Made by a program: the position numbers and the translations under genes. This document shows positions 1 through 35,997 of a DNA stretch of 35,997 nt, one piece after another. This DNA is from Acidimicrobiia bacterium. GTDB taxonomy: Bacteria > Actinomycetota > Acidimicrobiia > UBA2766. The notes under the pieces are model-generated. The model searched no databases. It was given only the letters and a program-made list of their open reading frames with translations, and had not been told where the DNA came from. The stretch is from contig JAIBAC010000012.1 in NCBI GenBank assembly GCA_019695375.1, forward strand, positions 1 through 35,997, in the 5' to 3' direction. How positions within the stretch are numbered: the stretch's first letter is position 1; each line of letters opens with the position of its first letter.

Positions 1-571
1 GCGCCCAAGCGGCGGGGTCGAAGAGGGTCGCGGTGAGCGTCAGTGGGTCGCCGTCTGGACGCGCGCTGAACGCGCTGCACTGCGCTGACGTCACGCCGAG
101 CGCCGACGCGGGAGCGGACTCGGGCGGGAGGTTCGCCGGCCTCAACCACACGCCCTCTCTCAGCTCGCGCAGACGACGCCGTGCCATCGCGGTGCGCAGG
201 GACGCCCGGTCGCGCGCCGACCGCCGCGGGTCCGTGACGACCTCGAAGGCCCAGCTGCCGTCCCACCGGAGCAGTCGCGGGTGAAGGCTCCAGTCCTGGA
301 AGGAACGCCGTTCCAGCAGCGGGCCGGCGAGGGCGTAGGAGCCCGCCTCGGATCGCAGTTCGCCGCCGGCCGTCATCCGGCTCAGAGCCACGCGTGCGGT
401 GCCGTCGCTGATCCCGAACAGTGCGCACCAGCGCACGATCGCGGAACCGGCCATCGCCGCACCAGGTGTGCCGAGGAGCAGGCTCGCGATCACGGATCGT
501 GTCGAGAGAGGTCGGGCATCGAGCTCGGCATCTGCACCGGCTGCAGACGGGCCCTTACGTGGTGGCGACAT
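1..571 (-). CDS. PaaX-like transcriptional regulator, C-terminus cut by window edge
   Basis: An open frame runs leftward from an ATG at 571-569 to the window edge with no stop (about 190 codons seen). The N-terminus reads TRSVIASLLLGTPGAAMAG, then a winged-helix-like region (FGISDGTARVALSRM, then GELRSEAGSYALAG and LLERRSFQD). This order, an N-terminal helix-turn-helix followed by a short basic wing and the 'R-x-x-x-Q' segment, is typical of the PaaX family, whose best-known member represses phenylacetate catabolism and responds to phenylacetyl-CoA. The ligand here cannot be inferred. It is divergent from the desaturase at 598 with only 26 bases between the starts, so it may control that gene and itself. 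The -10-like TACACT (587-582) lies 10 bases before the ATG. Confidence 0.8.
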   Translation of the reverse strand, partial: MSPPRKGPSAAGADAELDARPLSTRSVIASLLLGTPGAAMAGSAIVRWCALFGISDGTARVALSRMTAGGELRSEAGSYALAGPLLERRSFQDWSLHPRLLRWDGSWAFEVVTDPRRSARDRASLRTAMARRRLRELREGVWLRPANLPPESAPASALGVTSAQCSAFSARPDGDPLTLTATLFDPAAWA

Positions 572-581
572 CTGTGAATGC

Positions 582-591
582 AGTGTAACGT
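582..591. promoter_or_regulatory. Overlapping divergent -10 elements (shared TA)
   Basis: The decamer AGTGTAACGT contains TAACGT on the + strand (586-591), 6 bases before the desaturase ATG. On the - strand it contains TACACT (587-582), 10 bases before the regulator ATG. Both fit the TANNNT -10 pattern and share the central TA. Neither gene has a good Shine-Dalgarno. The element is therefore read as a bidirectional promoter giving a leaderless and a near-leaderless transcript. The assignment rests on pattern only. Confidence 0.5.
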
Positions 592-597
592 CGTGGG

Positions 598-1560
598 ATG
601 GCCGACTCCATGGTCCCCGCCGGAGACCTTCTCGTCGCCCCCGAATCGGACCTGATCCGCACAGACGGCAGACCGGGGCCGCAATGGCGCCACGAGCTGC
701 GCCGCATACCGAACCTCGCGAACGCCGCCTCCGTCGTCTTCCTGTACGTGCAGACCGCCGCCGTCGTCGCGGTCGCCGTCTGGCTCGACAACCCGCTCAC
801 GTGGTTGGTGGCGTTCGTGCTCATGGGCCGTGCCGTCGCTCAGTTCAACATGCTCATGCACGAAGCGGCGCACAGGCTCCTGTTCTCGAACAAGGCCGTC
901 AACGACTTCTGCGGCCGGTGGATCCTCGGGTACCCCGTGTTCGCGCCCACCGACCTGTACCGCCGCGGCCACATGGCACACCACCGCGAGGAGTTCGGAC
1001 CACAGGAGCCCGACATCGCGCTCTACCGCGGCTACCCGATCGCACGCGCGTCGATGCGGCGCAAGCTCCTGCGCGACGCGTCCGGGATCACGGGCCTCAA
1101 GCTCATGCGCGGCCTCATGGCCGGCCTCGTCTCCGGCAGCGCCGCCGTCCGCAAGGTGGCGTGGTCGATTCTCGCGACCCAGGCGGTGATCGCCGCCGTC
1201 TTCGCTCTCGCCGGTCACCCCTGGCTGTACCTGTTCCTGTGGTTGCTGCCGTACCTGACCGTCTGGCGCGTGCTCAACAGGCTGCGTTCGATCGCGGAGC
1301 ACGGCGGCATGGTGCGCTCCCGCGACCGCCGCGAGACGACCCATTCGGTACGCCAGCACGTGCCGGCGCGGTTCCTGATGGTGCCTTACCACCACGGCTG
1401 GCATCTCGCCCATCACGTCGATCCGGGTGTGCCGCATCGCAAGCTGCCGGCGCTGCACGAGGAGCTCGTGCGCAGCGGCTACGTTCAACCGGGGCTCGAG
1501 CACCGCTCGTACCCCGCGCTGTGGCGGCGTCTGGCGTCGGGGCGGTCTGACGGCGCCTGA
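598..1560 (+). CDS. Membrane fatty acid desaturase family protein
   Basis: This 320-residue protein belongs to the membrane di-iron desaturase/hydroxylase superfamily. The histidine boxes are visible: H88-E-A-A-H92, H125-M-A-H-H129, and a third cluster H265-H266-G-W-H269-L-A-H272-H273. Hydrophobic segments lie at about 43-80 and 190-220. The family inserts double bonds or hydroxyl groups into lipids using O2 and an electron donor; substrate and regiochemistry are not predictable here. The ATG at 598 is preceded by TAACGT at a 6-base gap and no Shine-Dalgarno, suggesting a leaderless start. The gene is followed after 26 bases by an FAD oxidoreductase on the same strand, which suggests a two-gene lipid or isoprenoid modification unit under the divergent PaaX-like regulator (inference). 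Confidence 0.88.
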   Translation: MADSMVPAGDLLVAPESDLIRTDGRPGPQWRHELRRIPNLANAASVVFLYVQTAAVVAVAVWLDNPLTWLVAFVLMGRAVAQFNMLMHEAAHRLLFSNKAVNDFCGRWILGYPVFAPTDLYRRGHMAHHREEFGPQEPDIALYRGYPIARASMRRKLLRDASGITGLKLMRGLMAGLVSGSAAVRKVAWSILATQAVIAAVFALAGHPWLYLFLWLLPYLTVWRVLNRLRSIAEHGGMVRSRDRRETTHSVRQHVPARFLMVPYHHGWHLAHHVDPGVPHRKLPALHEELVRSGYVQPGLEHRSYPALWRRLASGRSDGA

Positions 1561-1586
1561 CCACACGTTGCGTCACGAGGAGCCCA

Positions 1587-3008
1587 TTGGCACGAGTGGT
1601 TGTCATCGGCGGTGGTGTCGCCGGACTCGGTTGCGCACTCTGGCTCGCCCGCGCGGGCGTAGAGGTGACCGTCGTCGAGCGCGACCCGCTTCCGGACCAT
1701 CCCGACGTCGAGGCTGCCTTCGCCTCGCCCCGCCGCGGGGTCGCGCAGCTGCGTCACTCCCACGCGTTCCTCGCGCGGCTCCGCAACCTGCTCCGCGATC
1801 GTGCTCCAGACGTCCTCGCCGGCCTGCTGGCAGCCGGTGCCACCGAGCTGCGCTTCACGGAGAACATGCCGCCCGGCATCGAGGACCGCGCCGCCCGCGC
1901 CGGCGACACGGATCTCGTGGCACTCGCCTGCCGCCGTGCCACCTTCGACTGGGTGCTGCTGCGCGCGGCACGCGCGTCCGGAGCCGACATCCGCGACGCC
2001 ACCGCGGCCACCGGGCTCGTGCTCGAACACCTTCCCACCGGGCCGCCGCGAGTCCGAGGGGTCCACGTCTCGGGACCCGGCGGCGACGCGACGCTGCGCG
2101 CCGGCATCGTCGTCGACGCCGCCGGGAACCGGTCGGCGGTGTCGCGCTGGCTCGTCGACGCCGGCGCCGCCGAGCCGCCGGCGCGGTCCGAGGACTGCGG
2201 CATCGTCTACCTCTCGCGGTTCTGGCGGCTCTACGACGGCGGCACCCCCCGGATCGACGGCCCGATCGGGGGCGACCTCGGCTACCTGAAGTACGGCGTC
2301 TTCGTCGCGGACAACGCGACGTTCTCTGTCACGCTCGCCGTCCCCACCGAGGATGCCGAACTGCGCGGCCTGCTCCGCAGCAGCCGCGGCTTCGACGCCG
2401 CCGCCACTGCACTTCGGCACACGGCGCCGTGGATGGTCCCCGGCCGCGCAGCCCCACTGACGGACGTCGCGGTCATGGCCGGCCTCCGCAGCGTCCACCG
2501 CCACCTCGTGCGCGACGGCGCGCCGCTCGCACTCGGGCTCTGCTCGATCGGCGACAGCGCCGTGCGCACGAACCCGCTCTACGGTCGTGGCTGCTCGCTC
2601 GCGCTGGTCCAGGCCGCCGCGGTGGCCGACATCGTGGCGGCGGGAACGCCCGTCGAGGCCCTCACCGGGGCGGTCGAGGACGTCACCGACGCCGAGGTCG
2701 CCCCCTGGTTCGAGGCGTCCGTCGAGCAGGACCGCATGTCGCGGGCTGCACGCGAGGGCGAGCAGGCCGCCACGGTGTACGAGTCGATCCTCACCGACGG
2801 CTTGCTCCCGGCCGTCCGCAGCGACGCCACCGTGTTCAGGGCGTTCCTGCGCGGCTTCAACCTGCTCGACCCGCCCAGCACCCTCCTCGCGGACCCCGAT
2901 CTCATGGCCCGGGTCACCGCCACATGGAACGCCCGCGGCGAACGGCCACCCGAGCCGCCGCTGGGGCCACCACGCGACGAGCTCCTCGGCATGGTCCGAT
3001 CGGCCTAG
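1587..3008 (+). CDS. FAD-dependent oxidoreductase (monooxygenase/geranylgeranyl reductase-like)
   Basis: This 473-residue flavoprotein opens with the dinucleotide-binding motif VVVIGGGVAGLGCALWLARA followed by VEVTVVERD, whose terminal acidic residue should bind the FAD ribose. A second FAD motif, GLCSIGDSAVRTNP (G322-D323), is near residue 320, and the segment LYGRGCSLALVQA follows it. This layout is that of the para-hydroxybenzoate hydroxylase/geranylgeranyl reductase superfamily, including FAD halogenase-like members. No tryptophan halogenase WxWxIP motif was seen. The start is TTG at 1587, supported by CGAGGAG 5 bases upstream. It probably shares a transcript with the desaturase. Substrate unknown. 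Confidence 0.85.
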   Translation: MARVVVIGGGVAGLGCALWLARAGVEVTVVERDPLPDHPDVEAAFASPRRGVAQLRHSHAFLARLRNLLRDRAPDVLAGLLAAGATELRFTENMPPGIEDRAARAGDTDLVALACRRATFDWVLLRAARASGADIRDATAATGLVLEHLPTGPPRVRGVHVSGPGGDATLRAGIVVDAAGNRSAVSRWLVDAGAAEPPARSEDCGIVYLSRFWRLYDGGTPRIDGPIGGDLGYLKYGVFVADNATFSVTLAVPTEDAELRGLLRSSRGFDAAATALRHTAPWMVPGRAAPLTDVAVMAGLRSVHRHLVRDGAPLALGLCSIGDSAVRTNPLYGRGCSLALVQAAAVADIVAAGTPVEALTGAVEDVTDAEVAPWFEASVEQDRMSRAAREGEQAATVYESILTDGLLPAVRSDATVFRAFLRGFNLLDPPSTLLADPDLMARVTATWNARGERPPEPPLGPPRDELLGMVRSA

Positions 3009-3070
3009 GCCGATCGACGTAATCTTGCGCGATCTCGGCGTTTTCGGCCCCACGGCCGCCGCCGTCGTGA

Positions 3071-3146
3071 TATCTTCGACAAGTACCCCGAACGGGCAAG
3101 AAGCGGAGACCGGCAACGGGAGCCGCCGACGGTCAGTTCGGGGTAC
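3071..3146 (+). ncRNA. Candidate small structured RNA with its own -10 element
   Basis: A perfect 11-bp inverted repeat, GTACCCCGAAC (3083-3093) and GTTCGGGGTAC (3136-3146), closes a 64-base element. TATCTT at 3071-3076 fits a -10 box and would put the transcription start at 3083, the first base of the 5' arm. Inside, GACCG (3108-3112) can pair with CGGTC (3130-3134), leaving a purine-rich asymmetric bulge at 3094-3107. Two more hairpins follow (3168-3185 and 3231-3260), so a longer RNA is possible. It matches no riboswitch or housekeeping RNA consensus that I recognise. No clear -35 or U-tract terminator is visible. The RNA call is inference from geometry. Confidence 0.4.
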
Positions 3147-3167
3147 GACGCGTCTCGGGCCAAATGT

Positions 3168-3260
3168 GCAGGTCAGGCAACCTGCGCCTCCTCCCCGGCC
3201 CCCATCGTCGGCTGCCGTCGCTGCGCCTCGCGTCTTGTGCACGCCACCGCAGACAAGACG
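3168..3260. repeat. Two further hairpin-forming inverted repeats in the same gap
   Basis: GCAGGT (3168-3173) pairs with ACCTGC (3180-3185) across a 6-base loop. CGTCTTGT (3231-3238) pairs perfectly with ACAAGACG (3253-3260) across 14 bases. They lie between the end of the FAD oxidoreductase gene (+) and the end of the DUF2752 gene (-). They may be terminators for either gene or 3' domains of the candidate RNA. No T-tract is present. Together with 3083-3146 they account for most of the structure in the 291-base gene-free stretch 3009-3299; no convincing ORF was seen there. Confidence 0.4.
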
Positions 3261-3299
3261 GCGCGGCGACACCCCCGGCGACGACGACGGATCCGTCGA

Positions 3300-3734
3300 T
3301 CAGAGGAAGCCGAAGCGCACGAGCTGATAAGTCCACGACGCAGCGACCACGACGGCGAGCGCCGCGTAGGCCACCACCGCCGCACCGCCACGCGGACGCA
3401 GACCCGAGAGGCGGCGCCCGCTCACCAGCAGCGCCACGAGCACGATCACCGCGACCACGCAGCCGGCGAAGAGCACCGGCCCCGCAGGTGATGCAGAGGC
3501 TGCCGCACCGAGATGGCCGCCCGCGAGCTCGGTGAAGCTCGTGGTCAGCCCGCAGGCAGGACACGGAACACCGGTGAGAATGCGCAGCGGACACAGCACC
3601 GGGCCGTCGACGGCGTGGCCGCCACCGAGGCCGGCGAGCACGAACGCGGCGCTGACGCTGCCGCCGCAGAGGGCGAGGATCGCCTTCTGGGACCGCCGGT
3701 CGGTGCCAGATGCCGCCACGAGCGAAGGGACCAC
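3300..3734 (-). CDS. DUF2752 family membrane protein
   Basis: This 144-residue protein has the DUF2752 signature CPLRILTGVPCPACGLTTSF (C48, C58, C61) between hydrophobic segments. Predicted membrane helices lie at about 17-36, 82-103 and 117-138. Function is unknown for the family; the paired cysteines suggest metal binding or redox activity. The GTG at 3734 is preceded on the - strand by TAGGGT at a 6-base gap, again suggesting a leaderless start. It is divergent from the DUF2203 gene. Confidence 0.82.
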   Translation of the reverse strand: MVPSLVAASGTDRRSQKAILALCGGSVSAAFVLAGLGGGHAVDGPVLCPLRILTGVPCPACGLTTSFTELAGGHLGAAASASPAGPVLFAGCVVAVIVLVALLVSGRRLSGLRPRGGAAVVAYAALAVVVAASWTYQLVRFGFL

Positions 3735-3740
3735 GCTGAG

Positions 3741-3768
3741 ACCCTACCGGCGCCCGCACCGGTACGCT
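3741..3768. promoter_or_regulatory. Back-to-back -10 elements for DUF2752 and DUF2203 genes
   Basis: On the - strand TAGGGT (3746-3741) lies 6 bases before the GTG at 3734. On the + strand TACGCT (3763-3768) lies 7 bases before the GTG at 3776. Neither start has a Shine-Dalgarno. The 16 bases between the -10 boxes contain CCGG at both ends. Both genes are read as leaderless; this is pattern-based inference. Confidence 0.5.
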
Positions 3769-3775
3769 TCAACAC

Positions 3776-4084
3776 GTGGACGGCGACCGCTGCTACACCC
3801 TGGAGGAGGCAACGGCACTCCTGCCGGAGATCCGCCGCCTCGTCGCCGTCCTGCAAGGCGAGCACGCCAAGGGCGCGAACGGCTCGCGTCCGCCCTCGCC
3901 CGAGGAGGTGCTCGCCCGCCTCGAGGAGCTGCAGGTGCCGCTGCGCGACATCCGCCTCGGCCTCGTCGACTTCCCCCACGAACGCGACGGCCGGCGCGTG
4001 TGGCTCTGCTGGATGACCGACGAGGACGTGATCGGCTTCTGGCACGAGACCGACGAAGGCGCCTCGAGGCGCAAGCCCCTGTGA
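3776..4084 (+). CDS. DUF2203 family protein
   Basis: This 102-residue acidic cytosolic protein matches the DUF2203 pattern. It begins CYTLEEATALLPEIRRLV, and the C-terminal half contains DIRLGLVDFPHERDGRRVWL, then CWMTDEDVIGFWHETDEG, and ends RRKPL. Length is normal for the family, whose function is unknown. GTG start at 3776, with TACGCT 7 bases upstream and no ribosome binding site. The aldo/keto reductase gene follows 25 bases after the stop, so they probably share a transcript. Confidence 0.85.
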   Translation: MDGDRCYTLEEATALLPEIRRLVAVLQGEHAKGANGSRPPSPEEVLARLEELQVPLRDIRLGLVDFPHERDGRRVWLCWMTDEDVIGFWHETDEGASRRKPL

Positions 4085-4109
4085 GACCGAGGCGCGAAGG
4101 AGCAACGGC

Positions 4110-5075
4110 ATGAGGTATCGCAACGTGGGCCGCTGGGGGCTGAAGGTGTCGGCGGTGGGCCTCGGATCGTGGCTGACCTACGGGGGCTCCGTCGACGACG
4201 ATGCCGCCAAGGCGTGCATCTGGCGTGCATACGACCAGGGTGTCACCTTCTTCGACACGGCCAACGTCTACATGCGCGGTGGCGCCGAGACGGTCATGGG
4301 CGAGGCGCTGTCGCAGTTCGAGCGCAGCTCGTTCGTGCTCGCGACCAAGGTCTTCTTCCCGATGGGTGACGGCCCGCTCGACTCGGGACTCTCGCGCAAG
4401 CACGTCATCGAGCAGTGCCACGCGTCACTGGCGCGCCTCGGGACCGACTACGTCGACCTGTACCAGTGCCACCGCTACGACACGGCGACCCCCCTCGAGG
4501 AGACCTGCCGTGCCATGGACGACCTGATCCGCCGCGGCGACATCCTGTACTGGGGCACGTCGGAGTGGAGTGCGGACCAGATCGCGCACGCCGTCGACCT
4601 GTGCCGCGGCGCCGGATGGAGCGAACCGGTCAGCAACCAACCCCAGTACTCGGCCCTCACGCGCCGCATCGAGAAGCGGGTGCTTCCCACATGCGCCGAG
4701 TACGGCCTCGGCAACGTCGTCTTCTCGCCCCTCGCCCAGGGGATCCTGACGGGCAAGTACCGCGCCGTGGACGACATCCCGCCCGACAGCCCGGCGGCCG
4801 GCAGCGACGCAGCGTGGATGCGACCCCTCATGAAGCCCGAGGTCCTCGACGCCGTCAACGGCCTCCACCGCGTCGCCGCCGACGCGGGCTGCACGGTGGC
4901 CCAGCTCGCTCTCGCCTGGTGCCTGCGCCTCGACGCGGTCTCGAGCGTGATCGTCGGGGCCACCAAGACCGAGCACGTCGACGACAACGTCGGCGCCGCC
5001 GACCTCGATCTGGCCCCGGACGTCCTCGCAGCCGTCGAAGCGGCCCTCGCCCCCGTCGCTTCGGCCTCGACCTGA
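4110..5075 (+). CDS. Aldo/keto reductase
   Basis: This 321-residue protein is of the AKR superfamily (TIM barrel, NADPH-dependent carbonyl reduction), closest in style to the Kv-beta/YghZ-like group. The catalytic tetrad is complete: D49 in FFDTANVY, Y54, K80 in LATKVFF and H121 in LYQCHRYD. The cofactor region near the C-terminus reads SSVIVGATKTEHVDDNV, a family hallmark. AAGGAG lies a few bases before the ATG at 4110. It sits downstream of the DUF2203 gene. The physiological substrate cannot be predicted. Confidence 0.92.
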   Translation: MRYRNVGRWGLKVSAVGLGSWLTYGGSVDDDAAKACIWRAYDQGVTFFDTANVYMRGGAETVMGEALSQFERSSFVLATKVFFPMGDGPLDSGLSRKHVIEQCHASLARLGTDYVDLYQCHRYDTATPLEETCRAMDDLIRRGDILYWGTSEWSADQIAHAVDLCRGAGWSEPVSNQPQYSALTRRIEKRVLPTCAEYGLGNVVFSPLAQGILTGKYRAVDDIPPDSPAAGSDAAWMRPLMKPEVLDAVNGLHRVAADAGCTVAQLALAWCLRLDAVSSVIVGATKTEHVDDNVGAADLDLAPDVLAAVEAALAPVASAST

Positions 5076-5270
5076 ACCAGAGGTCGAAGCCTGAGGCGGG
5101 GTTCGACCGGTGCGCGAGTCCCAGAAACAGGCATTGGCGCGGCCGCGTCGGCGCGGTCTGAGAGGATCGGCCCCATCCGTGGTCGAAACTTCCCGAAACT
5201 CCCCGTGCGCACACGCGCCCTCTGGTCTCGGCCGTTGTCCGAGGCCGGTCTCCAGTGCTGGGAGGCACCC
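5076..5270 (+). other. Intergenic region before the PKD protein gene
   Basis: This 195-base gap has one 7-bp inverted repeat, GGTCGAA (5082-5088) and TTCGACC (5102-5108), just after the reductase stop; it may act as a terminator although no T-run follows. Upstream of the next gene GGAGG at 5261-5265 is placed 5 bases before GTG 5271. No promoter could be assigned with confidence. Confidence 0.35.
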
Positions 5271-8200
5271 GTGAGATCTCGCCGGTTGACAGCCCTATTG
5301 ACGGCAACCGCGCTCGGCGCCGCGATCGTGGTCGCGCTGCCGAACGCCGCGTCTGCGGTGAACCCGCCGCAGCAGTGGCGGAGCCCCAAGAGCGCGGGAA
5401 CGGCCTTCACCAAGGACTCCAACGTGCTCACGCCCGCGTTCGGCGCGAACCTGTTGAGCACCAACGGGAGCTGGTTCACGTTCCTGAACCTCGACTTCTC
5501 CGACATCGGCACGGGCAAGATCTGGCAGCACCAGAGCGGTACGACGTCGAGCACCATGATCTCCAAGCCGCTCCTGCAGCGCGACTCCGGCGACGTCAAC
5601 GGCAACCCACTCGGCGTGCGCTCCGACTCGTCCAACTCGGGCAGGAACTCCTTCACCTACGTCGCGACGAGCACGCAGAGCGTCGAGGTCGCCCAGACCG
5701 GCTGCGGCACGTACGGCTGGTGCTTCCCCGAGTACAGCAACAACTACATCAACGAGATGGGCCAGGGCGTCGACGACACCGGCCGCTACATGCTCTGGGG
5801 TTCGGGTCTCGACGCCTTGAACACGAACGGAACTCCGAACGACCCCGCGGACGACTTCCCCATCGGCGGGATGCTGCTGCGCATGGACAACACCAGCGTC
5901 TGCACGAGCACCAACCCCGCCTTCTGCCGGAGGTCTGTCCAGATCGCAGGCCCGAACTTCCCGGCCGGCCAGCTGATCGGCGGCGTCACGTCGTCGGGGT
6001 TCGCGTCGACCGGTGCCGGCAACGTCTACTACAGCCAGTACACCGACGCCTCGAGCCAGACCCAGAAGCTGCGCTACCAGGCGACCGTCGCGGTCAACCA
6101 GCAGGGCACCGAGATCGCGCTGCCGGCGCCGTTCGACGTGACGCCGTACCCGACGGGCCTCAGCATCCACGTCATCGACGTGAGCGCCAACGGCAACTAC
6201 CTCCTCTTCGGTGTCGTCGACGAATCGGGCGCGATCGACGGGGGAACGGCGCACTACTACGTGCGCAAGAACACGGCACCCGTGGAGTTCCGTGAGCCGC
6301 CTGCCGCACCCGCGGGCCAGCCCGCCTTCGTGCCCACGTCGGTGGACAACAACGGCAACATCGGGGTCTCCCAGACGGCCACCAACTCGACCCCGATCGA
6401 GCCCAAGGTGATCAAGTGGGACGGCAACATCTGGCCCGTCGGCCCCGCCGAGGACCGCACCGCCCACGCGGGCGTGTCGTTCACGACGGTCTCCGGCGAC
6501 GGGACCACAGTCGCGTATCCGACGGCGCTGCCGGTGGAAGCGGGCGACACAAACGGAGTCGACGACTTCGCGTCGGTGCTGATGGCCGACGTGCCGACGC
6601 CGCCGTCGGGCACGGCACCCACCGCCAACGGAGGCCCCGACAAGTCCGTCGCCGAGGGCGCGAACGTGACGATCGACGCGTCGGCGTCGTCGTCCAACGA
6701 CGCCGGCCAGCCGATCCTGAAGTACCGCTTCGACCTCGACAACGACTCCACCATCGACCAGGAGGGGACGAAGGCGACCTTCGCCTTCAACGCCGGTGAC
6801 GGGCCCGCCACCCGGGTCGTCGGTGTCAGCGTCGTCGACCCCGACGGCACCTCGCCCGTCGTGCCCGTCACCGTCACGGTGAACAACGTCGCCCCCGTGG
6901 TGAGCGGCGCCAACGTCAACCCCCGCAGCGGCACCGTCGGGACCACGCCCTTCACGTACTCGGTCGCCTCGATCGTCGACGCCGGCGGCGACCCGGTGAC
7001 CGTGGACTGGGACGTCGACCGTGACGGCGACGTCGACTTCACGGGAGCGACGCCGGCCCCGTACGTGTTCCCGACATCGGGCACCTTCATCGGCAACGTC
7101 AAGGTCACCGACAAGGACGGTGCGTCGGCGACGGTGTCGCTGCCCACGGTCACCGTCAGCGGCGTCGCCGGCAACCTGCCGACCGCGAACCCCGGCCCGG
7201 ACCAGACCGTCAGCGAGGGCGCCACCGTCACGATCGACGCGTCCGCGTCGTCGGCGAACGACAGCGGTCAGTCGATCGGCACCTACATCTTCGACAAGGG
7301 CCGCGACGGTGTCGACCAGTCGGGCGCGAGCGCTACCTACACGTTCACGGCGCCGAACGGTCCCGCGAGCGTCGAGGTCGGAGTCAGGGTCGTCGACCCC
7401 GACGGCACCTCGCCCGAGGCGGTCGCCACGATCACGGTCGACAACGCCGCTCCCGTCATCACCGGTGCGACCGTGAACCCGACGGCGGGAACCACCAACT
7501 CGACCGCCTTCAACTACTCGACCACGTCGGTGACCGACCCCGGCGGCGACGCCTTCACGGTCACGTGGGACTTCGACGGTGACGGCAGCACCGACTTCAC
7601 GGGCACCAACCCGCCGCCGCACACGTTCCCGACGGCCGGCACCTACTCAGGCACGGTCACGGCGACCGACGTGCAGGGAGCATCGACCACCGTGGCGTTG
7701 CCGGCGGTCAGCGTCACCGACTCGCCCCCGGCAGGCAACCTGCCGACCGCGAGCGCGGGTGGTGACCAGAGCGTGGACGAGGGCTCGACGGTGACCGTGG
7801 ACGCGTCGGCGTCGTCGGCGAACGACGCGGGCCAGTCGATCAGCGAGTACCGCTTCGACGTCGGCAACGACGGTTCGATCGAGCAGCAGGGGCCGGCGGC
7901 GACGTTCGCGTTCGCCGCCGGTGACGGTCCCGCGACCAGGGTCGTGGCCGTCACTGTCGTCGACGCCGACGCAACCTCGGCACCAGCGACCGCCACGATC
8001 ACCGTGAACAACGTGGCGCCGGTCCTCGGCAGCGCCACGGTCTCGCCCACCACCGGCCTCGCCGACGACACCGTCTTCACGTTCACGGCCACCGGCGTGA
8101 CCGACGCCGGCGGCGACCCCGTCACCGTCACGTGGGACGTCGACGACAACGGGACCACCGATGCGACAGGGCTCGTCACGACCAGGACCCTCGGGATCGG

Positions 8201-9299
8201 CACCTACACAGGCGTGGCCAAGGCGACCGACGACGACGGGGCGGTGACCACCGTGAGCCTCGACACGGTGACCGTCACCGGACACCCGCCGACCGCCGAT
8301 GCGGGTGCCGACCAGACCGCCGCCGAGGGCTCCGCGGTCACCGTCGACGCGTCGGCGTCGTCGTCCAACGACGTCGGCCAGAACATCCTCACCTACGCGT
8401 TCGACCGCGGTGACGACGGAACGGTCGACCAGAGCGGGCCGTCAGCGGCGTACACGTTCACGGCCCCCGACGGCCCCGCGACGGTCCCGGTGTCGGTGGT
8501 GGTCACCGACGCCGACGCCACGTCGACGGCCGCCGTCGCGACCGTGACGGTCGAAAACGCAGCACCGGTCGTCACCGGCGCCGCGGTCAGCCCGGCTTTC
8601 GGCGTCGAGGGCATCACACCGTTCGCGTTCACAGTCACGTCTGTGACCGACCCCGGCGCCGATCCCGTGACGGTCACGTGGGACTTCGACGGTGACGGCA
8701 GCGACGACTACACCGGTACGACCCCGCCGCCGCACACGTACACGGCTGCCGGCGCGTACCAGGCCGTGCTGACCGCCACCGACGACGAAGGCGCCACGAC
8801 GACGGTCACGCTGCCGACCGTCACGGTCACGTCCGGTGGGAGCGGCGACCCCAACGGCGACGACGACGGAGACGGCATCCGCAACAAGTTCGACGGTGAG
8901 CCGCTCAACCCGCAGCGGCTCACGCTGAACACCCTGTGCGGCTCGGGCACCTACGCCGGGGCGGTGAGCGGCACCGGCAGCATCGGCGGCTGCCTCACCA
9001 TGAACTCGTTCTTCCGCATCCTGTTGGGAAGCATCCGCGCAGGCGACGCGACGTTCAGGATGGACGGCATATGGTTCTTCGCCTACGGCAAGTCCCGCAG
9101 CGCGCCGAACGTGGCCTACTACAAGGGCCGCTCGTTCTACGGCTTCAGCTGGACCAAGGGCTTCCTGTGGGTCGACTACGAGCTCGCCGTCTTCGACAAC
9201 GGCGCGACCGGCGACCGGATCGTGCTCGAGGCCCACGGCGCAGCCGGCGACTACGAGATCGACCGCGTCCTGCAGAGCGGCGACTTCACGGTCGGGTGA
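5271..9299 (+). CDS. Secreted multi-PKD-domain surface protein
   Basis: This 1342-residue exported protein starts at GTG 5271, chosen because GGAGG sits 5 bases upstream and the first residues form a classical signal peptide: MRSRRLT, a hydrophobic core, then PNAASA with likely cleavage before VNPPQQW (after residue 29). An in-frame start 66 bases upstream would place this signal internally. Residues 30-449 form an N-terminal region of propeller-like character. Residues 450-1187 hold four tandem units of about 182-188 residues, each made of two PKD-like modules. Residues near 1190 read DPNGDDDGDGIRNKFDGEP, a calcium-binding thrombospondin-3-like loop. The last 140 residues are a separate beta-rich domain with two cysteines. 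No LPXTG or C-terminal membrane anchor was seen. Adhesion or polymer binding is plausible; no catalytic motif was recognised. Confidence 0.88.
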   Translation: MRSRRLTALLTATALGAAIVVALPNAASAVNPPQQWRSPKSAGTAFTKDSNVLTPAFGANLLSTNGSWFTFLNLDFSDIGTGKIWQHQSGTTSSTMISKPLLQRDSGDVNGNPLGVRSDSSNSGRNSFTYVATSTQSVEVAQTGCGTYGWCFPEYSNNYINEMGQGVDDTGRYMLWGSGLDALNTNGTPNDPADDFPIGGMLLRMDNTSVCTSTNPAFCRRSVQIAGPNFPAGQLIGGVTSSGFASTGAGNVYYSQYTDASSQTQKLRYQATVAVNQQGTEIALPAPFDVTPYPTGLSIHVIDVSANGNYLLFGVVDESGAIDGGTAHYYVRKNTAPVEFREPPAAPAGQPAFVPTSVDNNGNIGVSQTATNSTPIEPKVIKWDGNIWPVGPAEDRTAHAGVSFTTVSGDGTTVAYPTALPVEAGDTNGVDDFASVLMADVPTPPSGTAPTANGGPDKSVAEGANVTIDASASSSNDAGQPILKYRFDLDNDSTIDQEGTKATFAFNAGDGPATRVVGVSVVDPDGTSPVVPVTVTVNNVAPVVSGANVNPRSGTVGTTPFTYSVASIVDAGGDPVTVDWDVDRDGDVDFTGATPAPYVFPTSGTFIGNVKVTDKDGASATVSLPTVTVSGVAGNLPTANPGPDQTVSEGATVTIDASASSANDSGQSIGTYIFDKGRDGVDQSGASATYTFTAPNGPASVEVGVRVVDPDGTSPEAVATITVDNAAPVITGATVNPTAGTTNSTAFNYSTTSVTDPGGDAFTVTWDFDGDGSTDFTGTNPPPHTFPTAGTYSGTVTATDVQGASTTVALPAVSVTDSPPAGNLPTASAGGDQSVDEGSTVTVDASASSANDAGQSISEYRFDVGNDGSIEQQGPAATFAFAAGDGPATRVVAVTVVDADATSAPATATITVNNVAPVLGSATVSPTTGLADDTVFTFTATGVTDAGGDPVTVTWDVDDNGTTDATGLVTTRTLGIGTYTGVAKATDDDGAVTTVSLDTVTVTGHPPTADAGADQTAAEGSAVTVDASASSSNDVGQNILTYAFDRGDDGTVDQSGPSAAYTFTAPDGPATVPVSVVVTDADATSTAAVATVTVENAAPVVTGAAVSPAFGVEGITPFAFTVTSVTDPGADPVTVTWDFDGDGSDDYTGTTPPPHTYTAAGAYQAVLTATDDEGATTTVTLPTVTVTSGGSGDPNGDDDGDGIRNKFDGEPLNPQRLTLNTLCGSGTYAGAVSGTGSIGGCLTMNSFFRILLGSIRAGDATFRMDGIWFFAYGKSRSAPNVAYYKGRSFYGFSWTKGFLWVDYELAVFDNGATGDRIVLEAHGAAGDYEIDRVLQSGDFTVG
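6618..8834 (+). repeat. Four tandem double-PKD coding repeats
   Basis: Units begin at 6618, 7179, 7743 and 8289, with lengths 561, 564, 546 and about 546 bases. Each opens with PTA, then a glycine/aspartate pair, xEGxxVTIDASASS and ND, and closes with TVTV. The second module of each unit carries GGDPVTVTWDxDxDG-like text with acidic residues. The units remain clearly alignable along their whole length, which points to internal duplication followed by divergence. Confidence 0.85.
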
Positions 9300-9309
9300 T
9301 CGGCGCCGC

Positions 9310-10074
9310 TCAGGAGTCGAGCGCCTCGAGCCGGCGCCAGAGCGTCGCGGGCACAAAACGGCGCACCCGCCACACGGCGCGCGTCCCGCGGCCCGGGAAG
9401 CTCCACAGCTCACCCTTCTCGAGGGCGTCCTCGATGGCGTCGAGGACGGCCTCAGGGCGGATCGGCGCCACCGCGTCGTAGAACGGCGGGCGCGGGTCTA
9501 TCTGGTCGAGCATGGGCGTGTCGACGATCGGCGGGCACGTGCACACGAGCCGGACACCGGTGTCGGGCCCGAGCTCGTGCCAGAGCGTCTCCGCGTAGCT
9601 CACGACGGCGGCCTTCGACGCGCTGTAGGCGCCGACGTACGGCGACGGCAGCCAGCCGGCGAGCGACCCGAACAGCACGAGGTCGCCGCGGCCGCGTTCG
9701 AGCATCGCCGGCAGCGTCGCAGCCACCACGTTGACCGTGCCGACGTAGTTGACGGACATGATCCGCGCCATCTCGCCGGGATCCTGCTCCACGAGCCGGC
9801 CCGAAGGTGCGATCGCGGCGGCGTGGACGACGCGGTCGAGCGGGCCGAGGGCGGCGCCCGCTTCCTGCACCACCTGCGCGAGCGAGTCGGCGTCGGACAC
9901 GTCGGCCTCCATCGGGTGCACCTGGGGGGCGTGCGCGGCGGTGCGTCCGAGACCGGTCGCGTCGACGTCGACGGCGGCCACCTCCACGCCCTCCGATGCC
10001 AGCCGCCAGGTCGCCAGCCGGCCCATGCCGCTCCCTGCTCCGGTGACCAGAGCTACCTTGCCTCGCATCGCCAT
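9310..10074 (-). CDS. Short-chain dehydrogenase/reductase (SDR)
   Basis: This 254-residue classical SDR has the Rossmann motif VALVTGAGSGMGR at its N-terminus, acidic D in AAVDVDATG favouring NAD(H), VVHAAAIAP in place of NNAG, and the catalytic set S (FGSLAG) with Y-S-A-S-K (GAYSASKAA). The ATG at 10074 is preferred because GTGAGGA lies about 8 bases upstream on the coding strand and because the residues added by a longer in-frame start lack family resemblance. It lies 28 bases downstream of pepN on the same strand and is probably co-transcribed. Substrate unknown. The C-terminal tail WRVRRFVPATLWRRLEALDS resembles that of SDRs acting on lipid-like substrates, but that is weak. Confidence 0.88.
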   Translation of the reverse strand: MAMRGKVALVTGAGSGMGRLATWRLASEGVEVAAVDVDATGLGRTAAHAPQVHPMEADVSDADSLAQVVQEAGAALGPLDRVVHAAAIAPSGRLVEQDPGEMARIMSVNYVGTVNVVAATLPAMLERGRGDLVLFGSLAGWLPSPYVGAYSASKAAVVSYAETLWHELGPDTGVRLVCTCPPIVDTPMLDQIDPRPPFYDAVAPIRPEAVLDAIEDALEKGELWSFPGRGTRAVWRVRRFVPATLWRRLEALDS

Positions 10075-10102
10075 CTGCGTGTCCTCACTGCCGGTTCTGC
10101 GT

Positions 10103-12646
10103 TCAGCGCAACGCCGCCGCGAGCCGCTCGGACTCACGCTCGCGCAACGCTACGTTCACGCGTAGCCGCTCCACGTGCTGGGCGACCTGCAGGGCACCGC
10201 TGACGACCTCGTGGGAGTCGAAGAAGGCCATGACGCCGGCGGCGACGGTCGGCTCCGACAGCGTCCGTATCCCCGAGAGCATCCTCGGCACCGCGCTCGC
10301 AGGCAGCAACTCGTTGAGCGCCTCCCAGTTGTCGGCCACGAAGCTCCACGCGAGGGGGCCGTGGTCGCGGTTGGCGAGCGCGGTGGCGATGAGGATCATG
10401 GCGTTCTGGGAGCGGACGGTGCCGTCCAAACAGAGCGCACATGCTCGTCCCACCAGACCGGCGTCGGGGAAGCGCCCCAGCGCGGCTACGTAGCGCATCT
10501 GCTCCTGCGGCGAAGCAGCCGACGTGGAACGTTCTACGAAGACGTCGAAGTCGTCCGCGGCTCCCGTGGCCGCGACGACGCCGGTGGCCGCCGCGAGCAC
10601 ATCCGGATCGACGTCCACCCCGCTGAGGTGAGCCGTGTGCAGGTCGCGGCACCGCGCCACGGCGACGTCATCGCGGCCGAAGTCAGCGACCGTCCGCACG
10701 GCGAGCCCGCGCAGCGCACGATCGCGCGGCCCTTCGCCGGTGGCCGCCTCCCAGCCGAGCCGGTCGAGGACCGGACTCAGCAGCGCAGCCACGAGGCTGC
10801 GGAGGCGATCCAGGGCGACGCCGTCGACCACACGCGACAGCGCCTCGAGGTGGCCGGTGAGCACACGCCAGACGTCGACGTCGGTCTCGGCCGCGAAGCC
10901 CGCCGCCAGGTCGACGAACTCGCGAGCCTGCGAATGCCCGGCGAGGACCGCGGCGTAGGAGTCGTCGACGAACACGAAGCGCTCGACCGCGCTCATGACG
11001 TCGAAGACGGCGGCCCGCAGCCTTGCCCCGAGGCCGGGGGAGTAGTGCGACCGGTAGAAGCCGTGGCCTCCGGCGTTGAGCACGATCGCCTCGACCGCGC
11101 CGCCGAGGTCGAGAGACTGCGGCTCGGGTCCCAACAGCACCCTGTGCTCGGTCACCTCGCCTGCGGCATGGGCACGGACGATCACGGGGACCAGCCACGA
11201 TCCACCGGCGCCGTCGGCGCCGTCGACAGTGCCGAAGTGGAAGCGCTCCTGTGTGAGCTCGACGACCGCGGGCGTCGCGCCAGCAGTGACGGAGACGAGC
11301 GGGTACCCGCGCCGGTAGATCCAGCTGTCCATGACGGCGGGCACGTCCGCGTCGGTGGCCGAGCCGATCGCGTCCCAGAGGTCACCGGTGTCGGTGTTCG
11401 CGTTCGCGTGCTGCCTCAGGTAGCGGCGGATGCCCTCGCGGAAGGTGTCGGGGCCGAGGAACTGCTCGAGCATCCGCAGGAGCGAGCCACCCTTCTCGTA
11501 CGTCAGGACGTCGAACATGCCGTCGGCGTCGGCGGGCGACACGACCTCGTACTCGACCGGCCGCGTCGACGCGAGTGCGTCCACGTCGAACGCGGCTGCG
11601 CGTTCGAGCGCGAACTGCTGCCACACCTTCCAGTCCGGGCGGAAGTCGTCGGTCGCGGTCACCTCCATGTGGGTGGCGAACGCCTCGTTCAGCCAGATCC
11701 CGTTCCACCAGCGCATCGTGACGAGGTCGCCGAACCACATGTGGGCGATCTCGTGCGCGATCACGATCGCGGCACGGGTGAGTTCGGCCTGGGAGGTGTC
11801 CGTGGGGTCGGCGAGCAGAAGTGCTTCACGGAAGGTCACGCAACCGAGGTTCTCCATCGCGCCGAACGCGAAGTCGGGCACGGCCACGAGGTCGAGCTTT
11901 CCGGCCGGGTACGCGATCCCGAAGTAGTCCTCGAAGAATGCGAGGCTGTGCGCTGCCACCTCGAGGGCGAAGGCGGTGCGCTCGGCCTCGCCGGGACGGT
12001 GGACGACCGCGATGTCGACTCCCCTCACGCTCACGGGTGCCGACCGTTCGAGCTCGCCCACGACGAACGCCACCAGATAGGTCGACATCACCATCGTCTC
12101 GGCGAAGTGGAAGGCTGTGCGGCCGCCACCCACCTGCTCTGCGGACGTGACGGCGCCGTTGCTGACCGCGGTGAGCCCGTCGGACACGACCAGGGAGACG
12201 TCGAAGGTCGCCTTCATGTCGGGCTCGTCGAAGCAAGGGAACGCGCGCCGCGCGTCGGTCGACTCGAACTGGGTGACCGCGATGGTGTGCTCCTCGCCCG
12301 CATCGTCGGTGTAGGTCGACCGGTAGAAGCCGCAGAGCTTGTCGTTGAGGGTGCCCGTGAACTCCAGGTGGACCACGGCCGGTCCCTCGCCGACGGCGCT
12401 GTCGAGCGCGAGGACGATGCGCTCGTGCTCCGCCTCGTAGGTCACCGATGCCTCGGCCGCGTCGACACGGGCCGCCGTGATCTCGAGCTCGGCGGCGTTG
12501 AGGACGACGGTGTCGGTGGACGCGACGACGTCGACGGCTATGTCGACGGAGCCGTCGAAGCGGGCGTGCTCGAGGTCGGGTTCGAGGTGCAGCACGTAGC
12601 GGCGCGGGAGCAGGTCGCGGGGGAGGCGGTACGGGTTGTCGGCCAC
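10103..12646 (-). CDS. pepN: Aminopeptidase N, M1 zinc metallopeptidase
   Basis: This 847-residue cytosolic enzyme removes N-terminal residues from peptides. The exopeptidase motif GAMEN is near residue 260. The zinc site HEIAH (near 297) followed by WNGIWLNEAFA supplies the third ligand E about 18 residues on. Substrate-binding and beta-sandwich segments are at the N-terminus, including RRAFPCFDEPDMKATF. The C-terminal 400 residues are an ERAP1-like helical domain. The GTG at 12646 is chosen because VADNPYRLPRDLLPRRY matches the normal family N-terminus and TACATT lies 6 bases upstream. A longer frame extends upstream but reads as non-family sequence. Length is as expected for actinobacterial PepN. 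Confidence 0.95.
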   Translation of the reverse strand: MADNPYRLPRDLLPRRYVLHLEPDLEHARFDGSVDIAVDVVASTDTVVLNAAELEITAARVDAAEASVTYEAEHERIVLALDSAVGEGPAVVHLEFTGTLNDKLCGFYRSTYTDDAGEEHTIAVTQFESTDARRAFPCFDEPDMKATFDVSLVVSDGLTAVSNGAVTSAEQVGGGRTAFHFAETMVMSTYLVAFVVGELERSAPVSVRGVDIAVVHRPGEAERTAFALEVAAHSLAFFEDYFGIAYPAGKLDLVAVPDFAFGAMENLGCVTFREALLLADPTDTSQAELTRAAIVIAHEIAHMWFGDLVTMRWWNGIWLNEAFATHMEVTATDDFRPDWKVWQQFALERAAAFDVDALASTRPVEYEVVSPADADGMFDVLTYEKGGSLLRMLEQFLGPDTFREGIRRYLRQHANANTDTGDLWDAIGSATDADVPAVMDSWIYRRGYPLVSVTAGATPAVVELTQERFHFGTVDGADGAGGSWLVPVIVRAHAAGEVTEHRVLLGPEPQSLDLGGAVEAIVLNAGGHGFYRSHYSPGLGARLRAAVFDVMSAVERFVFVDDSYAAVLAGHSQAREFVDLAAGFAAETDVDVWRVLTGHLEALSRVVDGVALDRLRSLVAALLSPVLDRLGWEAATGEGPRDRALRGLAVRTVADFGRDDVAVARCRDLHTAHLSGVDVDPDVLAAATGVVAATGAADDFDVFVERSTSAASPQEQMRYVAALGRFPDAGLVGRACALCLDGTVRSQNAMILIATALANRDHGPLAWSFVADNWEALNELLPASAVPRMLSGIRTLSEPTVAAGVMAFFDSHEVVSGALQVAQHVERLRVNVALRERESERLAAALR

Positions 12647-12652
12647 GGTGGC

Positions 12653-12658
12653 AATGTA
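12653..12658 (-). promoter_or_regulatory. -10 element TACATT for pepN (leaderless)
   Basis: TACATT on the - strand is 6 bases before the GTG start at 12646 and there is no Shine-Dalgarno. The predicted transcription start falls on the start codon. Confidence 0.5.
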
Positions 12659-12717
12659 GCGGCGGCCACCGGAGGACGCGACGCGAGGGCGAGGGACGCC
12701 CGACCCTGCAGCGCAAG

Positions 12718-12723
12718 TAGGCT
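12718..12723 (+). promoter_or_regulatory. -10 element TAGGCT for the small gene at 12734
   Basis: TAGGCT sits 10 bases before the ATG, so the transcript would have a leader of only about 4 bases. No Shine-Dalgarno is visible. Pattern-based assignment. Confidence 0.4.
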
Positions 12724-12733
12724 GTAGCGCCCT

Positions 12734-13081
12734 ATGGCCACGACCCGAGCCCCGATGCTGGTGGTGACCGGCCGCGTGGGCCGCTCGATCGCGACCCCGC
12801 GGACCGACGGTCACGTGGCGGCGCTGCTCGACTCCGCCGTCCCCGACGAGGGTGCGACCCGCGCCACGGTCGTCTCCGCGAGTGGCGCCGCGCGCGTGAC
12901 GCTCTCCATCGCCGAACTGGCCGGGTCGCGCATCGTGTCGGGTTGCCTCGTGGGCCCGTCGGGCCCCGAGCCGTCCCTCGGGCCGCGCCCCGGCGGCGAC
13001 GAATGGATCCCCGAGCACCGGGCGGCACATGATCCTGCGGCTGTGCTCGTCGACGACGTCGCCCGGATCGAGATCGCGTAG
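12734..13081 (+). CDS. Small protein of unknown function
   Basis: This is a 115-residue soluble protein that I do not recognise. It starts MATTRAPMLVVTGRVGRS, has alternating polar/hydrophobic stretches suggestive of beta strands (RATVVSASGAARVTLSIAEL, SRIVSGCLV), then a proline/glycine-rich loop (GPSGPEPSLGPRPGG) and the ending AAVLVDDVARIEIA. There is no signal peptide or membrane segment. It is read as real because it fills a gap between oppositely oriented genes, has its own -10-like TAGGCT and shows normal codon bias. It ends 23 bases before the end of the convergent gene at 13105. Confidence 0.6.
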   Translation: MATTRAPMLVVTGRVGRSIATPRTDGHVAALLDSAVPDEGATRATVVSASGAARVTLSIAELAGSRIVSGCLVGPSGPEPSLGPRPGGDEWIPEHRAAHDPAAVLVDDVARIEIA

Positions 13082-13104
13082 AACGCGCCCACAGGGAGCG
13101 GGGA

Positions 13105-13860
13105 TCAGAACGCAGGGGCGCCGGCGGCGTCGAGGAGGTCGCGAGGTGTCGTGGGAGCGTCCGCCACCGCCTCGGCAGGGACCTCGAGGCCGTCGGGGCC
13201 GCACACCCAGTCGAGCGAGCCGAGCTCGACGAGGCGCGGCTCGGCGTGGTCGTGGTCCTGGTCGTCCCACCAGACGTCCGTGACGGCGGAAGCAGCGGGC
13301 CGCACGAACGCGGCTCGCACGAGAGCCTCGAGACGTGCCCACAGGCCCGCGTCGACGCCGGCTCCGCGCTCGGCAACCGCCCAGACCGGGACGCCGGCGT
13401 CGCCGGCGGCTGCCACCAGTGCATCCGCGGGGGCGTCGCTCACCAGCCCCCCAGGCCCGAGCACGGCGGCGCCGAGGAGCAGGTGGGTGGCGTCCTGCAC
13501 CGACCTCGCGCGGCAGTCACCGATCTCCTCCATCGCCCGGCAGCGGCCTACCACGAGCGGCCGTGCCCCCTCCGGCAGCGCCACGTCGAGCGCGAGTCCG
13601 GTGGTGTCGTCGAGGAGGCACCTCACCACGTCGCGGGACGCCTGCGCCGGGTCGACCGCGTTCAGGACCTCTCCGCACGCCCACCAGAGCGGACCGCAGT
13701 AGGGGTGCCACGCGAGCAGCCGGCGTGCGACCGCGACGGCAGCGGGTTCGTCCATCCACACGTACGCGTCGCCGATCGCCTCGGTCGCCTCGATCGCGAT
13801 GCTCTTGGGGTCGAGCCACGACGCCCGGGCGAGAGCGCGGATGCGTTCGATCGGGTGCAC
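13105..13860 (-). CDS. Uncharacterised protein with faint IF-2B/MtnA-like segment
   Basis: This is a 251-residue soluble protein. The middle part, RPLVVGRCRAMEEIGDCRAR then ATHLLLGAAVLGPGGLVSDA and GVPVWAVAE, recalls the C-terminal Rossmann-like fold of eIF-2B alpha and of methylthioribose- or ribose-bisphosphate isomerases, where VGADAVLxxGGVxNK and VPFYVVAE occur. The catalytic Cys and Asp of those isomerases are not clear, so enzymatic function is doubtful. The C-terminus contains AVTDVWWDDQDHDHAEPR and later PTTPRDLLDAA. The GTG at 13860 has TAGCTT 7 bases upstream and no ribosome binding site. It lies downstream of the MFS gene with its own promoter. Confidence 0.55.
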   Translation of the reverse strand: MHPIERIRALARASWLDPKSIAIEATEAIGDAYVWMDEPAAVAVARRLLAWHPYCGPLWWACGEVLNAVDPAQASRDVVRCLLDDTTGLALDVALPEGARPLVVGRCRAMEEIGDCRARSVQDATHLLLGAAVLGPGGLVSDAPADALVAAAGDAGVPVWAVAERGAGVDAGLWARLEALVRAAFVRPAASAVTDVWWDDQDHDHAEPRLVELGSLDWVCGPDGLEVPAEAVADAPTTPRDLLDAAGAPAF

Positions 13861-13867
13861 CGCGCCA

Positions 13868-13873
13868 AAGCTA
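13868..13873 (-). promoter_or_regulatory. -10 element TAGCTT (leaderless start at 13860)
   Basis: TAGCTT on the - strand is 7 bases before the GTG at 13860. There is no Shine-Dalgarno in between. Confidence 0.45.
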
Positions 13874-13918
13874 CCTGTGTCGCTGCCGTCGCGGCCGAGG
13901 CGGCACCGACGCCTGGCT

Positions 13919-15256
13919 TCAGGGTTCGGTCTCGAGCATCGGCACCTCGGCCGCGAGCGCCGCGTCGCTGACGTCGAGGACGTCCGCTGCCGTTGCAGGG
14001 GGCTCTTCATGCACGTCGACCGAGAGATCCTCGAGCTCGCGGCCGTGGGTGTTGGGGAACATCGCGACCACGATCACGATCATGAGGACCGGTCCGATGG
14101 CGAGGATCGTGACCGTGATCGGCACCCCACCGAGCACATGCACCAGCAACGCGCCGCCGAAGAGCGACGCTGCCTGTCCCAGGGTGCGCATGAGCGTCGC
14201 CCACGAGCCCGCCTGCGACCGCAGCGCAGTCGGGAACAATTCGGCGTTGAAGACGCTGATGGTCGGCCACGCGATCGCGAAACCGACGGTCGTGAACGAG
14301 ATCAGCACGAGCATCGGCCAGAAGCTGAGGTGGAGGTTGTAGAACAGGACGCCGCCGACCACGCCGACAGCGGCACCTGCGCAGCCGATCAGCTTGCGTC
14401 CCACCCGGTCGCTGAGCGCACCCGCCACCACCATCATCGCGATCGCCGGCAACCCGGCAGCGACGAGGAGCCCGGTGCTCGCCGCCTTGGTCATGCCGCG
14501 CTCGTTCTGGAGGAAGTCCACGACGAACTCGACCGCGTATGTGGTGAGAGACGACAAGAAGGCGACGGTGCAGATCGTTATGAGCCACTTCCGGTGCGGT
14601 GGCCGCAGGATGGTGGTCCAGTGGCGCGCCAGATGCCCGTCCGCCTTCGCCTGCTCGAACCGCTTGCTCTCGGGGAGGTTGCGCCGCAGGAAGAGGACGC
14701 CCACGAGCAGAGGGACCGAACAGACGTAGAGCCACTCCCACGAGATCTCCAGCAGTCCGAAGACGCTGTTGAGGATGGCGGCCACTCCGGTGCCGACCCC
14801 GGTCAACATCGCGAGGACCCCGAAGCCGAAGCCACGCCGCGAGGCCGGCAGCGACTCGGCGATCATCACGCTCGCGACGGCGGACTCGGTCATCACGAAG
14901 AACAGCGACAGGAACTGCAGCACGGCGAACATCGTGGCGCCCGTGCTCAACGCCGTCAGGCCCGAGAAGATCGTGTATCCGATCAGAGAGATGAACAGGA
15001 CGCGACGGCGCCCGAACTGATCGGCACGCCTCGACAGGAACAGGGCCGGGACCGCGCCGAGGAAGATCGTTCCCAGCATCACCGACTTCTCGGCTGACGT
15101 GAGCCCGAAGTCGTGTCCGAGGTCGGGGAGCAGGATCGCCTTCAGCGCCATGTCGTAGCCGTCGAAGAAGCTGGCCACACCGAGTACGGCGAGCAGGAAC
15201 ACGTGATGGCGCTCGAGCGGCTGCTTGGTGGCAACCCTGGTGGTGTCGTCGCTCAC
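13919..15256 (-). CDS. MFS transporter, metabolite:H+ symporter type
   Basis: This 445-residue inner-membrane carrier has about 12 hydrophobic helices. The major facilitator signatures are present: FFDGYDMALKAILLPDL in helix 1, RADQFGRRRVLF between helices 2 and 3, PESKRF after helix 6 and GALSDRVGRKL between helices 8 and 9. The FDGYDM segment and the PES motif resemble the aromatic acid/sugar symporter branches. The C-terminal tail is acidic and cytosolic. It starts with GTG at 15256, overlapping the stop of the HD hydrolase gene in a GTGA, so translation is probably coupled. Substrate not assignable. Confidence 0.88.
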   Translation of the reverse strand: MSDDTTRVATKQPLERHHVFLLAVLGVASFFDGYDMALKAILLPDLGHDFGLTSAEKSVMLGTIFLGAVPALFLSRRADQFGRRRVLFISLIGYTIFSGLTALSTGATMFAVLQFLSLFFVMTESAVASVMIAESLPASRRGFGFGVLAMLTGVGTGVAAILNSVFGLLEISWEWLYVCSVPLLVGVLFLRRNLPESKRFEQAKADGHLARHWTTILRPPHRKWLITICTVAFLSSLTTYAVEFVVDFLQNERGMTKAASTGLLVAAGLPAIAMMVVAGALSDRVGRKLIGCAGAAVGVVGGVLFYNLHLSFWPMLVLISFTTVGFAIAWPTISVFNAELFPTALRSQAGSWATLMRTLGQAASLFGGALLVHVLGGVPITVTILAIGPVLMIVIVVAMFPNTHGRELEDLSVDVHEEPPATAADVLDVSDAALAAEVPMLETEP

Positions 15257-15870
15257 GTGTACCCGTCCCCGATGCCCTCGACGAGGCGGTCGTGGTTCCA
15301 GCCGAGCAACGCCACGAGCGCGTCACCGAGGCCGGGCGCGGCCGCGGCCGCCACGATCCCGCCGAAGTGACGATTCGTCTCCCGCACGTACCGAACCTGC
15401 TTCGCCGGCTCGGTCAGGTGCACGAAGCGCAGGTTGTCGACGCGGTCCGCGAGCTTTATGCGGGCGGCGTCGCGTCCCGCGGCGATGATGCGCCCGTAGT
15501 AGTCGTCGGGCCACTCACCCCAGTCCTCGGTGACGGCGTCCACGAGCGCACCGACGCGGGGCCCGAGGGCGTAGACCTCGGACGCGTGAGCGGGGGCGTC
15601 CTCGATCACGTCGTGGAGGAGCGCGGCGGCGCACACCTCTGGACCGGCCCCGACGTTGACGAGCGAACCCGCCACGCGAAGGGGGTGCACGATGTAGGGG
15701 GCGCCCTCGTCGCGGAGGTGAGAAGCGTGCGCGCGTGTCGCGAGGTCGAGGGCCGCCGCCACGAGCGCCCCATCATCTGCGAAGCGGCCGAGGAAGCGGC
15801 GCGCGAGCGTTTCGGTGCCGGCGTCGGGCACGAGGACGCCGCATTCGGGGAGCACGGCAGCGGGATCCAT
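15253..15870 (-). CDS. HD-domain hydrolase, SpoT/MESH1-like small alarmone hydrolase candidate
   Basis: This 205-residue cytosolic protein has the layout of the RelA/SpoT hydrolase domain: LATRAHASHLRDEGAPYIVH with H62, AAALLHDVIEDAP (H86-D87, E90-D91) and IKLADRVDNLRFVH (D142). It lacks synthetase, TGS and ACT domains, so it corresponds in size to small alarmone hydrolases such as MESH1 that cleave (p)ppGpp or related nucleotides. Actual substrate is unproven. The ATG at 15870 has TATCCT 6 bases upstream and no Shine-Dalgarno. The MFS gene overlaps its stop by 4 bases, an unusual pairing. It is divergent from the fab operon, which begins 153 bases away. Confidence 0.82.
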   Translation of the reverse strand: MDPAAVLPECGVLVPDAGTETLARRFLGRFADDGALVAAALDLATRAHASHLRDEGAPYIVHPLRVAGSLVNVGAGPEVCAAALLHDVIEDAPAHASEVYALGPRVGALVDAVTEDWGEWPDDYYGRIIAAGRDAARIKLADRVDNLRFVHLTEPAKQVRYVRETNRHFGGIVAAAAAPGLGDALVALLGWNHDRLVEGIGDGYT

Positions 15871-15876
15871 CACGGC

Positions 15877-15882
15877 AGGATA
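15877..15882 (-). promoter_or_regulatory. -10 element TATCCT for the HD hydrolase gene (leaderless)
   Basis: TATCCT on the - strand lies 6 bases before the ATG at 15870, without a Shine-Dalgarno. Confidence 0.5.
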
Positions 15883-15895
15883 GGGTCGGTGGCTC

Positions 15896-15915
15896 CGAGG
15901 ATCCCGAGGTCCTCG
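15896..15915. promoter_or_regulatory. Inverted repeat in the fabD upstream region
   Basis: CGAGGA (15896-15901) and TCCTCG (15910-15915) form a perfect 6+6 palindrome with an 8-base centre in the 153-base gap between the HD gene and fabD. The place fits an operator for the fab operon, but it does not resemble any fatty acid regulator site I know. Role unassigned. Confidence 0.3.
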
Positions 15916-16023
15916 TACCGAAAGCACGCGTAACCCGCAGGGGCCGGCGGGCGTCGGAGGTGGCGATGTCCGATCCCGTCGCGCTCGCCGCCGGCCCAGC
16001 GCGACGAGAAGGGGCCCGATGCA

Positions 16024-16953
16024 GTGATCGCCTTCGTCTTCCCGGGGCAGGGGAGCCAGAACCCGGGAATGGGTGCGCCGTGGGTGGAGGCGTGGCCCGA
16101 TCTGTTCGACGCGGCATCCGAGGCAGCCGGCTCCGATGTCGTGCGCCTGACCTGTTCGGCCGACGAGACCGAGCTGCGCCGCACCGACAACGCCCAGATC
16201 GCGACGGCGGTCTGCTCCCTCGCGGCGCTCGCCAGCCTGCGCGCCGCAGGTGTCACACCCGCGGTCACGGCCGGCCATTCCCTCGGTGAGTATCCGGCGC
16301 TCGTTGCTGCCGGTTCGCTCGACGACGCCGCCGCGATCTCGCTCGTCGCAACGCGCGGCTCCGCGATGGCGACGGCCGCCGCACGATTCCCGGGCACGAT
16401 GGCGGCGCTCCTCGGTGCCGACGAGCACATCGCCCAGGCCGCCTGCGACAAGGCAGCCGCGGGCGGCGACCCGATGGTGTGCGTCGCCAACCACAACGCA
16501 GCCGATCAGGTGGTGATCTCGGGGACCGAGGCCGGCGTCGACGCCGCCGCCGCGGCCGCCAAGGAGCTCGGAGCGAAGAAGGCGCTGCCGTTGCGGGTCG
16601 GCGGTGCGTTCCACTCGCCGCTGATGGCACCGGCGCTCGTGCCGCTCGCCGTCAAGGTCGCGGCGACGCCGTTCGCCGATGCCACCGTACCGATCGTCGC
16701 CAACCTCGACGCGACGGCACACACCGACGCCGCCGAGATCGCGCCGCTCCTGCTCGGGGGCCTGTGCGCACCTGTCCGCTGGCACGAGACCATGCAGCTC
16801 CTCGACCGCCTCGGAGTCGACGCGGTCGTCGAGGTCGGCCAGGGGGGAGTGCTACACAAGCTCGCCAAGCGCGCGCTGCCGGGCAGAGTCGTCGCCCGCG
16901 TCGCCGAGCCCGCCGACGCCGCCACCGTCGCCGATGAGCTCGGAGGCATCTGA
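16024..16953 (+). CDS. fabD: Malonyl-CoA:ACP transacylase
   Basis: This 309-residue cytosolic enzyme transfers malonyl from CoA to acyl carrier protein to feed type II fatty acid synthesis. The oxyanion motif FPGQGSQNPGMG is at the N-terminus. The nucleophile is S86 in GHSLGEYPAL. ALPLRVGGAFHSPLMAPA carries the catalytic-dyad histidine, and VEVGQGG is near the end. The GTG at 16024 follows GAGAAGGGG. The gene leads a five-gene operon; its stop overlaps the next start in TGATG. Confidence 0.96.
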   Translation: MIAFVFPGQGSQNPGMGAPWVEAWPDLFDAASEAAGSDVVRLTCSADETELRRTDNAQIATAVCSLAALASLRAAGVTPAVTAGHSLGEYPALVAAGSLDDAAAISLVATRGSAMATAAARFPGTMAALLGADEHIAQAACDKAAAGGDPMVCVANHNAADQVVISGTEAGVDAAAAAAKELGAKKALPLRVGGAFHSPLMAPALVPLAVKVAATPFADATVPIVANLDATAHTDAAEIAPLLLGGLCAPVRWHETMQLLDRLGVDAVVEVGQGGVLHKLAKRALPGRVVARVAEPADAATVADELGGI

Positions 16954-17930
16954 TGGGTCTGCGCTTCCGTGGACTCGGGCACGCGACAGGGTCACGTGTG
17001 CTCACGAACGCCGATCTCGAATCGATGATGGAGACCACCGCGGCCTGGATCGAGGAGCGCACCGGGATCACCGAGCGCCATGTGTGCGCGGATGGCGAGA
17101 CGTGCTCGACCCTCGCTGCGGACTCCGGGCGTGAGGCGCTCGCGAGCGCCGGTGTCAGCGACGTGGACCTCTCGATCGTCGCGACCTGCACGCCCGACCA
17201 CCTCCTCCCGGCCACCGCCGCGTATGCCCAGCGCGAGCTCGGGCTCACGGGCGCAGCCATGGACCTCAACGTCGCGTGCTCGGGCTTCGTCTACGGTCTT
17301 GCGGTCGCCGACGGGCTCTTGAGCACAGGCGCCATGTCGACGATCCTGCTCATGGGTGCCGAGGCGTTCTCGCCGTTCATCGACTGGACCGACCGCGGCA
17401 CGGCGATCCTCTTCGCAGACGGTGCGGGGGCGGTCGTGCTCGAAGCCGTCGAGGGCCGCGGCGATCTGATCGCGACCGACTTCGGCAACGACGCCGCTCT
17501 CGCCGAGCTCATCCAGATCCGGGTCGGGAGCCGTACGCCGCCGGCTCAGGACACGCTCGAGAAGGGGACCCACTTCCTCCGCATGAGCGGACGCGAGGTC
17601 TTCCGTGCGGCCGTACGCGTCATCGCCGACTCGTCGCGGCGCTGCCTCGAGAGGGCAGGTATCGGGCCTGCGGACGTGGATCTCTTCGTGCCGCACCAGG
17701 CGAACGAGAGGATCATCACCGTCGCGGCCGAACGGCTCGGGGTGGCGCCGGAGCGCACGTTCGTCAACGTCGGCCGCCACGGCAACACCTCGGCCGCCAC
17801 GATCCCGCTCGCTCTGTACGAGGCGCAGGCCGCCGGGCGTCTGCACCGCGGCGACCGCGTGCTGCTCTGCGGGTTCGGTGCCGGGATGAGCTGGGGTTCC
17901 GCCGTCGTCGAGTGGAGCCTCGGGACATGA
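16953..17930 (+). CDS. fabH: Beta-ketoacyl-ACP synthase III
   Basis: This 325-residue initiating condensing enzyme joins an acyl-CoA primer to malonyl-ACP. The catalytic triad is visible: C109 in DLNVACSGFVYGL, His in VPHQANERII and Asn in GRHGNTSAATIPLALYEA. The N-terminal half has the family text ATGSRVLTNADLESM and WIEERTGITERHV. The start overlaps the fabD stop by one base and the stop overlaps fabG in ATGA, indicating tight coupling. Confidence 0.96.
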   Translation: MGLRFRGLGHATGSRVLTNADLESMMETTAAWIEERTGITERHVCADGETCSTLAADSGREALASAGVSDVDLSIVATCTPDHLLPATAAYAQRELGLTGAAMDLNVACSGFVYGLAVADGLLSTGAMSTILLMGAEAFSPFIDWTDRGTAILFADGAGAVVLEAVEGRGDLIATDFGNDAALAELIQIRVGSRTPPAQDTLEKGTHFLRMSGREVFRAAVRVIADSSRRCLERAGIGPADVDLFVPHQANERIITVAAERLGVAPERTFVNVGRHGNTSAATIPLALYEAQAAGRLHRGDRVLLCGFGAGMSWGSAVVEWSLGT

Positions 17931-18667
17931 CGGCGACGCAGACCGGAGACGGGCGGGTTGCACTCGTGACCGGCGCATCACGTGGCATCGGCGCCGCGAT
18001 CGCACGCCGCCTCGCTGCAGGCGGGCACAGGGTCGCGTGCAACTCGCGCAGCGGCTGCGCCGAGCTCGCGTCCGAGATCGGCGGAGTGGACGCCCCCGGC
18101 GACGTCGCGACCGCCGACGGGGTGGAAGCCGCCTTCGCCGCGGCGGAGTCGGGGTTCGCGGCCAAGGTCGAGATCCTCGTGAACAACGCCGGGATCACAC
18201 GTGACGGGCTCCTGTTGCGCATGAGCGATGAGGACTGGGACGCGGTCGTGAGCACGAACCTGACCGCAGCGATGCTCACGACGCGGCGGGCGCTGCGCAC
18301 GATGATCCGCGGCCGCCACGGCAGGATCGTCAACGTCGCGTCGGTGACCGGCCTGATCGGCAACCTCGGTCAGGCCAACTACGCCGCGGCCAAGGCAGGC
18401 CTCGTCGGTCTCACTAAGTCGGTCGCCGCTGAGGTAGCGTCTCGCAACGTCACGGCCAACGTCGTCGCCCCCGGCTTCGTCACGACCGACATGACCGCGG
18501 CCCTGGCCGAGTCGGTTCAGGAGCACTACGTGGGAAAGATCCCGATGGGGCGCATGGGGACGGCGGACGAGGTCGCGGAGTGCGTCGCGTTCCTGGCGTC
18601 GGACGCGGCGTCGTACGTGACCGGGGCCGTGCTCACCGTCGACGGCGGGCTCTGCCTCGGGCACTGA
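17927..18667 (+). CDS. fabG: 3-oxoacyl-ACP reductase
   Basis: This 246-residue NADPH-dependent SDR reduces beta-ketoacyl-ACP. It contains VALVTGASRGIGAAIARRL, VNNAGITRDGLLLRM, S in NVASVTGLIGNLGQ, Y152 and K156 in NYAAAKAGL, and the ending SYVTGAVLTVDGGLCLGH. The ITRDxLLxRM text is characteristic of FabG rather than of generic SDRs. ATG at 17927 overlaps the fabH stop. The same frame is open far upstream inside fabH, but that is not coding. Confidence 0.95.
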   Translation: MTATQTGDGRVALVTGASRGIGAAIARRLAAGGHRVACNSRSGCAELASEIGGVDAPGDVATADGVEAAFAAAESGFAAKVEILVNNAGITRDGLLLRMSDEDWDAVVSTNLTAAMLTTRRALRTMIRGRHGRIVNVASVTGLIGNLGQANYAAAKAGLVGLTKSVAAEVASRNVTANVVAPGFVTTDMTAALAESVQEHYVGKIPMGRMGTADEVAECVAFLASDAASYVTGAVLTVDGGLCLGH

Positions 18668-18695
18668 CCCGCTCGCAGCGTCCACTGGGTCGAGA

Positions 18696-18742
18696 GACCT
18701 GAAGCAGGAAGACCTGAAGTAGGAAGACAGGAAGGCAGGAAG
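18696..18742 (+). repeat. Purine-rich direct repeats with four AGGAAG motifs before acpP
   Basis: GACCTGAAGCAGGAA (18696-18710) is followed by GACCTGAAGTAGGAA (18711-18725) and a degenerate third part. AGGAAG occurs at 18706, 18721, 18729 and 18737. The copy at 18729-18734 has normal Shine-Dalgarno spacing to the ATG at 18743. The last copy touches the ATG. The others could be standby ribosome sites for a highly expressed gene. Confidence 0.6.
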
Positions 18743-18988
18743 ATGGATCGTGCACAGCTGCTCGAGGAGATCAAGGGCCTCGCGGCGGAGACGCTCGAGG
18801 TCGACACCGACGACGTCACCGAGGCGTCGCGCTTCTCCGACGACCTCGAAGCCGACAGCCTCGACCTCGTCGAGCTCGTGATGGCGATGGAGGAGAAGTT
18901 CGACATCAAGATCGACGAGAGCGAGCTCGAGGACATCGAGACGGTGGGTCAGGTGATCGACATCGTCGAGGTCAAGATCAAATCGTGA
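18743..18988 (+). CDS. acpP: Acyl carrier protein
   Basis: This small acidic carrier (81 residues) holds growing acyl chains on a phosphopantetheine arm. The attachment serine is S39 in DLEADSLDLVELVMAMEEKF, and the helix II/III text KIDESELEDIETVGQVIDIV is typical. Length matches the family. It lies 75 bases after fabG behind a repeated AGGAAG ladder, and its stop overlaps the fabF start in GTGA. Octanoyl-ACP from it is the expected donor for the LipB domain encoded at 25667. Confidence 0.97.
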   Translation: MDRAQLLEEIKGLAAETLEVDTDDVTEASRFSDDLEADSLDLVELVMAMEEKFDIKIDESELEDIETVGQVIDIVEVKIKS

Positions 18989-20190
18989 CAGCGGCGGTCG
19001 TCACCGGGGTCGGCTTCGCATGCCCCTTGGGCGTGGGCGCCGACGAGGTGTTCGACCGCTTCGTCGCGGGCGCGGACGGCTTCCGCGGCGACCACGTCGG
19101 CGAGCACCCCGTCGCGCGGGCGGACATCGGCGACCCCGCCGCCGTCATGGGGTCCAAGCGCGATGCGCGGCGCTCCGACAGGATGACCCACCTCGCGGTG
19201 GCGGCGGGGGACGCGGCCGCGGCACACGCAGGCATCGACTGGGAACAGCTCGATCGCGACCGTGCCGGCGTGATCATGGGCACCGCGTGTGGGGGGGTCG
19301 CATCCCTCACGCCTGCGGTGCGGGATTTCGACGCCAAGGGCGCCGATCGCGTGTCGCCGTTCCTGGTGCCGATGTTCATGGCCAACGCCCTGAGCGGCAC
19401 GCTCGCGATGCGCTATGGCATCGGCGGCCCCAACTTCACGGTCGTCACCGCATGCGCGTCCGGTGCCAACGCTGTGGGTGAGGCGTTGCAGGAGATCCGC
19501 GGCGGCAGATGCGACGTGATGCTCGCCGGCGGATCCGAAGCCGCGATCGAACCCGTGGTGGTGTCGAGCTTCGCCAACCTGGGCACGCTCACCCGCACCG
19601 GCATGCGACCGTTCGACCGCGACCGTGACGGGTTCGCGATGGGCGAGGGCGCCGCCGTGATCGTGATCGAGTCCGACGAGCACGCACGCCGACGCGGAGC
19701 ACGGGTGCTGTGCGAGGTCGCCGGGTACGGGTGCACAGCGGACGCATATCACATAACCGCACCGCACCCCGAGGGCGCCGGTGCCGTGCGCGCGATCCGC
19801 ATGGCGCTCGCCGACGCCGGGCTCACGCCCGCCGACGTCGGCTACGTCAACGCCCACGGCACGTCGACGCCCCTCAACGACGCGGCCGAGGCAGCCGCGC
19901 TGACCAGTGTCTTCGGCGGCGCGGTGCCACCGGTGTCGTCGTCGAAGTCGATGGTCGGCCACCTGATCGGCGCAGCAGGAGCCGTCGAGGCAGCAGTGAC
20001 AGCGATGGCGCTCTCACGTGAGGTGCTGCCGCCCACGATCCACTTCGACACCCCCGACCCCGACATCGACCTCGACGTGATCCCGGGCGAGGCACGTGAT
20101 GCGAAGGGCGTCGACGCGGCGCTGAGCAACAGCTTCGGCTTCGGCGGCCACAACACCGTGCTGGCGATGCGCCGTGGGAGGGCCGGCTGA
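18985..20190 (+). CDS. fabF: Beta-ketoacyl-ACP synthase II
   Basis: This 401-residue elongating condensing enzyme has C157 in VVTACASGANAVGEAL, H291 in VNAHGTSTPLNDAAE, H326 in KSMVGHLIGAAGAVEAAV and the ending NSFGFGGHNTVL. This C-H-H triad marks FabF/FabB rather than FabH. GTG at 18985 overlaps the acpP stop, so translation of the two is coupled. It is the last forward gene of the operon; a hairpin at 20199-20222 follows. Confidence 0.96.
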   Translation: MTAAVVTGVGFACPLGVGADEVFDRFVAGADGFRGDHVGEHPVARADIGDPAAVMGSKRDARRSDRMTHLAVAAGDAAAAHAGIDWEQLDRDRAGVIMGTACGGVASLTPAVRDFDAKGADRVSPFLVPMFMANALSGTLAMRYGIGGPNFTVVTACASGANAVGEALQEIRGGRCDVMLAGGSEAAIEPVVVSSFANLGTLTRTGMRPFDRDRDGFAMGEGAAVIVIESDEHARRRGARVLCEVAGYGCTADAYHITAPHPEGAGAVRAIRMALADAGLTPADVGYVNAHGTSTPLNDAAEAAALTSVFGGAVPPVSSSKSMVGHLIGAAGAVEAAVTAMALSREVLPPTIHFDTPDPDIDLDVIPGEARDAKGVDAALSNSFGFGGHNTVLAMRRGRAG

Positions 20191-20198
20191 TGATGTGG

Positions 20199-20222
20199 CG
20201 GCCGGATCGTGCCGATCGGCCG
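20199..20222. terminator. Hairpin between convergent fabF and fabZ
   Basis: The left arm CGGCCGGATCG (20199-20209) pairs with CGATCGGCCG (20213-20222) with one bulged G and a 3-base loop. It sits in the 40-base gap between two converging stops, so it may serve as a terminator in both directions. There is no T-tract, as is common in high-GC actinobacteria. Confidence 0.5.
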
Positions 20223-20230
20223 TCACGCCG

Positions 20231-20638
20231 CTACTCGACGTCGAGGACCGCGAAGCGCAGCGTCGCCGAGCACGCCACGTCGCCGCCGACCGTGGCAACC
20301 CCGCTGCCCTTGCCGATGCGGTGTCGCAGCTCCTCGAGGGTCACCTCGATCTCGAGCGTGTCACCGGGCAGGACCTGGCGCTTCCACCGCACCTTGTCGA
20401 GGCCGGCGAAGACGGGCAGGCCTTCGACCCCCGACGCCAGCAGCGCGCAGGCGCCGACCTGAGCGATCGACTCGACCTGCAGGACGCCGGGCAGCATCGG
20501 CCTCCCCGGGAAGTGGCCCTCGAACCGCTCCGGTCCCGGCGCCCACACCCCGCGGGCACTGCTCCCGTCAGCGTCGACCTCGACGTCGTCGACGAGCAGG
20601 AACGGCGGGCGATGCGGCAGCCACGCGGTGGGATCCAT
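20231..20638 (-). CDS. fabZ: 3-hydroxyacyl-ACP dehydratase, FabZ type
   Basis: This 135-residue single hotdog-fold enzyme removes water from 3-hydroxyacyl-ACP. It has LPHRPPFLLVDDVEVD, the active-site segment GHFPGRPMLPGVLQVESIAQ (H42 and E56) and CSATLRFAVLDVE at the end. Size and motifs fit FabZ, not the two-subunit HadAB/HadBC dehydratases of mycobacteria. It is transcribed against the fab operon. The ATG at 20638 has TAGTTT 8 bases upstream and no Shine-Dalgarno, so it is probably a separate leaderless gene. Confidence 0.93.
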   Translation of the reverse strand: MDPTAWLPHRPPFLLVDDVEVDADGSSARGVWAPGPERFEGHFPGRPMLPGVLQVESIAQVGACALLASGVEGLPVFAGLDKVRWKRQVLPGDTLEIEVTLEELRHRIGKGSGVATVGGDVACSATLRFAVLDVE

Positions 20639-20646
20639 GGGGCCCG

Positions 20647-20652
20647 AAACTA
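20647..20652 (-). promoter_or_regulatory. -10 element TAGTTT for fabZ (leaderless)
   Basis: TAGTTT on the - strand lies 8 bases before the fabZ ATG at 20638. No Shine-Dalgarno is seen. Confidence 0.45.
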
Positions 20653-20690
20653 GGCGGGGCGGCCACGTCCGGGGTCGCCGGTGGTGCGGC

Positions 20691-21068
20691 TCAGGCGTCG
20701 ACGGGGATCGTCCGGAACACGTCGAGCATCGCGTCGAGCAGGTCGCGGTTGGTGATCACGCGGGCGATCCCGCGTCCGCGCAGGCGCCCCGTGGCGACAG
20801 CGACGCTCGGGTGCATCTCGTGGCGCAGCATCGCCAGCCACGTCGAATAGCTGGCGCGCCCGACGGCGTGCGGGCGCCCATGGCGGCCGGTACGCAACGA
20901 CACCTCGCCGTGATCGACCTCGAGGGTGCCGTCGAGCGCCCAGTCCGGCGCGCGCACGACACAGACCCACATGCGCAGCCGCGAGCGCTCCGCCACCGAC
21001 GCGAAGCCCGGATCCGCCTGCAGGGCGGCTTCGGCGGCCTCGGCCCATTGCTCCGACAGGAACAGCAC
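20691..21068 (-). CDS. Small SCP2 sterol-binding-like protein
   Basis: This 125-residue soluble protein has the pattern of stand-alone SCP2 domains: FLSEQWAEAAEAALQADPGF, a central strand-rich part, YSTWLAMLRHEMHPSVAVA, then TGRLRGRGIARVITNRDLL and a helical end. SCP2 proteins bind lipids or acyl-CoA in a hydrophobic cavity, which suits the fatty acid context, but no ligand can be named. The start is uncertain: GTG 21068 gives the best family-like N-terminus; an in-frame ATG at 21143 would add 25 residues. It lies between fabZ (same strand) and fabI (divergent). Confidence 0.6.
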   Translation of the reverse strand: MLFLSEQWAEAAEAALQADPGFASVAERSRLRMWVCVVRAPDWALDGTLEVDHGEVSLRTGRHGRPHAVGRASYSTWLAMLRHEMHPSVAVATGRLRGRGIARVITNRDLLDAMLDVFRTIPVDA

Positions 21069-21166
21069 CCGCCAATCATGACGCGCGGCGCCTGCGCTCG
21101 CATCGTCGAGCTGTGTCAGACTTGCGGCGCCGACTGACGGCAACCCGATCCAGCCGAAGGGACCAC

Positions 21167-21931
21167 ATGCTGCTCGAAGGCAAACGCCTCCTCGTCACAG
21201 GCGTGCTCACCGACGCATCGATCGCCTACTCGATCGCCGAGCGGGCCCAGGAGCAGGGTGCCGAGATCGTGCTCACAGGTGTCGGCCGGGCGTTGCGGCT
21301 CACCGAGCGGATGGCGCGGCGCCTCCCGGGTGAGCCGCCTGTGCTCGAGATGGACGTCAACGACGCGGCCCACATCGAGGCCGTGCGTGACGACCTGCAG
21401 CAGCGCTGGGGCGGCGTCGACGGGGTCCTGCATGCGATCGGCTTCGCGCCGGCCGACTGCCTCGGCGGCGACTTCCTCGCGGCGCCGTGGGAGTCGGTGT
21501 CGGTGGCGGTGCAGACGAGCGCGTACTCCCTCGCCGCGCTCGCACGCGGGATGGAGCCGGTCCTGACCGATGGAGCGTCCATCCTCGCTCTCGACTTCGA
21601 TGCGACCGTCGCGTGGCCGGCGTACGACTGGATGGGCGTGGCCAAGGCCGCGCTCGAGTCGGTCATGCGCTACACGGCGCGCGAGCTGGGGCCGCGCGGG
21701 ATCAGGGTCAACTGCCTGTGTGCGGGTCCGATCCGGACGATGGCGGCCAAGAACATCCCCGGTTTCGAGCTCTTCGAAGGCGTGTGGGACGCGCGGTCGC
21801 CCCTCGGCTGGGATGTCCACGACCCCGAACCGGTCGCGAAGGCCGCCGTGGCGCTCCTCAGCGACTGGACGGCGGGGATCACCGCCGAGATGGTCCACGT
21901 CGACGGCGGCTACCACGCGATGGGCGCGTGA
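21167..21931 (+). CDS. fabI: Enoyl-ACP reductase, InhA-like
   Basis: This 254-residue NADH-dependent enzyme performs the final reduction of each elongation cycle. It reads MLLEGKRLLVTGVLTDASIA at the start (the FabI-type GxxxxxSIA nucleotide motif), then VLHAIGFAP, LDFDATVAWPAYDWM with Y153, K160 in VAKAALESV, AGPIRTMAAK, LLSDWTAG and VDGGYHAMGA. The text follows mycobacterial InhA closely, including Y-x6-K and the GW after the substrate loop. The ATG at 21167 has GAAGGGA upstream; a longer in-frame start at 21113 is not supported. Its stop overlaps the next start in GTGA. The family is the target of isoniazid and triclosan. Confidence 0.94.
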   Translation: MLLEGKRLLVTGVLTDASIAYSIAERAQEQGAEIVLTGVGRALRLTERMARRLPGEPPVLEMDVNDAAHIEAVRDDLQQRWGGVDGVLHAIGFAPADCLGGDFLAAPWESVSVAVQTSAYSLAALARGMEPVLTDGASILALDFDATVAWPAYDWMGVAKAALESVMRYTARELGPRGIRVNCLCAGPIRTMAAKNIPGFELFEGVWDARSPLGWDVHDPEPVAKAAVALLSDWTAGITAEMVHVDGGYHAMGA

Positions 21932-22377
21932 GCGACGCCAAAGCCGTCGAGGTCAGCGTCGCGGTCGACATCGACGTCCCGGTCGGGCGTGTGTGGCGGG
22001 CCCTGTGCGAGCCCGAGCAGGTCTGTGAATGGGACGGCGCGCGCGTGGTGACGGTCTCCGACGACTACCCCGCCGTCGGCGAGCACGCCCGCTGGCGCAT
22101 CCCCGTGGGATCGTGGTGGGTGATGCTGCACGACCGCCCGTACGCGGTCGAGGCGCACGAACGCCTCGCGTCGCGGCTGTCGTGGCTGTGGGTCGTCATC
22201 GACGAGGAGTACACCCTCGCGCCCGGACCCGAAGGCCACGGCACCCACCTCGTGAGCACCAACCGCGTGGGCACGCGCCTGCCCTTCGGTCTCCTACGGG
22301 CCCTCAGCGCCCGCATCGTCCGCGACGCCGTGACCGCGTCGATGCAGCAACTCAAGGCCCACTGCGAGGCCCAGTGA
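21928..22377 (+). CDS. SRPBCC (START/polyketide cyclase-like) family protein
   Basis: This 149-residue soluble protein has the SRPBCC fold pattern: VEVSVAVDIDVPVGRVWRAL at the N-terminus, then CEPEQVCEWDGARVV, middle strands with the aromatic cluster SWWVMLHD, and a long C-terminal helix (FGLLRALSARIVRDAVTASM). Such proteins bind hydrophobic ligands. GTG at 21928 overlaps the fabI stop in GTGA, so it is translated with fabI, hinting at a lipid-related role (inference). Function is otherwise unknown. Confidence 0.75.
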   Translation: MSDAKAVEVSVAVDIDVPVGRVWRALCEPEQVCEWDGARVVTVSDDYPAVGEHARWRIPVGSWWVMLHDRPYAVEAHERLASRLSWLWVVIDEEYTLAPGPEGHGTHLVSTNRVGTRLPFGLLRALSARIVRDAVTASMQQLKAHCEAQ

Positions 22378-22493
22378 CGTGGGGACGTGGATCGCGCTGT
22401 GAGCGCGTTTCGCGTCCCCACGTCGGGGTAGGTCGGTCACGTGGGGACGTGGATCGCGCTGTGAGCGCGTTTCGCGTCCCCACGTCGGGGTAG
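22377..22493. repeat. Tandem doublet of near-perfect hairpins (block A)
   Basis: Two copies with a 62-base period begin at 22377 and 22439 and are nearly identical over 55 bases. Each has 11-bp arms (ACGTGGGGACG and CGTCCCCACGT, at 22377-22387/22413-22423 and 22439-22449/22475-22485). Inside is a second stem, CGCGCT-GTG-AGCGCG. As RNA each would fold into one long hairpin with a 3-base loop. The block fills the gap between the convergent SRPBCC and trpB2 genes and may terminate both, but its duplicated, elaborate form looks more like a REP-type element. Confidence 0.8.
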
Positions 22494-22496
22494 CTC

Positions 22497-23801
22497 TCAG
22501 GCGTCGACGAGGCGGTCGTGGAGGTAGTCGTCGTACGCCGCGAGGTCGAGGAGGCCGTGGCCGGAGTAGTTGAACAGGATCACCTTCTCCTCGCCTGACT
22601 CCTTGGCGGCGAGCGCCTCGTCGATCGCGGCGCGCACGGCGTGGCTCGTCTCCGGTGCCGGGATCGTGCCCTGGGTGCGGGCGAACTGCACCGCCGCCTC
22701 GAACACCTTGCCCTGGGGGTAGGCGGCCGCCTCCATCAGGCCCGAGTGGACCAGCGAGCAGATGATCGGGGCGTCACCGTGGTAGCGGAGGCCGCCGGCG
22801 TGGATCGCCGGGGGCACGAAGTCGTGGCCGAGGGTGAACATCTCGAGGCGTGGCGTCATCCCCGCGACGTCGCCGAAGTCGTACTCGAACTTGCCTTCGG
22901 TCAGGGTCGGGCACGACGTCGGCTCGACCGCGACCAGCCGGATCGGGGCGCCGTCGATCTTGTCCTTGGCGAAGGGCAGCGCGATGCCGGCGAGGTTGGA
23001 GCCGCCCCCGCAGGAGCCGATCACGACGTCGGGGCCGTCCTCACCGGCGACGCGGAGCTGGTCGCGGGCCTCGAGGCCGATCACGCTCTGGTGCAGGAGC
23101 ACGTGGTTGAGGACCGAGCCGAGGCAGTAGTGGGTGTCGTCGCGTCCGACGGCGTCCTCGATCGCCTCGCTGATCGCGAGGCCGAGCGAGCCCGGGTGGT
23201 CGCGGTCCTGGGCGAGGAAGCCGCGTCCGGTCTCGGTCAGCTCCGACGGCGACGGCACGACGGCGCCGCCCCACGTCTCCATCATCACGCGCCGGTACGG
23301 CTTCTGCCGGTACGAGGCGGCGACCATGTACACCTGGCACTCGAGGCCGAAGAGCTGGCACGCGAGCGCCATCGACGATCCCCACTGGCCGGCACCGGTC
23401 TCGGTCGAGATGCGCGTGATGCCCTCCACCTTGTTGTAGAAGGCCTGGGGCACCGCCGTGTTGGGCTTGTGCGACCCCGCCGGCGACACCGACTCGTCCT
23501 TGTAGTAGATGCGCGCCGGCGTACCGAGGGCCTCTTCCAGACGGCGGGCGCGCACGAGCGGTGTCGGCCTCCACAGGCGCAGGACGTCGAGTACCTCGCC
23601 GGGGATGTCGACCCACTCGTCGGTGGACACCTCCTGGCCGATGAGCGCCATCGGGAACAGCGGCGCGAGGTCGTCGGGGCCGACGGGCTCGCCGGTGCCC
23701 GGGTGCAGCGGCGGCCCCGGCGGCTGCGGCAGCGACGGCACGATGTTGAACCATGCCGTCGGGAGCTGCGACTCGGCGAGGTTGATGCGGTTCTCTGCCA
23801 T
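22497..23801 (-). CDS. trpB2: Tryptophan synthase beta chain-like protein (TrpB2)
   Basis: This 434-residue PLP enzyme makes tryptophan from indole and serine in the family. The PLP lysine is K112 in [12 protein letters not shown], the phosphate-binding loop is [14 protein letters not shown], and [20 protein letters not shown] is the TrpB-type active-site segment. The extended N-terminus ([15 protein letters not shown]) and the [13 protein letters not shown] insertion separate TrpB2 from TrpB1. No trpA or other trp gene is nearby, consistent with TrpB2 genes that act in indole salvage or alone. AAGGGG precedes the ATG at 23801. Downstream of it lies hairpin block A. Confidence 0.92.
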
Positions 23802-23907
23802 CGGGTCCCCTTGAGGTTGAGCGGTTCGGGCCCGTCCGCCGACGGTCCTCCCGGAAGGGGGAGGGTACCCACAGCGACGCGGGGCCGCACCAGCTCGCGG
23901 GTACCGG
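23802..23907 (-). promoter_or_regulatory. trpB2 upstream leader with competing hairpins
   Basis: On the - strand this 106-base gap contains the inverted repeat GGTACCC/GGGTACC and, overlapping it, the stem CCTCCC-CCTTCC-GGGAGG. The overlap means the two folds exclude one another. There is no T-tract and no tandem Trp codon run nearby. A regulatory leader is possible but unproven. Confidence 0.3.
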
Positions 23908-24006
23908 TCAGTGGCCGTTCGCGACCATCGTGAAGAAGACCGCGCCCGCCACGAGGATGGCGAAGCCGGTGACGAGGCTGGCGAGGATTAGCCACCGTGT
24001 CGGCAT
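23908..24006 (-). CDS. 32-residue single-pass membrane protein
   Basis: A short frame runs from ATG 24006 to TGA 23908 on the - strand. It encodes [15 protein letters not shown], then a hydrophobic stretch [13 protein letters not shown] and the end ANGH. The result is one transmembrane helix with a positive N-terminus. AAGGTGG lies 4 bases upstream of the ATG, a good ribosome site. It precedes trpB2 on the same strand and is divergent from lipoamide dehydrogenase. Function unknown. With a single Trp codon it does not look like a trp attenuator peptide. Confidence 0.55.
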
Positions 24007-24111
24007 CGCGCCACCTTAAGGCCCCGTCCCGCCGCCGGACAAGGTGACTCCTAACATGTCGACTGCATCCTGGGCGGCTTCCCGAGGCGACCCGAGCGAC
24101 TGGAGTCTGAG

Positions 24112-25512
24112 GTGGCGCGATTCGACGTAGTGGTCATCGGTGGCGGTCCCGGGGGTTACGGCGCCGCTCTGTACGGGGCCTCCGCCGGGCTCAACGTCGC
24201 GCTCGTCGAGGCCCGCGACATCGGCGGCACGTGCCTGAACCGGGGCTGCATCCCCGCGAAGGAGCTGCTGCAGACCGCCGAGGTGTTCCGCACCGTGGCG
24301 GGGGCGGGAGAGTTCGGTGTCCAGGTGGGGGCGCCGTCGATCGACTGGACGCAGGCGGTCAAACGCCAGGGGCAGGTGGTCTCGCGCCTCGTCAAGGGCA
24401 CCACGGGCCTGCTCGGGCGCCGCGAGGTCGCGATGTATGCGGGATTCGGCCGGCTCGCCGGTGCGGGCGTCGTCGACGTCATGGGCTCCGACGGCGCCGG
24501 CGAGCGGATCGAGGCCGACGCCGTGATCCTGGCGACGGGCTCGGCACCTGCCACGATCCCCGGCTTCGACATCGACGGTGACCGGATCTGCACAAGCGAC
24601 CAGGCTCTCTTCTGGGATCCGTTGCCGCGCAGCGTCGCGATCGTCGGCGCCGGTGTCATCGGTGCCGAGTTCGCGTCCGCGCTCACCGACGTCGGCGTGC
24701 AGGTGCTGCTGCTCGAAGCGCTCCCGAAGATGCTCGGTTCGAGCGATCCCGAGCTGTCGGAGCACCTGCGCAAGGAGCTCGTCAAGCGCCGTGTCGACGT
24801 GCGCCTCGGCGCTTCGGTCACCGGTCACCGCCCCGCCGAGACCCCGGGCATGGAGACGATCGCGTTCACGCACTCGGGTGAGGACCTCGAGGCCGACGTC
24901 GAGAAGGTCCTCGTCGCTGTCGGGAGGCGTCCGTACACGGGCGGGATGGGGTTCGCCGAAGCCGGTGTCGCCGTCGACGCACGCGGCTTCATAGAGGTCG
25001 ATCCGGAGACGCTGCGCACGAGCGTCGACGGCGTGTGGGCGCTGGGGGACTGCATTGCGACGCCGGCCCTCGCGCACGTCGCCTACGCCGAGGCGATGGT
25101 CGCGATCCGGGCGATCCTCGGCGAGGCCCCCGCGCCCGTGAACTACGACGGTGTGCCGTGGTGCGTCTACACCCACCCCGAGGTCGCGTGGGCCGGCCTC
25201 GACGAGGACGAGGCCCGCGCCCGCGGGTACGAGGTCGAGGTCGTCAAGACCAACTACGCGGCGATCGGGCGGGCGATGATCCTGGGCGAGACCAAGGGCT
25301 TCGTGAAGATCGTCGCCGACGCCAAGACCGGGCGCATGCTCGGAGTGCACATCGTCGGGCCGTGGGCCACGGAGCAGCTCACGGAGGGCTACCTCTCGGT
25401 GAACTGGGAGGCGACAGCCGCTGAGCTCGGTCATCTGGTGCACGCGCACCCGACACTGTCCGAGGCGATGGGCGAGTCGGCCCTCCGCCTCACCGGCCGG
25501 TCCATCCACTGA
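24112..25512 (+). CDS. lpdA: Dihydrolipoyl dehydrogenase (E3)
   Basis: This 466-residue flavoprotein reoxidises lipoyl groups of 2-oxoacid dehydrogenase or glycine cleavage complexes with NAD+. It has the FAD motif VVVIGGGPGGYGAALYGASA, the redox disulfide C41/C46 in GGTCLNRGCIPAKELLQ, the NAD motif VAIVGAGVIGAEFASAL, the second FAD motif GVWALGDC and the catalytic dyad H446/E451 in VHAHPTLSEAMGES. Start is GTG 24112; GGAG lies about 10 bases upstream. The lipoate synthesis gene follows 154 bases downstream on the same strand, which supports a lipoate-linked role over a mercuric or other disulfide reductase. Confidence 0.94.
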   Translation: MARFDVVVIGGGPGGYGAALYGASAGLNVALVEARDIGGTCLNRGCIPAKELLQTAEVFRTVAGAGEFGVQVGAPSIDWTQAVKRQGQVVSRLVKGTTGLLGRREVAMYAGFGRLAGAGVVDVMGSDGAGERIEADAVILATGSAPATIPGFDIDGDRICTSDQALFWDPLPRSVAIVGAGVIGAEFASALTDVGVQVLLLEALPKMLGSSDPELSEHLRKELVKRRVDVRLGASVTGHRPAETPGMETIAFTHSGEDLEADVEKVLVAVGRRPYTGGMGFAEAGVAVDARGFIEVDPETLRTSVDGVWALGDCIATPALAHVAYAEAMVAIRAILGEAPAPVNYDGVPWCVYTHPEVAWAGLDEDEARARGYEVEVVKTNYAAIGRAMILGETKGFVKIVADAKTGRMLGVHIVGPWATEQLTEGYLSVNWEATAAELGHLVHAHPTLSEAMGESALRLTGRSIH

Positions 25513-25526
25513 CAACGCCTCCATCC

Positions 25527-25640
25527 CCAAACGCGGGCGAGGTGTCGTGTGTGCGGGTCAGGTCACCCGCGTTTGGCGGGGGGTGTGTCCGCAAACGCGG
25601 GTGGGGTGTCGTGTGTGCGGGTCGGGTAGCCCGCGTTTGG
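25527..25640. repeat. Tandem doublet of hairpins with alternative pairing (block B)
   Basis: Two copies with a 64-base period lie between lpdA and the lipoate gene. Copy 1 has arms CCAAACGCGGG (25527-25537) and CCCGCGTTTGG (25566-25576). Copy 2 has CAAACGCGGG (25592-25601) and CCCGCGTTTG (25630-25639). Both spacers are 28 bases and share GGTGTCGTGTGTGCGGGTC. In copy 1 the right arm can alternatively pair with an internal GCGGGT (25553-25558) as GCGGGT-N6-ACCCGC. The layout resembles block A but the sequence is unrelated. Possible roles are a REP-like element or a terminator. Confidence 0.8.
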
Positions 25641-25652
25641 CGGGGGGGCGCG

Positions 25653-25658
25653 TACGCT
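25653..25658 (+). promoter_or_regulatory. -10 element TACGCT for the LipB-LipA gene (leaderless)
   Basis: TACGCT lies 8 bases before the ATG at 25667, and no Shine-Dalgarno intervenes. Confidence 0.5.
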
Positions 25659-25666
25659 GATCCGCG

Positions 25667-27310
25667 ATGACAGCCGCCGTCCGCTCCCCATCGCCTGGCC
25701 TGCCCAAGCTGCGGGCACGCTGGCTCGGCCGCGTCGGCTACCGCGAGGCGTGGGACCTCCAGCGTGCGCTGTTCGACGCCCGTGTGCGTGACGAAGGCGA
25801 GGACTACATGCTCCTCGTGGAGCACCCCCACACGTACACGTGCGGGCGGCGCACGGACCCGGCCCACCTGCTGCGCACGCCCGAGGAGTACGCGGCGCTC
25901 GGTGCGGAGGTCGTCGACGTCGACCGCGGCGGTGACGTCACCTACCACGGACCCGGCCAGCTCGTCGTGTACCCGATAATGCGCCTCGGCCGTCCCGACG
26001 TCGTCGCCCACGTCCGCAGGCTCGAGGAGCTCGTGATCGCGACCCTCGCCGGATTCGGGATAGTGGGCGAACGTGTCGACGGCTTCACCGGCGTCTGGGC
26101 CGGCGGCGCCAAGGTGTGCCAGATCGGCTGCCGCGTCACACGTGGTGTGACCATGCACGGCCTCGCCCTGAACGTGGCACCCGACCCCGAGTACTGGCGC
26201 CACATCGTGCCGTGCGGCATCGAGGACTGCTCCGTCACGTCGATCGCGGAGCTCACGCACGAGCGCATCGACGTCGCCACGGTCGCCCGTGCCCTGCTCG
26301 AGCAGGCTCGGGCCACGTTCGGGCGCGACGTCGACTTCTGCGGTGAGGCGTGGCCGCGCTCGCGCCCGCGCCGTGGTGCGTCGATCCCGGTCGCGGGCGT
26401 GCGCAGCCTGCGGGCTGCGGCCGTCGAGGCAGGCCCCGACGTCAGGGCGCAGGCACGCGGACGTCCCTCGTGGCTGAAGCGACGCGCGCGTCTCGCCGAC
26501 GCCGGGTTCGTCGAGCTCAAGGCCCTCATGCGCGGGCTCGACCTGCACACGGTGTGCGAGGAGGCGGGCTGCCCGAACATCTACGAGTGCTGGAGCGAGC
26601 GCACGGCCACGTTCATGATCCTGGGCAAGGACTGCACCCGATCGTGCGGCTTCTGCGAGGTCGACACCGCGAAGCCGCTCCCCGTCGATCCCGCCGAACC
26701 CGAGCGGGTCGCGGATGCCGTGGATGCCATGGACCTCGAGTACGCGGTGCTGACCAGCGTCGCACGCGACGACCTCGACGATGGCGGGGCGGCGGCCTTC
26801 GCCGCCTGCATCGACGCGATCCGGCGACGCCGGCCTGGCTGCGAGATCGAGGTGCTCGTACCCGACTTCAAGGGTGACCACGCTGCCGCCACCGTGGTCT
26901 TCGACGCACGGCCCGACATCTTCAACCACAACCTCGAGTCGGTTGCCCGCCTCCAGCGCCTCGTCCGGCCTCAAGCCGGCTACGCCCGCAGCCTCACCCT
27001 GCTCGCACGTGCCAAGCGCGCGGGGCTCGTCACCAAGTCCGGGATCATCTGCGGGATGGGTGAGACGGAGTCCGAGGTCGTCGAGGCGATGGCCGACCTG
27101 CGCGCCGTCGGCTGTGACATCCTCACCATCGGCCAGTACCTGCGACCTTCCGCCAGGCACCTCCCGGTGCATCGCTGGGTGGAGCCGGCGGAGTTCGACC
27201 GCCTCGCCGCCACCGGCCGTGATCTCGGATTCGCGCATGTCGAGTCCGGTCCGCTCGTGCGATCGAGCTACCACGCCCGCAGCGCGGCAGCATCGGGGCG
27301 CCGGCTTTGA
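25667..27310 (+). CDS. lipB-lipA: Fused octanoyltransferase-lipoyl synthase (LipB-LipA)
   Basis: One uninterrupted 547-codon frame encodes both steps of de novo lipoate assembly. Residues 1 to about 228 are LipB, which moves octanoyl from ACP to a lipoyl domain: RGGDVTYHGPGQLVVYPI, K149 in GGAKVCQIG and the thioester cysteine C183 in IVPCGIEDCSVTS. Residues about 229-264 form a basic, alanine-rich linker. Residues about 265-547 are LipA, a radical SAM sulfur-insertion enzyme: C297, C302 and C308 (auxiliary cluster, CEEAGCPNIYEC), C323, C327 and C330 (CTRSCGFC), and R532-S-S-Y535 near the end. All catalytic residues of both parts are present, so a bifunctional enzyme is expected. LipB and LipA are normally separate neighbouring genes. 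The M24 gene overlaps the stop in TTGA. A sequencing error joining two genes is unlikely because linker and frame are smooth. Confidence 0.93.
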   Translation: MTAAVRSPSPGLPKLRARWLGRVGYREAWDLQRALFDARVRDEGEDYMLLVEHPHTYTCGRRTDPAHLLRTPEEYAALGAEVVDVDRGGDVTYHGPGQLVVYPIMRLGRPDVVAHVRRLEELVIATLAGFGIVGERVDGFTGVWAGGAKVCQIGCRVTRGVTMHGLALNVAPDPEYWRHIVPCGIEDCSVTSIAELTHERIDVATVARALLEQARATFGRDVDFCGEAWPRSRPRRGASIPVAGVRSLRAAAVEAGPDVRAQARGRPSWLKRRARLADAGFVELKALMRGLDLHTVCEEAGCPNIYECWSERTATFMILGKDCTRSCGFCEVDTAKPLPVDPAEPERVADAVDAMDLEYAVLTSVARDDLDDGGAAAFAACIDAIRRRRPGCEIEVLVPDFKGDHAAATVVFDARPDIFNHNLESVARLQRLVRPQAGYARSLTLLARAKRAGLVTKSGIICGMGETESEVVEAMADLRAVGCDILTIGQYLRPSARHLPVHRWVEPAEFDRLAATGRDLGFAHVESGPLVRSSYHARSAAASGRRL

Positions 27311-28434
27311 CCGCCGCCGCCGGGGTAACGCCGGTGCCCGACTGGGGCGCGCGCATCGACGCCGCCCGCGCGGCCATGTCCGATCTCGGCATCGAGTCCC
27401 TCGGCGTCACGGCGGGCAGCGACCTCACGTACCTGTGCGGCTACGAGGCGATGCCGCTGGAGCGGATCACGATGTTCGTCGTCGGTCTCTGGGGTGAGCC
27501 CGTGCTCGTCGTGCCCGAGCTCGAGGCGCCCCGCGTCGACGACCGCGATGGCCTCTTCGAGGTCGTCACATGGGCCGACGGCGAGGATTCCCTCGACATC
27601 TGCGCGCGGATGCTGCGCCGCGCAGGCCACCCCGGTGGTCCGGTCGCGATCGGTGACCGCGCGTGGGCCGAGCACCTGCTCGGCCTGCAGCGACGCCTGT
27701 ACCACGCGACGTGGGTGCCGGCATCGGACGTGCTGCGAGGCCTGCGGTCCGTGAAGTCGGCGGCTGAGATAGCGCTGCTACGAGAGGCCGGCGCCGCCAT
27801 CGACGCGGTCGTCGAGACGCTCCCGTCTCTTGAATGGGCCGGACGCACCGAGGCGGAGGTCGCAGCGGCCATCGGGGACGAGATCGTCGCGGCCGGACAC
27901 GAGCTCGTCAACTTCGTGATCGTCGCCGCGGGCGCCAACGCGGCTTCGCCTCACCACGAGCCCGGCGACAAGGTGATCAACGCCGGCGAGTGCGTGCTCG
28001 TCGACATCGGCGGCACGCGCAAGGGCTACTGCTCCGACACGACCCGCGTCGTCAGCATCGGCGCACCCGCCGCCGAGGTAGAGGCAGCATGGGATGCGCT
28101 GCGCGCGGCCCAAGAACGTGCGACCGCGACGGTCGCGCCCGGGATCGCTGCCGGCGCGGTCGACGCCGCCGCACGCGGCGTCATCACCGAAGCCGGGTAC
28201 GGGGACGCGTTCATCCACCGCACCGGCCACGGAATCGGCCTCGACGCGCACGAGGACCCCTACATCGTCGCGGGCAACGACGAGGAGCTGCAGCCGGGCA
28301 TGTGCTTCTCGATCGAGCCCGGCATCTACTTGAGCGGCAGGTTCGGCCTGCGCCTCGAGGACATCGTCGCCGTGACCGACGACGGCGTCGAGGTCCTGAA
28401 CCGCACCGCTCACGAACTCATCGTCGTCGGGTGA
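27307..28434 (+). CDS. M24 family metallopeptidase, Xaa-Pro aminopeptidase-like
   Basis: This 375-residue protein has an N-terminal creatinase-like domain (about 1-150) and a pita-bread catalytic domain. All five metal ligands are present: D233 and D244 in LVDIGGTRKGYCSDTTR, H308 in HRTGHGIGLDAHE, E337 in SIEPGIYL and E351 in RLEDIV. It should remove N-terminal residues before proline, using two Mn or Co ions. The start is TTG 27307, overlapping the upstream stop by 4 bases, so it is coupled to lipB-lipA. In many actinobacteria an M24 gene has other neighbours, so the pairing is probably not functional. Confidence 0.9.
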   Translation: MTAAAGVTPVPDWGARIDAARAAMSDLGIESLGVTAGSDLTYLCGYEAMPLERITMFVVGLWGEPVLVVPELEAPRVDDRDGLFEVVTWADGEDSLDICARMLRRAGHPGGPVAIGDRAWAEHLLGLQRRLYHATWVPASDVLRGLRSVKSAAEIALLREAGAAIDAVVETLPSLEWAGRTEAEVAAAIGDEIVAAGHELVNFVIVAAGANAASPHHEPGDKVINAGECVLVDIGGTRKGYCSDTTRVVSIGAPAAEVEAAWDALRAAQERATATVAPGIAAGAVDAAARGVITEAGYGDAFIHRTGHGIGLDAHEDPYIVAGNDEELQPGMCFSIEPGIYLSGRFGLRLEDIVAVTDDGVEVLNRTAHELIVVG

Positions 28435-28484
28435 GCCGTGCGATGGGCCACGCAGGGGGAGGGGCCGCTGTCAGGAGCCGGACC

Positions 28485-29000
28485 GTGCGCGTCGGCTCCG
28501 CGATGTTCGTCGTCGGTCTCGCTGTCACGCTGCAGGGATGCGGCCCGTCGCTGCCGTCCACTCCCGACTCATACGTGGTGCCCGTGGTCGGCGCGACGGC
28601 GACCCGTGGCGACGGTGCCGCCGTCGACGCCTACCGGAGCGTCTTCGGCGACACCGCCGTGGTGTACGCGGTCGGACCCGACGACGCGCAGTCCGGATTG
28701 CCCGCGGCGATCGTGGCCGTCGTGGCGCTCGGCGGCGACGTGTCCGAGGCCGACGTGGTCTCGCGCGCGCTGGGGCCGGGCGACGAGGTCGCCGAACGCG
28801 ACATCGACGGCGTTGCGGTGCGCTCCGCCACGTCGCGACAGGGTGACATCACGCTCGAGGTGCGCATCTGGCGTCCCGCCGAAGGCATCGCGGTCGTCGT
28901 GATCGGGACGCGCTCCCCGGCGGAGGCCGATGCGGTGCTTTCGGCAGTGGCAAGGCAGGCCGGTGCGGCCCGCGGTGGCGACGGCGGAACGGATGGCTGA
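28485..29000 (+). CDS. Predicted lipoprotein of unknown function
   Basis: This 171-residue exported protein has signal sequence MRVGSAMFVVGLAVTLQGCG with lipobox LQGC and lipidated C19. GTG 28485 is chosen because AGGAG sits 7 bases upstream and the signal peptide then has ideal length; a GTG at 28431 overlapping the previous stop and an ATG at 28443 are alternatives. The mature part (VVPVVGATATRGDGAAV, then a strand-rich domain with VSEADVVSRALGPGDEV and ITLEVRIWRPAEGIAVVVIG) is unrecognised. It overlaps the following lipoprotein gene by 8 bases. Confidence 0.75.
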   Translation: MRVGSAMFVVGLAVTLQGCGPSLPSTPDSYVVPVVGATATRGDGAAVDAYRSVFGDTAVVYAVGPDDAQSGLPAAIVAVVALGGDVSEADVVSRALGPGDEVAERDIDGVAVRSATSRQGDITLEVRIWRPAEGIAVVVIGTRSPAEADAVLSAVARQAGAARGGDGGTDG

Positions 29001-29667
29001 GCGTCGCGGCCGGCACCGCGGCCTCGAGGCCTGCATCGTGGTCCTGCTCGTCGTGGCCGTGGTCTCGAGCGCGTGCACCCAGGGTGTGCCCGAGGGTCGT
29101 GTCGACGAAGCTGCGTCGGAGGCGAACCCGCCGGGCACGGGACAGACGGGTGGCGCCGGCGACCGGACGCAGTCTGGGACCGGGGACACGAGCACGATCG
29201 CGGTGACCACGGCACCGCTTGGTAGACCGGCGACCAACGCCGGCAACATCTGCCGCGGCCGTGCCGACAGCTTCCTGCCCGACGCGGCCACGGGATACAG
29301 CATCGACGCCAGCGGCGACATCTCGGGGATGCTGCCCCCGGGCGCCGTCGGCATCCAGAGCGCAGGTGGCGCACTCGTGCGGCGCAACGGCGATCGCGCC
29401 GAGGGTCTCGTCTCGGCCGTCGTGTTCGACGAGCAGCCGGCCCTGACGGCAGTGGCGTCCTCGACGGTCGACATCCTCTTGCAGGCAGTGGGCGGCAAGG
29501 CAGACGTCACCGACACAACCGTCAACGGCTACGAGGCACGGACGACTTCCGGTCCCGATGGAGCGACTGTCGTCGCTTGGCCGGAGTGCCTCAACGTGTG
29601 GGTCCTCGTACGAGCGCCAGATGCTGCGATGGCGACCGACCTTGCGTCTCAGGCTCACAGCCCCTGA
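28993..29667 (+). CDS. Second predicted lipoprotein, low-complexity linker
   Basis: This 224-residue exported protein has basic N-terminus MAERRGRHRGLEA, hydrophobic core CIVVLLVVAVV and lipobox SSAC with C28. A Gly/Thr/Ser/Pro-rich linker (about 30-75) typical of cell-envelope tethers precedes a globular domain (SFLPDAATGYSIDASGDISG, VSAVVFDEQPAL) with two further cysteines (CRGRAD, WPECLN). ATG 28993 lies inside the previous gene, so the two are co-translated. Its 3' 77 bases overlap the antisense zinc-ribbon gene. Function unknown. Confidence 0.75.
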   Translation: MAERRGRHRGLEACIVVLLVVAVVSSACTQGVPEGRVDEAASEANPPGTGQTGGAGDRTQSGTGDTSTIAVTTAPLGRPATNAGNICRGRADSFLPDAATGYSIDASGDISGMLPPGAVGIQSAGGALVRRNGDRAEGLVSAVVFDEQPALTAVASSTVDILLQAVGGKADVTDTTVNGYEARTTSGPDGATVVAWPECLNVWVLVRAPDAAMATDLASQAHSP

Positions 29668-29884
29668 CCGTTCCGCGACCGGACTCGCCGCGGCCCGTCT
29701 CGCGGCCGGGGTCGCCGCGACCGGACCCGGCGACGTCGCAGCCGGCCTCGGGGGGCTGCGCGCGCAGCCTCTGCACACACCAGCCGCAGAAGCGTTCGGA
29801 CGGGTGGGGGCTGCGTCCGCGGATCTGCAGGTGACGTCCGCACCCGACGCAGTTGGGCGAGGCCTCGAAGCCGATGTGGGCCAT
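29591..29884 (-). CDS. Small double-CxxC (zinc-ribbon-like) protein under an SOS box
   Basis: This 97-residue protein starts at ATG 29884 behind an excellent ribosome site, GAGGAG, 6 bases upstream. The N-terminal half reads MAHIGFEASPNCVGCGRHLQ then SERFCGWCVQRL, so two CxxC pairs can bind one zinc. The C-terminal half is a Gly/Arg-rich low-complexity tail with few structured segments and may bind nucleic acid. No known family was recognised. It is preceded by a sigma70-like promoter containing an SOS box, so damage induction is predicted. The last 77 bases run antisense to the lipoprotein gene; the true stop is at 29591. Confidence 0.65.
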   Translation of the reverse strand: MAHIGFEASPNCVGCGRHLQIRGRSPHPSERFCGWCVQRLRAQPPEAGCDVAGSGRGDPGRETGRGESGRGTVRGCEPETQGRSPSQHLALVRGPTR

Positions 29885-29913
29885 GGGATCTCCTCGACGG
29901 TGGTCACGAACCC

Positions 29914-29941
29914 ACCATAGCCGAACATACGTTCGAGTCAA
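29914..29941 (-). promoter_or_regulatory. Sigma70-like promoter TTGACT-N16-TATGGT
   Basis: On the - strand TTGACT (29941-29936) and TATGGT (29919-29914) are 16 bases apart. The start point would be near 29907, giving a leader of about 23 bases that contains GAGGAG. This is one of few promoters in the window with a good -35 box. Confidence 0.7.
29921..29936 (-). promoter_or_regulatory. LexA (SOS) box between -35 and -10
   Basis: On the - strand the site reads TCGAACGTATGTTCGG. It contains the perfect palindrome CGAAC-N4-GTTCG and matches 11 of the 12 fixed positions of the mycobacterial SOS consensus TCGAAC-N4-GTTCGA. It fills the promoter spacer exactly, the classic place for LexA repression. 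Confidence 0.75.
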
Positions 29942-30029
29942 GTGCTCTCCGGAACGTGGCCGCAGCTGCCGCCTATTCTCGCGATCCCGGCCGGCAAGGC
30001 AGGCCCACCAGGCAGGAGCGGAAGTACGA

Positions 30030-30707
30030 ATGGGCGAGTTGGTCACCTACGACGACGGCATCCCCGGCTACCTGTCCCACAGCACCAGGGCGCGCCCCGG
30101 CGTCGTCGTGATCCAGGAGTGGTGGGGTCTCGTGGATCACATCAAGGACGTCTGCGACCGTCTCGGTGACGCCGGCTTCAACGCCCTCGCTCCCGACTTC
30201 TACAGGGGCGAGACCACCAGAGAGCCGGACGAGGCCGCGAAGAAGATGATGGAGCTCGACTTCCCGCAGGCACTTCGGGACATGTCCGAGGCCGCTGACC
30301 ACCTGCTCGCAGACCCCAACGTCACCGGTGACAAGGTCGGCGTGATCGGGTTCTGCATGGGCGGCGCTCTCGCCCTCGCGCTGGCAGCGACCCGTCCCGA
30401 CGTGATCGGCGCCGTCGTGCCCTTCTACGGCGTCCACCCCTGGGGCGAGGACACCAGGCCCGACTACACCGAGATCGACTGCGCCGTGCTCGGCCACTAC
30501 GCCGAGCTCGACACGTTCTTCACGCCCGAGAAGGCCAACGCGCTCGCGGCCGAGCTGACCGGCGCCGGCATCGACGCCACCATCAACGTGCACCCCGGCG
30601 TCGACCACGCGTTCTTCAACGACACACGTCCTGAGGTCTACAACGAGGACGTGGCCGCCGACGTCTGGCAGGAGACGCTCGACTTCCTCGACGACCACCT
30701 GCGCTAG
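30030..30707 (+). CDS. Dienelactone hydrolase family protein
   Basis: This is a 225-residue alpha/beta hydrolase. The triad is C109 in GVIGFCMGG, D161 in HYAELDTFF and H193 in VDHAFFND, with E30 in IQEWWGL as in classic dienelactone hydrolase. It hydrolyses lactones or esters; with no other aromatic-degradation gene nearby, the true substrate is open. AGGAG lies about 11 bases upstream of ATG 30030. The open frame continues upstream, but those residues are not family-like. It is divergent from the SOS-box gene 145 bases away. Confidence 0.93.
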   Translation: MGELVTYDDGIPGYLSHSTRARPGVVVIQEWWGLVDHIKDVCDRLGDAGFNALAPDFYRGETTREPDEAAKKMMELDFPQALRDMSEAADHLLADPNVTGDKVGVIGFCMGGALALALAATRPDVIGAVVPFYGVHPWGEDTRPDYTEIDCAVLGHYAELDTFFTPEKANALAAELTGAGIDATINVHPGVDHAFFNDTRPEVYNEDVAADVWQETLDFLDDHLR

Positions 30708-30752
30708 CACGGAGGCGCCGGCACCGGCTGTCGCGGCCGAGCGCGCTCCAAC

Positions 30753-30758
30753 TACTGT
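30753..30758 (+). promoter_or_regulatory. -10 element TACTGT for the membrane protein gene (leaderless)
   Basis: TACTGT lies 8 bases before the GTG at 30767, without a Shine-Dalgarno. Confidence 0.45.
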
Positions 30759-30766
30759 GGCGCCCC

Positions 30767-31480
30767 GTGCAGCTCAGCCCCGGACTCGTACTTGCGCAGT
30801 GGGCGGCGGGGATGATGGCGGTCGTCTTCGTCGTGAACCGCTGGAAGGCCACGTCGCCGGGATACGCGTGGCTGATCGACGCCGTCGCAGCCGCGTTCGC
30901 CCTGCTCGCGTGGGCGGCTGGAGGCCGCACCGACTGGTCGTTGCTCGTGCTCGCAGGTGCGGGTGCCGTCGCGATCGTGCTGTCGGCCGCCCGTCAGCGC
31001 GGTGCACCCCAGGCCGTCGCCGAGGCGATCGGCGCTGCAGCCGGCCTCTGGGTCTGCGCGCGTCTCGGCTTTGCCGCCGCCGATCCGGGGTGGATGGGTG
31101 CGCTGCGTGCGCTGGCCGGCGCCGCGTTCCTCGGCGCTGTCACCGATGCGATGGCGCTCGGCCACTGGTACCTCATCGACCCCAAGCTGCCCAAGGTCGC
31201 GATCAGGAGGCTCAACGCGATCGTGGCAGGGACGCTCGCCGCGCTCAGCCTCGTCCTCGTGCTGCCGCCCGACTCGGTGCTGGCAGCGTTCGGCTCGGCC
31301 ACGCTGATGGTCCTCGGCTGGCTCGCGACGTCGGTGTTCTGCGGGGTGCTCGTCGTCCTGGTGGGCCGCGCCTTGCGCGAGAAGGGATACGCGGCCGTGA
31401 TGTCGGCGGCGGCGCTGCTCCACGCGGCGACGATGGTCGCCGTCGGCGTGGTGGTCACCGGCGGTCTGGCCGCGTCCTGA
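30767..31480 (+). CDS. Unknown polytopic membrane protein with GHWYLID motif
   Basis: This 237-residue protein has about seven hydrophobic helices over its whole length. The only striking polar motif within a helix-rich stretch is TDAMALGHWYLIDPKLPKVA near residues 126-145, containing H, W, Y and D that could line a pore or bind a cofactor. No signal peptide or known transporter signature was recognised. GTG start at 30767 with TACTGT 8 bases upstream. Its 3' end overlaps the convergent methyltransferase gene by 26 bases. Confidence 0.7.
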   Translation: MQLSPGLVLAQWAAGMMAVVFVVNRWKATSPGYAWLIDAVAAAFALLAWAAGGRTDWSLLVLAGAGAVAIVLSAARQRGAPQAVAEAIGAAAGLWVCARLGFAAADPGWMGALRALAGAAFLGAVTDAMALGHWYLIDPKLPKVAIRRLNAIVAGTLAALSLVLVLPPDSVLAAFGSATLMVLGWLATSVFCGVLVVLVGRALREKGYAAVMSAAALLHAATMVAVGVVVTGGLAAS

Positions 31481-32330
31481 CGTTGAGGGTCCCGACGTCG
31501 TCGACGACGGTCTGCATCTGCGCCTCGATCAGCTCGAGCTCGGCGGCGACTTCTACCGCGACGTCGATCGGGAGCGCCTCGGTCGCCTGGATCGGTTCGG
31601 GCTCCACGGTCGGCGGTGCCTTGCGGCCGACGACGAGGCCGACTCCGACCACGTCGACGTGGGTGAGCACGATCGCAGCCTCCTCGTACCAGCCCCAGGG
31701 CTGAGGCATGTCGAGCGCGTCCTCGACCTCCTGCTCCTGCTCCAGGGCATCGACGAACTGCCTGTAGTACTCCGACCAGAGGTGGTCCGGCAGCATCCGG
31801 CTCGCGGCGATGCGGAAGCCGGCCTCGGTCAGGAGGATCTCGTAGTCGGCGAGCGAGCGCACCTCCTTGCCGAGCACACGCGTCACCCCCGGATCGCGGT
31901 AGTCGAGCTCACGCTTCCACGACGCCCCGTAGATCGCGATGTGGCCTCCGGGGCGCAGTACCCGGAACGCCTCCGCGATCGGGACGTGCATGGCGTCGGT
32001 GCGGTCGAGCACGGAGCCCGCCATCACCAGGTCGAACGATTCCGCCGAGTGCGGGAACGGCTTCGTGCAGTCGAGCGGACCGACGTCGACGAGGCCCTCG
32101 AGGCGCAACGACATCGCCCGAGCCTGGAGGCGCTCGAGCTTGTCCATGTCGATGTCGGTCGCCACGACCCGGCACTGGCGCGTTTCAGCGAGGTGGATGC
32201 TCGCGATGCCGTGACCGGCACCCAACTCGAGGACGCGGCTGGAGGAGTCGACCCCGGTGATCTCGGCCACGCGCTCGACTGCGTAACGGCCCCCGGGTCC
32301 GAGGCTCTCCACGTCGAACTTCGGCGCCAC
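31455..32330 (-). CDS. SAM-dependent methyltransferase (class I)
   Basis: This 291-residue protein has motif I VLELGAGHGIASIHLAE (about 33-49), the acidic D59 in VVATDID that should contact the ribose, GPLDCTKPF and RVLRPGGHIAIYGASW. These are class I (type 11) features; substrate unknown. The C-terminal 90 residues go beyond the core fold and end with an acidic helix (AVEVAAELELIEAQMQTVVD) and a basic tip. GTG 32330 has TAAGCT 7 bases upstream and no Shine-Dalgarno; a longer open frame upstream is discounted. The 3' end overlaps the membrane protein gene on the other strand. Confidence 0.85.
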   Translation of the reverse strand: MAPKFDVESLGPGGRYAVERVAEITGVDSSSRVLELGAGHGIASIHLAETRQCRVVATDIDMDKLERLQARAMSLRLEGLVDVGPLDCTKPFPHSAESFDLVMAGSVLDRTDAMHVPIAEAFRVLRPGGHIAIYGASWKRELDYRDPGVTRVLGKEVRSLADYEILLTEAGFRIAASRMLPDHLWSEYYRQFVDALEQEQEVEDALDMPQPWGWYEEAAIVLTHVDVVGVGLVVGRKAPPTVEPEPIQATEALPIDVAVEVAAELELIEAQMQTVVDDVGTLNVRTRPDRR

Positions 32331-32337
32331 GGCGCAA

Positions 32338-32343
32338 AGCTTA
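32338..32343 (-). promoter_or_regulatory. -10 element TAAGCT for the methyltransferase (leaderless)
   Basis: TAAGCT on the - strand lies 7 bases before GTG 32330 without a Shine-Dalgarno. Confidence 0.45.
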
Positions 32344-32440
32344 CCGGTCGGTGATAGGTAGGGTTTCCGCTCGCGCCGGGCCCGGCGATGCGAGCGCGGT
32401 GCCGGGCGCCAGCAGTCTCGACGACGCCGGAGGGCTTCCC

Positions 32441-32995
32441 ATGAAGGTGCACACGGGCAGGGGTGACGACGGCACCACAGGGCTCTTCTACGGCGGGCGC
32501 GTGCGCAAGGACGCGCCGGGGCCGGAGGCGTACGGCACCGTCGACGAGACCGTCGCAGCGCTGGGCGTCGCCCGCGCCGAGGCCGCTGCGGATCCCGAAC
32601 TGGCGGCGCTGATCCTCGCGCTGCAGAGAGAGCTGTTCGTGGTCGGCGCCGAACTCGCGACCGCGGCGGAGAACGCGTCCAAGCTCGTCGACGGCGAGTC
32701 GCGCGTTTCGGCGGCGATGACGGCCGCGCTGGCGGAGCTCGTCGAGTCGTACGAGAGTCGCCTTCCGGAGCTGCGGGAGTTCGTCGTGCCCGGTGCAAAC
32801 CGCCTTGCAGCGGCGCTCGACCTCGCGCGCACGGTGTGCAGGCGTGCCGAGCGCGCCGCGATCACGGCCCAGGCCGGCACACCGTCGCCGAACCCCGAGC
32901 TCCTCCGCTACCTGAACCTGCTGTCGGACCTGCTGTTCCTGCTGGCGCGCGACGCCGAGGAGGTCCTCACCACCGTGCAGGACCACGATGCCTGA
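32441..32995 (+). CDS. Cob(I)alamin adenosyltransferase, PduO type
   Basis: This 184-residue enzyme adenosylates cobalamin using ATP to form coenzyme B12. It has the N-terminal ATP loop KVHTGRGDDGTTGLFYGGRV, the central helix CRRAERAAITAQ (RxxERR-like) and LLRYLNLLSDLLFLLAR at the end, as in the PduO/MMAB trimer family. GGAGGG lies 6 bases before ATG 32441. A B12-dependent enzyme is expected elsewhere in the genome; none is in the window and no cobalamin riboswitch was seen upstream. pepA follows 30 bases downstream but has its own promoter. Confidence 0.92.
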   Translation: MKVHTGRGDDGTTGLFYGGRVRKDAPGPEAYGTVDETVAALGVARAEAAADPELAALILALQRELFVVGAELATAAENASKLVDGESRVSAAMTAALAELVESYESRLPELREFVVPGANRLAAALDLARTVCRRAERAAITAQAGTPSPNPELLRYLNLLSDLLFLLARDAEEVLTTVQDHDA

Positions 32996-33012
32996 AGCGT
33001 CGATCGGGGGGC

Positions 33013-33018
33013 TACGCT
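33013..33018 (+). promoter_or_regulatory. -10 element TACGCT for pepA (leaderless)
   Basis: TACGCT lies 7 bases before ATG 33026 without a Shine-Dalgarno. Confidence 0.5.
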
Positions 33019-33025
33019 CGCCGCC

Positions 33026-34504
33026 ATGATCGAGGTGACCACAACAGCCGATCCCGCCGAATCAGTCGTGGCGGACGTCCTCGTCGTCGGAGTCACCCGC
33101 GGTGACGCGGGGCCGGTGCTGTCCCCGGACGCAGCCGCCGTCGACGCCGCCAGCGGTGGTGCGTTGACGGCGTTCCTCGAGGCCTCGTCGTTCGAGGCCA
33201 AGGCGCGTGAGACCGCCGCGGTCGCCGTGAGCGGCGTCGGAGCGCGCATGGCCGTGCTGGCGGGCCTCGGTGATCCCGATCAGGCCGACGTCGCCGCCCT
33301 GCGCAGCACTTGCGGCGCGATCTCACGTGCCACGGGCGACGCGGTGAGCGTCGCGTGTGCGCTCGGTGCCGAGACCGGCCTCGACGCCGTGGACTGCACG
33401 CGTGCGGTCGTCGAGGGCTGGCTCCTCGGCACGTACAAGTTCACGCGCTTCAAGTCCGAGCCCGAGCCGGTGAGCACCACCGCGCTTCAAGTCGTGGGCG
33501 GCGACGCAGCCGCAGCGGCGCGCGCGGCTGCCGTCGCACGCGCGACGACGCTCGCCCGCGACCTGTCCAACCGCCCCGCAGGCGATCTCACGCCATCGGA
33601 CCTCGCGGCCGAGGCGGAGCGGATCGCCGCCACCGCTTCGCTGCAGGTCGAGGTCTGGGATCGTGATCGCATAGCGGCGGAGCGCCTCGGCGGGCTGCAG
33701 ACCGTGTCGGCGGGTAGCGCGCAGGAGCCGCGGCTCATCCGCATCACCTACGAACCGGAGGTCGAGGCAACTGCGACGCTGGTGCTAGTGGGCAAGGGGA
33801 TCACTTTCGACTCCGGGGGTCTGTCGCTCAAGACAGCAGACGGCATGATGACCATGAAGACCGACATGAGCGGGGCCGCGGCGGTGATCGCCGCCATGAG
33901 CGTCCTCGGCGAGCTCGGCCCGCCCGTGCGGGTGGTGGGGATCGTGCCGGCATCGGAGAACATGCCGTCGGGCAAGGCCGTCAAGCCGGGCGACGTGTTC
34001 AGTGCCCGCAACGGCAAGACCGTCGAGGTCCTGAACACCGACGCCGAGGGCCGCCTCGTGCTCGCCGACGCGCTCAGCCTCGCGGTGGAGACCGAGCCCG
34101 ACGCGATCATCGACCTCGCCACCCTCACCGGTGCCTGTGTCGTCGCCCTCGGCCAGGAGTGGGCGGGGTACTTCAGCAACGACGCAGCTCTCGCGGAGGG
34201 CATCGAGTCCGCGTCAGCCTCTGCCGGCGAGCCGGTGTGGCGCATGCCGCTCGTGGAGTCCTACCGCAAGCGCCTCGACAGCGAGGTGGCGGACCTGCGC
34301 AACATCGCGACCGGCAGCGGAGGAGGGGCGATCACGGCGGCGCTGTTCCTGCAGCAGTTCACCGGCGACGTGGCGTGGGCGCACGTCGACATCGCCGGCC
34401 CTTCACGCGTGGACTCGACTGACGGCCACGTCGTCAAGGGCTCGTCGGGCTTCGGTGCCGCCCTGCTCGTCGACCTCGTCGACGCGTGGGCGTCCGGCTC
34501 GTAG
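33026..34504 (+). CDS. pepA: Leucyl aminopeptidase, M17 family
   Basis: This 492-residue cytosolic hexameric di-metal peptidase has an N-terminal macro-like domain (about 1-160) and a catalytic domain. Metal and catalytic residues are K257 and D262 in VGKGITFDSGGLSLK, D in MKTDMSGAAAV, and D339, E341 and R343 in the signature NTDAEGRLVLADAL. The end HVVKGSSGFGAALLVDLV is typical. The first bases after the stop at 34504 are only three before the end of the convergent MoeB gene. Confidence 0.95.
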   Translation: MIEVTTTADPAESVVADVLVVGVTRGDAGPVLSPDAAAVDAASGGALTAFLEASSFEAKARETAAVAVSGVGARMAVLAGLGDPDQADVAALRSTCGAISRATGDAVSVACALGAETGLDAVDCTRAVVEGWLLGTYKFTRFKSEPEPVSTTALQVVGGDAAAAARAAAVARATTLARDLSNRPAGDLTPSDLAAEAERIAATASLQVEVWDRDRIAAERLGGLQTVSAGSAQEPRLIRITYEPEVEATATLVLVGKGITFDSGGLSLKTADGMMTMKTDMSGAAAVIAAMSVLGELGPPVRVVGIVPASENMPSGKAVKPGDVFSARNGKTVEVLNTDAEGRLVLADALSLAVETEPDAIIDLATLTGACVVALGQEWAGYFSNDAALAEGIESASASAGEPVWRMPLVESYRKRLDSEVADLRNIATGSGGGAITAALFLQQFTGDVAWAHVDIAGPSRVDSTDGHVVKGSSGFGAALLVDLVDAWASGS

Positions 34505-34507
34505 CGC

Positions 34508-35689
34508 TCAGGCGATGTCGCGCGCCTTCATGTTCGGGGCGATGCAGTAGTCGTCGTAGTCGACGAGCTCGACCTGGGCGCCTTCACCGCATGCAGGGCA
34601 GTCGGGGTCGCGGCGCAGCTTGAGGGTGCGGAAGCTCATGTCGAGCGTGTCGACGGTGAGGAGCTTGCCGACGAGTGGCTCGCCGATGCCGAGCACGATC
34701 TTCATCGCCTCGAGCGCCTGGATGGACCCCACGATGCCGGGCAGCACGCCGAGCACTCCCGCCTCCGCGCAGCTCGGTGCCAGCTCCGGTGGCGGCGGCT
34801 GGTGGTAGAGGCAGCGGTAGCACGGTCCGTGGCCCGGCCAGAACACCGACACCTGGCCTTCGAAGCGGAAGATCGAACCGTGCACGACCGGCTTGTCGAG
34901 CAGCACGCTCGCGTCGTTGACGAGGTAGCGCGTCGGGAAGTTGTCGCAGCCGTCGACGACGACGTCGTAGTCGCCCATGATCTCGGTCACGTTCGACGAC
35001 GACAGGCGCACCGGGAACGTCTCGACGGAGACGTCGGGGTTGAGGCCCTCGATCGTGCGCTTGGCCGAGTCGACCTTGAGCTCACCGACGCGGCTCTCGT
35101 CGTGGACGATCTGGCGTTGGAGGTTCGACGAGTCGACGATGTCGAAGTCGACGATGCCGATGCGGCCGACCCCGGCGGCCGCGAGGTAGAGCGCGGCAGG
35201 CGAGCCGAGACCGCCGGCACCGAGGAGCAGCACCGAGGAGTCGAGGAGCTTCTGCTGCCCGCGCTCGCCGACCTCGGGCATGATCAGGTGGCGGTGGTAG
35301 CGGCGCTTCTGCTCCGGTGACATCACCCTTGGGATCGTGAACTTGCCGCCCTTGTCCTTCCAGCCGTTGAACCCGGGCCTGAGGCTCACGACGTCGCTGT
35401 AGCCGAGGTCCTGCAGCGACTTGGCGGCGAGCGCGGAGCGGATGCCACCGGCGCAGTAGAGGACCACGGGTGTGTCCTTGTCGGGCACCGCGTTCTCGAC
35501 GTTCAGCTCGAGGAACCCGCGGGGGATGTGCACTGCACCGGCTATCGCGCCGTTCTCGTACTCGTCGGCCTCACGCACGTCGATCCAGACGGTGCCGGGC
35601 TCGCTGTTGAGGACGGTCTCGCCCTCTTCGAAGTCGATCTCGCGGATGGCGCTCTTGGTGCTCGTGAGCAGCTCTCGGAACGTGGACAT
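34508..35689 (-). CDS. Rhodanese-MoeB/ThiF fusion, sulfur carrier adenylyltransferase
   Basis: This is a 393-residue E1-like enzyme with a rhodanese domain at the N-terminus (about 1-115, active C79 in LYCAGGIRS). A MoeB/ThiF domain follows, with LLLGAGGLGSPAALYL (about 154-169), the zinc pairs CYRC and CPAC, and the cysteine in PSCAEAGVLGVLPG where MOCS3/Uba4 has its acyl-transfer cysteine. It adenylates the C-terminus of a sulfur carrier (MoaD, ThiS or CysO type) and passes sulfur to it. In MoeZ and MOCS3 the rhodanese is C-terminal; here the order is reversed. No carrier gene is in the window. The start is ATG 35689; its promoter is not clear. Confidence 0.9.
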   Translation of the reverse strand: MSTFRELLTSTKSAIREIDFEEGETVLNSEPGTVWIDVREADEYENGAIAGAVHIPRGFLELNVENAVPDKDTPVVLYCAGGIRSALAAKSLQDLGYSDVVSLRPGFNGWKDKGGKFTIPRVMSPEQKRRYHRHLIMPEVGERGQQKLLDSSVLLLGAGGLGSPAALYLAAAGVGRIGIVDFDIVDSSNLQRQIVHDESRVGELKVDSAKRTIEGLNPDVSVETFPVRLSSSNVTEIMGDYDVVVDGCDNFPTRYLVNDASVLLDKPVVHGSIFRFEGQVSVFWPGHGPCYRCLYHQPPPPELAPSCAEAGVLGVLPGIVGSIQALEAMKIVLGIGEPLVGKLLTVDTLDMSFRTLKLRRDPDCPACGEGAQVELVDYDDYCIAPNMKARDIA

Positions 35690-35913
35690 GCGCGCCTACT
35701 TGGCATCAGGGGATTTGCACGACTGGCGTGGTGGAAACTCCCGAAGCGTACCGGATAATTCCCACGCCACGCCTTGGCGGCCCCCGCCCCGACGCGGCGG
35801 AGCGGAGGAATCCGGGTCGGCGGAGGGAACTCCTCCTACGTTGGAGACCACACCCGTTTCCGCCGAGTCGGCACACCTCGACCCCTTTTGACCGATCCGC
35901 GAGGTCGACCACG
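35690..35913. other. Intergenic region with inverted repeat upstream of the MoeB gene
   Basis: GGCGTGG (35725-35731) and CCACGCC (35762-35768) form a perfect 7-bp repeat around a 30-base AT-richer centre containing GGATAATTCC. GGAGGAATCC and GGAACTCCTCC lie further right. A promoter or operator for either flanking gene is likely, but none can be assigned. Confidence 0.3.
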
Positions 35914-35997
35914 TTGGACTACCCCCCACCGTTCCCGCGTCCGGACCCCAGCGCTGCGGCACCGGCCCTGCCCCGACCCGTGCCGCCACGCCCGCCT
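35914..35997 (+). CDS. Possible start of a proline-rich protein, cut by window edge
   Basis: A frame from TTG 35914 encodes MDYPPPFPRPDPSAAAPALP and more prolines before the window ends. GAGG lies about 12 bases upstream. Proline-rich N-termini of this kind precede a membrane helix in many actinobacterial envelope proteins, but only 28 codons are visible, so the gene and start are tentative. Confidence 0.3.
   Translation, partial: MDYPPPFPRPDPSAAAPALPRPVPPRPP

Follow-up and report, generated by a model that had tools for sequence, protein, structure and literature searches.

The window analysed here, a 35,997-nucleotide stretch of an Acidimicrobiia genome (GCA_019695375.1), was found to carry a gene, lipBA, in which a LipB octanoyltransferase and a LipA lipoyl synthase are encoded within a single open reading frame of 547 amino acids. 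This agreed with the initial annotation, which had placed LipB and LipA in one frame. The features of the locus were as follows.

16953-21931: fab cluster (fabH, ACP, fabF, FabA-like dehydratase and enoyl reductase-like SDR)
22497-23801, minus strand: TrpB-like pyridoxal-phosphate enzyme (PRK12391, 705 bits), oriented away from lpd
24112..25512, plus strand: lpd, dihydrolipoyl dehydrogenase (TIGR01350, 477.7 bits), directly upstream of lipBA
25667..27310, plus strand: lipBA, LipB-LipA fusion, a single ATG-to-stop frame of 547 aa with class-wide conservation
25700..26344, plus strand: LipB octanoyltransferase half, residues ≈12-226 (PF21948, TIGR00214, NF010925, 2qhs)
26111-26113 and 26213-26215, plus strand: codons of K149 and C183, respectively, in the LipB half
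26345..26452, plus strand: linker, residues ≈227-262, of low predicted confidence and of variable length and sequence across the class
26453..27307, plus strand: LipA lipoyl synthase half, residues ≈263-547 (PF16881, PF04055, TIGR00510, 5exk)
27307..28434, plus strand: M24-family peptidase, overlapping the lipBA stop by 4 bases

Domains and catalytic residues of the lipBA product

Pfam resolved the protein into LplA-B_cat (PF21948, residues 25-213), LIAS_N (PF16881, residues 266-302) and Radical_SAM (PF04055, residues 318-477) domains. The cut-offs of the NCBIfam equivalogs for both enzymes were exceeded, with 155.9 bits vs 83.55 for lipB (TIGR00214) and 363.7 bits vs 310.25 for lipA (TIGR00510), as was the curated cut-off of a further lipB family (NF010925, 218.1 bits vs 155). 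The fusion was present in one copy in its own genome, where it constituted the sole LipB and the sole LipA. That genome also encodes a second, divergent LplA/LipB-type protein of 393 amino acids (L126:1015-2196, minus strand, contig 164 of G000), which matched PF21948 at 41-43 bits, gave no NCBIfam match at 1e-20, and may be a lipoate ligase or some other protein with this fold.

M. tuberculosis LipB is characterized by an RGG loop, a Cys/Lys dyad and a thioester intermediate, with the dyad and loop serving to define a LipB (PMC9307952). Both of these were found in the window protein, as K149 with C183 and as R87-G88-G89, which we take as the counterpart of the M. tuberculosis loop. The LipA half likewise contained the CX4CX5C auxiliary cluster motif (C297/C302/C308), the CX3CX2C radical SAM motif (C323/C327/C330) and the RSSY motif (532-535) that define a lipoyl synthase. 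The catalytic residues named in the initial annotation were thereby confirmed to be present, and those checked were invariant in 80 relatives with the exception of the tyrosine of RSSY. Specifically, K149, C183 and all six cysteines were identical in 80/80 aligned fused proteins, as were S533 and S534, with position 535 being Y in 67, H in 9 and F in 4 of them; R87-G88-G89 was invariant in a 38-row alignment. Because the catalytic residues are conserved, both halves look active, i.e. catalytically competent as judged by sequence.

Distribution and origin of the fused frame

A match was found in 59 of 60 close genomes of the class Acidimicrobiia and in 375 of 394 genomes of the class, with 19 lacking a match, and among the best matches listed for the 394 class genomes both domains were covered by one open frame. 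The fused loci, ranging from 33% to 77% GC, included records named Acidimicrobiia, Acidimicrobiales, Candidatus Microthrix and Candidatus Actinomarina as well as single-contig genomes (e.g. G005, G015, G021 and G026), and the loci L049, L053 and L058 were also fused. Thirty genomes, mostly ones with a match split into two or three pieces, were re-examined; nearly all of them had the LipB and LipA parts in one open frame, the exceptions (G503, G560, G579 and G643) having pieces at contig ends or a gene that was internally broken. Two separate genes at this position in close relatives, which according to the initial annotation would speak against a fusion, were not found among the approximately 400 class genomes searched. 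Within six low-GC genomes of the Actinomarina type (33-36% GC), frame 0 was without a stop over 542-548 codons and frames 1 and 2 held 41-84 stops each; the chance of 63 stop-free linker codons was about 1% per such genome, the six not being six independent tests because they are related.

An assembly or sequencing error, or chance read-through of GC-rich DNA, could in principle have joined two ordinary adjacent genes, considering that the window has 71% GC, that it derives from a draft assembly of 332 contigs and that in many actinobacteria a single stop is all that separates lipB from lipA within one frame, but a sequencing accident was excluded because the same fusion recurs throughout the class, single-contig genomes included, and with independent assemblies sharing the same open frame, which stays open at 33-36% GC despite the many stops in the other frames, we rejected a frameshift or GC artefact as having next to no probability. 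The sequences strongly support a genuine single-chain fusion of LipB and LipA that retains both active sites, and this fusion characterizes the class Acidimicrobiia as a whole rather than being peculiar to this genome.

A record named Bifidobacterium breve (L037, CAMBEL010000003.1) carried the class-type fusion, grouped with the Acidimicrobiia rows and is probably a misnamed metagenome assembly. Separate E2, lipB and lipA genes were seen on contig 83 of G051 (L139, 5026 bases), a genome that has the fusion as well; since trees placed these genes with the proteobacterial outgroup, this is probably a contaminant or transferred piece.

The view that the two enzymes are normally separate held outside the class, with lipB and lipA usually being in separate frames in a sample of 396 genomes of the phylum (Actinomycetota), and with two genes in other actinobacterial classes bar one probably independent fusion. 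That fusion, in G410 of another class of the phylum (L127, frame 1599-3734), was the only one among 12 candidates with long LipA frames that were inspected outside the class, and in its congener G385 lipB and lipA were unfused and in different frames. G442, G480, G357 and G373, all from the class of G410, were rejected as fusions due to stops between the domains of apparently shared frames. In Rhodococcus, Dietzia, Streptomyces and others, lipB adjoined lipA, and frequently the two shared a frame interrupted by a single stop; these adjacent pairs were collected by requiring one tblastn match to cover the two genes, which favours same-frame pairs. Annotated matches covering both halves in a plasmid search were two separate genes.

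In the LipB tree, 44 class rows were set apart from all others by one branch (support 80), as were 33 class rows in a pruned LipA tree (support 85), whereas a larger LipA tree had Actinomycetes rows among the fused rows with weak support; the grouping of the class by the two trees is moderately supported. The G410 fusion lay elsewhere in the trees and probably arose independently of the class fusion; grouping it with the class was rejected by the AU test for LipA (p 7e-5), whereas for LipB it was not (p 0.18). One class-level fusion and at least one other is the simplest reading of these sequences. The class fusion probably arose once, before the class diversified, from an ancestral state of adjacent E2, lipB and lipA genes in which the stop between lipB and lipA was lost.

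Predicted structure, linker and gene neighbourhood

The AlphaFold model of the window protein had a pLDDT of 86.9 and a pTM of 0.89, and that of L067, which is 44% identical to it, a pLDDT of 87.2 and a pTM of 0.89. Among solved structures, the nearest were M. tuberculosis LipA (5exk) for residues 236-547 (Z 40.9, rmsd 2.1, 300 aligned, 50% identity) and, for residues 11-223, T. thermophilus LipB (2qhs; Z 32.6, rmsd 1.4, 209 aligned) and M. tuberculosis LipB (1w66; Z 30.8, rmsd 1.7, 203 aligned, 47% identity). A linker of about 35 residues had initially been placed at approximately 26350-26460, which agreed with a model confidence below 50 at residues 231-247 and 255-258; it is poorly conserved, with 36-82 residues between P0001 positions 210 and 266 across the class.

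The catalytic domain of LplA-type ligases resembles LipB. In both models, alignments to such ligases ended in a helix of the LipA half (≈439-451; most rows ≈445-451 and 448-453, respectively), and because they end there the helix is similarly placed relative to the LipB half in both, a placement read from first and last aligned residues only, in alignments of the two models that share sequences. As the pTM was 0.89 in the models of two homologues that are ≈44% identical, direct packing of the halves is suggested. The models thus hint at halves that are docked rather than freely tethered, and the freely tethered picture may be wrong.

The frame could be fused with LipA nevertheless being made also, or mainly, as a separate protein, either by initiation at a start codon inside the linker or through proteolysis. 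The linker is predicted to be disordered, an in-frame ATG was found in the scanned region of 59/85 fused loci, and an ATG or GTG with ≥5 matching Shine-Dalgarno bases in 22/85. However, the position of such internal start sites was not conserved across the fused loci, and the scanned region of the window held one in-frame GTG only, without a Shine-Dalgarno match; as a test against an internal start this is weak, in that true lipA starts of separate genes also rarely showed a match. We consider separate production of LipA to be improbable; a fixed 1:1 ratio of the two activities follows only if LipA is neither made separately nor cut loose.

Lipoamide dehydrogenase had been noted just upstream, and lpd was indeed found there, lying upstream on the same strand in 30/30 fused class loci that had 3.2 kb or more of sequence on that side; the fab operon, estimated to be 6 kb away, was located approximately 4-9 kb upstream of lipBA. 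An E2 gene was found within 300 bp directly upstream in 22/32 fused loci with at least 1.6 kb upstream, E2 sequence was upstream in 45/50 of those with shorter flanks, and the M24 peptidase was downstream in 41/78 fused loci with room for it. The E2 of L031, having lipoyl, E3-binding and catalytic domains, lies between lpd and the fusion, and in L048 and L140 the E2 overlaps the fusion by 4 bases. In the window and in G002, lpd directly precedes the fusion with E2 absent from that spot, and the E2 has therefore moved in the family of the window. The E2 genes of G001-G003 were on other contigs. The own genome of the window had an E2 catalytic domain at the end of a 7129-base contig, the lipoyl domain of which is cut off because of this position; it also had GcvH, and three PF00364 matches that were biotinyl (AMKM/SMKM). 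Loss of all lipoyl E2 from this genome, as raised by the biotinyl nature of these three matches, was rejected, considering the E2 catalytic domain at the contig end and the presence of GcvH. A homologue of the TrpB-like enzyme was also seen near the fusion in G002 (L142).

Proposed function and relation to known systems

Central metabolic enzymes depend on lipoylation, and work on LipB and LipA has treated them as separate enzymes. The gene described here very likely specifies a bifunctional protein that carries out both final steps of lipoate assembly; judging from its domains and residues, this one polypeptide probably attaches octanoyl to lipoyl domains before inserting sulfur. The lpd and E2 genes upstream in most class members, and the GcvH and E2 of the own genome, speak for this reading, whereas the moderate tree support with Actinomycetes rows among the fused ones in the larger LipA tree, the distance of E2 from the fusion in the window, the few class genomes with split, broken or absent matches and the separate pair in G051 speak against it. 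The LipB half would take octanoyl from octanoyl-ACP to form a thioester on C183, with K149 as partner, and would pass it from C183 to the acceptor lysine of an apo lipoyl domain in either a 2-oxoacid dehydrogenase E2 or GcvH. The LipA half would then cleave SAM twice and insert two sulfurs from its auxiliary 4Fe-4S cluster; LipA is known to perform this double sulfur insertion with degradation of its own auxiliary cluster (PMC12246082). The main effect of the fusion may be co-production of the two enzymes at 1:1 and their co-location, a suggestion weaker than that of the chemistry itself, and if LipB and LipA are docked, the octanoylated domain might be handed over more easily. The benefit proposed in the initial annotation, with the octanoylated lipoyl domain held between two active sites, is hypothetical.

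How much the fusion adds to catalysis can be read in different ways. Loss of the stop could have been neutrally fixed in the ancestor, without any channelling and with the halves remaining independent enzymes on a string, as would fit the widely varying length and sequence of the linker, the adjacent in-frame genes elsewhere that make a fusion event easy, and the second fusion that arose in G410. Persistence of the fusion in the class, where no clear reversion was seen, and the high pTM in two models speak against this but are still compatible with neutrality, to which we give a probability slightly short of even. The bifunctional protein might alternatively form a docked two-site lipoylation machine, with LipA packed onto LipB, with the LipA helix at ≈439-451 in the position of the end of the catalytic domain of LplA-type ligases in both models, and with the octanoylated domain being passed from site to site with little release, on an E2 that is often produced from the same operon; this elaboration, drawn from the models, we regard as tentative and rather unlikely.

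A LipB-LipA fusion was nowhere described in the openly licensed full-text literature that was searched, a body largely without subscription journals, and none was mentioned in the portion of a GTDB-wide survey of lipoate pathways that was covered (PMC10332631). The architecture may already be automatically listed in protein databases. As a natural and ancient fusion, it provides a single protein in which direct transfer of the octanoylated intermediate between sites can be examined, it offers fixed-ratio parts for lipoylation engineering, and it is a clean molecular marker of Acidimicrobiia, a class known mostly from uncultured members.

Compared to known systems, the N-terminal half has the same fold, Cys/Lys dyad and RGG loop as LipB octanoyltransferases (1w66, 2qhs) and passed the family cut-offs, the difference being that it here forms part of a longer chain. 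Similarly, the C-terminal half has the fold, both cysteine triads and the RSSY motif of LipA lipoyl synthases (5exk; human LIAS, 8v0j) and passed the cut-off, but it has no separate start codon accompanied by a recognisable Shine-Dalgarno sequence. A different fusion, LplA-LipA, already has an NCBIfam model (NF053790, bifunctional lipoate--protein ligase/lipoyl synthase) and also has an attachment enzyme N-terminal to lipoyl synthase; the N-terminal half of the window protein is, however, a LipB with a catalytic Cys and not an LplA ligase, and the protein failed the cut-off of that family (361 of 800 bits), matching profile positions 331-605 only, i.e. the LipA part. Actinomycetes such as Rhodococcus, Dietzia and Streptomyces share the gene order of lipB followed by lipA, often in frame, but make two proteins. 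The LipB-LipA fusion is real, class-wide, old and apparently undescribed, with ordinary chemistry in a new arrangement.

Follow-up and report, generated by a model that had tools for sequence, protein, structure and literature searches.

Does a perfect palindrome of the SOS type, lying inside a promoter and directly ahead of a short reading frame, mark a genuine gene of the DNA-damage response, and what could its product do? This question is raised by a locus in the window, namely the whole stretch of DNA analyzed here (35,997 nucleotides), in which CGAACN4GTTCG has only one exact match, the box at 29922-29935. On the minus strand, TTGACT-CGAACGTATGTTCGGC-TATGGT is followed by GAGGAG, an ATG at 29884 and a stop codon ending at 29591 (Table 1). 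The palindrome CGAACGTATGTTCG occupies 14 bases of the 16-nt spacer between the two hexamers and is located 37 bp from the ORF start. In the promoter scan, TTGACT-16-TATGGT was the sole promoter-like site in 600 bp, with 0.0 expected in shuffled sequences. The earlier note, made from the letters of this DNA, had described the same promoter with a near-consensus LexA box in its spacer, followed by a 97-residue ORF with CVGC and CGWC. The letters and the promoter scan agree on this arrangement, and both cysteine pairs are in place; the box is indeed in the spacer, but, compared with the actinobacterial motif, it is perfect rather than near-consensus. A dienelactone-hydrolase gene (start 30030/30031) diverges from the same interval as the small gene, and a convergent plus-strand gene ends at 29667, overlapping the 3' end of the small ORF.

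Table 1. Features of the small-gene locus, with coordinates in the window.
Feature	Position	Strand	Basis
LexA operator (SOS box) CGAACGTATGTTCG, perfect palindromic half-sites	29922..29935	minus	exact motif match
-35-like hexamer TTGACT	29936..29941	minus	promoter scan
-10-like hexamer TATGGT, 16-nt spacer occupied by the SOS box	29914..29919	minus	promoter scan
Ribosome-binding site GAGGAG	29890..29895	minus	sequence
Small gene P0001, 97 codons plus stop, double-CxxC protein	29591..29884	minus	ORF, homologues P0005/P0006
First metal-ligand pair CVGC, residues 12-15, inside conserved CxGCGRxLQ	29840..29851	minus	alignment
Second metal-ligand pair CGWC, residues 33-36, inside conserved CxWCxQR	29777..29788	minus	alignment
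Gly/Arg-rich tail, residues 47-97, unconserved, predicted disordered	29594..29746	minus	coding scores, alignment, model

The identity of the motif was addressed in the host assembly (G000, 3.48 Mb), in which the exact box occurs 15 times and the reversed control 0 times; the corresponding numbers were 37 against 2 in G002 and 21 against 1 in G003, two other genomes of the same order. Gene calling and family scans placed the G000 boxes ahead of recA (L014), dnaE2 encoding the error-prone DNA polymerase (L008), and uvrA (L017), while lexA has two boxes (L015 and L016) and a LysM-like gene diverging from it. Boxes also precede genes for DUF222-type proteins in G000, of which L018 was confirmed by Pfam and L013 was recognized from its sequence alone. 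Some of the remaining exact sites fall within long genes and look like chance matches. Taken together, the boxes of G002 and G003 precede recA, lexA, dnaE2, uvrA, a UvrD/PcrA-like helicase gene, dnaB, and genes for DUF222-like proteins. Since the same motif fronts recA, lexA (twice), dnaE2 and uvrA, CGAACN4GTTCG is, judged by the genes behind it, the SOS box of this organism. The operator type, as well as recA, lexA and dnaE2 as members, is shared with the actinobacterial LexA/SOS regulon of Streptomyces venezuelae and Mycobacterium. LexA ChIP-seq in Streptomyces (the S. venezuelae set) gave the motif tCGAAC-N4-GNNCGa (PMC9380542), and, unlike here, no double-CxxC mini protein is found among the selected targets tabulated in that report.

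The earlier note had proposed looking for the box and the gene together in related genomes, and they are indeed kept together in three. Among the four genomes by which the order was sampled (G000, the host; G001; G002, JADZDR01, Acidimicrobiia bacterium SJ788; and G003, QWHP01, Actinobacteria bacterium ATB1), the gene is present in G000, G002 and G003, and G001 is without it. A perfect box lies upstream of the ATG of both homologues, at 34 bp in G003 and 21 bp in G002; with 21 boxes in G003 and 37 in G002, a given start would have one in the 60 bp ahead of it by chance with a probability of approximately 4e-4 and 6e-4, respectively, and these two box-gene pairs are not fully independent because both genomes belong to the same genus. 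Synonymous positions between G002 and G003 are saturated; therefore, the operator has persisted despite extensive sequence change. In G002 and G003 alike, the gene on the far side of the box runs in the same direction as the small gene and has its 3' end at or just before the box; it encodes a PD-(D/E)XK nuclease (PF12705) in G003, and its G002 counterpart is similar by eye. As this flank is only the 3' end of a co-directional gene, the small gene is the likely sole target of the box in the relatives, and this arrangement settles in its favor the ambiguity caused in the window by the divergent hydrolase gene. The gene neighborhood differs between the window and both relatives, and consequently the context gives no function. 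The SOS control predicted from these comparisons is well supported.

The box of G002 also lies inside a longer near-perfect palindrome (L024, 1429-1462) with 16-nt arms, CTAACGTGACCGAACA/TGTTCGATCACGTTAG, which directly precedes the ribosome-binding site. As RNA, it has a folding z of -4.5, with 0 of 200 shuffles folding as well, and neither the window nor G003 contains a comparable hairpin. It could terminate transcription of the nuclease gene upstream or act as a hairpin in the leader.

Whether the ORF is a real gene was judged from the substitutions between G002 and G003. Over 42 core codons, pS was 0.81 (saturated) and pN was 0.18, a pattern of strong purifying selection that identifies the homologues as a real, constrained gene. 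Comparisons involving the window copy showed no clear excess of synonymous change. At approximately 40% identity, this copy is the most divergent of the three, and the helix sequence of the relatives is lost from it; over codons 1-42 its GC3 is 0.88 and its codon scores are positive, turning negative after about codon 70. These features suggest that the window copy may be evolving fast or decaying. The interval 29591-29941, which the earlier note had assigned to the gene, does contain it, but the codons after about 46-70 probably form a poorly conserved or dispensable tail. On these grounds, P0001 represents a genuine, new and lineage-restricted small-protein gene of the putative SOS regulon, in a family known from three sequences of one order.

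The conserved part of the protein comprises approximately 45 residues. All four cysteines and the pattern C-x-GCGR-x-LQ...C-x-WC-x-QR are invariant in the three sequences, and the CxxC pairs are 15-17 residues apart (17 in the window protein and 15-16 in the two relatives). The conserved cysteines suffice for one metal site only, and a metal-binding mini-domain holding zinc through the four cysteines is plausible from this pattern. The AlphaFold model of the ATB1 protein (P0006, 64 aa), built from three sequences, has a mean pLDDT of 73; it places the first CxxC in a loop region and starts a helix (residues 41-63, pLDDT about 90) at the second CxxC, but its strands are no longer than single residues and its loop blocks have a pLDDT of 64. 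This weak model suggests a treble-clef-like fold in the order CxxC, hairpin, CxxC, helix. Thus, of the small zinc ribbon proposed earlier, the metal-binding mini-domain with two CxxC pairs in all three proteins is retained, but a treble clef is favored over a ribbon. The model of the window protein was poor (mean pLDDT 56). The Gly/Arg tail had been regarded as a functional feature, a view that is not borne out, as the tail is unconserved, has poor late coding scores and a pLDDT below 50, and is absent from the ATB1 protein; an important role for it is unlikely.

The earlier description of the protein as unrecognized has held up in profile searches: no family of Pfam, NCBIfam or PHROGs reached a meaningful score for the members. 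Double zinc ribbons share the CxxC pairs, but P0001 scored far below the curated cut-offs (13.0 bits against 27.3 for DZR, PF12773; 14.4 bits against 27 for DZR_2, PF18912), and only one metal site is present here. Foldseek matches were all weak (best E 0.49) and included DksA, T4 endonuclease VII and ribosomal proteins. The family profile was also compared by hhalign with two known types of finger, giving probabilities of 75% over 27 columns for the Fpg-type fingers of the host genome, which is suggestive only, and 36% for the DksA-type finger of the lineage. These comparisons are suggestive of a finger, but not of membership of either type.

Based on this evidence, our best explanation, to which we assign a probability of about 0.7, is that LexA represses the gene and that its product is a mini zinc-finger protein, probably a small binding adaptor. 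This figure is carried mostly by the regulatory part, LexA/SOS control, which alone is highly probable; for the adaptor role alone the odds are roughly even. In the undamaged cell, LexA bound to the operator between the -35 and -10 elements would exclude RNA polymerase; after DNA damage, RecA-stimulated self-cleavage of LexA would allow expression alongside recA, lexA, dnaE2 and uvrA. The product would fold in a treble-clef-like manner around one Zn2+ held by the two CxxC pairs, in the relatives with a basic helix after the zinc-held part, and would probably act as a small zinc-stabilized module that binds nucleic acid or a complex engaged in repair, replication or transcription. It may be a DNA-repair accessory factor, as suggested in the earlier note.

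A specific form of this explanation is a mini finger that binds DNA lesions like the zinc finger of Fpg/Nei and recruits or steers repair enzymes. Fpg scored better than DksA in the profile comparison and appeared among the weak PDB sequence matches, and the Fpg/Nei and IleRS finger (PF06827) shares a CxxC-x16-CxxC type layout and CG-x2-L/I-x-R. This likeness, however, rests mainly on the CxxC...CxxC layout, which is common to many unrelated fingers, and no PF06827 match was listed for any member; moreover, the present protein is free-standing with a helix after the last cysteine, whereas the Fpg/Nei finger forms the tail of a glycosylase. We consider this specific form doubtful.

Two other readings are less probable still. 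In the first, the protein is an SOS-controlled transcription regulator, a detached finger of the DksA/TraR type, which contacts RNA polymerase and remodels transcription in response to damage. The window protein matches the C-x2-C-x17-C-x2-C spacing of the DksA/TraR C4 finger and shares with it a glycine after the second cysteine, a proline, and the helix after the fourth cysteine; furthermore, DksA chains were among the Foldseek matches of lowest rmsd (2.2-2.4 A over 37-38 columns). These chains nevertheless had E values of only 1.9-3.0, PF01258 (DksA/TraR) was not among the matches listed up to E 10 for the three members, the relatives have the shorter spacing, and there is no coiled coil of the kind that enters the secondary channel, making a detached DksA-like finger improbable. 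In the second, the gene encodes an SOS-induced inhibitor of cell division or growth, that is, a checkpoint protein like SulA, SidA, YneA or DivS, which are small, lineage-specific and SOS-induced. Small lineage-specific SOS genes often code for such inhibitors, and the strong promoter and strict operator agree with this reading. To our knowledge, however, inhibitors of these types are membrane, LysM or FtsZ-binding proteins and not CxxC proteins. The present protein is small without an apparent hydrophobic segment, and the LysM-type protein divergent from lexA is a better candidate in the host genome; an inhibitor is unlikely here.

The notion that the box serves only the divergent hydrolase gene, with the small ORF being a chance or decaying frame, draws on palindromes working both ways, on the divergence of the window copy and on the non-coding statistics of its 3' half, but it is very improbable, because the promoter elements point towards the small gene, the relatives have the end of the nuclease gene on that flank, and constrained homologues exist. 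Nothing supports the toxin-like regulator of the earlier note: no partner gene, antitoxin or antisense partner was identified, and in the window and the relatives the layout is a single gene with no co-directional small partner called alongside, unlike a type II toxin-antitoxin system.

The distribution of the mini-finger family was searched outside the order. Profile searches of 395 genomes of the class and 397 genomes of the phylum, in which scoring covered only about 15 candidates per genome and may therefore have missed distant relatives, revealed no convincing member beyond the order, and neither did a search for the box-plus-CxGCG pattern in the 395 class genomes. GTDB contigs yielded only the two relatives, and plasmids gave no match. 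Confinement of the family to one order is thus provisional. Weak matches in other genomes (L020, L022, L023, L027 and L031) showed no box-linked homologue of this kind on inspection. A phage origin was rejected, with no relative in viral contigs; tblastn matches in phages (E 0.08-0.2) correspond to the N-terminal 'LQRRxGPSGLG..C' motif of Cas4-type exonucleases, and were judged to be chance since this motif is shared with the ATB1 protein only and is absent from the G002 and window proteins.

Exact SOS boxes in two further families of the class (L049 near 1565 and L051 near 1591; G118 and G100) separate a DnaQ/Cho-like exonuclease-type gene, assigned by eye, from a divergent gene for a small protein with two CxxC pairs (MAERYRCTGCGN...VECRWCG); this protein is unrelated to the family under study.

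Lineage-specific small genes occur in SOS regulons, and the biochemical role is known for few of them. We know of no double-CxxC mini protein in an actinobacterial LexA/SOS regulon. This short gene, with a clear operator in three genomes, makes a concrete candidate for an SOS effector based on zinc. More tentatively, it might be the first of a new SOS effector family: a free-standing mini zinc finger of one uncultured Acidimicrobiia order that would bind damaged DNA or RNA polymerase and modulate repair or transcription during the SOS response. The data also document a predicted LexA regulon (recA, lexA, dnaE2, uvrA, helicases and DUF222 proteins) in an uncultured actinobacterial order.

Several further observations were made on this regulon. 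Perfect SOS boxes are found more often ahead of DUF222-like (13E12-repeat-type) genes than ahead of any repair gene (L013, L018, L086, L108, L114, L116, L117, L119, L121, L123, L128, L132, L136 and L137), which suggests, with only one member matched against Pfam, an expansion of the DUF222 family under LexA control in this order. An unusual SOS target is dnaB, which has a box about 190-270 bp upstream in G003 (L139) and G002 (L112), its identity resting on an NCBIfam comparison of the G003 gene only. A conserved box (L107 near 2664 in G002, L138 near 1484 in G003) lies between two divergent uncharacterized genes; one encodes a short protein of ~130 aa that resembles a single-pass membrane protein, the other a small protein rich in W (MRGRTWQVVEVEAMWREW...), and neither gene fragment had a Pfam match at E 0.01. 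In the host genome, a perfect box (L004, position 1501, G000:C18) stands 56 bp ahead of an unrecognized short ORF (MGVMRVLGPEGDTRAVEWTREEQESIDAAEAVFRQLLEADRM...) that had no match in a Pfam search and is another candidate SOS gene.

Elsewhere in the window, a single 547-aa ORF on the plus strand (25667-27310) fuses a LipB-type octanoyltransferase to a lipoyl synthase, with the LplA-B_cat domain at residues 25-213 and LIAS_N plus Radical SAM at residues 266-477.
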